A stretch of 50,558 nucleotides of DNA, taken from positions 7,675 to 58,232 of the forward strand of contig PLEW01000184.1 in NCBI GenBank assembly GCA_003136555.1. The letters are read 5' to 3'. A program made the position numbers and the translations under genes. How positions within the stretch are numbered: position 1 is the first letter of the stretch; the number at the start of each line of letters is the position of its first letter. Of the stretch, positions 1 through 50,558 are shown piece after piece. Source of the stretch: Planctomycetota bacterium (lineage in GTDB: Bacteria; Planctomycetota; UBA11346). The notes below the pieces were generated by a model, which was not told the origin of the DNA, made no database searches, and saw only the letters and a list, made by a program, of their open reading frames with translations.

Positions 1-525
1 AGGCAGTTCGCGCCAGGATGCGCCGCCGGTCACCGATTTGAACAACCTGCCGGTGCGCGAGCCGGCATAGACGATCTCGGCATTGACCGGATCGATGGCG
101 ATGGCGCGGATCGACTTGGAGCGGGCGGACTGGATGTCGAGCTTATGCTCATCGCTGTCGGCGATGAAGCTCCAGGTCTGGGCGCGGTCGGTGCTCTTGC
201 ACAGGCCGCCATCGGTGAGCATGTAGACGAGATCCGGCGCGGCCGGGCTGACCGCCAGGCTGTAGACGGCATAATTGCGAATGCCCTGGTTGGCGAAGGT
301 CCAATGCTGCGCCTGGTCGGCTGTCCGGTAGACGCCGGCGCAATCGCTGCCCAGGTAGAGCACCTGGGGGTCGGTCGGATGCCAGGCGGCGGCGAAGTAC
401 AGGGCGCCTCCACCCCATCCTGCTGGCTGCCAGCCAGAAGTCGCTTGCGACTGCGTCGCATCCACTGCTACGGCAATAGGATACAGGGATGCAATGGCAA
501 GCAGGGCGAGTGGTATGCGCAGCAT
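1..525 (-). CDS. Secreted BNR/sortilin-type beta-propeller protein, 3' end outside window
   Basis: The frame is open from an ATG at 525 to the left edge (175 codons, no stop), so only the N-terminal part is seen. The first 19 or so residues are a signal peptide (hydrophobic run ending PIAVA). The mature part carries repeated phrases typical of BNR/VPS10-like propeller blades: YFAAAWHPTDPQVLYLGSD, then GVYRTADQAQHW, SPAAPDLVYMLTDGGLCKS and IDPVNAEIVYAGSRTGRLF. In the family these are Asp-box type blades found in secreted glycosidases and adhesins. The exact substrate cannot be told from the fragment. A plausible promoter lies 43-73 nt upstream of the start. No strong ribosome binding site is visible (AAGGTC only). 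Confidence 0.75.
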   Translation of the reverse strand, partial: MLRIPLALLAIASLYPIAVAVDATQSQATSGWQPAGWGGGALYFAAAWHPTDPQVLYLGSDCAGVYRTADQAQHWTFANQGIRNYAVYSLAVSPAAPDLVYMLTDGGLCKSTDRAQTWSFIADSDEHKLDIQSARSKSIRAIAIDPVNAEIVYAGSRTGRLFKSVTGGASWRELP

Positions 526-567
526 GTCTGACCTTGAGCGAGGGATGGCCTGGATGATAAGTACATC

Positions 568-598
568 GTTATACTTTTGATCGAGGCGGGCGTTTCAA
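568..598 (-). promoter_or_regulatory. Candidate sigma-70-type promoter for the BNR protein
   Basis: Read on the minus strand, TTGAAA (598-593) and TATAAC (573-568) each match the consensus at five of six positions. The spacer is 19 nt, which is long. The site lies in an AT-richer patch just upstream of the start at 525. Confidence 0.4.
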
Positions 599-1026
599 TC
601 GGATTCGCGGTGGAAACGCCCTAGCCAGGATGGCGATGGCCAATCAGGCATCTGGATTCCGTCCGTCGCCCCCGTGCGCACGACGGGAGGCTGCGTCCAT
701 GCGTCCTCCAGCAGGACGAGGCCACCATCACCAACGGGGTGAGCATTCCGAGCGACGAGCCGCCAGCCGCATCCATGGACGAGGTGGTGGGCGCATTGCT
801 GATGGCGGCGGCGACCAGGTGACGCGCTCGGGACGTGCGCAACCTCGATCATCACCAGCAGCTCGACGTCTCCGTTCTGCGGCGGTACGTCGAACTGGGA
901 GCGAGTCATCAGGTCTGCGGAAGCATACGGGTAGCGCGAAGAACGGATGCGGGAGCAGGACCCACCATCGGACAGGTTCGACATGCCATGCGGTCACCCG
1001 GTGAGGAGACGACGGCGCCGTGTCGT
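599..1026. other. Gene-free stretch
   Basis: Several overlapping frames are open here on both strands, including 595-984 on the minus strand, but none shows a ribosome site, a recognisable family or consistent coding character. It may hold decayed sequence. I see no repeat or hairpin worth naming. Confidence 0.4.
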
Positions 1027-1329
1027 TCAGGTCGTGGACTTTACCGCCTTGAGGGCGCTCTTTGACGTGCCGGCGTCTTTGGCCTTGGCCTTTCCCGAAG
1101 CCTTGCCGGCTGAGGTCGCATCCGCAGCAGGCGGTGTCGCAGTGAGCACATACTTCTCGGGGTGGACCTGGCTGCGCAGGGCGTGGACTTCACGTGTCAG
1201 GCTGGAGATATCCTCCTCCTGCCGGGCGACCACCTTGACGATCCGCTTGAGGATCTTCTTGGTGTCGCGTGCGCTCAGTTCATCGTCGGACTGCAGGAGC
1301 TTCCGGCTCTTGTCGAGAGATGCGGCCAT
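1027..1329 (-). CDS. Small coiled-coil protein with Lys/Ala-rich tail (hypothetical)
   Basis: 100 residues. The ATG at 1329 is chosen because AGGAG stands 7 nt upstream on the minus strand; the frame is open further upstream but without such a site. Residues about 5-55 are charged and helical (LDKSRKLL, TKKILKRIVKVVARQEED, LTREVHALRSQ) and could form a short coiled coil. Residues about 65-100 are low-complexity Ala/Lys/Ser/Thr, resembling the basic tails of bacterial DNA-associated proteins. No family is recognised. It is transcribed away from sthA and has no operon partner that can be seen. Confidence 0.6.
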   Translation of the reverse strand: MAASLDKSRKLLQSDDELSARDTKKILKRIVKVVARQEEDISSLTREVHALRSQVHPEKYVLTATPPAADATSAGKASGKAKAKDAGTSKSALKAVKSTT

Positions 1330-1565
1330 GGCGGGGCTCCTGGTGGGCTCTACCGTAGCCCGAACCGTGGCATCGCCAAGCGCTTCCGCACGCGCAGCCA
1401 TTGGATGACCGGCCCTCATCGATTCTTTGCACGATATTCACATTCCCAGGCGAAGGTCAGCCTCACACCCGCGTGACCGACGCTCACATGGTTCGTCGTG
1501 CAGCAGGTGATGGTGTCAGGAACCAGGAATCGGGCATCAGCGCATCCACTCACCAGGAATAGGCC

Positions 1566-3056
1566 ATGACGGGTGACTCGGTCCTCTCCTTCGACCTGAT
1601 CTGCATCGGCAGCGGTCCCGCCGGCCAACGTGCCGCCATCCAAGCGGCCAAGCTCGGCAAGCGCGTGGCGGTGATCGAACGGCAGCGCTGCATCGGCGGC
1701 GTGTGCGTCGAGACCGGCACCATCCCCTCGAAGACCTTCCGCGAAGCGGTGCAACGCTCCTTCAGCCGCCCTGGGCTCGCCGGAGATACGCGCACCCGGG
1801 TGCGACCGACCATGGAGCAGCTGCTGACCCATGTGCAGTACGTCATCGACCGCGAGATCCATGTGGTCGAGGACAACCTCCGGCGCAATGACATCGAGGT
1901 CTTCCGCGGCGCGGCGCGACTGATCACCGCGACCAGCGTCGAGGTCGAGGGGGTGGGCGGACGGGTGGTCCTGCACGGCGACCACCTGCTGATTGCGGTC
2001 GGCACACGGCCCAGCGAACCGCCCGGCGTACCATGCGATGGCGTCACGGTGATGACCTCCGACGGGCTGCTCGGCCTGCGCAGCCTGCCCCGCAGTCTGG
2101 CGGTGATCGGCGCCGGAGTCATCGGCATCGAATATGCCAGCATGTTCGCGGCGCTCGGTGTCGAGGTCACCATCATCGATCGCCGGCCCCGGCCATTGGA
2201 ATTCCTCGATCATGAGATCGTCGATGAGCTGATCCACCAGATGCGCAAGAAGAACGTCATCTTCCGCGGCAACGAGGTGGTGGAGCGCATCGAGATCATC
2301 GATGGCCGTCATCGGCAGGGCCTCATCCTGCTGGAATCCGGCAAGCATCTGGCCGCCGATGTGGTGCTGTTTTCCGCCGGTCGCGTCGGCGCCACCGAGG
2401 GCCTCGGGCTCGAGGCGGTCGGCATCACGGCCGACGAGCGGGGGCGCATCGCCGTGGATGCCAGCTACCGGACCAGCGTGCCCACCATCGCCGCGGCCGG
2501 CGATGTCATCGGCTTCCCCGCCCTGGCCGCAACCTCGGGCGAGCAAGGCCGCCTGGCCGCGTGCCACCTGTTCGGCGCACCGGCCGTCCCCATGGGCAGG
2601 AATTTCCCCATCGGCATCTATGCCATCCCGGAGATCTCCATGGTGGGCGCCACCGAGGAGGAGCTCACCAAGGCCAAGATCCCCTATGAGAGCGGCATCG
2701 CCCGCTACAACGAGATCTCGCGTGGCCACATCCTGGGTGACGATGCCGGCATGTTCAAGATGCTCTTCGATCGCCGCGATCGCCGGCTGCTCGGGGTGCA
2801 CTGCATCGGTTCGGGCGCCACCGAGCTGGTCCATATCGGGCAGGCGGTGATCGGCCTGGGTGGCGGGCTCGACTATTTCCTGACCACCGTCTTCAACTAT
2901 CCGACCCTAGCCGAATGCTACAAGGTCGCTGCCCATAACGCGGCCAACAAGCTCCAGCTGATCTCCGCGCTCGAGCGCTCGGCGCTTGAGCGGAGTACCG
3001 CAGCAGCCACCGCCACCGCCGCCGCCATAGCAGGCGTGGCGGCATCTGCCTCCTGA
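1566..3056 (+). CDS. sthA: Soluble (Si-specific) NAD(P)+ transhydrogenase
   Basis: 496 residues, a flavoprotein of the pyridine nucleotide-disulfide oxidoreductase superfamily that passes hydride between NADPH and NAD+ in the cytoplasm. The FAD-binding motif is GSGPAG at residues 15-20, and a second Rossmann motif GAGVIGIEYASMF lies near 180. Where lipoamide dehydrogenases have the redox pair CxxxxC, this protein has CVETGT (47-52): the second Cys is Thr. Lack of a redox disulfide, together with the following IPSKTFREAV, is typical of SthA and separates it from dihydrolipoamide dehydrogenase. The C-terminal dimerisation domain is present (HCIGSGATELVHIGQ) and is followed by an Ala/Thr-rich tail of about 25 residues not expected in the family. 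The start has AGGA about 8 nt upstream. It appears to be a single-gene unit. Confidence 0.9.
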   Translation: MTGDSVLSFDLICIGSGPAGQRAAIQAAKLGKRVAVIERQRCIGGVCVETGTIPSKTFREAVQRSFSRPGLAGDTRTRVRPTMEQLLTHVQYVIDREIHVVEDNLRRNDIEVFRGAARLITATSVEVEGVGGRVVLHGDHLLIAVGTRPSEPPGVPCDGVTVMTSDGLLGLRSLPRSLAVIGAGVIGIEYASMFAALGVEVTIIDRRPRPLEFLDHEIVDELIHQMRKKNVIFRGNEVVERIEIIDGRHRQGLILLESGKHLAADVVLFSAGRVGATEGLGLEAVGITADERGRIAVDASYRTSVPTIAAAGDVIGFPALAATSGEQGRLAACHLFGAPAVPMGRNFPIGIYAIPEISMVGATEEELTKAKIPYESGIARYNEISRGHILGDDAGMFKMLFDRRDRRLLGVHCIGSGATELVHIGQAVIGLGGGLDYFLTTVFNYPTLAECYKVAAHNAANKLQLISALERSALERSTAAATATAAAIAGVAASAS

Positions 3057-3334
3057 TAGGGTGGCTGTCCGCACTCGGGTTAATTCATGAAGCTGCCATG
3101 AAGGGCGGTATCGACGATGAGCAGCCTTGGTGAATCAACGATCGGCTCTGCCGCCACCATCCTATGCCACAGGCCACCTTGCCTCGGCTCCGCCGCATTC
3201 CGCTGGCCAGCAGGCCCTGTCCTGTGCCCTGCGCACCTGATTGCGCGACGGACCACGCCATTGACCATGCCGCATTGCGACGCTTCTGGGACGGCGCGCC
3301 GCCAGGGCAGGCGATGCGGCCGGAGCCTGCGGTC

Positions 3335-3823
3335 ATGACCCGTCGCGTCGAGCGCATCCGCATCATCGCCCTGGATGTCGAGAATGCCGTCCGCAGCCAG
3401 ATGGCGGAGGCCTTCCTGCGCGATGTCGGCGGCCAGCGCGTCGAGGCGTGCAGCGGCGGCATCCGCCCGCAGCCGCTGCATCCGCTGACCGTGCGGGTGA
3501 TGGGCGAAGTCGGCCTGGATCTCGCAGGCCAGGCGAGCAAGAGCGCGCAGCGCTTCTTCGGCCAAGCCGCCTTCCAGTTCGCCGTCCTGCTGACCCATGC
3601 GGATGAGGCGGGCAGCCCGCGCCTCTTCCCGGGTGCCTTGGCGATCGAACGCTGGCCGACCGATGATCCCCTGCAGGGCGAGATGGACGATGAAGGGCGT
3701 CTGGAGCGCTTCCGCGCGAGCCGGGACCAGATCCGGGCGCATGTGCATGACTGGTGGGTGCGCATGGCCGAGGCGGCACCGGACAGCCAGGGATCACAGC
3801 TGCTCAGCAGCATCGGGCACTGA
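3335..3823 (+). CDS. ArsC/low-molecular-weight phosphatase homologue lacking catalytic cysteines
   Basis: 162 residues from the ATG at 3335 (CGGAG 9 nt upstream); in-frame ATGs at 3314 and 3164 would add 7 or 57 residues. The fold signature of thioredoxin-linked arsenate reductases and LMW protein tyrosine phosphatases is clear: RSQMAEAFLRDVGG (20-33), GGIRPQPLHPLTVRVMGEVG (41-60), a WPTDDP loop that keeps the general-acid Asp (107-112), and the C-terminal helix RFRASRDQIRAHVHDW. The P-loop, normally C-x5-R, reads LDVENAVR: Asp14 replaces the nucleophilic Cys while Arg20 is kept. The positions of the other ArsC cysteines read THADEAGSP (87-95), so those are lost as well. It cannot work as an arsenate reductase or Cys phosphatase by the known mechanism and is probably a pseudoenzyme or binding protein. 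It lies 278 nt downstream of sthA on the same strand. Confidence 0.7.
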   Translation: MTRRVERIRIIALDVENAVRSQMAEAFLRDVGGQRVEACSGGIRPQPLHPLTVRVMGEVGLDLAGQASKSAQRFFGQAAFQFAVLLTHADEAGSPRLFPGALAIERWPTDDPLQGEMDDEGRLERFRASRDQIRAHVHDWWVRMAEAAPDSQGSQLLSSIGH

Positions 3824-4127
3824 CCCTTCCAATCGCCTCCGTGCTTGGAGAGCGAGCGGTCGAAATGCTGGGCCACTTCGGGATATCGTGCAAGGCAGCG
3901 GTTAGACGGCGATGCAGCAGAGGCAGTGATATGTCGACCGGAATTCCAGAGCACGCAGCCTGAGCCCATTCGATGACGGCTTCCGCGACGACTCCGGACT
4001 CCATCGGAGCAAGCGGCAACCATGCGTGGAACCGCTTGCGGTTGGACGGCGACCCGCAGGGCGATTGCGCTGGGAACGGCAGGAACGGGGCTGCTCTGAT
4101 GCAGGCGCGAAGAGCCCCATGCCAAAC
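3824..4127. other. Gene-free stretch between convergent genes
   Basis: Open frames here are short or antisense to neighbours, with no ribosome site or family match. The following 26 nt contain a terminator-like hairpin described separately. Confidence 0.4.
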
Positions 4128-4153
4128 CCCGCGAGCGGCCCCCGCCTCGCGGG
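4128..4153 (-). terminator. Hairpin downstream of the DUF1592-DUF1552 operon
   Basis: A perfect 8-bp inverted repeat, CCCGCGAG (4128-4135) and CTCGCGGG (4146-4153), has a 10-nt loop. On the minus strand it is followed by a short T-containing stretch (GTTTGG). It lies about 45 nt past the DUF1552 stop in a convergent intergenic region, so it could end transcription from either side. The T tract is weak. Confidence 0.45.
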
Positions 4154-4198
4154 CTGAAGACCAGCCGCGCCAGTGCCTGCTCAGGCGATGCCCTGGAT

Positions 4199-5614
4199 TC
4201 AGGCGAGGTCGTTCGACGGCTTGGTGCCGCTGCCGATGGTGCGGTCGGGAGCGCAGCCGGCGCGCGCCAGGATGGCCATCAGCAGGTCGCCCTGGTTGCC
4301 GGTGGCACGCGCGAAGCGCCCGGTGCGGATGGTGCCGCCGCCGCGCCCGGCGAGGATGGTCGGCAGGTTGTTGTTGCTGTGCTGAAATCCATAGCCCATC
4401 CCCGAGCCCCAGAGCACCATGCTGTTGTCCAGCAGCGTGCCATTGCCGTCGAGCAGCGTCTTCATGCGCCCGATGATGTAGGCGAACTGCTCGATATGGA
4501 ACTTCTCGATCCTGAGCAGCTTGTCGATCTTCTCTTTCTTATTGTCGTGGTGGCTGCATTCGTGGTGGGCCTCGGTGAAGCCCAATTCGGGGTAGCTGAT
4601 CCCGAACGGGTGCTCGAACACCAGGGTCACGATGCGCGTCAGGTCGGTCTGGAAGGCGAGGATCATCAGATCGCCCATGACCTTCACATGCTCGCTCCAC
4701 TTGGTATCGTTGAGCGTCACATCGATCGGGTCGGAGTACTTCAGGCCGCTCTTGGGATTGCCCTTGGCCTGCTTGGCGCGCGCCGCATCAGCCTGCTGCT
4801 TCTCGATCGCGGCGACGCGCTTCTCCAGCGAGCGCACCCCGTCGAGGTACTCGTCGACGATGCGCTGGTCCGGGTCGCTGATGTGCTTGCGCAGCTCGGC
4901 GGTGCTCTCCATCACCACGTCGAGCATCGACTGGTCGAGCGACGGGCCGTTCTCCTCCTCGGCACCGCCGCCGATCGCTGCCGCGCCGCCGCTGGAGGAA
5001 TGGCGCTTGGGCATCGACCTCCTGGAGGAGAACAGCCGTTTGAGCACCGAGCGCGGGCTGTTCTCGCACGGGATCGGCTGGGTCGGCGTGCGGTACGAGA
5101 TGGTGTCGTAGTATGCGCCGGCGAAGCCGTCCTCGCCGGTGTGGCTGAAGTTCGAGTCCTGGATGCCGAGTTCGAGCGACGGGATGGCGGTATAGGCGCC
5201 GATCTGCAGGGCCGCGATCTGGTCGGCCGAGACGCCGGTCTCGACCATGCCACCGCCCTTGGGTGCGGTGCAGGTGAGCCAGGCCGAGGTCTCGACCAGG
5301 TGGGTGGAGCCTTTGGTGGCGTTGACGCCTGGATTCTGGACGCCTTCGAGGATCAGGCAGTCGCCAAGCATCGCCCGCAGCGGTTCGAGGGTGGGCGGGA
5401 TCACGCCTGCGGGTCCGAAGGTCTTGGCGTCCTTGGGCCAGAAGGCATCCGGATAGACGCCGAAGGGCGACGACAGGAAGGCCATGCGCACCGGGTTCTT
5501 CAACGCCCCTTTGGGGGTGTCGGCCCAGCCCATGGTCTCCAGCAGGGGGAGGGCCATGGCCACCCCCAGGCCCTTGAGGCAGGTGCGGCGTGAGAGCGCG
5601 GTGAAGCGTGGCAT
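4199..5614 (-). CDS. Tat-exported DUF1552 protein
   Basis: 471 residues. The start at 5614 is preferred over upstream in-frame ATGs because AAGGA lies 7 nt upstream and the protein then begins with a twin-arginine signal (SRRTCLKGLGVAMALPLLE, residues 8-26). The body matches the DUF1552 family known from planctomycetes, verrucomicrobia and myxobacteria: VRMAFLSSPFGVYPDAFWP near the mature N terminus, VFEHPFGISYPELGFTEAHH in the middle, and NSMVLWGSGMGYGFQHSNNN with LPTILAGRGGG near the C terminus. There is a low-complexity insert (SSSGGAAAIGGGAEEE) about one third of the way along. The biochemical role of the family is not established. It sits 34 nt downstream of the DUF1592 gene, its usual partner. 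Confidence 0.88.
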   Translation of the reverse strand: MPRFTALSRRTCLKGLGVAMALPLLETMGWADTPKGALKNPVRMAFLSSPFGVYPDAFWPKDAKTFGPAGVIPPTLEPLRAMLGDCLILEGVQNPGVNATKGSTHLVETSAWLTCTAPKGGGMVETGVSADQIAALQIGAYTAIPSLELGIQDSNFSHTGEDGFAGAYYDTISYRTPTQPIPCENSPRSVLKRLFSSRRSMPKRHSSSGGAAAIGGGAEEENGPSLDQSMLDVVMESTAELRKHISDPDQRIVDEYLDGVRSLEKRVAAIEKQQADAARAKQAKGNPKSGLKYSDPIDVTLNDTKWSEHVKVMGDLMILAFQTDLTRIVTLVFEHPFGISYPELGFTEAHHECSHHDNKKEKIDKLLRIEKFHIEQFAYIIGRMKTLLDGNGTLLDNSMVLWGSGMGYGFQHSNNNLPTILAGRGGGTIRTGRFARATGNQGDLLMAILARAGCAPDRTIGSGTKPSNDLA

Positions 5615-5648
5615 GGCGTGGTCCTTGTCGCGGGGGGTCGGCGGGGAG

Positions 5649-8093
5649 CTATTGCGGCGTGGCGTGCAGGATCTGGCGATTGAGGAAGGGATAGCTGGTG
5701 GCGATGCGGATGATGAGGGCGTCGAGCTTGTACTCGTCCTTGGCCATCTGTGCCACGAGGTCGTCGACCACCACCTCGTCATAGCCCGAGATCTTGCGTC
5801 CGAGGGCGAAGGCCAGCAGCTTGCCGGTGAAAGTGCGCAGGAACTCGTCCTTGCGCACCATCAGTATGCGCTTGAGCTCGGCCGGCGAGGTGAAGCGCTG
5901 CTTGCCGGGCAGTTCGCCGATGGAATCGACCGTGCCGCCGGTGTCATCCATGTTGCGCCAGCGGCCGATGGCGTCGAAATTCTCGAGCCCGAAGCCGATC
6001 GGATCCATCACCCGGTGGCAGCTGACGCAGGCGGGATCGTCGCGATGGCGCTCGGTGCGCTGGCGCAGGGTGAGCTTGGCATTCTCCGGCACGTCCTGCT
6101 TGTCGAGGGCCGGGACATTGGGCGGCGGCGGTGGCGGCGAGGCGCCGAGCAGCTGCTCGAGCACCCACTTGCCACGCTTGACCGGGCTGGTGCGGTTGGG
6201 CGTCGAGGTGGCCATCAGCACGCCGGGCATGGTCACGGCGCCGCCGCGGTTGTTGTCGTCGAGATGCACCTTCTGCATCTTCGGGCCCTTGACCATGTCG
6301 TTGCCGTAGAGCTTGGCGGTCAGGCCGTTCATCCAGGCGTAGTCGCTGTCGATGAAGTCGAGCACGCTGCCGCTGTCGTGCATCAGGCTCTCGAAGAACA
6401 CCGTCCCCTCATCGCTCATCGCCTGGCGCAGCTCCTTGCCGACCCCCGGGAACTTCTTCTCGTCAAGGGTGAGCTCGGCGAGGCGGTCGAGCCCGAGCCA
6501 GGGTAAGGCGAAGTTCTCGGCCAGGGCGTGCGAGCGGGGGTCCTTCATCAGGCGCTTGACCTGGGCGGTGAGCACCGCCGGATCGTGCAGCGTGCCGCCC
6601 TGGGCGAGCTTGAGCAGCTCGTCGTCGGGCATGGTCGCCCACAGGAAGTAGGAGAGCCGCGAGGCGAGTTCGAAATCGCCGACCGGGACCACTGCGGTGT
6701 TGACGGTGGCGTTGGCGCGGTCATCGGGGGTGCGGTAGAGGAACTGGGGCGAGACCAGCACCGCCTTGAGCATGAGCTTGATCGATTCGTTGAACACCTC
6801 GTCCTGGTCGTTGCCGAAGCCGAAGATCTTGACCAGCGCCTGGATCTCCACGGTGGTCGGCGGACGGCGGTAGGCGCGGTAGGCGAAGGCCTCGGCGATC
6901 TTCTGCGCCGCATCGCGCTTGCTGAGGTCCTTGCCGGGCGAGACCACGAACACCCGGCGTTGCGCATCGCCGGCCATGTGCGCCGGGGGTCCGGTGATCT
7001 CCAGGCTCTCGATCAGCAAGGTGCGCGACTGGGATGGCGGCGGATCGCTCTTGGCGGGTGCCGCAGGGGTCTTCCTGGCGGCGGCGCCGGCCGGCGGCGG
7101 CGCGCCAGCGGGAGCCGGTGCCGCAGCGGAGGCGACCGAGCCCACCGGGTTGATGAACACCAGCGACAGCCGGGTCTTGCCCGCCACCAGCTTGGTGGTG
7201 AAGGAGTAGGTGGCCGGATGCTTGGTGGTTGCGGTGATGTACTGCTCCTGGACGAACTGGCCATCGAAGCGCACGCCGACGCGCACCGGGTCCCTATCGA
7301 AGGTCTCGGCACCGGCCTTGAAGCGGATGGTGTAGGTGCCTTCGGCGGGCAGGCTCAGCACGGTGGTGAACTCGGCGGGCGAGGTGAACACACGCGTCTT
7401 GCCATCCGGCTTGCCCTCCTCGGGGACGCCGGCGATGATCGCCCCGAGCTGTCCGGCCGGGGTCAGGAGGTGGTACTGGTCGGGAGTGATGATGCGGTCG
7501 AGGATGTCGTCGGCGGCGAGCAGGTACTTCTCCATCAGCAGTGGCGAGATGGAATTGTCGAAGCCCTCGCCGGGCGCATCGGCCGGCAGATCGGAACCGG
7601 CCTTGAGGTCGACGCCGAAGAGGTCGCGGATGGTGTTGTCGTATTCGACGCGCGCGAGCCGGCGGATGACCAGCGGGCCTGGATCGGGGGCCTGCAGGCG
7701 CTTGAGGCCCTGCATCCACGCCATCAGCGCCTGGCGCTCCTCGCTGCTGGGCTGCTCCTTGGCCTTGGCGGGCGGCATTTCCTGATCGGTGAGCTTGGCG
7801 AGCGTGCTCCTCCATAGGACGGTCTGTCCGATTGCCTGCTCGCCGTTGCGTACGGTGGAGAAGTCGACATCGCCCTTGTGCTTCTCGGCCCCATGGCAGG
7901 CGCTGCAGTAGGTGGCCAGCAACGGCTTGACCTTGGCTTCGAAGGCCGCGGCCATGGTGGCGGATGGGTTGGCCGGGGCGTTCACCGCGGCCGGCGCCTT
8001 ACTGTCCGCAGCCACTGCCGACAGGGCGATCCCCGACACGCTCCAGGCGGTCACCAGCGAGGTCAGCATCAGGGCGGTGGGCAGGGTGCGCAT
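5649..8093 (-). CDS. DUF1592/DUF1587/DUF1588 family cytochrome c-type exported protein
   Basis: 814 residues from the ATG at 8093, which gives a proper signal peptide (LMLTSLVTAW to AVAA, about 1-29). A haem-binding CSACH lies at residues 63-67 in an N-terminal planctomycete-type cytochrome c domain (YCSACHGAEKHKGDVDF). It is followed by the DUF1587 region (RRLARVEYDNTIRDLFGVDL), a carbohydrate-binding-like segment with an Ala/Pro-rich linker, DUF1595/DUF1592 (YRAYRRPPTTVEIQ; FELASRLSYFLWATMPDDEL) and DUF1588/DUF1585 with a second CxxCH (ACVSCHRVMDPIGFGLENFD). Multidomain proteins of this order occur next to DUF1552 proteins and are thought to act in periplasmic redox or polymer metabolism; the reaction is unproven. 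It is the first gene of a two-gene operon. Confidence 0.9.
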   Translation of the reverse strand: MRTLPTALMLTSLVTAWSVSGIALSAVAADSKAPAAVNAPANPSATMAAAFEAKVKPLLATYCSACHGAEKHKGDVDFSTVRNGEQAIGQTVLWRSTLAKLTDQEMPPAKAKEQPSSEERQALMAWMQGLKRLQAPDPGPLVIRRLARVEYDNTIRDLFGVDLKAGSDLPADAPGEGFDNSISPLLMEKYLLAADDILDRIITPDQYHLLTPAGQLGAIIAGVPEEGKPDGKTRVFTSPAEFTTVLSLPAEGTYTIRFKAGAETFDRDPVRVGVRFDGQFVQEQYITATTKHPATYSFTTKLVAGKTRLSLVFINPVGSVASAAAPAPAGAPPPAGAAARKTPAAPAKSDPPPSQSRTLLIESLEITGPPAHMAGDAQRRVFVVSPGKDLSKRDAAQKIAEAFAYRAYRRPPTTVEIQALVKIFGFGNDQDEVFNESIKLMLKAVLVSPQFLYRTPDDRANATVNTAVVPVGDFELASRLSYFLWATMPDDELLKLAQGGTLHDPAVLTAQVKRLMKDPRSHALAENFALPWLGLDRLAELTLDEKKFPGVGKELRQAMSDEGTVFFESLMHDSGSVLDFIDSDYAWMNGLTAKLYGNDMVKGPKMQKVHLDDNNRGGAVTMPGVLMATSTPNRTSPVKRGKWVLEQLLGASPPPPPPNVPALDKQDVPENAKLTLRQRTERHRDDPACVSCHRVMDPIGFGLENFDAIGRWRNMDDTGGTVDSIGELPGKQRFTSPAELKRILMVRKDEFLRTFTGKLLAFALGRKISGYDEVVVDDLVAQMAKDEYKLDALIIRIATSYPFLNRQILHATPQ

Positions 8094-8424
8094 GGCCGGA
8101 GACGGGTGCCTTTCAACGGCAGGACGGGCAGCTGGATGAACAACAGCGATGTCTGGGTGGGATGGCACGGCTCGCCCTACCATGTCGTCCATTCACAGGC
8201 AGTTGCCGCTCAGGGAGCATAGCACAGACCGGGTATGGGAGCGAGACGTCCCTGTGCCTGGTCTGATCTGCGGCTGACGCACGGCACGCCTGGTTACGGT
8301 TGATGCATAGCAATGCATCAGCTGGTCCGCCGGTCCAGTTGTCCGTCAGCGAATCCATTGGTCCAGATGAGGCGCGGTCGGCGCCGCAGCGGCGTGCCCG
8401 ATGCGGCTGGAAGCTGCCGACGGC
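8094..8424. other. Upstream region of the DUF1592 operon, no gene
   Basis: No supported gene. The stretch carries the inverted repeat at 8301-8320 and the 3' flank of the Rieske gene. No clear promoter hexamers were recognised. Confidence 0.4.
8301..8320. repeat. Inverted repeat TGATGCAT-4-ATGCATCA
   Basis: A perfect 8-bp dyad with the 4-nt spacer AGCA lies about 210 nt upstream of the DUF1592 start and 105 nt past the Rieske stop. It is AT-richer than its surroundings. It could be an operator or the stem of a weak terminator for the efflux/Rieske operon; nothing decides between these. Confidence 0.35.
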
Positions 8425-9429
8425 CTAGCCGCCAGCCAGGGCCTGCGCCACCCGTTGCTGGAACCACGCCACCGCCCCTTCATGGGCGGGCGAGAGCACG
8501 CCCTGGGAGAAGATCCCGGCGCTGAGGTTCTTCTGCACGCGCTCGCAGATCCAGGCATCCTCATCGGTGATGCGCTCGGAATCGTGGATGGCGGCATCGA
8601 CGCCGGGGTCCTCCGGCTCGTGCAGGAAGATGTGCTCGATGGTGACGCGATCCGGGCCTTGCGGGCGGATGTGCTCGAGCAGCAGGACGCCCTGGTAGAT
8701 GTTCAGCCCGAGGTTCGGCCAGACCCAGGCCCACAGCCCGGCGGTGCCGCTGGAGCGGTTGGGGACCTCGTAGAGCGCGACCGAGCCATGCATGCGCACC
8801 TCATGCCGCTTGGTCCCTGCTTCGGCTGCCAGTCCTTTGTGGACGCCCTCGCGGTGGTAGCCGTCGAGGTAGTTCTCGACGTAGAGCTTCCAGTTGCAGG
8901 CCATCGGATGGTGGTCGTAGAGCCGCGCCGAGCGGTAGGCCTGCCGGCCCAGCCGCTCGTCGAGCGGACGCAGGGTGTCGATCAGCGGCGCCGCCTGGGC
9001 GTCGAGGTTGACGAAGACGAATCCCAGCCAGGTCTCGACCCTGATGGGGAAGAGCGGGAGGTTCAGCACGTTGAAGCCGTCCGCCGGCCCGAACCCCGTG
9101 GCCTCCTTCAGCTTGCCATCGAAGCCATAGCGCCAGTCGTGATAGCGGCAGACGAACTGGCGGTCGCAGCGGCCCTTGCCATCGGTGACCAGGGGGCCGG
9201 CGCGATGGCGGCAGACGTTGTGGTAGCCCCGCAGGGCGCCGTAGTCGTCGCGGATCACCACCACCGGGAAGCCCGCCACCGTCTCGCTGAGGTAGTCGCC
9301 CACGCGCAGGATGTCCGCCTCCAGGCCGATGAACTGCCAGGTGCGGGCGAAGATGAGCTGGCGCTCGCGGGCGAAGACCGCGGGATCCAGGTAGAGCTGC
9401 ACCGCTGCGGTCTGGGGAGGAACGGTCAT
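8425..9429 (-). CDS. Rieske-type ring-hydroxylating oxygenase, alpha subunit
   Basis: 334 residues from the ATG at 9429. The Rieske [2Fe-2S] motif is CRH (73-75) and CRYHDW (94-99), so ligands are Cys73, His75, Cys94 and His97. The mononuclear-iron motif NWKLYVENYLDGYHREGVH (179-197) gives bridging Asp189 and ligands His192 and His197. The C-terminal segment ITDEDAWICERVQKNL supplies the usual family ending and a candidate third iron ligand. The family oxygenates aromatic rings or N-methyl groups with electrons from a separate reductase, none of which is encoded nearby. It is close to choline-monooxygenase or SRPBCC-type alpha subunits; the substrate is unknown. It follows the NodT-like gene by only 31 nt on the same strand, so it may be the fourth gene of the efflux operon. 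No clear ribosome site is visible. Confidence 0.85.
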   Translation of the reverse strand: MTVPPQTAAVQLYLDPAVFARERQLIFARTWQFIGLEADILRVGDYLSETVAGFPVVVIRDDYGALRGYHNVCRHRAGPLVTDGKGRCDRQFVCRYHDWRYGFDGKLKEATGFGPADGFNVLNLPLFPIRVETWLGFVFVNLDAQAAPLIDTLRPLDERLGRQAYRSARLYDHHPMACNWKLYVENYLDGYHREGVHKGLAAEAGTKRHEVRMHGSVALYEVPNRSSGTAGLWAWVWPNLGLNIYQGVLLLEHIRPQGPDRVTIEHIFLHEPEDPGVDAAIHDSERITDEDAWICERVQKNLSAGIFSQGVLSPAHEGAVAWFQQRVAQALAGG

Positions 9430-9460
9430 GGGTAGTCTCGACAGGCGAGGGGCATGCTGA

Positions 9461-10963
9461 TCATGGCGCAGTGTGCTCGCTTCCGCCAGCGGTTGCCGGC
9501 TCATCGCGGTTCCACCAGCCGCCGCCCAGGGCCTGGAAGAGGGCGACGACATCGGCGAAGCGGTTGCCCCTCGCCAGCAGCAGGGCCACGCGCGCCTGGT
9601 CCGCGGCCTGCTCATCGGCGATGACCACCAGCTTGGTGACATCCCCGAGGGCGAGCTGCTTGCGCGCGATCGCCAGGCTGGTGCGTGCCGCCACCTCGGC
9701 GGCCTCTGCATCGTGCAGTGCATCGGTGTCGGTCCACAGGGCATGCAGCACGTCCGCGGTGTTCTGGAAGGCGCCGATGACGGTGGCGCGGTAGAGCGCC
9801 GCCGCCTGATCGAAGAGCGCCTCGGCCGCGCGCTGCCTGTGGCGCAGCGTGCCGCCATCGAAGATCGGCTGGGTCAGCGTCGCGGCGATGCTGGCGAACT
9901 GGGTTGCGGCGCCGAATTCGGGGACCAGGGCGAGCGCGGCGGTGCCGACGCCCGCATCGATGGACAGCGACGGCCAGCGCGCCGCCACCGCGACGCCGAT
10001 CTGGGCGCATGCCGCATGCAGCTGCTCCTCGGCGATGCGCACATCTGGGCGATGGCGGACCAGCTCGGCGGGCAGGCTGAGCGGCAGCTGCTCGGGCATG
10101 GCGATGGAGGCGAAGGAGAAGCGGACGTCGTACGGCTCCCCCGGGGTGCGGCCCTGCAGCGCGGCGAGGAGGTCGCGATTGATGCGGAATAGCTTCTCCA
10201 AGGGCGGCATGGCCCCCTCGGCCTGCGCCAGCAACGCCTCCTGGGCCGCCATATCGGCCGGTGATGCCTGCCCAAGGCGGCTCTGCTGCTTGTACGAGGC
10301 CAGGACGGCGCGCTGGTCGAGGATGATGGCCTTGGTGTCCTCGATCTGCTGCCGCAGCATGGCATCGGTGAGGGCGGCCAGCACGGCGTTCGTGGCGAGG
10401 GTCAGGCGCACCGCTTCGAGCTCGAAGCGCTGCTGCTCCTCCTGCGCCACCAGGGACTCGACTGCGCGCGCATTGCCGCCGAACAGGTCGGGGGTATAGG
10501 AGACGCTGACCTGGGTGGTGGTCAGGTTGAAGATGCTCGCGCCCGAGGCGAGGGGGCTGGCCAGATTCTGGGCGAATTTCTGGCGGGTCGGCTGCACGCT
10601 GGCGGAGACTTGAGGATAGTAGGCGCCCTGCTGCGCCAGGACGAATTCGTGTGCGGCGCGCAGCGATGCCTTGGCCGCGTCGAGGTTGGGATTGTTGGCC
10701 AGCGTCGCTGCGACCAGGGCATCCAGTTCCGCGCAATGGAAGACGCCCCACCATTGCGCCGGGATGTCCATGCCTGACTTCAGCTGGTCCTCGCGGCGCG
10801 CCTCGCCAAGGGCTGAGACCGGTGCGGTGGCGTCGGCGCCGTAGCTGGCGGCCGGGGGCAGGTCGGGGCTGCGGTAATCCGGTCCGACGGAGCAGGCGGC
10901 GAGCAGGGCGCAGGCGGCGAGCAGAGCGGGGCGCAGAAGCGCAGGGGCTGTCGGCGTGGTCAT
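9461..10963 (-). CDS. RND efflux outer-membrane lipoprotein, NodT/TolC family
   Basis: 500 residues. The ATG at 10963 overlaps the pump stop codon by four bases (ATGA), so translation is coupled. The N terminus is a lipoprotein signal with lipobox LAAC and Cys24, followed by SVGPDYRSP, the classic start of NodT-family channels (CTVGPDY in many). Two outer-membrane efflux repeats follow: the first includes WWGVFHCAELDALVAATLANNP and ASYKQQSRLGQASPAD, the second RPDVRIAEEQLHAACAQIGVAVAARWP and YRATVIGAFQNTADVLHAL. The long helices would form the periplasmic tunnel and the repeat strands the outer-membrane barrel. It completes the tripartite complex with the two upstream genes. Confidence 0.92.
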   Translation of the reverse strand: MTTPTAPALLRPALLAACALLAACSVGPDYRSPDLPPAASYGADATAPVSALGEARREDQLKSGMDIPAQWWGVFHCAELDALVAATLANNPNLDAAKASLRAAHEFVLAQQGAYYPQVSASVQPTRQKFAQNLASPLASGASIFNLTTTQVSVSYTPDLFGGNARAVESLVAQEEQQRFELEAVRLTLATNAVLAALTDAMLRQQIEDTKAIILDQRAVLASYKQQSRLGQASPADMAAQEALLAQAEGAMPPLEKLFRINRDLLAALQGRTPGEPYDVRFSFASIAMPEQLPLSLPAELVRHRPDVRIAEEQLHAACAQIGVAVAARWPSLSIDAGVGTAALALVPEFGAATQFASIAATLTQPIFDGGTLRHRQRAAEALFDQAAALYRATVIGAFQNTADVLHALWTDTDALHDAEAAEVAARTSLAIARKQLALGDVTKLVVIADEQAADQARVALLLARGNRFADVVALFQALGGGWWNRDEPATAGGSEHTAP

Positions 10964-13900
10964 CGGTTCTGCTCCGCTTCGGCCTTGATGAGCAGGCGCT
11001 TCTCGACCAAACGCTCGAGGGCGAAGTAGAGGGCCGGGAGGATGAACAGCGTCAGCAGTGTGGCGATGATGAGGCCGCCGACGACCACCGTCGCCAGGCC
11101 GCGCTGGACATCCGTGCCGACCCCGGTGGCCAGGGCCGCCGGCAGCATGCCGATCGAGGCCACGGTCGCCGTCAGCAGCACCGGGCGGAAGCGCTCGGCG
11201 GCGCCGGCGATGACCGCATCGGCCAGGGTCTGGTGGCGCCCGCGGACGCGGCGGATGTTCTCGACCATGATGATGCCGTTCTGGACCGCGACGCCAAAGA
11301 GCGCGATGAAGCCCACCGCGGTGGCGATGTTCAGCGTCTCGCCCCGCAGGTGGATGAAGATCAGGCCGCCCAGGGTCGCCAACGGCACCACGCTGAGGAT
11401 GAGCACGGCATGGCGGATGTTGCCGAATTGCATCACCAGCAGCACCGCCATGACCAGCAGCACCAAGGTCATCACCACCACCAGGCGCGCCAGGGCGCGC
11501 TGCTCGTTCTCGAACTGCCCCGCCCACTCGGTGCGGTAGCGCTTGCGATCGAATTTCACCTGGGCATCGATACGATGCTGGGCATCCTCGAGGTATTGAG
11601 ACAATGCCCGGCCGCGGTTGTCGATGCGGATGGTGATCTGGCGCTGTCCCTGCTCGTGGGCAATGGTGCTCTCGCCGGTCTGCAATCCGATATGGGCTAC
11701 CAGGCTGAGCGGGACCTGCGCGCCGTTGGCCGAGGTCAGCACCAGCGCCCCCAGCTTCTGCGGGCTCGAGGCCACCTCGCTCGGCAGGTGGATGGTGATG
11801 TTGTGCGTCTGGTCGGCCTGGTAGATCTGGGTGATCGGCGCACTGCCCACGGCATTCTGCACCAGATTCATGATATCGACGACATTGATGCCATAGCGTG
11901 CGGCGGCTGTGCGGTCGGCCTGGATGAAGATCTGGGGGATGGGCGGTTCCTGGAAGATCGATGCCTCGCCGGTGCCGGGCGTCGCGCGCAGGACGTCGAC
12001 GATCTCGCCGCCGATGCGGCGCAGCTCCTTGAAGTCGTCGCCATAGATGCGCATCACCAGGGGAGAATGCGCGCCTCCGACCATGTCGTTGACGCCATCG
12101 ACGATGGGCTGGCTGATGCCGACCTGCATGCCGGGGATCTGCACCAGGCGGTCGCTGAGCCGTTGCACGAATGCCGCCTTCGATTCGTGCTCCGGCCAGG
12201 TGCTGTAGGGGGTCAGTCCGACGGCGGATTCGGTGTGCGACGGCGTCCAGGGGTCGGTGCCGGAGTCGTTGCGGCCGGTCTGGGTGACGATGTAGGACAC
12301 CTCCTTGAACGACTTCACCACCCGTCTGAGCTCGCCAGCGAGTTCACCGGCCTTGTCGACCGACAAGCCGGTCGGCATCTGCACCTGCAGCCACAAGGCG
12401 CCCTCATCGAGGTCGGGCAGGAATTCGCGCCCGACGCTCGAGCCGAGCAGCACGACCGCTATCAGCGCCGCCGCGCTCACGCCATAGACCACCGGCAGAT
12501 GCGACAGCAGCCAGCTCAGGGTGGTGCGGAAGGCCGTGCGCAGGAGCTCGATGACGCGGTTGGGCTTGATGACCAGCGGATTGCGCAGGGCGATGTAGGT
12601 CAATCCCGGGGCGATGGTGATGGCATAGAACAGCGCGCCGAAGAGCGCGAAGCCGACCGTGTAGGCCATCGGACGGAAGAGCTTGCCCTCGGCGTGCTCG
12701 AAGGCCAGGAGCGGAAAGTAGGCGGTGATGATGATCAGGGTGGAGAAGAAGATCGGACGCGCCACCTGCAGCGCTGTGCCGATGGTCAGCTCCTCGTCCA
12801 GGACAGTATCCGGCAGGCGCTCGCGCATGCGCATCAGCGCTTCGGCGACGACGATGGCGCCATCGACGATCACGCCGAAGTCGATCGCGCCCAGCGAGAA
12901 CAGGTTGGCTGGCATGTGGAAGCAGTTCATCAGGATGAACACCGTCGACAGGGCTATGGGAATGGTGGCGGCGACGATCAGCGCGACGCGCGCGCTGCCG
13001 AGGAACAGGATGAGGACGAAGCAGACCAGGCCGACACCTTCGATGATGGTCTGCGAGACATGGTCGACGGTGGCATGGACGAGGTTGTCGCGATCGATGT
13101 ACGGGACGATGCGCACGTCCTGGGGCGCCAGCTGGCGGTTGAGCTCGTTGACCCGGGCGTGGACGCGGGTGAGCACCTCGGAGGGGTTCTCGTACTTGAG
13201 CAGATCGACGATGCCCTCGATGGCATCCGGGTTGCTGTCCTTGCCCAGGACGCCTTCGCGCACCTGATGGCCGATCTTCATCACCCCGAGATCGCGGACG
13301 AAGATCGGCACGCCGTTGTGCTGCGTGACCAGGATGCCGCCGATGTCCTGCAGCGTCAGCACCCGGCCGACACCGCGGATGACGTAGGATTGCTCGCCGC
13401 GCGAGACGCGCCCGCCGCCGGCGATGGCGTTGTTGTTGTTGATGCCGTTGACGATGTCATTGACCGCGACGGCGTAGCGGGTGAGCTGCTTGGGATCGAG
13501 CTCGAGCTGGAATTCCTTGGTGTAGCCGCCGAAGACGTCGACATTGGCCACCCCCTGGAGCTGGTTCAGCGCCGGGATCACGACCCAGCGCTGGATCTCG
13601 GAGAGCTCCATGAGGTTGCGCGATTCAGACTCGAGCGTGTAGCGGTAGATCTCCCCCGACGGTCCCGACACCGGGTCGAGGCCGGGTGTCACCCCGGCGG
13701 GCATGGTCACCTGGCTGATGCGCTCGTTCACCCGCTGACGGACGAAATAGTCCTCCGAGCCATCGCGGAACACCAGGGTGATCAGCGACAACCCGAAGGT
13801 GCTGCTCGAGCGCTGGGAGATAAGGCCGGGGGTGCTGCCGAGGGCGCGTTCGAGCGGGATGGTGACCTGCTGTTCGATCTCCTCGGCCGCCAGCCCAGGC

Positions 13901-14058
13901 AGCTGGGTGGTCACCTGGCAGGTGACATCGGCGAGCTCCGGGTAGGCCTCGATGGACAGATGCGTCCAGGCCGAGTAGCCGATCAGGGCCAGCAGCACGC
14001 CGAAGGCCATGAATGCCCGGCGGTGGCCGAAGCAGAAATGGAGGAGGCGGTCAATCAT
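10960..14058 (-). CDS. Heavy-metal-type RND efflux pump (CzcA/CusA family)
   Basis: 1032 residues, the normal length for an RND inner-membrane transporter with 12 membrane segments and two large periplasmic loops. The proton-relay motif in TM4 reads DFGVIVDGAIVVAE (393-406); Asp393, Asp399 and Glu406 match the spacing of Asp402, Asp408 and Glu415 of CzcA, which marks the heavy-metal (HME) subfamily rather than multidrug AcrB types. The N terminus SIEAYPELADVTCQVTTQLP also fits HME pumps. The exact metal cannot be read from sequence; the proximity of DNA-protecting Dps and CorA elsewhere in the window is only suggestive. The start overlaps the adaptor gene by 8 nt and the stop overlaps the channel gene by 4 nt. 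Confidence 0.92.
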   Translation of the reverse strand: MIDRLLHFCFGHRRAFMAFGVLLALIGYSAWTHLSIEAYPELADVTCQVTTQLPGLAAEEIEQQVTIPLERALGSTPGLISQRSSSTFGLSLITLVFRDGSEDYFVRQRVNERISQVTMPAGVTPGLDPVSGPSGEIYRYTLESESRNLMELSEIQRWVVIPALNQLQGVANVDVFGGYTKEFQLELDPKQLTRYAVAVNDIVNGINNNNAIAGGGRVSRGEQSYVIRGVGRVLTLQDIGGILVTQHNGVPIFVRDLGVMKIGHQVREGVLGKDSNPDAIEGIVDLLKYENPSEVLTRVHARVNELNRQLAPQDVRIVPYIDRDNLVHATVDHVSQTIIEGVGLVCFVLILFLGSARVALIVAATIPIALSTVFILMNCFHMPANLFSLGAIDFGVIVDGAIVVAEALMRMRERLPDTVLDEELTIGTALQVARPIFFSTLIIITAYFPLLAFEHAEGKLFRPMAYTVGFALFGALFYAITIAPGLTYIALRNPLVIKPNRVIELLRTAFRTTLSWLLSHLPVVYGVSAAALIAVVLLGSSVGREFLPDLDEGALWLQVQMPTGLSVDKAGELAGELRRVVKSFKEVSYIVTQTGRNDSGTDPWTPSHTESAVGLTPYSTWPEHESKAAFVQRLSDRLVQIPGMQVGISQPIVDGVNDMVGGAHSPLVMRIYGDDFKELRRIGGEIVDVLRATPGTGEASIFQEPPIPQIFIQADRTAAARYGINVVDIMNLVQNAVGSAPITQIYQADQTHNITIHLPSEVASSPQKLGALVLTSANGAQVPLSLVAHIGLQTGESTIAHEQGQRQITIRIDNRGRALSQYLEDAQHRIDAQVKFDRKRYRTEWAGQFENEQRALARLVVVMTLVLLVMAVLLVMQFGNIRHAVLILSVVPLATLGGLIFIHLRGETLNIATAVGFIALFGVAVQNGIIMVENIRRVRGRHQTLADAVIAGAAERFRPVLLTATVASIGMLPAALATGVGTDVQRGLATVVVGGLIIATLLTLFILPALYFALERLVEKRLLIKAEAEQNR

Positions 14059-15169
14059 TGAGCAGGATGCCGCCCTTGACGACGATGCGGTCTCCCGGTG
14101 CCAGGCCGCTCAGGACGCTGGCCGAGGTCTCGGTCTCATCGGCGATGCGCAGGGTGCGGCGCTGGAAGACCCAGGGCTTGACCTCGACCATCACCGATAC
14201 GGTGTCGTTCTTCATCAGCAGGGCCGATTGCGGGACGATCACCGCGCCGGTGGCGGGGATGGCGATGGTGACCGTGGCATACATGTTGGGCATCAGGCGG
14301 AGATCAGCGTTCGGCAGCTCGATGCGCACCTTCTGCCGCCGGGTGTCCGGCTCGACGATGGCATTGACTTCCGTGATCGTGGCGTGCAGCGGCTTGCCCG
14401 GATAGGCGGTCAGGGTGATATCAGCCTGCGTGCCGATCGCCACCGTGCCGATGTCGCCCTCGGCGATGTTGGCGGTCACGAAGACGCGCTCGAGATTGGT
14501 GATGGTCATGAGGGTGGCGGTCGGATCGCTCACCTGGGCACCCGATGCCAGCGCCAGCGTCGTCACCACCCCGGCCTGCGGTGCCGTCAGCGCCAGTTCC
14601 CGGGTCTTGCCGCTGGCACCGCCGTTCAAGGACAGCAGGCGCGATTGCGCCCGCACCATCTCGGCCTGGGCCTGATTGACGCCACTCTGCGCGGTTTCGA
14701 CGTCCTTGTCGGCGATGCCGCCGGCCTCATGCACCCCGCGGGCGCGTTCCAGGACCTTGGTGGCGAGATCCAGGGCATCGCGCGCCTTGTCCTCGTCGGC
14801 ATAGGCCTGCGCCAGATCGCCCGAGGCGAGCAGGGCAAGCACCTGGTTCTGGGTGACATGATCGCCCAGACCGACCTTGAGCGAGACCACGCGGCCCATC
14901 AGGGGAGAGAGGAGGTTGATCGTGCGTGCCGGGTCCGCTTCGACGCTGGCGGGGAGCTCCAGGGTCATGGTGGTGCCGCCCGCGATGACGCTCTGGACCT
15001 CGAGGTGGGTGCGCAGGGGCGAGGATTCCGGCACGCTGAGCAGGCCGTGGTCATCGGTGAACTGCACGATCTCGCCGTCAGCGCTGCCTGGCGGAGCGCC
15101 GCAGCTCCCGAGCACGAGGACCAGGATCAGGACCACCATCCCCAGACATAGGGACTTGAGGGTCATCAT
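14051..15169 (-). CDS. RND periplasmic adaptor lipoprotein (membrane fusion protein)
   Basis: 372 residues from the first of two tandem ATGs (15169 or 15166), with GGAG 10 nt upstream. The N terminus is a lipoprotein signal ending LGSC, Cys23. Family domains follow in order: barrel-sandwich half (SPLMGRVVSLKVGLGDHV), coiled-coil hairpin (about 120-185, with QAYADEDKARDALDLATKVL and VNQAQAEMVRAQSRLLSL), second sandwich half (APQAGVVTTLALASGAQV), beta-barrel (ITNLERVFVTANIAEGDIG) and membrane-proximal domain ending GLAPGDRIVVKGGILLND. It resembles CzcB/CusB-type adaptors but lacks the long N-terminal metal-binding extension. It is the first gene of the efflux operon. The upstream 583 nt are shared with the divergent kinase. 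Confidence 0.9.
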   Translation of the reverse strand: MMTLKSLCLGMVVLILVLVLGSCGAPPGSADGEIVQFTDDHGLLSVPESSPLRTHLEVQSVIAGGTTMTLELPASVEADPARTINLLSPLMGRVVSLKVGLGDHVTQNQVLALLASGDLAQAYADEDKARDALDLATKVLERARGVHEAGGIADKDVETAQSGVNQAQAEMVRAQSRLLSLNGGASGKTRELALTAPQAGVVTTLALASGAQVSDPTATLMTITNLERVFVTANIAEGDIGTVAIGTQADITLTAYPGKPLHATITEVNAIVEPDTRRQKVRIELPNADLRLMPNMYATVTIAIPATGAVIVPQSALLMKNDTVSVMVEVKPWVFQRRTLRIADETETSASVLSGLAPGDRIVVKGGILLND

Positions 15170-15752
15170 GGTCACCGCACTCCGGTCACCGGGGGTGGTG
15201 GTCCGATCCGCGCCATCGCTGCGGTGCGAACGTCCGTGCGTGCGATGTCGAGCACGTGCATCCATCGTCTGAATCGTCCTGTGCGAGTCGACCATGGTAC
15301 CGGTTCCTCCGAGGCATCGGCAGGGCCAGTGCCAGAGCGGTTGGCTAGTCCATCGCAATTCATTAAGAAATGATGAAGGACTGCTCAGCAAGCGACCTGA
15401 TGCAACGACCGCGCACGCTGGCTGCAGGTCGCGCCCGCATCCAAGCGGACTCTGGCTCGGCAGTTGCCGAGGTGGTGGCAGCGACAGGATTGCGGAGCGG
15501 CTCGATAGAGGATCCGGATCTCAGACTGATGCATGCGCCACCAGTCCAGAGCGGACTCAAGCAGACAGCGCCACCAGATGGCGTCCTGTGGCATGGTCCT
15601 GGTCCGAGCCGTTGTATCGCGCTCCGATCGCATACGCTGCCAGGCCATGGCATGCCCATCCCCCCGGAAGGACCGCCGTAGCCACCAGACGTTGGCCGTG
15701 GCGCACCCCCTCACCGCAGCCCACGCCACCGCGATCGGCTGCTGGTAGCGCG
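15170..15752. other. Divergent regulatory region between efflux operon and kinase
   Basis: No supported gene. A short AT-rich patch around 15355-15380, unusual in this G+C-rich DNA, is the best place for promoters. The kinase frame stays open upstream to 15294, but that segment is Arg/Pro-rich without family resemblance and is better read as noncoding. Confidence 0.4.
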
Positions 15753-17276
15753 ATGACCACACCCAGTGCTCGTGGATCGAGTGGCAGTGCTCACACCTCC
15801 GTCCCGTCAACCGATACGACCCTGCAGTTCGCCACTCCCATGCCAGGGGATGGCGGAGCCACGCCACTGACCACCTCGATGCGGTGCCCTCAGCCAGGTG
15901 CGGCGCAGCCGATCATCCCTGGCTATGACATCGTCCGCACCCTCGGTCAGGGTGGCATGGGGATCGTCTACCTGGCGACCCATCTGACGCTCCAGCGCAG
16001 CGTGGCGCTGAAGGTGCTCAAGGCGGAGGTGTCTCAGGACCCGGTCTTCGAGGAGCGCTTCCTGCGCGAAGCGCGCGCTGCCGCAGGCATCCAGCATGCG
16101 CACGTGGTCACCGTCTATGACGCCGGCCGCTTCGGCGAGCATCTCTATATCGCCTTCGAGTATGTGGCGGGCGGCGATCTGGGCGGTCTGATCGCGGATG
16201 GACAACCACTCGCTGAGCTGCGCGCACTGGCGCTCATCACCGCCTGCGCGCAGGGCCTGACGGCCATCCACCGCACGGGCATCGTCCATCGCGACATCAA
16301 GCCGCAGAACATCGTCCTGACCCATGATGGCGCACCGAAGATCACCGATCTCGGACTTGCACGCACGTTGATCGACGAGGACCGCATCACCGTCACCGGC
16401 CAGGCGATGGGCACTCCGGCCTACATGTCGCCCGAGCAGGCACGCGGCCTCGAGGACATCGACGCACGCTCGGACATCTACAGCCTGGGGGTGACCTGGT
16501 ATGTGCTGCTGACCGGCCATCGCCCGTTCCGTGGCGGGACGGCCTACGAGACCGTGCACCAGATCCTCGCCGAGCCGGTTCCCGATCCGCGCCGGATCAA
16601 TCCGCACATCAGCCCGGCCACTGCGGCGCTGGTGCTGCGCTGCATGGCCAAGGAGCGGCAGGAGCGCTTCTCATCCGCAGCGGCATTGCTCGCCGCAATC
16701 AGTGCGGCGGGCTGCGGCATCGCCAAGACCAGGCCGGGCAACCGCTGGAAGGTCGGCGTTGCGGGCGCAGGCGGTGCGCTGCGGGCCGCTGGCGCGGCCG
16801 TGCGGCAGCACTGGCGGCGCTGGCCGGCGCGCCCTCGCCGGGTGGCGCTGGCGGCGCTGGCGGTTGTCCTGCTCATCGCGCTGTGGCCGGGCCCGGCGTC
16901 CCATGGCATGGCGGCCCCGGCCGTGGCCCAGGTACCGGCCCTGCCGCCCATCCAGGTCAGCGAGGTGAAGGAATCGGACAACCCCTTCAAGGCCATCCGG
17001 GGCTCGATCCGCGGGACCTACACGGTGGTGGTGAACCGCAGCGTCGAGGAGATGGAGCGCCGCTCCGTGGAGATGCTGGCCCAGCAGGGGCTGCGCATCC
17101 GCGAGCACCGCCATGATGGCCTGACCGCGGTGGTCGAGGCGGTCTTCGCCGACGACCAGAAGCTCAGCCTGTCGATCCGGCAGTCCGGCCAGGGCGATGC
17201 CGAGGTGGCGGTGCAGATCGGCGCCTTCGGGGATCGTGCGCGCGCCCAGGCGCTGATCGCCGACCTGGTACGATGA
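15753..17276 (+). CDS. Transmembrane Ser/Thr protein kinase with DUF3568-like sensor domain
   Basis: 507 residues from the ATG at 15753 (weak ribosome site, start uncertain; ATG 15840 is an alternative). Kinase domain 57-320: Gly loop GQGGMG (65-70), Lys87 in VALKVLK, catalytic HRDIKPQN (179-186, Asp181), DLG (199-201) and TPAYMSPEQA (221-230), so all catalytic residues are present. Thr213 and Thr215 in the activation loop are likely phosphorylation sites. A single membrane helix (about 364-380) follows. The C-terminal domain (about 421-506: TYTVVVNRSVEEM, GLRIREHRHDGLTAVVEAVF, VQIGAFGDRARAQALI) resembles DUF3568, a small lipoprotein-like domain, here placed outside the inner membrane. The domain order suggests a receptor kinase. 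Its stop overlaps the next start (ATGA), coupling the two proteins. Confidence 0.88.
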   Translation: MTTPSARGSSGSAHTSVPSTDTTLQFATPMPGDGGATPLTTSMRCPQPGAAQPIIPGYDIVRTLGQGGMGIVYLATHLTLQRSVALKVLKAEVSQDPVFEERFLREARAAAGIQHAHVVTVYDAGRFGEHLYIAFEYVAGGDLGGLIADGQPLAELRALALITACAQGLTAIHRTGIVHRDIKPQNIVLTHDGAPKITDLGLARTLIDEDRITVTGQAMGTPAYMSPEQARGLEDIDARSDIYSLGVTWYVLLTGHRPFRGGTAYETVHQILAEPVPDPRRINPHISPATAALVLRCMAKERQERFSSAAALLAAISAAGCGIAKTRPGNRWKVGVAGAGGALRAAGAAVRQHWRRWPARPRRVALAALAVVLLIALWPGPASHGMAAPAVAQVPALPPIQVSEVKESDNPFKAIRGSIRGTYTVVVNRSVEEMERRSVEMLAQQGLRIREHRHDGLTAVVEAVFADDQKLSLSIRQSGQGDAEVAVQIGAFGDRARAQALIADLVR

Positions 17277-17746
17277 GCGCCGGCAGGCGCCGTCGGCTCA
17301 CGCTCAGGGCCTGGGCAGTCATCGTCGCCCTCGCCGTTGCCATGGCGGTGATCAGCGGCGCCGCGACCATCTTGATGGCCGAGCTGGAGCGTACGTCCAT
17401 CAGCATCATCCAGGTGACCAGTGATCACGCCCAGGCGCACATCCTCTTCAGGGTCGCGATGGGTGGGCTGCATGAACGCAGCGCAGGGTCATGGTTTGGC
17501 GAGCGCAGTCAGGGGGTGACGGACGCAGACGTGCGGATCGAGGCCATGTCGGAAGGCCGGTGGGTGGTCCTGGCGCGCGAGCCGGCGCCACGTCCGTTCA
17601 ATGGCAGCCTGAATGCCGAAACGTCCTATGCCGGATGCATCGGCTGCGCCATTCCCGCCGGATACCGGCACCTTCTGGTCAGGATCCGGATCGACAACGT
17701 GGTCTCGGCTGCGGTCGACCTGCCGGCGGTCGGCCGACCGCACTGA
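17273..17746 (+). CDS. Small membrane-anchored protein coupled to the receptor kinase
   Basis: 157 residues, not assigned to a family. A basic N terminus (MSAGRRRRLTLR) precedes one membrane helix (about 13-35), giving an N-in anchor and a periplasmic domain of about 120 residues. That domain contains VTDADVRIEAMSEGRWVVLA and a GCIGCAIP motif (Cys122, Cys125) which could bind metal or form a disulfide. The 4-nt overlap with the kinase stop implies a stoichiometric partner; it may be a co-receptor or a substrate of the kinase pathway. The stop is preceded by a 16-nt palindrome (17726-17741) that lies mainly inside the coding sequence. Confidence 0.7.
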   Translation: MSAGRRRRLTLRAWAVIVALAVAMAVISGAATILMAELERTSISIIQVTSDHAQAHILFRVAMGGLHERSAGSWFGERSQGVTDADVRIEAMSEGRWVVLAREPAPRPFNGSLNAETSYAGCIGCAIPAGYRHLLVRIRIDNVVSAAVDLPAVGRPH

Positions 17747-18011
17747 GGCGGCTTGGGTACGCCGACCAGCCGGCGCATGTCCGGCAGCTGCCCTCGCCTC
17801 TCGCAGGCCATCACCGGGATCCCTCGGCGATGGTGCCGTCAGGGGCATGCGGACATCGCGCGGACGACGGGCATCGACGCTCCGCGACCAGTGGTGATGC
17901 CAGGTCGCAGCGCACGACCGAGTCCGCGTCGTCAGCGGCATCCTGGGTGGACGCCGTGCGATGGGCGCTTGTTCCATTCGCTGGCGGGATAGTCTCGTGG
18001 TGGAGATGCCG

Positions 18012-19310
18012 ATGCCGAATAAGCCGTCCCTGCTGCCGTTCTGCCTGCTGCTCATGTGCAGCGCCGCATACTCCGCGGAGCTCTCACTGCGTGGCACCAC
18101 GGACAAGGACGTGGCGATCTACAAGCCCGGCGAGAAGATCGAATTCACCCTGCGCGTCCTCGATGGGGAAACGCCCATCGCCGGCAAGAAGCTGAAATGG
18201 ACGCGCACCGGCGACGACGGCAGGACCGAGCAGGGCGAGGGCATCGCTCCCGCCGACGGGCTGAAGGTCACCACGGCGCTGGACAAGCCCGGCTTCGTCC
18301 GCCTGCTGGCCTATGGCTTCGATGAGGACGGGAAGAATCTGCAGGGCTTCGTCGGCGGCTGGGGCGCCAACAAGAATGGCAACATCTTCTTCGACGGCGG
18401 CGCCTGCGTCGAGCCGGAGCATCTGCAGGCGGCCGCCGAGCCGAATGATTTCGACGCCTTCTGGACAGCGACCAAGAGCAAGCTGGACACCGTCCCGGTG
18501 AAGGCCGACCTCAAGGAGATCGCGAGCAGCAACCCGAAGGTGAAGCTGTATGCCGCAACCATCGACTGCCTGGGTCCGAAGCCGGTCACCGGCTATCTGA
18601 CCATCCCGGTCAACGCCAAGGACAAGTCGCTGCCTGCCATCGTGCAGTTCCAGGGCTACGGCATCAGCAAGCACAATCCGCCCGGCTGGCTCAACGAGGG
18701 GGCGATCTTCCTCGAGATCAATGCGCACGGCATGGAGCTCGGCAAGGACGATGACTACTACAAGCAGCTGCAGAAGGACCTGGCCAACTACTGCTTCAAG
18801 AACAACGAGAACAGCGATCGCGAGAAGACCTACTACTACGGCATGGCGCTGCGCGTGATGCGGGCGCTGCAGTACGTCAAATCCAGGCCGGAATGGAACG
18901 GCAAGGAGCTGCAGAGCAATGGCGGCAGCCAGGGCGGGCTGCAGGGCCTATGGGGGGCGGGCCTGGACAGCGACGTCACCTCGAGCGACATCTGGTCGCC
19001 CTGGAGCTGCGACTTCGGCGGCATCACGCTCGGGCGGCTGCGCGGCTGGCGGCCCGACTTCAATGAGGCGCTGAACTATTACGATCCGGTGTTCCTCGCC
19101 AAGCGCATCAAGGGCAGGGTCCACCTCATCGCCAACTACGGCGACTATACCTGCGCCCCGTCCGGTGTGTGGCTGGTCTACGACAGCATACCGCATGACA
19201 ACAAGTCGATGCTGGTCAAGCAGGGCTGCACGCACGGATACGAGATGAAGCACTGCATGCAGTACACCATCTCGCCGGCGGGGATCACCGACGTCGGCGC
19301 CAAGAAATAG
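18012..19310 (+). CDS. Secreted acetylxylan-esterase-like alpha/beta hydrolase
   Basis: 432 residues. The start at 18012 is chosen because GGAG ends 6 nt upstream; the ATG at 18006 overlaps that spacing. A signal peptide covers about 1-22 (LLPFCLLLMCSAAYSA). An N-terminal beta-rich domain (about 23-135, VAIYKPGEKIEFTLRVLDG) precedes the catalytic domain related to AXE1/CE7 esterases: GYLTIPVNAKDKSLPAIVQF, nucleophile GGSQGG (Ser306), acid YGDYTCAPSG (Asp378) and CTHGYEM (His408). CE7 enzymes remove acetyl groups from xylan oligosaccharides and cephalosporin C. The conserved RGQ motif of classic CE7 is not obvious, so substrate is uncertain. It lies downstream of the kinase pair but with 265 nt between, so it is likely its own unit. 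Confidence 0.8.
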   Translation: MPNKPSLLPFCLLLMCSAAYSAELSLRGTTDKDVAIYKPGEKIEFTLRVLDGETPIAGKKLKWTRTGDDGRTEQGEGIAPADGLKVTTALDKPGFVRLLAYGFDEDGKNLQGFVGGWGANKNGNIFFDGGACVEPEHLQAAAEPNDFDAFWTATKSKLDTVPVKADLKEIASSNPKVKLYAATIDCLGPKPVTGYLTIPVNAKDKSLPAIVQFQGYGISKHNPPGWLNEGAIFLEINAHGMELGKDDDYYKQLQKDLANYCFKNNENSDREKTYYYGMALRVMRALQYVKSRPEWNGKELQSNGGSQGGLQGLWGAGLDSDVTSSDIWSPWSCDFGGITLGRLRGWRPDFNEALNYYDPVFLAKRIKGRVHLIANYGDYTCAPSGVWLVYDSIPHDNKSMLVKQGCTHGYEMKHCMQYTISPAGITDVGAKK

Positions 19311-19836
19311 GCGTCGAGGGCTGATGCCGCAGCGCTGCCGGGTGACGACGATGACGTCAACGGCGATGAGGCCATGGCCCAGCAACAAGACAGCGACCGG
19401 GCTGATGCCCGGTCGCTGGTAGAGGGTGGAGGCAGGTCCAACTCTGGCCCGAGGGCTCCTACGAGTGGCCGGCGCTCCGTTGGCGACACACCTGATCAAC
19501 CATGTCGTTCTCTTTCGCTGGTTGTTGGCACACTCCTTCGATCGCCGCGCGGCGTAGTCCCTCGATCAGGTGGCGTCTCGTACTCTCTACGGCGGCATTA
19601 TACGCCCGCGGCATCCTGCTCACCACTGCTAATCGCCGCAGCTACCCAGAGAAACGTCCGGCATGGCCGCGGCGCATGACCGTCAGGCAACCACGCTCAT
19701 GCGTGACGATTCCTGCGCGATTTGGCGTGCAGTGGTGGGGTGATTGGATACCATGCCCCCCCGTTGCGCCCAGCAGATCCGCCTGCACACCGGGGCCGCT
19801 GCGCAAGGCGACACCTGATCGGCGTGCGCCGATCCG
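19311..19836. other. Gene-free stretch between convergent units
   Basis: It holds the strong hairpin at 19392-19417. An isolated TATAAT occurs on the minus strand (19602-19597), but no good -35 element or downstream gene accompanies it. No RNA gene was recognised on either strand. Confidence 0.4.
19392..19417 (+). terminator. Strong hairpin after the esterase gene
   Basis: An 11-bp perfect inverted repeat (AGCGACCGGGC and GCCCGGTCGCT) has a TGAT tetraloop, 81 nt past the esterase stop. No T tract follows on the plus strand; on the minus strand GTCTTGTTG follows. It is a good structural terminator candidate, possibly bidirectional. Confidence 0.6.
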
Positions 19837-20340
19837 TCAGCGCCTGGTCCTGGGCATGCCCATGGCGCTGAACTGCCAGGGGCGCGTCCAGGGCTCGCCA
19901 GCGACCTCGACGTGCAGCCTGACCTCGTAGAGCGTGGCGTCCTGGAGCCGATCCCTGGCGATGAGCGCGACGCAGCGCTGGTAGCCGGTCATGTTCGCGC
20001 TCGCACCGGAATGCGGATCGTACAGCAGGCAGTCGACCGCGCCCTGGGCCTTGCCGCCCAACGCCGTCAGCGTGGCTGCGGTGAGCGTGAGCGACCCGGT
20101 GCTGAAGATGGCGGTGATGGCATAGCCGGCTTGGTCGTTGCCAGGGGAGGCGACGGGCATCTCCTTGCCGTAGCAGGTGGGGACGTCGTGCTGGCCGGGG
20201 ACCGTGCAGAGCACCGGCCACCAGCAGGCCGGTGGCGGACCGACCTTGGTGCGGCCGTCGATGCCGCCATGGCATCCTTCATCAGCGACGCCGACGGCGA
20301 GGGTCTCCGGGCGGATGACGTCCTGGCCTGGAGACGACCA
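19837..20340 (-). pseudogene. 5'-truncated CAP (SCP-like) family protein remnant
   Basis: The frame is open from just after an in-frame TGA (20343-20341) to the stop at 19837 and encodes about 167 residues, with no ATG; a GTG at 20214 is the only candidate start that gives a sizeable product. The translated segment looks like the C-terminal part of planctomycete CAP-domain proteins: VIRPETLAVGVADEG resembles the end of a CAP domain, and VPGQHDVPTCYGKEMPVASP, AGYAITAIF, LTLTAATL and LYEVRLHVEVAGEPWTRPWQF resemble the Ig-like domain that follows it. The N-terminal CAP fold and signal peptide are absent in every upstream frame I checked, so the gene is probably decayed. Confidence 0.55.
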
Positions 20341-20588
20341 TCACCGTGGCGAGATTCACGGCTGCGGCCCTCATGCATGCGGGTTGATCACCCAGCCGCC
20401 GGCCTGCAACGCTGATCCGAGGCCAACTGCCCGACGTGGGCGGTGGCGTGGACAACGGTCCAGGACGGGCGCTCGATGCGCGATCACGATCCGATCAGCT
20501 GCGGCAACCAGGCGTGATGAGGGATTCCATGATGGACAGCGTCATGCCCGCTCCGCCGATCTTCTCGGCCGACCCCGGCTGAGGCGGT

Positions 20589-21626
20589 TCAGCGATGGTC
20601 GGTGGTGACTTCCGATTTCGCGTGGACCAGGAACACGAAGGCGCAATAGCAGGCGACCAGGACCGCAGAACCCATCCACCAGGTCAGCGCCACGGCGAGA
20701 TTCTGGCTGCTAGCGGGCCCGACCGCAGCGTGCAGCGATGGAATGCCAGGCGTGGTCGATCGGAGCATGATGGGGAACTGCGCTGCTGCAGTCGACAGCA
20801 CCAGACTCCCCATCACCACAGCGCCGCCAGTGAAGGCGCTCCTGACCCGCTTGCGCACGATCCCGACCAGCAGCATGCCAGCCCCTGTGCACAGGCCCGC
20901 TAGTCCTATCCACGCCAAGGGCGATCGGGCCATGGCAGGGAAGAGTTCGCCCTCCAGTTCCGACGTCAGCACCGTGATCGGCACCAGGAGCAGGAGGGCT
21001 GCGATCCAGAGCCTGCGTCCCAGGGCTCCTGCCCGCGTCTGGACCGCCCCCGTGGTTGTCATCGCGACATAGCAGGCCCCATGCCCTGCCAGCGCGACCA
21101 TGGTGAAGATCCCGACGGGGATGGTATACCAGTCCAGCAGCCCGACCGCACCCTGGACGCCGAAATCCGTGAACAGCGGCAGCGAGAATTGCCCATGTCC
21201 ATCGAGCGGGACGCCGCGGATGACATTGCCAGCGGTAATGCCGATCAGGGCGGCCAGGGTCATGCTGGAGAGCCACAGGACGCCATCCCACGCGGACGAC
21301 CAGAGCGCATCATCGATCCAGTGGCGGACCTCCAGCGAGACACCGCGGAGGATCAAGGCCCACAGGAGCATGAAGAAGGCGAGATAGAATCCCGCGAATG
21401 CCGCTGCATAGATGGCAGGGAAGGACAGGAACAAGGTGCCACCCCAGGCGACCAGCCACACCTCATGGAGGCTCCACGACATGCCGAGAGAGCGCAGGAC
21501 CAGGTGCCGCTCCTCGCGATCAGAGCCGATGGCGAAGAGCGTCATGCCGGCGCCGATGTTCCAGCCGTCCATGATGAGATAGGCCGACAGCATCAACGCC
21601 AGCATGGCATACCAGGCTTCAGCCAT
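20589..21626 (-). CDS. cydB: Cytochrome bd-type quinol oxidase subunit II
   Basis: 345 residues with about nine hydrophobic segments. Family marks are LMLSAYLIMDGWNIGAGMT at the N terminus, SWSLHEVWLVAWGGTLFLSFP, GNVIRGVPLDGHGQFSLPLF and the C-terminal PASSQNLAVALTWWMG. CydB pairs with CydA to form the high-affinity oxidase that reduces oxygen to water with quinol electrons. The start has GGAG 7 nt upstream, and the coding sequence overlaps the end of cydA by 8 nt. It is the last gene of the acnA-fumC-cydAB cluster; no cydX-like small gene follows that I can support. Confidence 0.93.
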   Translation of the reverse strand: MAEAWYAMLALMLSAYLIMDGWNIGAGMTLFAIGSDREERHLVLRSLGMSWSLHEVWLVAWGGTLFLSFPAIYAAAFAGFYLAFFMLLWALILRGVSLEVRHWIDDALWSSAWDGVLWLSSMTLAALIGITAGNVIRGVPLDGHGQFSLPLFTDFGVQGAVGLLDWYTIPVGIFTMVALAGHGACYVAMTTTGAVQTRAGALGRRLWIAALLLLVPITVLTSELEGELFPAMARSPLAWIGLAGLCTGAGMLLVGIVRKRVRSAFTGGAVVMGSLVLSTAAAQFPIMLRSTTPGIPSLHAAVGPASSQNLAVALTWWMGSAVLVACYCAFVFLVHAKSEVTTDHR

Positions 21627-22989
21627 GTGGTGCTCCAGGAAGGGGTATGCGCGAGGGGCAGTCCTCGGTTGAACGAGGACCGCAGAGGATCATTCGGCCG
21701 ACCAGTGCCAGATAGAGGACTCCGAGGACGGCATACAGGCCTGTGAACCCGATCAGGGTGAACAGGACCGTTCCTGGTCGGACCAGGGGGCTCAGTCCAT
21801 CATCGGTGCGCATCAGCCCATAGACGATCCACGGTTGCCGGCCGAGCTCGGCGGTCAGCCAGCCGGCCGTGGTGGCGATATAGGGGAACGGGAACGAGAG
21901 CAGGAGCGTCCACAGGAGCCAGCGGCAGGAGAGGAGCCGACCGCGCAGATGCTGGACCAGCGCCAGGCCCATGATGACGATGAACAGCGTTCCGAGACCG
22001 ACCATGATGTGGAACGCATAGTAGATCAGTGCGATGTTCGTCGGCCATTGGTCGAGCGGAAATGCCAAGAGACCGCGTACCCGGCCATGGAACGACCCGG
22101 TGGCCAGGTAGCTCAATACACCCGGCAGGGCGATGGGATTGTCGATGCGGCGCCTCTCGACATCGGGCTGGCCGATGATGGTGATCCTCGCCGACGTGCC
22201 GCTGTCGAAGCGCCCCTCCATGGCGGCGAGGGCCGGCTCCTGGTGGTATGCCACCTGCTTGGCCTGGGCATCACCTGTCGGATACGCGACGAGCAGCGCG
22301 GACGCCAATCCAACCGCGGTACCGCATGCCAGGCAGATGCGGGCATGCTCGGCGAAGGTGCCGCGCAGTGCGTACAGTGCGCCGACCGCTGCGACGACGA
22401 AGGATCCGGTGACCATGGCGGCGGCCATGGTGTGGGCGTACATCACCAGAGCCCATGGATTGAGCAGATAGCTGGAGAAATCGCCGATGTGCAGCGTGCC
22501 ATCGGGGGCGGTCGCGTATCCGGCCGGATGCTGCATGAAAGCGTTGGTGACGAGGATGAAATAGCCGGAGAGCCAGCTGCCAAGCAAGACCAGGAAGGCG
22601 ACGAGCAGGTTCACCCGAGGGCTCAGTCGCCGCTCGCCGGCGACCAGGATGCCGACGAAGGCGCTCTCCAGGAAGAACGCGATCATCCCCTCCATCGCCA
22701 AGGTCTGGCCGACGACTCCGCCTGCATAGGCGGAGAACGCCGACCAGTTCGTGCCGAACTGGAACTCCATGGGGATGCCGGTGACTACGCCGGCAGCGAA
22801 GGAGATGCCGAAGAACTTGGTCCAGAATCGCGCGGCGGTGCGGGAGTGGTCGTCGTCATGACGCAGCGCCCGCCATTTCCACCAGACCAGGAATGGCGCC
22901 AGCCCCATGGTGAGCTGCGGGAACAGGTAATGGTAGGTGATGGTGAAGCCGAACTGGAGACGGCTCCAGAAGGCGATGTCGTCAGGCAT
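21619..22989 (-). CDS. cydA: Cytochrome bd-type quinol oxidase subunit I
   Basis: 456 residues, the short-Q-loop form. Haem ligands can be placed by alignment to the E. coli enzyme: His20 in TITYHYLFPQLTMG (b595), His186 in MYAHTMAAAMVTGSF and Met329 in FHIMVGLG (b558), with Glu100 and Glu108 in AMEGMIAFFLESAF for the proton path. WLTAELGRQPWIVYG (378-391) is the conserved GRQPW signature. The Q loop is near 245-265 (YHQEPALAAMEGRFDS). The start has GGAGG 10 nt upstream. The subunit binds quinol on the periplasmic side and would support respiration at low oxygen. It lies 102 nt downstream of fumC. Confidence 0.93.
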   Translation of the reverse strand: MPDDIAFWSRLQFGFTITYHYLFPQLTMGLAPFLVWWKWRALRHDDDHSRTAARFWTKFFGISFAAGVVTGIPMEFQFGTNWSAFSAYAGGVVGQTLAMEGMIAFFLESAFVGILVAGERRLSPRVNLLVAFLVLLGSWLSGYFILVTNAFMQHPAGYATAPDGTLHIGDFSSYLLNPWALVMYAHTMAAAMVTGSFVVAAVGALYALRGTFAEHARICLACGTAVGLASALLVAYPTGDAQAKQVAYHQEPALAAMEGRFDSGTSARITIIGQPDVERRRIDNPIALPGVLSYLATGSFHGRVRGLLAFPLDQWPTNIALIYYAFHIMVGLGTLFIVIMGLALVQHLRGRLLSCRWLLWTLLLSFPFPYIATTAGWLTAELGRQPWIVYGLMRTDDGLSPLVRPGTVLFTLIGFTGLYAVLGVLYLALVGRMILCGPRSTEDCPSRIPLPGAPHG

Positions 22990-23091
22990 CGTGGTGCTGT
23001 CCTCCGCCTTCGCCGTGGTTGCGCCTGGGCATCCCGGGGTTTGGATGGCGGGTGGCCGCTCGGGGCGAGATGCCGGGTGAGGACGTCGGAC

Positions 23092-24531
23092 TCATGGCCG
23101 CTTGGCGGGACCGAGCATATCCTGCGGACGCACCCAGAGATCGAAGTCGGTTGCGGTAACGTGCCCAGAGGCGATCGCAGCCTCCCTGAGCGAGGTGCCC
23201 GTGCGGTACGCCTGTCCGGCGATCTCGGCAGAACGATCATAGCCAAGGTGCGCCGAGAGGGCCGTGACCAGCATCAGGGAGCGTTCCAGGAGTTCGGCGA
23301 TGTGCCTACGGTCGGCTGCGATGCCGCGGGCGCAGAACCGCTCGAAGGCAATCATGGAGTCGGACAGCAGACGTACGCTCTGGAGGAAGGCATTGGCGAT
23401 CAGCGGCTTGCAGGCATTCAGCTCGAAATTCCCCGAGGCTCCGCACAGGCCGATGGCCAGATCGTTGGCCATGATCTGGAAGCAGACCATGATCATCGCT
23501 TCGCACTGGGTGGGATTGACCTTCCCGGGCATCATCGAGCTGCCAGGCTCATTCGGCGGTAGCGTGATCTCGCCCAGGCCGGAACGTGGACCGGAGGCCA
23601 GCCAGCGGACATCATTGGCGATCTTGATGAGGGCTGTTGCCAGCGTCTTGAGCGCTCCATGCGCAGACACCAGGGCATCGTGGGCGGCGATGGCGGAGAA
23701 GGCATTGCTTGCCCGTCGAAGCGGCAAGCCCATGCGGAGGGAGAGCGCGGAGATGACCCGCTCCGCAAATCCGACGCAGGTATTGAAGCCGGTCCCCACG
23801 GCAGTGCCACCGAGGGGCAGCTCGAGGAGCGGGTCGATGACCCGGTTGATCGCATGCTCGGCGAACAGGAGCTGCGCCGCATAGCCGGAGAACTCCTGGC
23901 CGAGCGTCATGGGGATGGCATCCTGCAGATGGGTTCGCCCGATCTTGATGATGCCTGCGAAGGCATCGGCATGGCCCGCCATGGTCGCGTGCAGGCAGCG
24001 TAGGGCTGGCAGCACACGATGGGTGACGCCTAGGCTGGCGGACACATGCATGGCCGTGGGGACGACATCATTGGAGGATTGCCCCAGATTGACGTCGTCG
24101 TTGGGATGCACCAGACGCCCCATGCCACGTTGTCCACCGAGCAGTTCCGAGGAGCGATTGGCGATCACTTCGTTGATGTTCATGTTCGTCTGCGTACCCG
24201 ACCCACTCTGCCAGACCGAGAGCGGGAACTCGTCAGGATGCAATCCCCCCAGGATCTCCTCAGCAGCGTGGGCGATGGCATCGGCTTTGAGGCGATCGAG
24301 CAGGCCGAGATCGCTGTTGGCCGCAGCGCACTCAGCCTTGATGGCAGCCAGGGCGGCGATGATTTCGCGCGGCATGACTTCGACTGAGATGCGGAAATGC
24401 TCGATGGCACGCTGAGTCTGCGCTCCCCACATCCTCTCCATCGGCACATCGATATCGCCGAAGGAATCACGCTCACATCGGGTGGACGCGGATTTCACCT
24501 CAGGTGCTACGATGCCATCGTTGCGAGTCAT
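23092..24531 (-). CDS. fumC: Class II fumarate hydratase
   Basis: 479 residues, iron-independent homotetrameric fumarase that interconverts fumarate and malate in the TCA cycle. The superfamily signature [11 protein letters not shown] is at 330-340, and the substrate-binding [18 protein letters not shown] (110-127) and HPNDDVN are intact, as is GRTHLQDA with its catalytic His201. About 20 extra residues precede the usual N terminus. The ATG at 24531 overlaps the aconitase stop by one base (TGATG); a GTG at 24534 is possible. Choice of the oxygen-stable class II enzyme beside an Fe-S aconitase is noteworthy. Confidence 0.95.
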
Positions 24532-27389
24532 CACTTCAGGACCTCGCGCAGCGCATATGGCAGGATGCCGCCATGGCGGAAGTACTCCACCTCGATCGGG
24601 GTGTCGATGCGTAGGCGCACGGACATGGTGTGCCTCCTGCCGTCTGCCCTGGTGATCACCAGATCCAGGTCCTGGAGTGGACGCAGGCCCTCCTCCGGCA
24701 CCATCAGGTCGAAGAGCTCATCGCCGATGATCGGAATGGTGCCGAGGTGCTCGCCATCCTTGAACTGCAGGGGCAATACACCCATGCCCACCAGGTTGGA
24801 GCGGTGGATGCGCTCGAAGCTGCGTGCCACGACCGCAGCCACGCCCAGCAGGCGCGTCCCCTTTGCAGCCCAATCGCGGCTCGATCCGGTACCGTACTCC
24901 TCCCCGGCGAATACCAGGGAGGGTATGCCCTTGGCGGCATACTCCATGGCGGCATCGTAGATCGGGAGGATTCGTCCACTGGGCTGCGCGAGCGTACGGG
25001 CGCCGCTCACGGCGGCACCGCCATCGCCTGGGGGGAGCATGAGATTGCGGATGCGCGCATTGGCGAAGGTGCCTCGCACCATGACCTCGTGGTTGCCACG
25101 GCGCGATCCGTAGCTGTTGAAGTCCGCGGGGGCCACGCCGATCTTGAGGAGATAGCGCCCGGCGGGCGAGGCGGGATCGATCGCCCCAGCCGGGCTGATG
25201 TGGTCGGTGGTCACGGAATCGCCGAGCAGGGCCAGCGCGCGTGCACCACGGATGACCGGGAGTGACGGAGCCGCAAGGGCGAAATGCTCGAAGAAGGGCG
25301 GCTCCGCGATGTAGGACGACGTCTCCCAGGCATAGACCGCCCCGACAGGGGCGGGAATGGCATTCCACAGCAGGTTTCCCTGTGCGAGATCGCGGTAGCG
25401 GGCGCGGTAGACGGCGGGATCATGGGCGTAGTGCATCACGGAGGCGATCTCCTCCGTAGTCGGCCATAGCTCACGCAGGAAGACGGGCTGGCCATCGGTG
25501 CCGATCCCGAGCGGCTCGCTGTCGAGATCGATGAGGACACGTCCCGCAATGGCGAAGGCCACCACCAGTGGCGGGCTCATCAGGAAATTGGCTTGGATGC
25601 TGGGGTGGATGCGGGCCTCGAAATTGCGGTTGCCTGAGAGCACCGCAGCGCACACCAGCTGGTGCTTGGCGATGGCCTCCTCGATGAGCGGTGGAAGGGG
25701 TCCGGAATTGCCGATGCAGGTAGTGCATCCGTAGGCGGTGATCCAGAAGCCGAGCTGCTCCAGGTACGGCAGCAATCCTGCATCCTGGAGGTAGGTGGCG
25801 ACCACCCGCGAGCCAGGCGCCAGCGAGGTCTTCACCCGAGGACCGACCGTCAGTCCCCGTTCCACCGCCTTCTTCGCCAGCAGGCCTGCGGCCAGCATGA
25901 CTCCCGGATTGGAGGTGTTGGTGCACGAGGTGATGGCTGCAATCAGGACATCGCCATGGCCGATATCCAGCGCCCCAATGCGGGGATCTGCAGGAGATGC
26001 CGTTACGGCATCGACGGTGACGGGCACTTCGGCCATCTCGGCTTCATTGCGATTCTTGGTGTCGAGCGCCCTGGCCGGTCCCGGCGATGCGGGGAGCGGG
26101 ATGGAGGCACGGGACGCCTGGGACGGTCCGCGGGAGGCATCCCCGATCGGATGGCGGCGTGCTGGGTCCAGGGGGGACTTGCCAAAGCCATTCTCGACGA
26201 GAGGCGCAATCAATTGGCTGAGGAAGCGCTCCTTCACCTCGCCTATCGGCATGCGATCCTGCGGACGGCGGGGGCCCGCCATGTTCGGCACCACGCTGGA
26301 AAGATCCAGTTCGACGACGGCGCTGTAATCGATCGTTCCCGGATGCGGCATGCCGAACAGGCCTTGCGCCCTCAGGTAGGCGCTCAGCGCGGCGATGTCC
26401 TCGGGATCGCGCCCGGTGGCGGTGAGATAGTCGAGCGTCTGTCCATCTGCCGGGAAGAAGCCCATGGTTGCGCCGTACTCAGGCGCCATGTTGCTGACCG
26501 TGGCACGATCGGGGACCGACAGCGCCGCAGCGCCTGCGCCGAAGCATTCGACGAATTTGCCGACGACATTGATGGCGCGAAGGAATTCGGTCATGTGCAG
26601 CACCAGATCGGTCGAGGTCGTTCCCGCCGGCAAGGCGCCGTGGAGATGGACACCGACCACATCTGGCATCAGGAAGTAGAGCGGTTGGCCGAGCATCGCC
26701 GCCTCGGCTTCGATGCCACCGACGCCCCAGCCGACCACGCCCAGCCCGTTTATCATGGTGGTATGGGAATCGGTTCCGACGACGGTGTCGGGATAGTAGA
26801 GCCCGTCGCGCTGCCACAGCGGCCGTGACAGGTGCTCGAGATTGACCTGATGGACAATGCCGATGCCGGGAGGGATTATGGAAAAGTCGCGGAATGCCTG
26901 CATACCCCACTTTATGAAGCGGTAGCGCTCATGGTTGCGCTGGAATTCCAGCCCCAGATTGAGGTCGAGCGCCGCCGCCGAGTTGTAGTGGTCGACCTGA
27001 ACGGAATGATCGATCACCATATCCACCGGTATCCGCGGCGCGATCAATGCGCCATCCCGCCCCAGGCGCATCGCTGCGCAACGCATCGCGGCAAGATCGC
27101 ACAGCAGCGGCACCCCGGTGAAATCCTGAAGCAGGATCCGCGATACGACGAAGGGGATCTCGGTGGCGCGAATGGCCGTCGGCTGCCAGCTCGCAAGCTG
27201 CTTGATATGCTCTCTTGTCACCCTCACGTCATCGCGACAGCGCAGGATCGATTCCAGGATGATGCGCAAGGATATCGGCATGCGCGCCAGCCCAGCGAAT
27301 CCGGCGCGTTCGAGTGCGGGCAGGGAATGGAACCTGCCGGTGCGACCGGACGAGATGGCGAATTCCTGGAGAGTGTCCGGAAGATCCAT
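24531..27389 (-). CDS. acnA: Aconitate hydratase A
   Basis: 952 residues from the ATG at 27389, which aligns with the usual AcnA N terminus; the frame is open 53 codons further upstream without coding character. The enzyme isomerises citrate to isocitrate with a [4Fe-4S] cluster. Cluster ligands are Cys489 in SCTNTSNP and Cys555 and Cys558 in [10 protein letters not shown]. Also seen are [39 protein letters not shown], and the swivel-domain [10 protein letters not shown] with [19 protein letters not shown]. Between the substrate domains there is an insert of about 60 residues, Pro/Ser/Arg-rich (about 405-470), that makes the protein longer than the usual 890. It heads a cluster with fumC and cydAB. 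Confidence 0.95.
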
Positions 27390-27433
27390 GCGTGAGCATC
27401 CGATGAGCCGCGCTGATGTGAGCGGATCCTGAA

Positions 27434-27473
27434 GAATCGGCGGGGGGGGGATGCACCCTGTCCTCGCCGATTC
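27434..27473 (-). terminator. Hairpin between dps and acnA
   Basis: A 9-bp perfect inverted repeat, GAATCGGCG (27434-27442) and CGCCGATTC (27465-27473), can be extended inward with G-C and G-T pairs. It lies just past the dps stop, and on the minus strand TTCAGG follows. A tract of nine G residues (27442-27450) sits in the loop side. It probably separates dps from the acnA cluster. Confidence 0.5.
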
Positions 27474-27505
27474 GCGTCTTTTGCTGCCGCTTCCCGTCCA
27501 GGGGT

Positions 27506-28027
27506 TTAGTTCCTGGACTGGTGATGCGCTTCGATGAACCACAGCCATTTATCGATGCCGCGCGACACCTCGGTGAAGACATCAGCGGTGTCGGCATCGT
27601 CCAGATCGTTCGCCACGCTGATCGATGTGCGCACTTCACCTCCGAATGCGGCAAGCGCCTTCGCCACGGCAACCACATGGGCGCTGCCATCGGAGATCCC
27701 GAGCGGAAATTCATCAAGACGGGTGCGTGCCGAGGACAGGCGTACGGTGCCTTCGGCGACACCACCCAGCTGGACGATCCGTTCGGCGATGGTGTCGACG
27801 TATCCGGTCACAGCCTGGTAGACCTCGTCGAAGAGCTTGTGGAGGCCGATGAAGTTGGGCCCTTTGACATTCCAGTGCGCCTGCTTCATCTGCATCTGCA
27901 GATCGATGGCATCTGCCAGGCGCCCATTCATGAGCGCGTTGAGATCCGCACGTTTGTCCTTGGGGATGGTGATGCCGGTCGCGTATGGCGGTGTCGTGGT
28001 TGCGATCGCCTGCTTTGGTGATGTCAT
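27506..28027 (-). CDS. dps: Dps ferritin-like DNA-protection protein
   Basis: 173 residues, a dodecameric mini-ferritin that oxidises iron with peroxide and shields DNA. The start at 28027 has GGAG 9 nt upstream. All intersubunit ferroxidase residues are present and, with this start, fall at the same numbers as in E. coli Dps: His51 in [11 protein letters not shown], His63, Asp67 in FDEVYQ, Asp78 and Glu82 in [12 protein letters not shown]. The N-terminal tail ([20 protein letters not shown]) is less Lys-rich than that of E. coli, so DNA binding is less certain. It is upstream of the acnA cluster on the same strand but separated by a terminator-like hairpin. Confidence 0.95.
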
Positions 28028-28410
28028 ACAATGGTTCTCCAAGGAGTTGCGAATGGATGAATGCTCTAGGTCGGCATCATCGTCGTGCATGGCATACTCG
28101 ACAATGCGGTGTTCTCCCCATAGGGTATCTGGCATGTCGATGCAGAACTGCCCAACTGCGAGCAAGCCGGTCATCTGACGGCTCAGATCGCTTGCATATG
28201 CGAATCATGTCGCGCCGCCACGGATACGGGCTTCACCTGTAGAGCGGCATGGTCAGCATCCCGATAGCGATGCCAGCGGTCGATCGCATCACCGCGCCCA
28301 CTCAGAACAAGGATAGCCCAGGCGCATCCATCCCCTGCTCCTGGTTGGCAGGCTCATGGCTATTGGAGCACGTGTTCAGGCTGCCTGCCCCACTGCCGCA
28401 CCGACGTGCA
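28028..28410. other. Upstream region of dps, no gene
   Basis: No supported gene or strong hairpin. I found no clear promoter hexamers or a peroxide-regulator site by eye, though a dps promoter is expected here. Confidence 0.35.
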
Positions 28411-28998
28411 TCAATCGGCGCTGTCGTCCATGGGTTCGACGGCGCCCTTCCGCTCCGCTACTGTGGGCAAGTGCAGGTCAGCAATGGCGTGACCACCTGT
28501 TCCCTGAGTGCCGATGTCTCCCTGTTTCCAGAACTGATCCTTCGACAATTCAGCTTGGGTCGCATGGGCAATCGGCGCTTGGACCTTCAGCAGGCCCTGG
28601 AAATGGCGTACAATGCGGAGGAGCTCGCTCCAATCGCCGCTTTTGACGAAATATGCATCGGCCGTCCTGCAGAGTAGGCGATCTCGTTGCGCATCCGAGG
28701 AGGTGAACATGACCACGGGCACGCCCAGATAGCGGGGTGTATTCTTAATCTCCGTAAGGACTTGATGTCCCTGCAGTCTTGGCAGATTGAAGTTGAGGAT
28801 GATGAGATCGGGGATGGCATGCGCCGGATCGAGCAACTGCTCAAGAGCAAGCTCTCCATCGACAGCCACCTCGATATCAGCGTCAATGCCGCTGAATGCG
28901 ATCGCTTCACGCAGCAGCACGACATCGCCGGGATTATCCTCCGCCATGAAGAAATGCGCGCGCTTCGATGTTTCGGACGGTGGAGATGCGGTAGCCAT
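28411..28998 (-). CDS. Stand-alone receiver-domain protein with phosphoacceptor Asp replaced by Asn
   Basis: 195 residues; the start at 28998 has a perfect AGGAGG 6 nt upstream. The receiver domain (about 14-140) resembles Rcp1-type response regulators: acidic pair Glu20-Asp21 in AEDNPGDVVLLREA, Thr99 in MFTSSDAQRD, and Lys119 in YFVKSGDW. The phosphorylation site, normally LLDLNLP, reads IILNFNLP with Asn69 (codon AAC) in place of Asp. The remaining pocket is intact, so the loss looks specific. The last 55 residues are polar with no known domain. No histidine kinase is nearby. It may be locked in one state or sense something other than phosphate. Confidence 0.85.
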   Translation of the reverse strand: MATASPPSETSKRAHFFMAEDNPGDVVLLREAIAFSGIDADIEVAVDGELALEQLLDPAHAIPDLIILNFNLPRLQGHQVLTEIKNTPRYLGVPVVMFTSSDAQRDRLLCRTADAYFVKSGDWSELLRIVRHFQGLLKVQAPIAHATQAELSKDQFWKQGDIGTQGTGGHAIADLHLPTVAERKGAVEPMDDSAD

Positions 28999-29502
28999 GC
29001 GATTCCTCCTGTATCCATGCAGAGGCGCGACGGTTCGCCAATGCAGGGGATCTGACGCCGGAGCCTGGTGTCCGACCTGGGACGTCTTGCTGATGATGAG
29101 GCAACGGACCTCATCCATCGACAGCCGTTCACCGGTTGAGGACCCCTGGCGGGATATCCGAGATGGATGAGAATGCCAGTTATGCATGGTGATGTTGCAT
29201 GCCTGGTCAGGATGATCTCGCGACCCGGCATCAATCCCTCAGTGTTCGCCAGGCTGTCGGGGACTCATGTGCTGGCGCGATGGGCAGGCCGAGCGGATCA
29301 TCCGTCCGCGATAGTGATCCCCGGGGAGGACCCTGGCATCCCCATCCCCGGATTGCCAAGGCAGCAGATGTCTGTGACGGCTTATCATGGGATGTCCCCG
29401 GTCCGCTGATCCATGGCCGATGTGCGCTGTTGATCAGCTGCAGTCCCTGTGGACCTCCGGCGATGGCGGTGGACCGCTGTTTGGCAGAAGGTACGTGCGG
29501 CG
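28999..29502. other. Gene-free stretch
   Basis: Frames open here have no ribosome site or family match. No strong hairpin or repeat was noticed. The promoter of the receiver gene should lie in its right-hand side relative to 28998. Confidence 0.35.
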
Positions 29503-30144
29503 CTACTTCCTCTCCTCATGAGGCGCTTCGCTATGGGGCGCGGGCTGGGCTGCATGCGTGTCGCTGGGCGCCCAGTTCTTCGGATACTGCTGGACGACCG
29601 CGGCATGGTGCAGCGCCGGGGCATCGTGGAAGTCCATCTTCACGGATGCAGATGCATGCAGGACCTCCGGCGTCACGCCGACGGGAGACGCCTGGGCTAC
29701 CCAGGCGTTGTGCTGCTGGAAGTGGTACTGGTGGTGGTTGCCTCCGTAATACATGGCGTAGCCCGGGTAATAGATGTAATCGTCAGGTGCATACGCGGTC
29801 GTCTCGGGAACGGGCTGATCGCCAGCGATCTGGATGTCGGGCGAGGGGATTATGGGAGGGACACCGGGCGGCAGCGTGGTACTCGGTGGGGTATCGGTAG
29901 GCACGATCACGACAGGCTGGTCCGGGGATGTGGCATTTGACGCACCGACCACGATCGGTTGGATCTCGCCCGGTGGCGGGGTCACGGGGCGGGCAACGGA
30001 TTGCGTCGCATCGGGCGTCTGCGGTTGACCTCCTCCCGCATGAGCATCTGCGCCATCGTGGCTGCATGAACTGAGGGTGAAGAGGAGCGACAGGCCCGCA
30101 ACGCAGGAGGCCATGATACCGAGGCAGGTGGTGATCTTCTTCAT
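29503..30144 (-). CDS. His/Tyr-rich envelope lipoprotein (hypothetical)
   Basis: 213 residues. The start at 30144 gives a lipoprotein signal: MKKITTCLG, a hydrophobic stretch, then LSSC with Cys27. The middle is Pro/Thr/Val-rich (about 45-110), as in extended linkers spanning the periplasm. The C-terminal half has an aromatic and His-rich patch (DDYIYYPGYAMYYGGNHHQY, about 125-145) and further His residues to the end, which could bind metal. No enzyme family is recognised. The ribosome site is poor (GAGG about 15 nt upstream). Confidence 0.65.
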   Translation of the reverse strand: MKKITTCLGIMASCVAGLSLLFTLSSCSHDGADAHAGGGQPQTPDATQSVARPVTPPPGEIQPIVVGASNATSPDQPVVIVPTDTPPSTTLPPGVPPIIPSPDIQIAGDQPVPETTAYAPDDYIYYPGYAMYYGGNHHQYHFQQHNAWVAQASPVGVTPEVLHASASVKMDFHDAPALHHAAVVQQYPKNWAPSDTHAAQPAPHSEAPHEERK

Positions 30145-30727
30145 AGTATGACGAGCATCCCTCGGTCGCACTCGGGAACTATGGGGTATTCTCCCCACCG
30201 CGCTCTGGCACTGAGGCGCAGCTATGGGCAACGGGCTATGCGGACGGCGAGCCATGGGCGGTGCGTTGGCCACCCGGTGCAGGAGGCGATGGGCCACGCC
30301 AGCGACGGGATACTGTGCCATAGACGACTCTGGAATGCATCGTCTGACCGATTCACAGATTGCGATGGCATGCGGATACTTCGATGATCTTGTTCATTGG
30401 GTCTGCCGTGGTGCCTGCAGGGCTTCGAGAAGTTCCCCGCCGCAATAGTTCGACACGGCCAGCATATGCGGGAAGCGGCGTAGCTAGGCATCAAGCCGCA
30501 TCTGGGCATGCCGGCAATGAACCGGCATGCTGGTACCGGCCGCATCATCGATATGGCGATTCGAGCGCCTATTGTCGAACGACGACTACCTGAAGGTTCC
30601 CTGCCCCGCCTCCCGTCCGCGCACGGCATGCATGGTGACCGTTGCTCCTTCAGTCGATGCCGCTTGCAGGGTCACGAATCGCTGAATGCATCCGGGCGGT
30701 GGAGCCGGATCTAGGGCTGCAACGTCC
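30145..30727. other. Gene-free stretch
   Basis: Open frames on both strands are short, overlap each other and have no recognisable family. No clear terminator or promoter was identified. Confidence 0.35.
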
Positions 30728-30946
30728 TCAGGCGTCCACCTGGTCCGCAACAGGCCCAATCGGTCTATCGACGATGCGTGCGCCATGGTTCTGGGGATAG
30801 CGGCCGCGGATGGCTGCGTATAGGCGCTTCATGCGCCGTCGCAGCAGCAATTCGGATGGCACGACGTCGAGTACAGTTGCGACCAGAGGGATCCAGATCG
30901 GAGCCAGGGTGATGGCGATCGGCAGGACCGGGCGGCCGAGGGTCAT
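30728..30946 (-). CDS. Small single-span membrane protein, 72 aa
   Basis: The start at 30946 has AGGAG 7 nt upstream, the main reason to accept this short gene. Residues about 5-30 (PVLPIAITLAPIWIPLVATV) form one hydrophobic helix, followed by a basic amphipathic part (RRRMKRLYAAIRGRYPQ) and a polar tail. This layout suits a small inner-membrane regulator or stress peptide. No family is recognised. It lies 258 nt downstream of corA on the same strand, so cotranscription is possible but not shown. Confidence 0.6.
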   Translation of the reverse strand: MTLGRPVLPIAITLAPIWIPLVATVLDVVPSELLLRRRMKRLYAAIRGRYPQNHGARIVDRPIGPVADQVDA

Positions 30947-31204
30947 GCTCAGGCTCCTGCATGTGATGGCAGCTAATGGAACGTTCCGATAATGGGGGAT
31001 CGTTCTGCGAACGCCGCAATCGCCTAGTCCTCAGGGCAGATGCGATGGCAAAGAATGGCGGTCCGAGGTTGGCGGGTTCGGCCGAAACAGCGAATTGGAT
31101 AGTGCCTGGTCGATGCGATCGGCTCCCTTGCCCAGCGCCATGACCGATGACCGCCGCGCACGTGCCCGGATCGAGTTCCTGTGGCGTTCGCTCCCCCCGT
31201 GACC

Positions 31205-32167
31205 TCACATCCAGCGCCGCCGCTTGAAGTACCACAGCGTCATTGCCACCGAAGCGGCCATCAGGCCGAGGGCGTACTCGTAGCCGTAGCGCCACGTCAG
31301 CTCCGGCATGCGCGTCTCGCCGAAGTTCATGCCGTAGATGCTCGCGATCATGGTAGGCGGCATGAAGATCACCGCGACGATGGAGAAGATCTTGATGATG
31401 CGGTTCTGCTCGATGTTGATCAGCCCGAGGGTGGCATCGAGCAGGAAGGCGATCTTGCCCGAGATGAAGCTCGCCTGGTCGGAGAGCGAGTGCAGGTCGC
31501 GATGGATCGCCTCCATGCGCACCCGGCCCTCGGCGCAGACGAGCCGGTCGCCGGACTGGCCCAGGAAGATGACCAGGCGGTTCTTGTCGACCAGGCTCTC
31601 GCGCACCTTGGAGATGATGTTGCCGCTGTGTCCGAGGTTCATCAGCGTCTGCTGGAGATCGACATGGCCGGACTCCCGCTTGACGAAGATCTTGCGCGAC
31701 ACGTGCTCGAGCTCGAGCGAGACCAGCTCGAGCATATCCGCTAGGCGCTCGATCGTGATCTCGAGCAGGGTGACGAAGGCGAGGTCGGCCTTGGAGAGGC
31801 AGGATTTCGGCGCCCGCTTGGCGAAGATGCGGAAGGTCCACGGCTCGGCATAGCGCAGCGTGATCAGCTGCTCCTTGACCAGTATGAAGGTGACGGCGGT
31901 GGTCTCGGGCGTATGCGTCTCGGTCTTCAGCAGCATGGTCGCGGTCATGAAGACCGCGCCATCCTCGCGGTAGAGCCGGCTGGACGCCTCGATCGCCTGC
32001 ATCTCGGCGCGCGAGGGGACGTCGATGCCGAGCGTGCGCTCGAGCAGGATCTCGTCCTCGTCGGTGAGATCGTTGACATCCAGCCAGACGGATCTCTCTG
32101 GGATGATTCCATCGGCGATCGGATGGGGGTGCAGGCCCTTCTCGGCCGGCAGCCAGGCGGTGATCAT
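31205..32167 (-). CDS. corA: CorA-family divalent cation transporter
   Basis: 320 residues, expected to form a pentameric magnesium (or cobalt/nickel/zinc) channel in the inner membrane. The signature YGMNF lies at 278-282 at the end of TM1 (about 261-278), and TM2 (about 297-313) is followed by the basic C terminus FKRRRWM. The long cytoplasmic stalk helix precedes TM1 (FISGKIAFLLDATLGLINIE). The usual acidic loop between TM1 and TM2 reads GETRMPEL, which keeps one Glu near the pore mouth. The start has GGGAG 6 nt upstream. Confidence 0.93.
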   Translation of the reverse strand: MITAWLPAEKGLHPHPIADGIIPERSVWLDVNDLTDEDEILLERTLGIDVPSRAEMQAIEASSRLYREDGAVFMTATMLLKTETHTPETTAVTFILVKEQLITLRYAEPWTFRIFAKRAPKSCLSKADLAFVTLLEITIERLADMLELVSLELEHVSRKIFVKRESGHVDLQQTLMNLGHSGNIISKVRESLVDKNRLVIFLGQSGDRLVCAEGRVRMEAIHRDLHSLSDQASFISGKIAFLLDATLGLINIEQNRIIKIFSIVAVIFMPPTMIASIYGMNFGETRMPELTWRYGYEYALGLMAASVAMTLWYFKRRRWM

Positions 32168-32296
32168 GCAGCACTCCCAGAGCCTCCGCGGCGGGAGGAC
32201 CGGGCAGACTGTGAAGTTGCCCCGGCGCCTGCAAGCACTGTCCAGCGGTGGCTGGTCGATAGGTGGCGACGAGCAGGAATTGCGTTCGCTTCTTCA

Positions 32297-32311
32297 TCGA
32301 ACATTGTTCGA
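32297..32311. promoter_or_regulatory. Palindrome TCGAACA-T-TGTTCGA, candidate operator
   Basis: A perfect 7-1-7 dyad lies 130 nt upstream of corA. It resembles the Gram-positive-type LexA box core (GAAC and GTTC) but the spacing is 3 nt, not 4, so LexA binding is doubtful. A TetR- or XRE-type repressor is another option. Confidence 0.4.
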
Positions 32312-32562
32312 AACTTCACGAGCGGCGGTGCGTACCGACAGCCAACCGACTTGACGTGCGCGATGGATGCGCCACCGCCGACCATCTGCGCGATCATGAT
32401 CGGGGTGCCAATCGGTTCGAGCCTGTGCTCAGCGCAAGGTCGATCGACGGCGATGGAGGCGGCGAGCGCGAAGGTGACCGGAAATGGCTTGTCGATGATG
32501 GGACGACGCCCATCTCGGGCGCCAGGGTCTGCGCCACGCAGGCCATGCGGCTCGGCACCGGG

Positions 32563-32601
32563 AGCCATGGCCTCTCCCCAGTGGATGGAGAGGCCATGGC
32601 T
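32563..32601. repeat. Perfect 15-bp inverted repeat (hairpin)
   Basis: AGCCATGGCCTCTCC (32563-32577) and GGAGAGGCCATGGCT (32587-32601) are separated by 9 nt. The stem is long and perfect, 160 nt upstream of the alpha-galactosidase start. No T tract follows on either strand. It could be an RNA structure in a long leader, the end of an unseen small RNA, or a mobile-repeat relic. Confidence 0.6.
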
Positions 32602-32760
32602 GCATCCGGGGCTGATTGCAATGGATGAGGATACAAGGGATGTGCTTTCCCAGACGGGTTGCGGCGCTACGCTGAATGGTCGGTTCCCGGGGTCGTGTGC
32701 GGATGTGACCAATCGACTGCGCCCTGCCTGCCCGGCCATGTCCCAACGAGGTTGCCCGCC

Positions 32761-35700
32761 ATGCCATTCATGTACCGCTTCCTGCCGCTCGCCCTGGTCG
32801 CGGCAACCCTGCCCGCGGCTGATACCATCCGCACCGATCTCCTCAGCGTGACCCTCGATCAGGGCCGCTATGTGGTGCAGGCCCAGGGCCAGCCTGCGCC
32901 GTTCGCCAGCGGCATGCTTCTCCACCAGGGCGCCATCAAGATCGCCGCGGTCGACGACGCGGTCTTCGGCGCCGGCCAGGCGATCGCCGTCATAGCCAAG
33001 GATGGCTCCGGGGAATCGCTGCAGCTCTTTCCCGCTTTGCCGTTCGTGCTGCATCGCTGCACCCTGGTCAACGATGGCAGTGCCGCCACGGTGCTGAACA
33101 AGGTGCCGCTGGTTGAGGCGACCATCGCCTTGGCCGCCCCGCCCGACCAGCTCGCCTGCCTGGGCACCGGCGGCCTCCATCCGCTGCGCGAGAACCCCGG
33201 CAGCTATGCATGGATGGCGGTGGCGGATCCGGCGACCCGCGCCGGCGTCGTGGGTGGCTGGTTGAGCCATGAGCGGGGGAGCGGGGTGGTCTTCGCGACT
33301 TCCGATCAGGGACGGGTGAAGCTGGAGGCGCGCATCGAATACGGCCACCTGCGCATCGCACCAGGCGCATCGGTGGTGAGCGAGACCTTCGCCTTGGGCT
33401 GGTTCGAAGATGCGCGGCTTGGGCTCGAGGCCTGGGCAGATGCGGTGGCGAAGCGTCTGGCGATCACCTTGCCACCCATGCCGATCGTCTACTGCACCTG
33501 GTACGACAATGTCCACGGTGGCTCCAGCAATGCCCGCGCCCTGGCGGAGCTGAGCCGCTTCGCGGGCCAGAACCTCACGCAGTACGGCCTCTCCTGCATC
33601 CAGATCGACGACGGATGGCAGATGGGCGATTCCAAGGGCAACGGCCCGCGCAAGAACTTCAGCGCCTTCGATGCGCATGGACCGTATGGGGAAGGCATGC
33701 TGCCCATGGCCGGGGTCTTGCACGCCGATGGCCTGACCGCCGGGTTGTGGATGCTGCCATTCGGCGCAACCTGGAACGACCCGTTCTTCTCGCCCCACCA
33801 GGAGTGGTTCGTCAAGAATGCGGATGGCAAGCCCTACGACACCGCCTGGGGCGGGACCGCGCTCGACATGAGCAATCCCGATGCGCGCGCCTTCGTGCAG
33901 GGCGAGGTCCGGCAGGCGGTCCACGACTGGGGCTATCGCTACCTCAAGCTCGATGGCCTCTCGACCGGGATCGGCGTCAGGCCGCAATACGTCAATGATG
34001 CGTGGAAAGAGGACCATCTCGGCGATGCCACCTTCCATGATCCGGCGAAGACCAACATCGAGGTGTTTCGGGATAGCTTGCGCATGATCCGCAAGGCCGC
34101 TGGAGAGCCCATCTTCATCCTCGGGTGCTGCGCGCCGCAGAACATGCGCTCGTATGCCGGCGTCTTCGGTCTGGTCGATGCCATGCGCATGGGACCGGAC
34201 AACAGCGGCAGCTGGGATGCCTGGAAGGGGGCCTCGCCAGTCTTCGGCACGCGCAACTATCACCTCAACGGCCGGATCTGGTGGAGCGATCCGGACCCCA
34301 TCTATGTGCGTGCCAGCATCCCGTTGGAGAGCGCCCGGTGCATCGCTTCCTGGAATGCCCTCTCCGGGCAGATGATCTCCATCAGCGACTGGCTGCCGAC
34401 CCTGCCGGCAGAGCGCCTGGATATCATCAGGCGCTGCATACCCGGTCATCGCGCAACGGCCCGGCCCATCGACCTGTTCAGCTCCCGGTTGCCCGGACAA
34501 TGGCTGGTGACCGACCAGCGACCGTATCATCAGCGCCGTGATGTCCTCGGCCTCTTCAACTGGTCGGACCAGGCGCAGGAGCTCTCCCTGCCGGTTGCCG
34601 GCCTGGGACTGCCGCCAGCGGACAAGTACATCGCCTTCGATTTCTGGAACCAGGCCTTCATCAAGCCATTCCAGCAGACGCTGACGCTAACCGTGCCCGC
34701 CTCAGCGTGCCGCACGCTTGCCGTACGTCCGCTGCTGCCGCGGCCCTTCCTGCTGAGCACCTCACGCCATGTCTCGCAGGGCATCGTGGAGGTGAGCGGC
34801 GAAGCCTGGGATGGCGCGGAGAGGACCTTGTCGGGGACCAGCGCGGTGGTGGCCAATGATCGCTATGAGCTGCGCGTCGTCGCCATGTCTCCGGGCGCCG
34901 GATGGACGCTGGATGGGGCGAGCCTCACCGCAGTTGATGTGGCGGCTGGCGTCACCATTGCCGCCACCAGCGCCAATGGCCTGGTGCGCATCGTCATCAC
35001 CTCGCCGGTCAGCCGCGCCGTGGCGTGGACGGTGCACTTCGCCGCCGGCGCAGCCGCTTCCGGCCCACCGGCCATGATCCAGGAAGCCTCGGCGAGCGCT
35101 TCAGAGGATGGCGATCAGCTCAACCTGCGCTGGAAGGCGGTGGATGGCGTGGACTGCGAGGTCTCGGATGCAGCGGGCCGCTCCATCGTCAGCAGTACCG
35201 GGACCTGCGCCTTCTCCGGCCTGCACGCCGACAGCGAGCAGCATCTCCGCCTCACCGCCATCGACTGGTCAGGGCGCCGCAGCGAGGCGGTCGAGCTGTC
35301 GGCCAGGATGCCGACGGCATCAGTGCCGCCGCCGCTGCCGCCCAGGCCGAGCGTGGATATCACCAGCCTGATGGCGGTCGAGTCGCGCACCGGCTACGGC
35401 GAGGTGCGCACCAACGCCTCGGTCGATGGCCATCCGCTCACCATCAATGGCGTCGTCCATGCCAGTGGCCTGGGGGTGCATGCTCAGGCGCTCCAGGTCT
35501 ACGAGATCAAGCCCGACTACCGCCGATTCGTCGCAGTGGCGGGGCTCGACGACGAGGTGCGCAATACCCCGGCCAGCGTGGTGTTCCTGGTGATCGCCGA
35601 GGTGGATGGCAAGCAGCGGGAATTGGCGAAGTCGCCGAAGCGGCTACCCCGTCCGACCATGGCATGCTGGTACTTCGACGTCGCCATCCCGGACCATTGC

Positions 35701-35796
35701 ACGCGCTTGCGCCTGGTGGTCGATGACGCGGGCGATGGCAATAACAGCGATCATGCGGACTGGGTGGATGCGGGATTCGTCACCGGAAAGCCGTGA
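32761..35796 (+). CDS. Secreted GH27/GH36-like alpha-galactosidase with C-terminal NPCBM domain
   Basis: 1011 residues from the ATG at 32761 (GAGG 9 nt upstream). A signal peptide covers about 1-20 (FLPLALVAATLPAA). An N-terminal beta domain leads to a TIM barrel with CTWYDNVHGG, IQIDDGWQMGD, GLTAGLWMLPF, the nucleophile YLKLDG (Asp398) and candidate acid RMGPDNSGSW (Asp480), fitting the clan GH-D retaining mechanism. Beta domains follow, then a Pro-rich linker and an NPCBM carbohydrate-binding domain (about 865-1009: VHASGLGVHAQALQVYEI, DDAGDGNNSDHADWVDAGF). It would release alpha-galactose from galactoglycans in the periplasm or outside. It appears monocistronic. Family assignment within clan GH-D is by motif only. 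Confidence 0.85.
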   Translation: MPFMYRFLPLALVAATLPAADTIRTDLLSVTLDQGRYVVQAQGQPAPFASGMLLHQGAIKIAAVDDAVFGAGQAIAVIAKDGSGESLQLFPALPFVLHRCTLVNDGSAATVLNKVPLVEATIALAAPPDQLACLGTGGLHPLRENPGSYAWMAVADPATRAGVVGGWLSHERGSGVVFATSDQGRVKLEARIEYGHLRIAPGASVVSETFALGWFEDARLGLEAWADAVAKRLAITLPPMPIVYCTWYDNVHGGSSNARALAELSRFAGQNLTQYGLSCIQIDDGWQMGDSKGNGPRKNFSAFDAHGPYGEGMLPMAGVLHADGLTAGLWMLPFGATWNDPFFSPHQEWFVKNADGKPYDTAWGGTALDMSNPDARAFVQGEVRQAVHDWGYRYLKLDGLSTGIGVRPQYVNDAWKEDHLGDATFHDPAKTNIEVFRDSLRMIRKAAGEPIFILGCCAPQNMRSYAGVFGLVDAMRMGPDNSGSWDAWKGASPVFGTRNYHLNGRIWWSDPDPIYVRASIPLESARCIASWNALSGQMISISDWLPTLPAERLDIIRRCIPGHRATARPIDLFSSRLPGQWLVTDQRPYHQRRDVLGLFNWSDQAQELSLPVAGLGLPPADKYIAFDFWNQAFIKPFQQTLTLTVPASACRTLAVRPLLPRPFLLSTSRHVSQGIVEVSGEAWDGAERTLSGTSAVVANDRYELRVVAMSPGAGWTLDGASLTAVDVAAGVTIAATSANGLVRIVITSPVSRAVAWTVHFAAGAAASGPPAMIQEASASASEDGDQLNLRWKAVDGVDCEVSDAAGRSIVSSTGTCAFSGLHADSEQHLRLTAIDWSGRRSEAVELSARMPTASVPPPLPPRPSVDITSLMAVESRTGYGEVRTNASVDGHPLTINGVVHASGLGVHAQALQVYEIKPDYRRFVAVAGLDDEVRNTPASVVFLVIAEVDGKQRELAKSPKRLPRPTMACWYFDVAIPDHCTRLRLVVDDAGDGNNSDHADWVDAGFVTGKP

Positions 35797-35816
35797 TGCA
35801 CCATGCCCTCCCTGAT

Positions 35817-35868
35817 GCGTGGCGACCACGCCGTCCGCCGCCTGGTGATAGCGACATGAGGCCATGTC
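35817..35868 (+). terminator. Two small hairpins after the alpha-galactosidase
   Basis: GCGTGG-CGA-CCACGC (35817-35831) lies 20 nt past the stop, and GACATG-AGGC-CATGTC (35853-35868) follows. Each has a 6-bp stem without a T tract. The convergent layout with the TPR/ATP-grasp gene makes a terminator role plausible but weakly supported. Confidence 0.3.
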
Positions 35869-36062
35869 ATGCTTGGCAGAACGGACATATGCGCACGCCA
35901 GTCATCCATATCCTCACGCTGCCAGCTGCTGGCGCGGCTGGAGACTGCATCCGGCGAGTCACCAGCTGACGACATGCGGGGGTGGAGCCCAGCATCGCGG
36001 GAGGACGTCGGGCTCAGGACGGATGAGGTGATGGCGATCGAACGGCTGACCGGCTGCCGAAT

Positions 36063-37544
36063 TCAGGGGTTGGCGATCTGCCCTGATTCCCGCCCGGGGA
36101 TGCGCGAGGTCAGCAGAGCGCGTGCTGCTGCGAGAGTCGCTTCGATGGGTGCCCGGCGGTAGTCCCATTGCTCATCCGGTCCAGGCAGCTTGATGAGCAT
36201 GGTGGCATTGGCCTCGAACAGCAGCACCTCGCCGTCGGCGCGGCAGAAGAAATCCATGCCGCCATAGTCCAGGTCGAGGACGTCCATGATGCGCTCCAGG
36301 CTTGCGCTCGCACGCGGACCAAGGACGCGCGGCATATCGGTGAGGAATGCCGCCTCCTCCGCCTGATGCGCCGGGTTGCCTTTCATCTGCGAGCTGAAGT
36401 AGTGCACCTTCCAGGTGCTGGAGATCGCCAGATGGAGCGGGCGGAGGCGTCGATCGATGCACATCACCCGGTATTTGCGCGTCAGGCCATCCTCACACCG
36501 GGCATCCAGGAACTCCATGATGAGCAGCTGTGCACCCGGTAAACGAGACACCGCGGCCGCGAGCTCGGCCGAAGATTCGACGCGCACGAAATGCTGCCCG
36601 TTCTGGTAGCCGGGGCTGCGCACCAGGAGCGGGAAGGCGAAACCCATGTCGGCGAGCAAAGTGGCGGCATGCGCTGCCTGCACGTCGCTGCGCGCGAGGA
36701 GGGCCATGCGCGGTGTGGTCACACCGGCGATATTCCGGAGACGGGCGGCATTATCGAGGCGACTGGTCTTGAGGACCGCCGAGGGACGGTTGATGACCGG
36801 TGCCGACGTCCCCGCCAGCAGGGCGGTCGCCCGGATCAGGGCGGGACGGCAGCTGTCCGCGTCACTGATGGCATTGAAGACCAGTGCATGCGGCGGCAAC
36901 GGCTGATCCTCAGCCGAATACTCGACCGCCAGGCTGGTCGCCCGGAAGACGCTCCGGTCAACCAGTGGTCGCCATGGCAGCGTACCGCAGATGGAGGAGG
37001 TCAGCACCAGGATCTCGGTCGCCGGGCCGGAGCCGATATAGGGCCAGTGCTCGAGGGGCTGCTGCGCATAGGCCAGATCACGATGGTGACGGGCGAGCGC
37101 CGCATTGCCGTGATGCTGGAACAGCACCGCGAGGCCCTGATGGGCCTTGATGTGTCCTGGATCGAGCTTCAGGGCCGACTGGTAGAGGACCAGCGATGAG
37201 GCGTAATGCTGGCAGTAGAAGAGCAGGTTGGCGAGATTGGCATAGGCGACCGGGGTCTGGGGCTGGGCGGCGATGGCAGCGGTGTAGGCGGCACGGGCAG
37301 CGGAAATCGAGCCGTTCTCGTAGAGCAGGGTGCCGAGATTATTGAGGGTGGCGTAGTGCGTCGGAGCTCGGGCCAGGATATCCTGGTAGGCCTCCGCCGC
37401 CTGCTTCGTCTGACCGAGCAGGGCGAGAAGGTCCGCTCGCTCGCGACGGGGAGTGAGGTCATCCGGTTGCACGGCGATGCGCGCTTCCAGCTGGTGCAGC
37501 GCACGCTCTGGCGAAAAGCCGGCATCGGCGTCCTGACCGCTCAT
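36063..37544 (-). CDS. TPR/ATP-grasp fusion protein of unknown product
   Basis: 493 residues from the ATG at 37544; an in-frame ATG at 37625 would add 27 residues, and neither has a strong ribosome site. Residues about 12-160 are at least four tetratricopeptide repeats (ATLNNLGTLLYENGSISAAR, AYANLANLLFYCQHYASSLV, AHQGLAVLFQHHGNAALA). Residues about 175-275 look like a pre-ATP-grasp domain (ILVLTSSICGTLPWRP; HALVFNAISDAD). Residues about 280-485 form an ATP-grasp-like domain: FPLLVRSPGYQNGQHFVRV for the nucleotide loop, LLIMEFLDARCEDG, RKYRVMCIDRRL, and the metal site DYGGMDFF (Asp431) with VLLFEANATM (Glu444, Asn446). ATP-grasp enzymes ligate a carboxylate to an amine or thiol. The substrate is unknown; the TPR part suggests a protein partner or protein substrate. 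Confidence 0.78.
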   Translation of the reverse strand: MSGQDADAGFSPERALHQLEARIAVQPDDLTPRRERADLLALLGQTKQAAEAYQDILARAPTHYATLNNLGTLLYENGSISAARAAYTAAIAAQPQTPVAYANLANLLFYCQHYASSLVLYQSALKLDPGHIKAHQGLAVLFQHHGNAALARHHRDLAYAQQPLEHWPYIGSGPATEILVLTSSICGTLPWRPLVDRSVFRATSLAVEYSAEDQPLPPHALVFNAISDADSCRPALIRATALLAGTSAPVINRPSAVLKTSRLDNAARLRNIAGVTTPRMALLARSDVQAAHAATLLADMGFAFPLLVRSPGYQNGQHFVRVESSAELAAAVSRLPGAQLLIMEFLDARCEDGLTRKYRVMCIDRRLRPLHLAISSTWKVHYFSSQMKGNPAHQAEEAAFLTDMPRVLGPRASASLERIMDVLDLDYGGMDFFCRADGEVLLFEANATMLIKLPGPDEQWDYRRAPIEATLAAARALLTSRIPGRESGQIANP

Positions 37545-37844
37545 GCTCGAATCATGCGGCGTGCCGGCGTGAGCACCATCCACGTGAACCTCCCGGCCCC
37601 GGAAGGACCAGGATTCCCAGTTCATCGACCCGCTTACGTTGCCTCCCGCCATCTGCCGCACCCGCCGCCCTGGTTCAGTGACCGTGCCGGCGGCGTATGC
37701 GGTCTGGCCGGTTGCGGGCTCCTGCGCAGGATGCATCGCATAGCAGTGGCAAAGGATACGCAGCTTTCTACGGTAGCCGCCATGGTGACTCCTCTCTGCT
37801 GGCCCGCCGCCTGGCTCGCCCCGACGCCGACCCAGAAATTCTTC
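37545..37844. other. Divergent intergenic region
   Basis: 300 nt between the TPR/ATP-grasp start and the small plus-strand gene. No clear promoter was recognised. Both flanking genes have uncertain starts, so part of this stretch may be coding. Confidence 0.3.
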
Positions 37845-38207
37845 ATGAAATTCCCGATCATCGGGCTCGACCGGCGCCTGTTCCGCTCCTTCCGCCGGCA
37901 GCTGGCGATGCGCAGCAGGGAGGCGCTCACCCTGTGGGGCGATGATCCCGGCATCATCGCCATCCGCGACCAGATCAGCGCCATAATCGCGCGGGATTTC
38001 TACTGGCCCAACCGCAATTTCATCCCCGACGACCCCTGTTCGGTGGTGATGTTCAATCCCCTGCCGCTCGCGGATACGCCACGGGTGATCAAGTACATCG
38101 AGAGCCAGGTCGGGCGGTCGGAAGCATTCAGCCAGCTCGCGACGCTGACGTACGGCGAGTTCATCGGCAAGCTCAACCGGGATCGGCAGCTGAGTTCGAC
38201 GCGCTAG
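37845..38207 (+). CDS. Hypothetical protein, 120 aa
   Basis: The stretch GDDPGIIAIRDQISAIIARD, FYWPNRNFIPDDPCSVVMFN and PRVIKYIESQVGRSEAFS reads as a folded acidic/hydrophobic protein rather than a shadow frame. The start at 37845 (MKFPIIGLDRRLFRSFRRQL) is uncertain; an in-frame ATG at 37782 adds 21 residues. No signal peptide or membrane helix is seen, and no family is recognised. It runs divergently from the TPR/ATP-grasp gene. Confidence 0.5.
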   Translation: MKFPIIGLDRRLFRSFRRQLAMRSREALTLWGDDPGIIAIRDQISAIIARDFYWPNRNFIPDDPCSVVMFNPLPLADTPRVIKYIESQVGRSEAFSQLATLTYGEFIGKLNRDRQLSSTR

Positions 38208-38520
38208 GCTGCGCCATAAGGACGTGACTGGCGACGACGCGATGGCCTCAGTCGCTGGCGAGCTCGGCCTTGACCGTCCAGACGAGCAGCTTTGGCGCCC
38301 TCCGGCCCTGACCCTCGGCACCGGCCGGTCAGACGCGTCTGAGGAACCTTTGACATCGCATATGTGGATATGGTCCCCGTTGGTCGGCAGCATCGGGCAT
38401 GTACGACAGGCAGGTCGCCTCTTGTACTTGCTGTGCACATGACCTAGAACCCGGGCTGTTCACCTCGCCCTCGTATCGCCGCATGTACCTTCATAGTCGC
38501 CTCCCAGCCCCGCCCGCCGC
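38208..38520. other. Upstream region of the kinase-SUMF1 gene
   Basis: No gene. It contains the 14-bp palindrome at 38329-38342 and a TTGACA at 38350-38355 without a well-spaced -10 element. Confidence 0.4.
38329..38342. promoter_or_regulatory. 14-bp palindrome TCAGACGCGTCTGA
   Basis: A perfect dyad sits 8 nt upstream of a consensus TTGACA and about 180 nt upstream of the kinase start. The placement over a promoter region suggests a repressor or activator site. Confidence 0.35.
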
Positions 38521-40800
38521 ATGACTGATCCCGAGAACAAGGTCTTCCTGCAGCTGTGCACGGCGAAGCGCCTGATCGATGCGGCGATGGCGAAGAACAT
38601 CTATCGCCGCAGCAAGGAGACCGGAAGGGCTTCCGCCGACATCCTGGTCGAGATGGGGGTCATTACCGCGCACACCGTCAAGGCGCTGCAGCCCGAGGTG
38701 GAGCGCGCCATGTCACCCAAGGCGATCGGGGGCTTCCGCATCGTGCGCCCCCTGGGGCAGGGCGGCATGGGGACGGTCTATCTCGCCGAGCAGCTGTCGC
38801 TCAAGCGCGAGGTGGCGCTCAAGATCATCGCGCCGCACATCGCAGCCGACCACGATGCGGCTGAGCGGTTCCTGCGCGAAGCGCGCATCGCCGGCAAGCT
38901 CAACAACCCCAACATCGTCAGCATCATCGATGTCGGGCAGGATCAGGGGACCTTGTACATGGCGCTGGAATTCGTCGGCGGCGGCGATGCCGCGCGGCTG
39001 GCCGAGCGCTTCAATGGCATCCTCCCGCAGGCGCGCGCGCTCGAGATCCTGATCGATTGCTGCAATGGGCTGCAGGCCCTGTTCGAAGCACGCCTCATCC
39101 ATCGCGATCTCAAGCCGGCAAACATCTTCATCACCACCGATGGGGTCGCCAAGCTTGCGGATCTCGGCCTGGCGCGCGGCGAGCAGGGCGATGACCGCAT
39201 GACCGTTACCGGCTTTGCCGTCGGCACCCCGGCGTACATGAGCCCAGAGCAGGCCGGTGGGGAAGCCACCCTCGATATCCGCTCTGACATCTACTCCTTG
39301 GGCGCGACCCTGTTCACCCTGGTCACCGGCCGCAAGCCCTTCGAGGGCAATGGCCCCTTCGCCATCGCTGCCAAGGTGCTGACCCAGACGGTCCCCGATC
39401 CGCGATCGGTCAACCCGCAGGTCGCCCCTGCGGTCGCGGAGCTGATCCAGCGGGCGATGGCGAAAGCTCCAGACGAGCGCTTCCAGACCCCGCTCGCACT
39501 GCGCACCCAGGCCCTGGCGGTGCTGGACTCGCTGGGGCAGCGGAGCGCGTCCACCAGCAGCCACCGCGCTGCTGGTCCGGCAGGGGCGATCTCGGGGGTT
39601 ACGCCAACGACCGGTCCGACGACGATCCCGACCCAGAAACTGCGCACCGCGCTCAAGCGCCTGCGCTCAAGTGCCGCATCGGAATCGGCATGGCCGCGCA
39701 TCCTGCTCTCGGCGCTGGTGGTGGTCGTGGCGGCGGGCTTCGGCTGGATGGTGCTCACCCATGGCATGGCCGCCACGGCGGCACCGCGGGAGCATGTCCG
39801 CACCCCGCCTTCCGCTCCACCCCTCATCGCAGCGCCCCCGGCCCCTGTCGCGCCCCCAGCGGCGAAACCGGTCCCACCGTCACCGCCAGCAGAACCAGCA
39901 TCACCAGTGCCGCCACCAATCGCCGCCTGGCCCGCTCCGCCGAACGCCGTGGCTCCGGCAGCCCGATGGGCTCAGGGGCACGGCACGGATGCTTATGGCT
40001 CCTGGGCCGATCTGGCGATCGGCAGCCAGATCCAGCGTTTCCGCTGGATCCCGCCGGGGTCGTTCACCTACGGCAGCCCGAAGAGCGAGGTCGGCCATGA
40101 GGAAATGTGGGAAAAGCAGCGTCCGGTGACGTTCAGCCGCGGATTCTGGCTGGCCGACAGCCCGTGCACCCAGGCCGTGTACCAGGAGCTCACCGGCCTC
40201 ACTCCTGCGCGTTACCGAGGCGATGCCCAACTCCCGGTCACCAATGTCTCGATGGCTGATGCCGAGGCTTGCGCCGGCGCGCTCGCCCGACGGTATCCGG
40301 GTACGGTATTCCGCCTGCCGACCCGCTGCGAATGGCAATACGCCTGCCGTGCCGGGACCACGACCGTGTACTTCTTCGGCGACGATCCACACGGCATCGT
40401 TGCCTATGGCCAAGTTGCCGACCCGAGCACCTGGCCAGTCCCCGGCATGCCGGAAGCGCCACGGGGACCACGGAGCGACGAACACCCGGTACCTGTACGC
40501 CACTTCAAGCCCAATCCCTGGGGGCTCTATGACATGCTCGGCAATGTCTGCGTATGGTGCTATGGACGCTTCAAGCTGCCGGATGGAGCGCTCGTCGATC
40601 CGGAAGCGGATGATGTCGCCGACGAACGCATGGGCCATATCCGCGGTGGCAACTACTGGTCATCGCCCAAGAGTTTCCGTGCCGCAGAAGGTGGCTACAT
40701 CAGCCCCGAGGGGCGCAATGATGACATCGGCTTCCGCCTGGTGATCCTCGGGGACGTACCTTCCCCTGCTGGGGCCAAGGACGTGGCTCCCGGCCACTGA
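38521..40800 (+). CDS. Ser/Thr protein kinase fused to an extracytoplasmic SUMF1/FGE-like domain
   Basis: 759 residues. A helical N-terminal segment (about 1-65, ILVEMGVITAHTVKALQPEV) precedes the kinase domain (about 72-335): GQGGMG (79-84), Lys101, HRDLKPAN (194-201), DLG (214-216) and TPAYMSPEQA. One membrane helix (about 393-413) follows, then a Pro/Ala-rich linker (421-481), and a SUMF1-like domain (about 505-748): FRWIPPGSFTYGSP, FRLPTRCEWQYACRAGT, NPWGLYDMLGNVCVWC, HIRGGNYWSSPKSFRAAEGG and DDIGFRLV. The copper-binding Cys pair of true FGE is absent, so this domain is more likely a ligand-binding or sensor module. Similar kinase-FGE fusions are known, for example chlamydial Pkn1. Apart from a palindrome upstream no regulation is visible. 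Confidence 0.9.
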   Translation: MTDPENKVFLQLCTAKRLIDAAMAKNIYRRSKETGRASADILVEMGVITAHTVKALQPEVERAMSPKAIGGFRIVRPLGQGGMGTVYLAEQLSLKREVALKIIAPHIAADHDAAERFLREARIAGKLNNPNIVSIIDVGQDQGTLYMALEFVGGGDAARLAERFNGILPQARALEILIDCCNGLQALFEARLIHRDLKPANIFITTDGVAKLADLGLARGEQGDDRMTVTGFAVGTPAYMSPEQAGGEATLDIRSDIYSLGATLFTLVTGRKPFEGNGPFAIAAKVLTQTVPDPRSVNPQVAPAVAELIQRAMAKAPDERFQTPLALRTQALAVLDSLGQRSASTSSHRAAGPAGAISGVTPTTGPTTIPTQKLRTALKRLRSSAASESAWPRILLSALVVVVAAGFGWMVLTHGMAATAAPREHVRTPPSAPPLIAAPPAPVAPPAAKPVPPSPPAEPASPVPPPIAAWPAPPNAVAPAARWAQGHGTDAYGSWADLAIGSQIQRFRWIPPGSFTYGSPKSEVGHEEMWEKQRPVTFSRGFWLADSPCTQAVYQELTGLTPARYRGDAQLPVTNVSMADAEACAGALARRYPGTVFRLPTRCEWQYACRAGTTTVYFFGDDPHGIVAYGQVADPSTWPVPGMPEAPRGPRSDEHPVPVRHFKPNPWGLYDMLGNVCVWCYGRFKLPDGALVDPEADDVADERMGHIRGGNYWSSPKSFRAAEGGYISPEGRNDDIGFRLVILGDVPSPAGAKDVAPGH

Positions 40801-40936
40801 TCTGGTGAGCGCTTGGTCGCGCTGAGACCGGGATCTGGCACATGACCTCTACTTCCCGAACCGCCCGGTGCGGACCCGCACGCTGGGTGGTGTGGCAGGA
40901 GCGCGGCCTGACGGGCTCCTCCTAAGCCGATCGCGT

Positions 40937-40966
40937 TTGACAGCTTCGGGCTTCCCGGTGTATAGT
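40937..40966 (+). promoter_or_regulatory. Strong sigma-70-type promoter for the porin operon
   Basis: TTGACA (40937-40942) is a perfect -35 hexamer; TATAGT (40961-40966) matches five of six at -10; the spacer is 18 nt. It lies 34 nt upstream of the porin ATG, leaving a short leader with AGGAG. Confidence 0.75.
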
Positions 40967-40999
40967 GGCTGTGCAGCGTTCAGGCCGGCAAGGAGAGGC

Positions 41000-42268
41000 A
41001 TGTCACATCGCCATCAGACCATTCCGCCGCTGCTCCTCATGGCTGCCGCGGCGGCGATCCAGGGAGCAGATGACTTCGGGCTGCAAATGCATGGCTTCGT
41101 CAGCCAGGGATACCTGCTCACCGAGGGGGACAACTACCTCGGACCGACCACCGGGGGCGGCACCTTCGACTTCAACGAATTCGCTCTCAATCTGACTGCG
41201 ACCCCGGTCGACCGGCTGCGCCTGGGGGTGCAGATCTTCGCCCGGTCGATCGGCAATTATGGCGGCGATAGCCCTGAGATCGACTGGGCGTATGCCGACT
41301 ACCGCTTCAGCGAAACCCTGGGTGTCACCGTCGGGCGCTTCAAGATCACCCACGGCCTGTACAACGAGGACCGCGATCTGGACATGACCCGCACCGAGAT
41401 CTTCCAGCCGATGACGGTCTATTCGACCCGTCTGCGGGATGTCTACATCGCCATCGATGGCGCCCAGGTCTACGCCTCGCTGCCATGCGCATCATTCGGC
41501 AGCCTGGATGCGGTCCTCTACATCGGCGGGCAGTCCTACGACAGCTCGGGTTCGGTCGCCATGGAGTACGAGAACACCGGCTATTTCAACAGCGTCGATT
41601 CGGTGACAGTCCAGCGCATCATCGGCGGGGCGCTGACCTGGAATTCTCCCATTGAAGGGCTGCGTGCGCGAGCCTCGCTGTTCGACGCCCATCATCTCGA
41701 GGTCGATGGCGCCAATGACGGCACCCTGGTAGCGGCTGGCGGCGGCCCACTGGGATCGAATGTGCTCGGCAACACCGCGATCACCTCGACCATGCAGGAC
41801 CTGTGGTCGGGCATCCTGTCGCTGGAGTACCAGTTCCATGACCTGGTGGTGGCAGGGGAATACAACCGCGAATACGGCAAGGTCAACGCGCAGAATGCCA
41901 CCAGCCTCTATGCCAATGTCCCTGGCGCCGGCGGCACCACCACGGCAGTGAACCTCGGTTCGGCCTACACTGCCATGACCGACTACCGCCGTATGGAGGG
42001 GGCCTATCTCTCGGCCTCCTACCGCATCACGCAGAAGTGCGACCTTGCGCTAGTGCGCAGCGTCGGCTTCGCCGACTACCAGCACCGCGGATTGGCCTTC
42101 ACCCGCGCCTGGACGGTGGCGGCACGCTACGACATCCTCGACAACTGGCTGGTGAAAGCCGAGTGGGATTTCGTCCAGGGCACCCAGGAGATCTTCTCGA
42201 TGGAGAATCCCGCCGGCATCACCAGGGACTGGCAGATCTTTGCCCTCAAGACCACGGTCGATTTCTGA
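41000..42268 (+). CDS. Outer-membrane porin-like beta-barrel protein
   Basis: 422 residues; the ATG at 41000 has AGGAG 5 nt upstream. A signal peptide covers about 1-23 (PPLLLMAAAAAIQGA). The mature part is rich in alternating aromatic/polar strands (GFVSQGYLLTEGDNY, RLRLGVQIFARSIGNYGG, IDWAYADYRFSETLGVTVGR, LSLEYQFHDLVVAGEYNREY) and ends in Phe (LKTTVDF), the usual barrel-insertion signal. The run FKITHGLYNEDRDLDMTRTE after the fourth or fifth strand is typical of oligomeric porin-like proteins found with phosphate-binding partners. Substrate is not defined. It is followed after 17 nt by a PstS-like gene and is driven by the strong promoter upstream. Confidence 0.8.
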   Translation: MSHRHQTIPPLLLMAAAAAIQGADDFGLQMHGFVSQGYLLTEGDNYLGPTTGGGTFDFNEFALNLTATPVDRLRLGVQIFARSIGNYGGDSPEIDWAYADYRFSETLGVTVGRFKITHGLYNEDRDLDMTRTEIFQPMTVYSTRLRDVYIAIDGAQVYASLPCASFGSLDAVLYIGGQSYDSSGSVAMEYENTGYFNSVDSVTVQRIIGGALTWNSPIEGLRARASLFDAHHLEVDGANDGTLVAAGGGPLGSNVLGNTAITSTMQDLWSGILSLEYQFHDLVVAGEYNREYGKVNAQNATSLYANVPGAGGTTTAVNLGSAYTAMTDYRRMEGAYLSASYRITQKCDLALVRSVGFADYQHRGLAFTRAWTVAARYDILDNWLVKAEWDFVQGTQEIFSMENPAGITRDWQIFALKTTVDF

Positions 42269-42285
42269 CAGACCCCGGACCCCGC

Positions 42286-42711
42286 ATGCCGCGCCTGACG
42301 CTCCTCCTGATGATCCATCTGCTCACCGCGGCTCCGGCGGCGGTCGGCATCCAGGCTGATGATCGCGTGATCGTCAATCCAGGAGTCGCCATCGGGGCGT
42401 TCTCTGACGAGGCGCTCAAGGACATCTTCCTCGGGCGCCGGACCACATGGTTGGACGGCTCGCGGGTGGTGGTGGTGGTGGTCCTCAGGGAGGGCGCCAC
42501 CCATGCGCATCTCCTCAGGCTGCTGGACAAGAATGCCGAGCAGTTCCTCATCGGCTGGAAGAAGCTGGTGTTCACCGGCAGGGGGTTCATGCCGGACATC
42601 GTCGATAGCGAGGAAGCGCTGGTGGCGCTGGTGGCGCGCACCCCGGGTGCGATCGGCATCGTCGACGGCGCCAAAGTCACGAATGCAGTCAGATCCTTTC
42701 CGCTGAAGTGA
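42286..42711 (+). CDS. Small secreted PstS-like phosphate-binding-fold protein
   Basis: 141 residues with a signal peptide (LTLLLMIHLLTAAPAAVG, about 4-21). The mature protein matches the short PBP-like family related to PstS: VNPGVAIGAFSDEALKDIFL, GRRTTWLDGSRVV, FLIGWKKLVFTGRGFMP and VARTPGAIGIVD. It has only about one lobe of a normal 300-residue PstS, so it may bind an oxyanion as a dimer or act as a sensor rather than a transporter component. A GTG-repeat codon run gives six consecutive Val residues (about 61-66). It is cotranscribed with the porin. No ABC permease or ATPase is present. Confidence 0.82.
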   Translation: MPRLTLLLMIHLLTAAPAAVGIQADDRVIVNPGVAIGAFSDEALKDIFLGRRTTWLDGSRVVVVVVLREGATHAHLLRLLDKNAEQFLIGWKKLVFTGRGFMPDIVDSEEALVALVARTPGAIGIVDGAKVTNAVRSFPLK

Positions 42712-42741
42712 TGCCCTGTGCGGGTGCGGCAGTCGATGAGC

Positions 42742-42801
42742 GCATGCCGGGCGCGCCTGTCGCCGAGCTGGGGCAGCAGTCGGGCGGCCTGGCCGGCATG
42801 C
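42742..42801. terminator. Inverted repeat between convergent genes
   Basis: GCATGCCGG (42742-42750) and CCGGCATGC (42793-42801) form a perfect 9-bp stem with a 42-nt loop, between the PstS-like gene and the convergent response regulator. The large loop and lack of T tracts make a terminator role tentative. Confidence 0.3.
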
Positions 42802-42823
42802 CTCCGTGCCTGGTTCCTGCTAT

Positions 42824-43315
42824 CTATCGCGCATCGCCACTGCTCTGGCCCTGGTCCGCGTCGCTCTCTGCTGCTGTCAGACGCTTGAGGCTGGCGCGCC
42901 GCTCGGCCGATGAGGCGGAGCGCGGGATGACATTGAGATTGCGCAACAGCGCCAGGAGACGGGACATCTTCAGCGGTTTGACCAGATAACCGTCGCACTG
43001 CCCTTTGAAAGCGCTCTGGATGCTCTCGTAATTGCCAAGGGCGGTGGTCATGACGATCTTCGTCCCCCAGCCCGGCAGGAGTCCAGCCTTCATTTCGATA
43101 TGTCGAATGCTGGTGAGCGCCAATCTCCCATCCATGATCGGCATCATGATGTCGAGGAAGATGATGTCATATAATTGGCCAGTTGACAGCGATTTAGCGA
43201 ATAGCTCTATGGCTTCCCTGCCGTCCTTTGCAATCTCGCTCGTGCCATATTTGGCGAGCGCCCGAGCGAGGAAATGTCGGCAGATGTCATCGTCATCGAC
43301 GATCAGATAGTGCAT
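42824..43315 (-). CDS. CheY-like response regulator
   Basis: 163 residues; the start at 43315 has AGGA 7 nt upstream. The receiver is complete: Asp7-Asp9 acidic cluster in IVDDDDICRHFL, phosphoacceptor Asp55 in IIFLDIMMPIMDG, Thr in VMTTALG and Lys in YLVKPLKMSRL. It contrasts with the Asn-substituted receiver at 28.4-29.0 kb. The C-terminal 35 residues are polar (PRSASSAERRASLKRL) and carry no output domain. A cognate kinase is not in the window. It faces the porin/PstS-like operon tail to tail. Confidence 0.9.
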   Translation of the reverse strand: MHYLIVDDDDICRHFLARALAKYGTSEIAKDGREAIELFAKSLSTGQLYDIIFLDIMMPIMDGRLALTSIRHIEMKAGLLPGWGTKIVMTTALGNYESIQSAFKGQCDGYLVKPLKMSRLLALLRNLNVIPRSASSAERRASLKRLTAAESDADQGQSSGDAR

Positions 43316-43581
43316 ACACGCTTCCTGATGCGCGGGCGAATGGAGCCGACCATCAATGAAGCGTAACCCGAAAACCGCGAGATATCCACATCCAACCATG
43401 CAGCTACCCGCCACACCCTGCCGTGCGCATGCTCGATGCGCCGATGACGGTGCGGAAAGGCTGCCATGGCGCGGCCCCTGGCTGTCAGGGGATCGCCCGC
43501 ATGCCAGTTTGATACAGGCGGCGAGAGCATATACCCTGCACGGGTGCCCGGGCCCGCCACCACCAGACCTCGAGACACATC

Positions 43582-44370
43582 ATGAAGACCCACGGCAACA
43601 CCATCCTCATCACCGGAGGCGGCTCGGGCATCGGCCGTGGCCTGGCCGAGCGCTTCCATGCGCTCGGCAACCAGGTGATCATCAGTGGCAGGACAGCCGC
43701 GACGCTCCAATCCGCCATCTCCGCCAATCCCGGCATGCGTGCTGTCACCTTGGATATCGGCGATCCCGCGAGCATCCGTACCGTCGCCGGGCGCATCGCG
43801 GATGAGTTCCCGGACGTGAATGCCGTCATCCACAATGCCGGCATCATGCGCATGGAGAACCTCCGGAGTCCGACGCCGTCCATTGCCGATGCCGAAGCGA
43901 CCATCGCCACCAATCTGCTCGGCCCGATCAGGCTCACCGCTGCGCTGCTGCCCCTGCTCATCAGGCAGAAGCACTCCACCATCATGTTCGTGTCGTCGGG
44001 CTTGGCGTTCGTGCCCCTGGCAACCACCCCGACCTACTGTGCGACCAAGGCGGCGCTGCACTCCTATGCGCAGTCGCTGCGCTACCAGCTCTCCGGTACC
44101 TCGACCGAGGTGATCGAAGTGATCCCGCCCTATGTCCAGACCCGGCTGATGGGTGCGCAGCAGCAGGCGGATCCGCGCGCCATGCCGCTGACTGATTTCT
44201 GCGATGAGGTGCTGCGCATCCTCACCAGCCAGCCGGCGGTCACCGAGGTCTGCGTCGAGCGTGTGAAGCCCCTGCGCTTCGCCGTCGAGGGCGGCCACTA
44301 CCAGGCGGTCTTTACCGGCCTGAACCAGGCCATGGCCGCAGTGCATGATGCAGCCCCCGGCAGCCGCTGA
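43582..44370 (+). CDS. Short-chain dehydrogenase/reductase (DltE-like)
   Basis: 262 residues, classical SDR. The cofactor motif TGGGSGIG is at 11-18, NAG at 85-87, Asn111, Ser138 or Ser139 in FVSSGLAF, and the catalytic YCATK with Tyr152 and Lys156. GRT after the second strand (36-38) suggests NADP(H) preference by the basic residue. The overall pattern, including DLNAVIHNAGIM-like VNAVIHNAGIMRMENL and the PPYVQTRL loop, resembles the DltE/YdfG-related group often annotated as oxidoreductases of unknown substrate. The ribosome site is weak. It runs divergently from the response regulator, 266 nt away from it. Confidence 0.88.
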   Translation: MKTHGNTILITGGGSGIGRGLAERFHALGNQVIISGRTAATLQSAISANPGMRAVTLDIGDPASIRTVAGRIADEFPDVNAVIHNAGIMRMENLRSPTPSIADAEATIATNLLGPIRLTAALLPLLIRQKHSTIMFVSSGLAFVPLATTPTYCATKAALHSYAQSLRYQLSGTSTEVIEVIPPYVQTRLMGAQQQADPRAMPLTDFCDEVLRILTSQPAVTEVCVERVKPLRFAVEGGHYQAVFTGLNQAMAAVHDAAPGSR

Positions 44371-44739
44371 AGCTCATGCCGTGTGCCATTTGGCAGGTGG
44401 TGCCGCATCGGCGGGGCAACGTTTCCGGTCGCATGGCGAGGACGCAAGTTCCTGACAGGACGCCGGGTGCGCCATCCAAGGCAGTGTTGAACGACGTCAC
44501 CGGATGGGCAACAAAAGGAGCATTGGTGTGACATCTTTGCCTTCAGCGGCCAGGGGCGGCTGTGGTACCATGTCGCATTCTGTGCCATCCGCACGATCCC
44601 TGTCGACCGCGCCGAAGAACGGCTCAGGGGCCATGGGGGGTGGGCGTTACGTGCACTGACGGGCTGGATGCAGTCCAGCATGCGGACGCTCCCACCACGG
44701 GGAGGCGTGACCTAGGCCGGATCAGGGCAGGTGGCATGC
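44371..44739. other. Gene-free stretch before the broken-gene block
   Basis: No supported gene. A small hairpin GCTGGA-TGCAG-TCCAGC occurs in its right part. No clear promoter was identified. Confidence 0.35.
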
Positions 44740-45336
44740 ATGATGACAACCATGAAGATCAGCGACGGGACGCGTCGATGGGCCGATGCCGGGTGGGCAG
44801 GGCGGGCGCAGCCACAGCCCCGGATGGGCGGGCCCTTGCCCACTGCGGCGCGCCGGCTGATCGGGGCTCTGCTGATGCTCCTGGCGGTTGCCGCACCGGC
44901 GCAGGAATCTCCGGACGGCATGCACGGCCAAGACGTGACGCTGGTGCGCCATGCTGACGAGGTGACGGTCGACAACGGCATCGTGCAAGCCACCATCCAT
45001 ACCCCGACGGCGACGGTCACTGCCCTTGTCTACAACGGTCACGCCACGATCGATGGAGACGGCGGCCATACCGCGATCTACTTCAGCCGCGATGGGGGCA
45101 CTTCCTACGAGAGCCTCGCCCATTGCGTCTATTCCATAGCCAAGCAGACGCCCGACCTCGTCGACATCTCCTGCAGTCATGTCTATACGCCGAGCGCCCG
45201 GGACAAGGCGCCGTGGGACGTGGACGCCCACTTCGTCCTGCGCCGGGGTGCGGCAGGCATGATTGGCGGATTCCTGGGAAGGAAGTCGGATGGCTTCCCG
45301 GGATCAAAGACGATCTGGCGTGTGCCGGATTGCTGA
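44740..45336 (+). pseudogene. 3'-truncated polysaccharide lyase (PL4-like rhamnogalacturonan lyase)
   Basis: 198 residues from the ATG at 44740 (a GTG at 44731 is possible). A signal peptide is present (RRLIGALLMLLAVAAPA, about 40-55, after a long charged N-terminal region). The mature part looks like the N-terminal beta-sandwich of PL4-type lyases: VTVDNGIVQATIHTPTATVT, ALVYNGHATIDGDGG, KQTPDLVDISCSHVY and DVDAHFVLRRG. Family members run to about 600 residues, but here similarity ends near 45270 and the frame stops at 45336. No continuation is seen in other frames. It is probably a truncated relic; the family call rests on short motifs. Confidence 0.5.
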
Positions 45337-45415
45337 TTGGGCACGGGCAAAGGGCATCGACGATCAGGATGGCAAGAAGCTCGACAACGAAGCCATAGAC
45401 GTGGAATACGTGGCG

Positions 45416-45856
45416 ATGGCGAGCTATTTCGATGAGTTGTCGGCAGACGACAAGCGCAACCTGCGGAACGATGACAACCTGCGCCGCCTGCTCGCCCTGG
45501 CCCCAAACGTACTTGAGATGCGTGAACCTGAGGCCGGGCAGATAGCGGACGCTGGCGCTGCACCATGGCGATGGCACCTCGACATTCATTCCATTGTGGA
45601 GGAGCCCCCGGTCGTGGCGCTCCCGGTTGCCCCTTCACCTGGAGTGCCGAGGTCCGTACTGGCTGGCATGAAGACCCGCAGCCATCATCCCGCCAAGGCA
45701 GTGAAACGCCGCCCGGCCAAGAAGGTCGCCAAGCGCAGCCGAGCGGCGCGCGGTGACGACGCCCTGGCCGTTGGTCGCGCTCTCATGCGTAAGCCTAAGG
45801 TGAACACCGCCCTGCTGGCGATCATGAAGCGCAACCGCGACCTCTTCTCGCTGTGA
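45416..45856 (+). CDS. Uncharacterised protein with basic C-terminal region
   Basis: 146 residues if started at the ATG 45416; the frame is open from 45263 and the true start is unclear. The first third (MASYFDELSADDKRNLRNDD, NLRRLLALAPNVLEMREPEA) is acidic and helical. The last 62 residues, which could start separately at ATG 45668, are Lys/Arg-rich (SHHPAKAVKRRPAKKVAKRS) and end VGRALMRKPKVNTALLAIMK. The stop overlaps the GTG start of the acetyltransferase (GTGA), as in antitoxin-toxin pairs. No known antitoxin fold is recognised. It may itself be a composite of decayed sequence. Confidence 0.4.
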   Translation: MASYFDELSADDKRNLRNDDNLRRLLALAPNVLEMREPEAGQIADAGAAPWRWHLDIHSIVEEPPVVALPVAPSPGVPRSVLAGMKTRSHHPAKAVKRRPAKKVAKRSRAARGDDALAVGRALMRKPKVNTALLAIMKRNRDLFSL

Positions 45857-46413
45857 GCGCTCCGGCCGAGTGGCCTCGCCCGGAGCCGCTGACATCCCAC
45901 CGCATCCGCGAGGGGTTCGACTGCGGGGAGCCGGACATCAACCGCTTCCTGCTGAGCGACGCACTTGCCCATGGCGAGGCCGGGTTCTCGCAGACGTGAG
46001 TGCTGGCCCGGCCAGAGGACCGCGTGGTACTGGGGTTCGTGGCGCTCTCTGCCGCGAGCCAGCCGGTGCGGGTAAAGCTACAGGGCAAGACCAAGCCGCT
46101 CCTCATCGGCATCCTGGCCACCTGCCCGTACCCTGCGGCACCGGTGGTGCTCCTCGGCCAGCTTGGCCGCCGGCAGGAGATGGCCCGAAGCGGTATCGGG
46201 GGCCGCCTCCTGACCTTCGCCATCGTCAAGGCAGTCGAGATCGCCGCGCACGTGGGCGTGTCGGGTATAGTGCTCGACGCGCTGACCGACGAGCGGCTCG
46301 GCTACTACAAGAAGGCCAAGTTCGAGCGCTTACCCTACCCCGACAAACGGGTGCGGCGGATGCTGCTGACCATGGCCGACGCCAAGGCCACGATCGCTCA
46401 GTTGGGCGGGTGA
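45853..46413 (+). pseudogene. GNAT-family acetyltransferase with in-frame stop (TA-toxin-like)
   Basis: Starting at GTG 45853, the first 48 codons read GFDCGEPDINRFLLSDALAH, the N-terminal mark of small GNAT acetyltransferases that include TacT/AtaT-type toxins. A TGA at 45997-45999 then interrupts the frame, after which it continues open to 46413: VVLGFVALSAASQP, SGIGGRLLTFAIVKAVEIAA for the acetyl-CoA loop, GVSGIVLDALTDERLGYYKK and AKFERLPYP. The two parts are colinear in one frame, so a single nonsense change (TGG to TGA would fit) has broken the gene, or it is read through. The upstream ORF overlaps its start by 4 nt. Confidence 0.65.
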
Positions 46414-46417
46414 GCGC

Positions 46418-46962
46418 GTGTGGGCAGGACAGCGGGCTGATCTGATCATCGCCCGCGTCCAGGACGTGCGCGCCGCAGGTATCGCGCTCGTCGCCCTGAT
46501 CGCCTGCCTTTTAGCCGTCCCGTACAGGCTGACCCCTTCCGAAGACTCTGACCTGTACGCCGATACCTGGGTCGCCACCGATGCCCTCGGACGGTCGCTG
46601 CCCGGCTACGCCGAGGTCGGGCCGCCGCGCCAGCGGCAGGAGGGGATCTTCTACTTCCTATGGGTCAATCAGGCGATCATCAATCACGGCGACGGCCCGG
46701 TGTGGGACAATACCCGCATCCCGCCGAGCATCCGGAGAAGCCGCGCTGGGGGCCGCTGAATGCCTTCCACTTCTGGGGTGTACCGGAGCTGGGCGACTCC
46801 GCCATCGACGACCCCTTCGTCATCGCGCACTACATGGCCATGCTCACCGCCGCCCAGATCGACACGCTGATCTTCGACCAGACCAAGGCCCTGGTCTATC
46901 CCAATCAGATGCTGGCGGTCTGCTCGGTCCTCGATGGCGGACGCCGCCGCGCGCTATCGTAG
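46418..46962 (+). pseudogene. Frameshifted and 3'-truncated glycoside-hydrolase-like gene
   Basis: The first frame (GTG 46418 to 46759) encodes a hydrophobic anchor (AAGIALVALIACLLAVP) and then YADTWVATDALGRSLPGYAE and GIFYFLWVNQ, phrases I associate with secreted TIM-barrel-like hydrolases of PVC and Bacteroidetes genomes. From about 46721 the similarity moves to the next frame: EHPEKPRWGPLNAFHFWGVP, DDPFVIAHYMAMLTAAQIDT and LIFDQTKALVYPNQM, ending at 46962. One missing base near 46721 (CATCCCGCC for an expected CATCCnCGCC) restores the frame. The rest of the gene is absent; the sulfatase ends only 30 nt further on. Family name is not certain. Confidence 0.6.
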
Positions 46963-46991
46963 CGGGCACATCCGTTCCGTGGATCATGTGG

Positions 46992-48551
46992 TCAATCGTT
47001 GTCCGGAAGCCGGGTATTGCCGAAGGCTTTCGCCGGGAATTTGTCCGGGACCAGCAGTTCGCGGCGCAGATGCTGGAGCTCACCCTCGAGCTCGGCCTGG
47101 ATGCCGGCGCGCTGGGTCTGGCCGAGCACGCTCGTCATCTCGCCCGGATCATCGCTGAGGTCGAAGAGCTCGCGGTAGTCCTCGCCGGTGCCGAAGAACT
47201 GCACCAGCTTGTAGTGGTCGGTGACCACGCCGTAGTGGGGGCGGACATGATGCGGGGTGGGATATTCGAAGTACTGGTAGAAGAAGCTGGTGCGCCAGTG
47301 CTCCGGCGTACTGCCATGGAGCACGGGAATGAGGCTCGCCCCCTGCATGCGTTGCGGTGCTGGCAGTCCGGCGGCGGCGAGGAAGGTCTGGGCGAAGTCC
47401 AGGTTCGAGACGATGCGGTCGCAGGCGCTGCCTGGCGGGGTGATGCCGGGCCAGCGCACCAGCAGGGGGGCGCGCAGCGATTCCTCGAAGATCCAGCGCT
47501 TGTCGAACCAGCCATGCTCGCCGAGGTAGAAGCCCTGGTCGGAGGAGTAGACGACGATGGTGTTGGCGCTCAGCCCTTCGCGGTCGAGCTCGTCGAGCAG
47601 CTGGCTGACGCTCTCGTCCACCGCCCGCACGCAGCCCAGGTAGTCATGCAGGTAGCGCTGGTACTTCCAGCGCACGAGCTCGCGCCCCTGCGGGTTGGCG
47701 GCGCGGAAGGCGGCATTGCGCGGCTCGTAGTAGGCATCCCAGGCGACGCGCTGCTCGGCGTTCAGATCCCGGGGCGGGACCAGCTTGAGGTCCTGGGCGG
47801 TCATCGTCCGCGCGATGGTCATGTCCTGGTCGTGCTCGGCGATGCCGCGCCCGGCATAGTCGTCGAACAGGCTCGCCGGCTCCGGGTAGACCCGGTCGCC
47901 ATCGGCGGCGAGATGGCGCAGGGCAGGCTCCCAGATGCGGTGGGTGGCCTTGTGGTGGCACATCAGCAGGAATGGCTTCGAGGGGTCGCGGTTCTTCAGC
48001 CAGTCGAGGCAGCGCTCGGTGATGATGTCGGTGACGTAGCCTTTGGTCGCGATCTTCTGGCCATCCCGGATCATTGCCGGATTGTAGTATTCGCCCTGGC
48101 CCGGCAGGATCTGCCAGTGGTCGAACCCCGTCGGGTCGCTCTCCAGATGCCATTTGCCGATGATCGCGGTCTGGTAGCCGGCTGCTTGAAGGAGCTTGGG
48201 GAAGGTGGGCTGGGAGCCGTCGAAGCGGCTGTTGGTGTTGTTGTAGAAGCCGTTGATGTGCGAATAGGTGCCGGTGAGGATGGTCGCACGGCACGGTCCG
48301 CAGATGGAGTTGGTCACCAGGCAGCGGTCGAAGCGCATGCCTTCGCGGGCCAGGCGGTCGATGCCGGGGGTGGCGATCAGCTGGCGCGCATCGCCGTAGG
48401 CGCTGATCGCCTGGTAGGCGTGGTCATCCGAGAGGATGAAGAGGATATTGGGCCTGGCTGCCGGTGCAGCTGGCGCGTCGGCGGCACTAAGTACCCCTGT
48501 CAGCGCAACCATGCCCAGCAGCAGGATGATCATCGTGAATTTATGGATCAT
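46992..48551 (-). CDS. Secreted type I (FGly) sulfatase
   Basis: 519 residues; the ATG at 48551 overlaps the IclR stop by 4 nt (ATGA). A signal peptide covers about 1-24 (MIILLLGMVALTGVLSAA). The alkaline-phosphatase-superfamily fold is clear: NILFILSDDHAYQ (metal Asp42, Asp43), the sulfatase signature SICGPCRATILTG with Cys84, Pro86 and Arg88, GKWHLES, and VYSSDQGFYLGEHGWFDKRW near the second metal site. Cys84 is the residue to be converted to formylglycine. The region EESLRAPLLVRWPG and the ending LFDLSDDPGEM resemble the S1 family of glycan sulfatases (N-acetylglucosamine-6-sulfatase-like groups). It would desulfate polysaccharide in the periplasm or outside. An FGE-like gene is encoded divergently beyond the IclR gene. 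Confidence 0.93.
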   Translation of the reverse strand: MIHKFTMIILLLGMVALTGVLSAADAPAAPAARPNILFILSDDHAYQAISAYGDARQLIATPGIDRLAREGMRFDRCLVTNSICGPCRATILTGTYSHINGFYNNTNSRFDGSQPTFPKLLQAAGYQTAIIGKWHLESDPTGFDHWQILPGQGEYYNPAMIRDGQKIATKGYVTDIITERCLDWLKNRDPSKPFLLMCHHKATHRIWEPALRHLAADGDRVYPEPASLFDDYAGRGIAEHDQDMTIARTMTAQDLKLVPPRDLNAEQRVAWDAYYEPRNAAFRAANPQGRELVRWKYQRYLHDYLGCVRAVDESVSQLLDELDREGLSANTIVVYSSDQGFYLGEHGWFDKRWIFEESLRAPLLVRWPGITPPGSACDRIVSNLDFAQTFLAAAGLPAPQRMQGASLIPVLHGSTPEHWRTSFFYQYFEYPTPHHVRPHYGVVTDHYKLVQFFGTGEDYRELFDLSDDPGEMTSVLGQTQRAGIQAELEGELQHLRRELLVPDKFPAKAFGNTRLPDND

Positions 48552-49327
48552 GGCGTCGCGTCCTTGAGGGTCCGATGGGCACTGCGTCCGGTACTGGTGG
48601 CGGTGCGCAGGCGTTGCTCGATGGCCTGGTCGCTGCGCGCCTCCCCGGTCAGGGCAACCGCCAGGGCGCCCTGGAGGACGCCGTGACCATCGCGGATGGG
48701 GACGGCGCAGCGGCGTACCGACCATTCGTTGCGTTCGGCATCCCAGGCGACGCCCTGCGCACGTGCCGCAGCGACCAGGGCGGCGAAGGCGCGCCCATCC
48801 AGCAGCAGGCGCTCTGGTCCAGTCGCCCGCTGCGTCCAGCGCCAGCGACGGCGTGGGCTGGGCGCTTGGGCGTAGGCCGCGGCGATGAGCGTCACCGCCT
48901 CGGCCTCGTCGAAGGTGCGCTGGAAGCCGATGCGTGCTCTCACCGCCACCCCGCCGGTCTGGCTCTCGGCGCGTTCGATCAGGTCCATGGTGGTGCCCGC
49001 AAAGCGGTAGAGCTCGACCGTGTGGCCGATGGCCTCGGCCAGAGCCGGCAGCGAGCCGGCGACGCGCGCGCGCAGCAGCAGCTCCGCACCCTGGCAGCTC
49101 ACCAGTCGCATCAGCGCCTGCCAGCGGCGGGTCGCTTGATCGCGGTGCACCAGGCCCGCGCGCTCCAACGAGCGCAGCAGGCGCAGCAGCGATGGCTTCG
49201 GCCAGCCATGGGTGCGCGTCAGCTCGTCGAGTGAACCGGGACCGGCCTCGAGCGAGCGCAGCAGGGCCACCGCCCGGCCGACGGCGGGAGCGGGATCAGG
49301 GAGGGCGGGAGCTGGAGAAGATTTCAT
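48548..49327 (-). CDS. IclR-family transcriptional regulator
   Basis: 259 residues from the ATG at 49327. A winged helix-turn-helix (about 15-70, SLDELTRTHGWPKPSLLRLL and RSLERAGLVHRDQATRRWQ) precedes an effector-binding GAF-like domain (LPALAEAIGHTVELYRFAGT, FDEAEAVTLIAAAYAQ, CAVPIRDGHGVLQGALAVAL). Length and order are typical of IclR proteins. Its start codon lies inside a perfect 16-bp palindrome, and the best ribosome site (AAGGAG, 49359-49354) is 26 nt upstream of the ATG, which is too far; a downstream-shifted or leaderless start is possible. It is the first gene of an operon with the sulfatase, and its stop and the sulfatase start overlap. Control of sulfatase expression by a sugar ligand is inferred. 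Confidence 0.88.
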   Translation of the reverse strand: MKSSPAPALPDPAPAVGRAVALLRSLEAGPGSLDELTRTHGWPKPSLLRLLRSLERAGLVHRDQATRRWQALMRLVSCQGAELLLRARVAGSLPALAEAIGHTVELYRFAGTTMDLIERAESQTGGVAVRARIGFQRTFDEAEAVTLIAAAYAQAPSPRRRWRWTQRATGPERLLLDGRAFAALVAAARAQGVAWDAERNEWSVRRCAVPIRDGHGVLQGALAVALTGEARSDQAIEQRLRTATSTGRSAHRTLKDATP

Positions 49328-49336
49328 ATATGAAAT
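49321..49336. promoter_or_regulatory. 16-bp palindrome ATTTCATATATGAAAT over the IclR start
   Basis: A perfect, AT-rich dyad in G+C-rich DNA includes the iclR-type start codon (49327-49325). It is placed to control both the iclR-sulfatase operon and the divergent FGE-like gene, 128 nt away. It is likely an autoregulatory operator of the IclR protein. Confidence 0.65.
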
Positions 49337-49463
49337 ACGTTTCGTTAGTGATTCTCCTTTCCGGGCGGCTCGGTCAAGCGACCGCGCGCGAGTCCAGGCC
49401 GACCAGCTGGGAGGCCGGCGAGGTCCTCCTTCTCTTGAGCCGGCAGCCGGCAGGATGCACGGC

Positions 49464-50558
49464 ATGAGCCTGCGTCCCGGCCGCAGTGTCAGCGGCCGCA
49501 TCCTGATGATCGGCACCGTGGCCACCGTGGTGGGGGTGCTGGTGCGCACGCCCAGCGCCAGTCCGGTGCCTCCCCCAGGCACCACCCCTGCGGCCGCAGC
49601 TCCGGCCGGCGCAGCCGAGCTGTGCCGTGCGCCGCTGCCGGCGCGGCCCGGCATCAGGCCGGCGTCGGCGCCGCTCCACATGCGCTGGATCCCCAGCGGC
49701 ACCTACCGCATGGGTGCGGCGGCGGACGATGCACGCGCGCGCGATGATGAGCGGCCGCAGCATCTGGTGACGGTACGGGGCTTCTGGATGGATGAGACGG
49801 TGGTGACCAATGCCGCCTTCGCCGCCTTCGTCGCCGCGACCGGCTATCGTACCACCGCCGAACGCACGCCCACCTGGGAGGAGCTCAAGCAGGGGTTGCC
49901 GCCGGGCACGCCGCAGCCGGATGCGGGTCTGCTGGTGCCCGGCGCCCTGGTATTCACCCCGCCCGATCATCCAGTGGGCTTGAGCGATCCCTCCGCCTGG
50001 TGGAGCTGGGTGCCTGGCGCCTGCTGGCGTCACCCGCGGGGGCCCAGCAGCAGCATTGACGGACTCGATGAGCACCCGGTGGTGCAGGTGTCGTGGGACG
50101 ATGCGGTGGCTTTTGCGCACTGGGCCGGCAAGCGTCTGCCGACCGAGGCCGAATGGGAGTTCGCCGCCCGCGGTGGCCTGGCGGATGCGCGCTACTGCTG
50201 GGGCGACGAGGACATCGACCAGGGGCGGCCGAAGGCCAACACCTTCCAGGGCCACTTCCCCGATGCCAACAGCCTACGGGACGGCTTCGCAGGAACCTCC
50301 CCGGTGCGCGCCTTCCCGGCCAATGGCTATGGGCTCCATGACATGGCGGGCAACGTCTGGGAATGGTGCCAAACCAAGTGGCGGGATGACTACAAAAACT
50401 ACGAAAATGCTGTGGACGAGGGAATCGAAGGCGAAGACGACCGCGCTCTGCGGGGCGGTTCGTGGTTCGATTCCGCGTGGTTCTGCAGCTCCGCCTACCG
50501 CTACAGGTTCTGGCCGGGTGGCCGCTACAGGCTCATCGGCTTCCGCGTCTGTCTGGTT
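49464..50558 (+). CDS. Formylglycine-generating-enzyme-like (SUMF1) protein, 3' end at window edge
   Basis: 365 codons in frame to the right edge, no stop seen. The ATG at 49464 has AGGA 8 nt upstream; an ATG at 49455 is in frame. A membrane/signal segment (ILMIGTVATVVGVLV, about 12-27) and Pro/Ala-rich linker (about 30-70) lead to the FGE domain from residue 73: MRWIPSGTYRMGAAADDARA, FWMDETVVTNAAFAAFVAAT, HPVVQVSWDDAVAFAHWAGK, RLPTEAEWEFAARGG, NGYGLHDMAGNVWEW. The active-site strand, GGSYxCHxSYC in true FGE, reads GGSWFDSAWFC: the second Cys is kept (residue 341 here) and the first is Asp336. Loss of one copper-binding Cys makes normal FGE activity doubtful. It diverges from the IclR-sulfatase operon. 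Confidence 0.88.
   Translation, partial: MSLRPGRSVSGRILMIGTVATVVGVLVRTPSASPVPPPGTTPAAAAPAGAAELCRAPLPARPGIRPASAPLHMRWIPSGTYRMGAAADDARARDDERPQHLVTVRGFWMDETVVTNAAFAAFVAATGYRTTAERTPTWEELKQGLPPGTPQPDAGLLVPGALVFTPPDHPVGLSDPSAWWSWVPGACWRHPRGPSSSIDGLDEHPVVQVSWDDAVAFAHWAGKRLPTEAEWEFAARGGLADARYCWGDEDIDQGRPKANTFQGHFPDANSLRDGFAGTSPVRAFPANGYGLHDMAGNVWEWCQTKWRDDYKNYENAVDEGIEGEDDRALRGGSWFDSAWFCSSAYRYRFWPGGRYRLIGFRVCLV

Follow-up and report, generated by a model that had tools for sequence, protein, structure and literature searches.

What would a protein do in which a TPR array is joined to an enzyme domain that makes amide bonds? This question is raised by a gene in the 50,558-nt stretch of DNA analysed here (the window), which derives from a Planctomycetota bacterium (UBA11346; GCA_003136555.1, contig PLEW01000184.1, positions 7,675-58,232). 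A preliminary description of the gene had recognised TPRs, a pre-ATP-grasp-like region and an ATP-grasp core with the motifs DYGGMDFF and FEANATM, and had proposed that the product modifies another protein or a peptide. The features of the gene are as follows, where A7 denotes a nine-sequence alignment of the window protein with its genome relatives, which was also the shallow input for AlphaFold2.

36063..37544, minus strand: coding sequence of the TPR-ATP-grasp protein with stop codon; 493 aa, ATG start
37065..37511, minus strand: TPR array, residues 12-160, ~4.5 repeats (Pfam TPR models and AlphaFold2 helices)
36645..37013, minus strand: pre-ATP-grasp-like region, residues 178-300, including linker residue R262 (strand/helix pattern in the model, with 160-214 at low confidence; R262 invariant in A7)
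36102..36644, minus strand: ATP-grasp catalytic core, residues 301-481, with R309, G316, D347, K357, H371, E397, D431, E444 and N446 (invariant columns of A7; collinear with E. coli RimK; Foldseek)
36246..36269, minus strand: DYGGMDFF, residues 426-433, carrying the metal-binding Asp D431 (sequence, A7 and RimK alignment)
36198..36218, minus strand: FEANATM, residues 443-449, with the ExN metal-binding motif E444/N446 (sequence, A7 and RimK alignment)

The 493-aa open reading frame is real, and chance is ruled out as its origin. Its GC content by codon position (69.6/48.6/78.9) is coding-like. The frame continues upstream to 791 aa; in this extension the GC pattern by codon position is flatter than in the 493-aa gene, and the alignment with a paralogue described below begins at the same MSG start. 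In the N-terminal half, several Pfam TPR models scored above their gathering cut-offs over residues 13-152 (best: TPR_17, E=1.2e-10), and AlphaFold2 folded residues 12-160 into nine helices with a pLDDT of mostly 80-94. The TPR proteins OGT and MamA were also among the PDB structures matched by the model in Foldseek. Peptides are common ligands of TPRs, and this half of the ligase most likely binds a partner protein.

The C-terminal domain is an ATP-grasp domain of the RimK/D-Ala-ligase-like kind, as indicated concordantly by family models, profile searches, AlphaFold2 and Foldseek. The NCBIfam model TIGR00768 (RimK family) matched residues 238-449 weakly (E=0.0027), with a score of 17.1 bits that lies far under the curated cut-off of 143.4 bits. 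A Pfam search with the window protein alone returned no ATP-grasp match, PF08443 not being reported; the paralogue, which is 59% identical, cleared the gathering cut-off of PF08443 (Pfam RimK) with 23.2 bits versus 21. When ligase-family profiles were compared with the PDB, almost all matches were ATP-grasp enzymes. The AlphaFold2 model had a mean pLDDT of 75.5, with 72% of the residues at a pLDDT >=70, and displayed a poorly predicted stretch at residues 160-214 followed by a mostly confident alpha/beta domain up to ~480. Foldseek searches of the PDB with this model retrieved D-Ala-D-Ala ligases, PsnB, RimK and ArgX at E-values of 1e-8 to 4e-7, the best Ddl structures at ~1e-8 identifying the fold as ATP-grasp. 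The TM-scores of these matches were modest for a query consisting of the whole two-half model, probably because this model holds two independent halves.

The active site of the window ligase is apparently intact. All residues named in the list above are invariant in A7, as is P305; they include the basic residue in the linker between the pre-ATP-grasp region and the core (R262) and the Asp and ExN metal ligands (D431, E444 and N446). The position of N446 is occupied by D or A in proteobacterial homologues. An hhalign comparison of the window family with E. coli RimK was collinear, with a score that was not significant (E=0.08); in it, R309 falls opposite the Lys of RimK, and the D..ExN site of RimK opposite D431/E444/N446. 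With the template of catalytic positions published for the superfamily (PMC4431377), R309, D431, E444 and N446 are assigned to these positions. The second Gly of the GxG loop is a His in both the window protein (NGQHF) and the paralogue (TGHHF); the loop is intact in proteobacterial homologues. The domain architecture given in the preliminary description, including both motifs, was borne out by the Pfam TPR matches, family profiles, AlphaFold2, Foldseek and the A7 residues.

A possible role for the ligase is indicated by its full-length paralogue (59% identity) on contig C137 of the same genome (G000:C137:40502-41959; L023 8991-10463). Identity amounts to 56% in the TPR part, 59% in the middle and 62% in the ATP-grasp part, and the pairwise NG86 dN/dS between the two copies is 0.33/0.90, or ~0.37. 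On C137 the ligase gene is followed in an operon by genes for a group II PLP decarboxylase and an uncharacterised protein, with neighbouring genes overlapping (L023 8991/8998 and 7553/7553). This contig is no obvious contaminant and belongs to the lineage, since a PntB-like protein encoded at its end is 90% identical to its counterpart in a genome of the same family. The decarboxylase belongs to PF00282 (E=1.8e-62), and aromatic-amino-acid decarboxylases are its closest PDB structures; an AlphaFold2 model of this protein alone reached a pLDDT of 35, and no reading was taken from it. The same trio, reordered as ligase, uncharacterised protein and decarboxylase, is present on plasmids of Rhizobium tumorigenes (L031) and R. 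rhododendri (L050). Decarboxylase homologues were present in 411 plasmid records, and the three that rank closest to the C137 enzyme are exactly those of the trio loci. The rhizobial ligase homologues are only ~25% identical, with TPRs that are degenerate at best. In R. tumorigenes the ligase has a C-terminal extension (DDDC...GHAVF...DPGS) that Pfam and NCBIfam did not recognise and that we read as papain-like. No decarboxylase was found beside the homologues in R. jaguaris, R. tropici, Cupriavidus and Paraburkholderia; the Paraburkholderia homologue is adjoined by SerC.

The third gene of the C137 operon encodes a protein of 493 aa for which Pfam, NCBIfam and the PDB gave no match or no meaningful one. 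Its family conserves the motifs SGTD, ETGSG, VDACQ or VDASQ, and TGSKF, which would resemble those of fold-type I PLP enzymes. Profile comparisons of the third protein with the decarboxylase and with SerC were not significant, so that the label "PLP enzyme" stays motif-based. Members of this family occur on 33 rhizobial plasmid records, and in S. medicae WSM419 and R. jaguaris their gene lies directly downstream of very large NRPS genes (L033:9980-11515, L034:9953-11449). Furthermore, in a distant member of the phylum (G090, L070:8958-11902) a homologue of the third protein adjoins a PF00282 enzyme of the S1P-lyase type, which matches solved S1P lyases in phmmer at E=1e-103.

The window copy of the ligase has a different setting. 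It is flanked by a melibiase-like/NPCBM protein and a kinase-FGE protein, and is opposite in orientation to both; the latter (38521-40800) is a single protein with a Ser/Thr protein kinase domain and an FGE-sulfatase (formylglycine-generating enzyme-like) domain. The window contains no homologue of the decarboxylase or of the third protein, and the whole genome holds one copy of the latter. As a possible partner, the preliminary description had pointed to a divergent gene for a 120-aa protein (37845-38207, plus strand). This gene is gene-like in its GC by codon position (57.5/45.0/88.3) and belongs to no recognised family. Since the sole match of its product among 21 other genomes (26% identity) is in a genome without the ligase, a partnership is not supported, and no conserved link between the two genes was found.

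A partly syntenic region in G002, of the same genus, shares aconitase, fumarase and the kinase at 60-63% identity over the matched stretches, and the ligase is absent from this region and from G002 as a whole. In the window, genes for cytochrome bd oxidase subunits I and II, fumarase and aconitase are consecutive (20589-27548). None of the remaining 22 class genomes contains the ligase family (E<=1e-15), and a sample of 392 phylum genomes yielded only distant forms. Relatives of 25-30% identity are encoded in G296 and G208, two genomes from the same taxonomic family; the one in G296 has an N-terminal half that is repeat-like in appearance and was not called TPR by Pfam. A single-sequence contig scan for homologues gave TPR matches only, and the census outside the phylum covered plasmids. 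Close TPR-ATP-grasp relatives probably occur on proteobacterial chromosomes. Given the absence from the class and the merely distant forms in the phylum, horizontal acquisition is likely, and was then likely followed by duplication. The window copy is, judged from its sequence, a solitary and dispersed duplicate of the C137 ligase that has kept the catalytic set. A role as an anti-phage system was rejected, since PADLOC gave no match and neither phage records nor viral contigs contained a homologue.

Our best explanation, to which we give about an even chance, is that the window gene encodes an active ATP-dependent carboxylate-amine ligase with a TPR arm, a duplicate of the ligase of the decarboxylase operon, and that it belongs to a module building a small NRPS-independent amide or peptide. 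In ATP-grasp chemistry a carboxylate is phosphorylated and the acyl phosphate is condensed with an amine (PMC12568646). In the window ligase, the ATP-grasp half would use ATP and Mg to convert a carboxylate to its acyl phosphate, which it would then join to an amine; a partner protein, or a substrate bound to a protein, would be held by the TPR half. The amine, or else a beta-amino acid, would likely come from the group II PLP decarboxylase of the C137 operon. A precedent is provided by the biosynthesis of E-64, where an ATP-grasp ligase acts with amines from PLP decarboxylases (PMC12568646). The decarboxylase adjoining the C137 ligase suggests that here, too, the amine may be a decarboxylated amino acid, as in the E-64 clusters. 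The product of the C137 module would most likely be a small NRPS-independent amide or peptide metabolite, to which the window copy could contribute by a second coupling activity or by accepting another substrate. Because there is no decarboxylase or third-protein gene near the window copy and the genome has a single copy of the latter, the function would be shared by paralogy alone; that the window copy participates in the same pathway is thus suggested by homology only. More tentatively, and in our view somewhat improbably, ligase, PLP decarboxylase and third protein could form an undescribed NRPS-independent amide module exchanged between phyla, in which the TPR arm docks a partner or intermediate and the window gene is a second ligase extending the module.

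Conceivably, the protein could instead be a RimK-like protein-modifying ligase, its TPRs picking a protein and its ATP-grasp domain adding amino acids to the terminus or to side chains. The similarity to the RimK family, the presence of RimK and ArgX among the Foldseek matches, the general tendency of TPRs to bind peptides and the solitary position of the window copy, as might befit a separate modifier, all speak for this idea. However, an amino-acid decarboxylase shares the operon of the paralogue and those of two rhizobial homologues, and the absence from the other 22 class genomes argues against a housekeeping target; we consider this alternative unlikely. A ribosomal precursor as the substrate, matured by the ligase in the manner of a graspetide or other RiPP, appears highly improbable. 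PsnB, a graspetide ligase, is indeed found by Foldseek, MvdD matches the window protein at E=0.27, and some graspetide loci have TPR proteins (PMC8939145), but PsnB is one of many ATP-grasp matches with similar scores, and the overlapping C137 genes leave no space between them for a precursor. The preliminary description had seen no precursor peptide nearby, and a pairwise small-ORF scan confirmed this also at related loci: across the eight loci compared, the only matches lay inside shared genes or were short and chance-like, and a common RiPP precursor was rejected on this ground. Modification of a protein or peptide by a RimK-like or graspetide-type enzyme, as originally proposed, is hence possible but not favoured, and with the operonic paralogue beside a PLP amino-acid decarboxylase, the synthesis of a small-molecule amide fits better than the maturation of a peptide.

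Two further alternatives were considered. A ligase that puts amino acids on a surface polysaccharide or lipid is brought to mind by distant homologues in the phylum that adjoin glycosyltransferase-like and NeuB-like genes (L025, L053; by eye) and by a second Cupriavidus copy near glycosyltransferases. Those phylum relatives, however, have no TPR arm and share just 21-23% identity, and neither next to the window gene nor next to the C137 copy could a cluster of glycan genes be recognised, which makes this reading quite improbable. We give a slightly lower probability still to the view that the gene is a duplicate in decay, or one without catalysis that serves only as a scaffold. While its orphan location and the His in place of the second Gly of the GxG loop, seen in the window protein and the paralogue alike, would be compatible with such a state, the full ORF, the retention of all metal and ATP residues, the dN/dS of ~0.37 and the coding-like codon use argue against it.

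The fold and chemistry of the proposed amide ligase are already known. It is like the RimK-like ligases (PF08443/TIGR00768; E. coli RimK, LysX/ArgX) in fold, motif order and D..ExN metal site, but differs from RimK in having a TPR array in front, an Arg (R309) where RimK has a Lys at the strand end, and an insertion with the conserved residues H371 and E397. With graspetide ligases (PsnB, MvdD) it has the ATP-grasp fold in common, whereas its loci have no detectable precursor peptide and the paralogue has PLP-type partner genes. The R2K/CDC123 clade consists of divergent ATP-grasp proteins, proposed to be protein modifiers, that have lost the basic residue of the linker, lack the G-loop motif and have an extra K/R in a loop (PMC4431377); in contrast, the window ligase keeps R262 and the rhizobial members keep GxG, which places the family outside this clade. 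The E-64 pathway likewise pairs a PLP decarboxylase able to supply the amine with an ATP-grasp amide ligase that stands alone and for which, according to the paper describing it, no sequence identity to any other characterised ATP-grasp enzyme could be detected (PMC12568646). That pathway is fungal, however, its ligase lacks TPRs, and in our case the decarboxylase adjoins the C137 paralogue and not the window copy. To our knowledge, the E-64 pathway has no third uncharacterised protein of the C137-operon family.

No description of the TPR-ATP-grasp fusion or of the three-gene neighbourhood was found in the open-access literature. The analysis makes a testable three-gene biosynthetic hypothesis out of a kind of gene whose annotation goes no further than "TPR protein" or "RimK family". 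It also opens a way into the enzyme-like family of the third protein, which is conserved, has no named domain and is carried by many rhizobial plasmids, next to NRPS genes in two cases that were inspected. The TPR docking arm of such a ligase, if it guides substrates, would be of use as a component in biocatalysis of amide bonds. Two other loci were also noted. On the plasmid of Cupriavidus EM10 (L071:8733-9982), a second ATP-grasp homologue is apparently split into two annotated hypothetical proteins and adjoins glycosyltransferase and ABC transporter genes; this plasmid also carries metal-resistance genes. At a contig end in G056 (L027:6569-7879), an ATP-grasp frame runs, by eye, into glucose-6-phosphate-dehydrogenase-like sequence, possibly at an assembly join.
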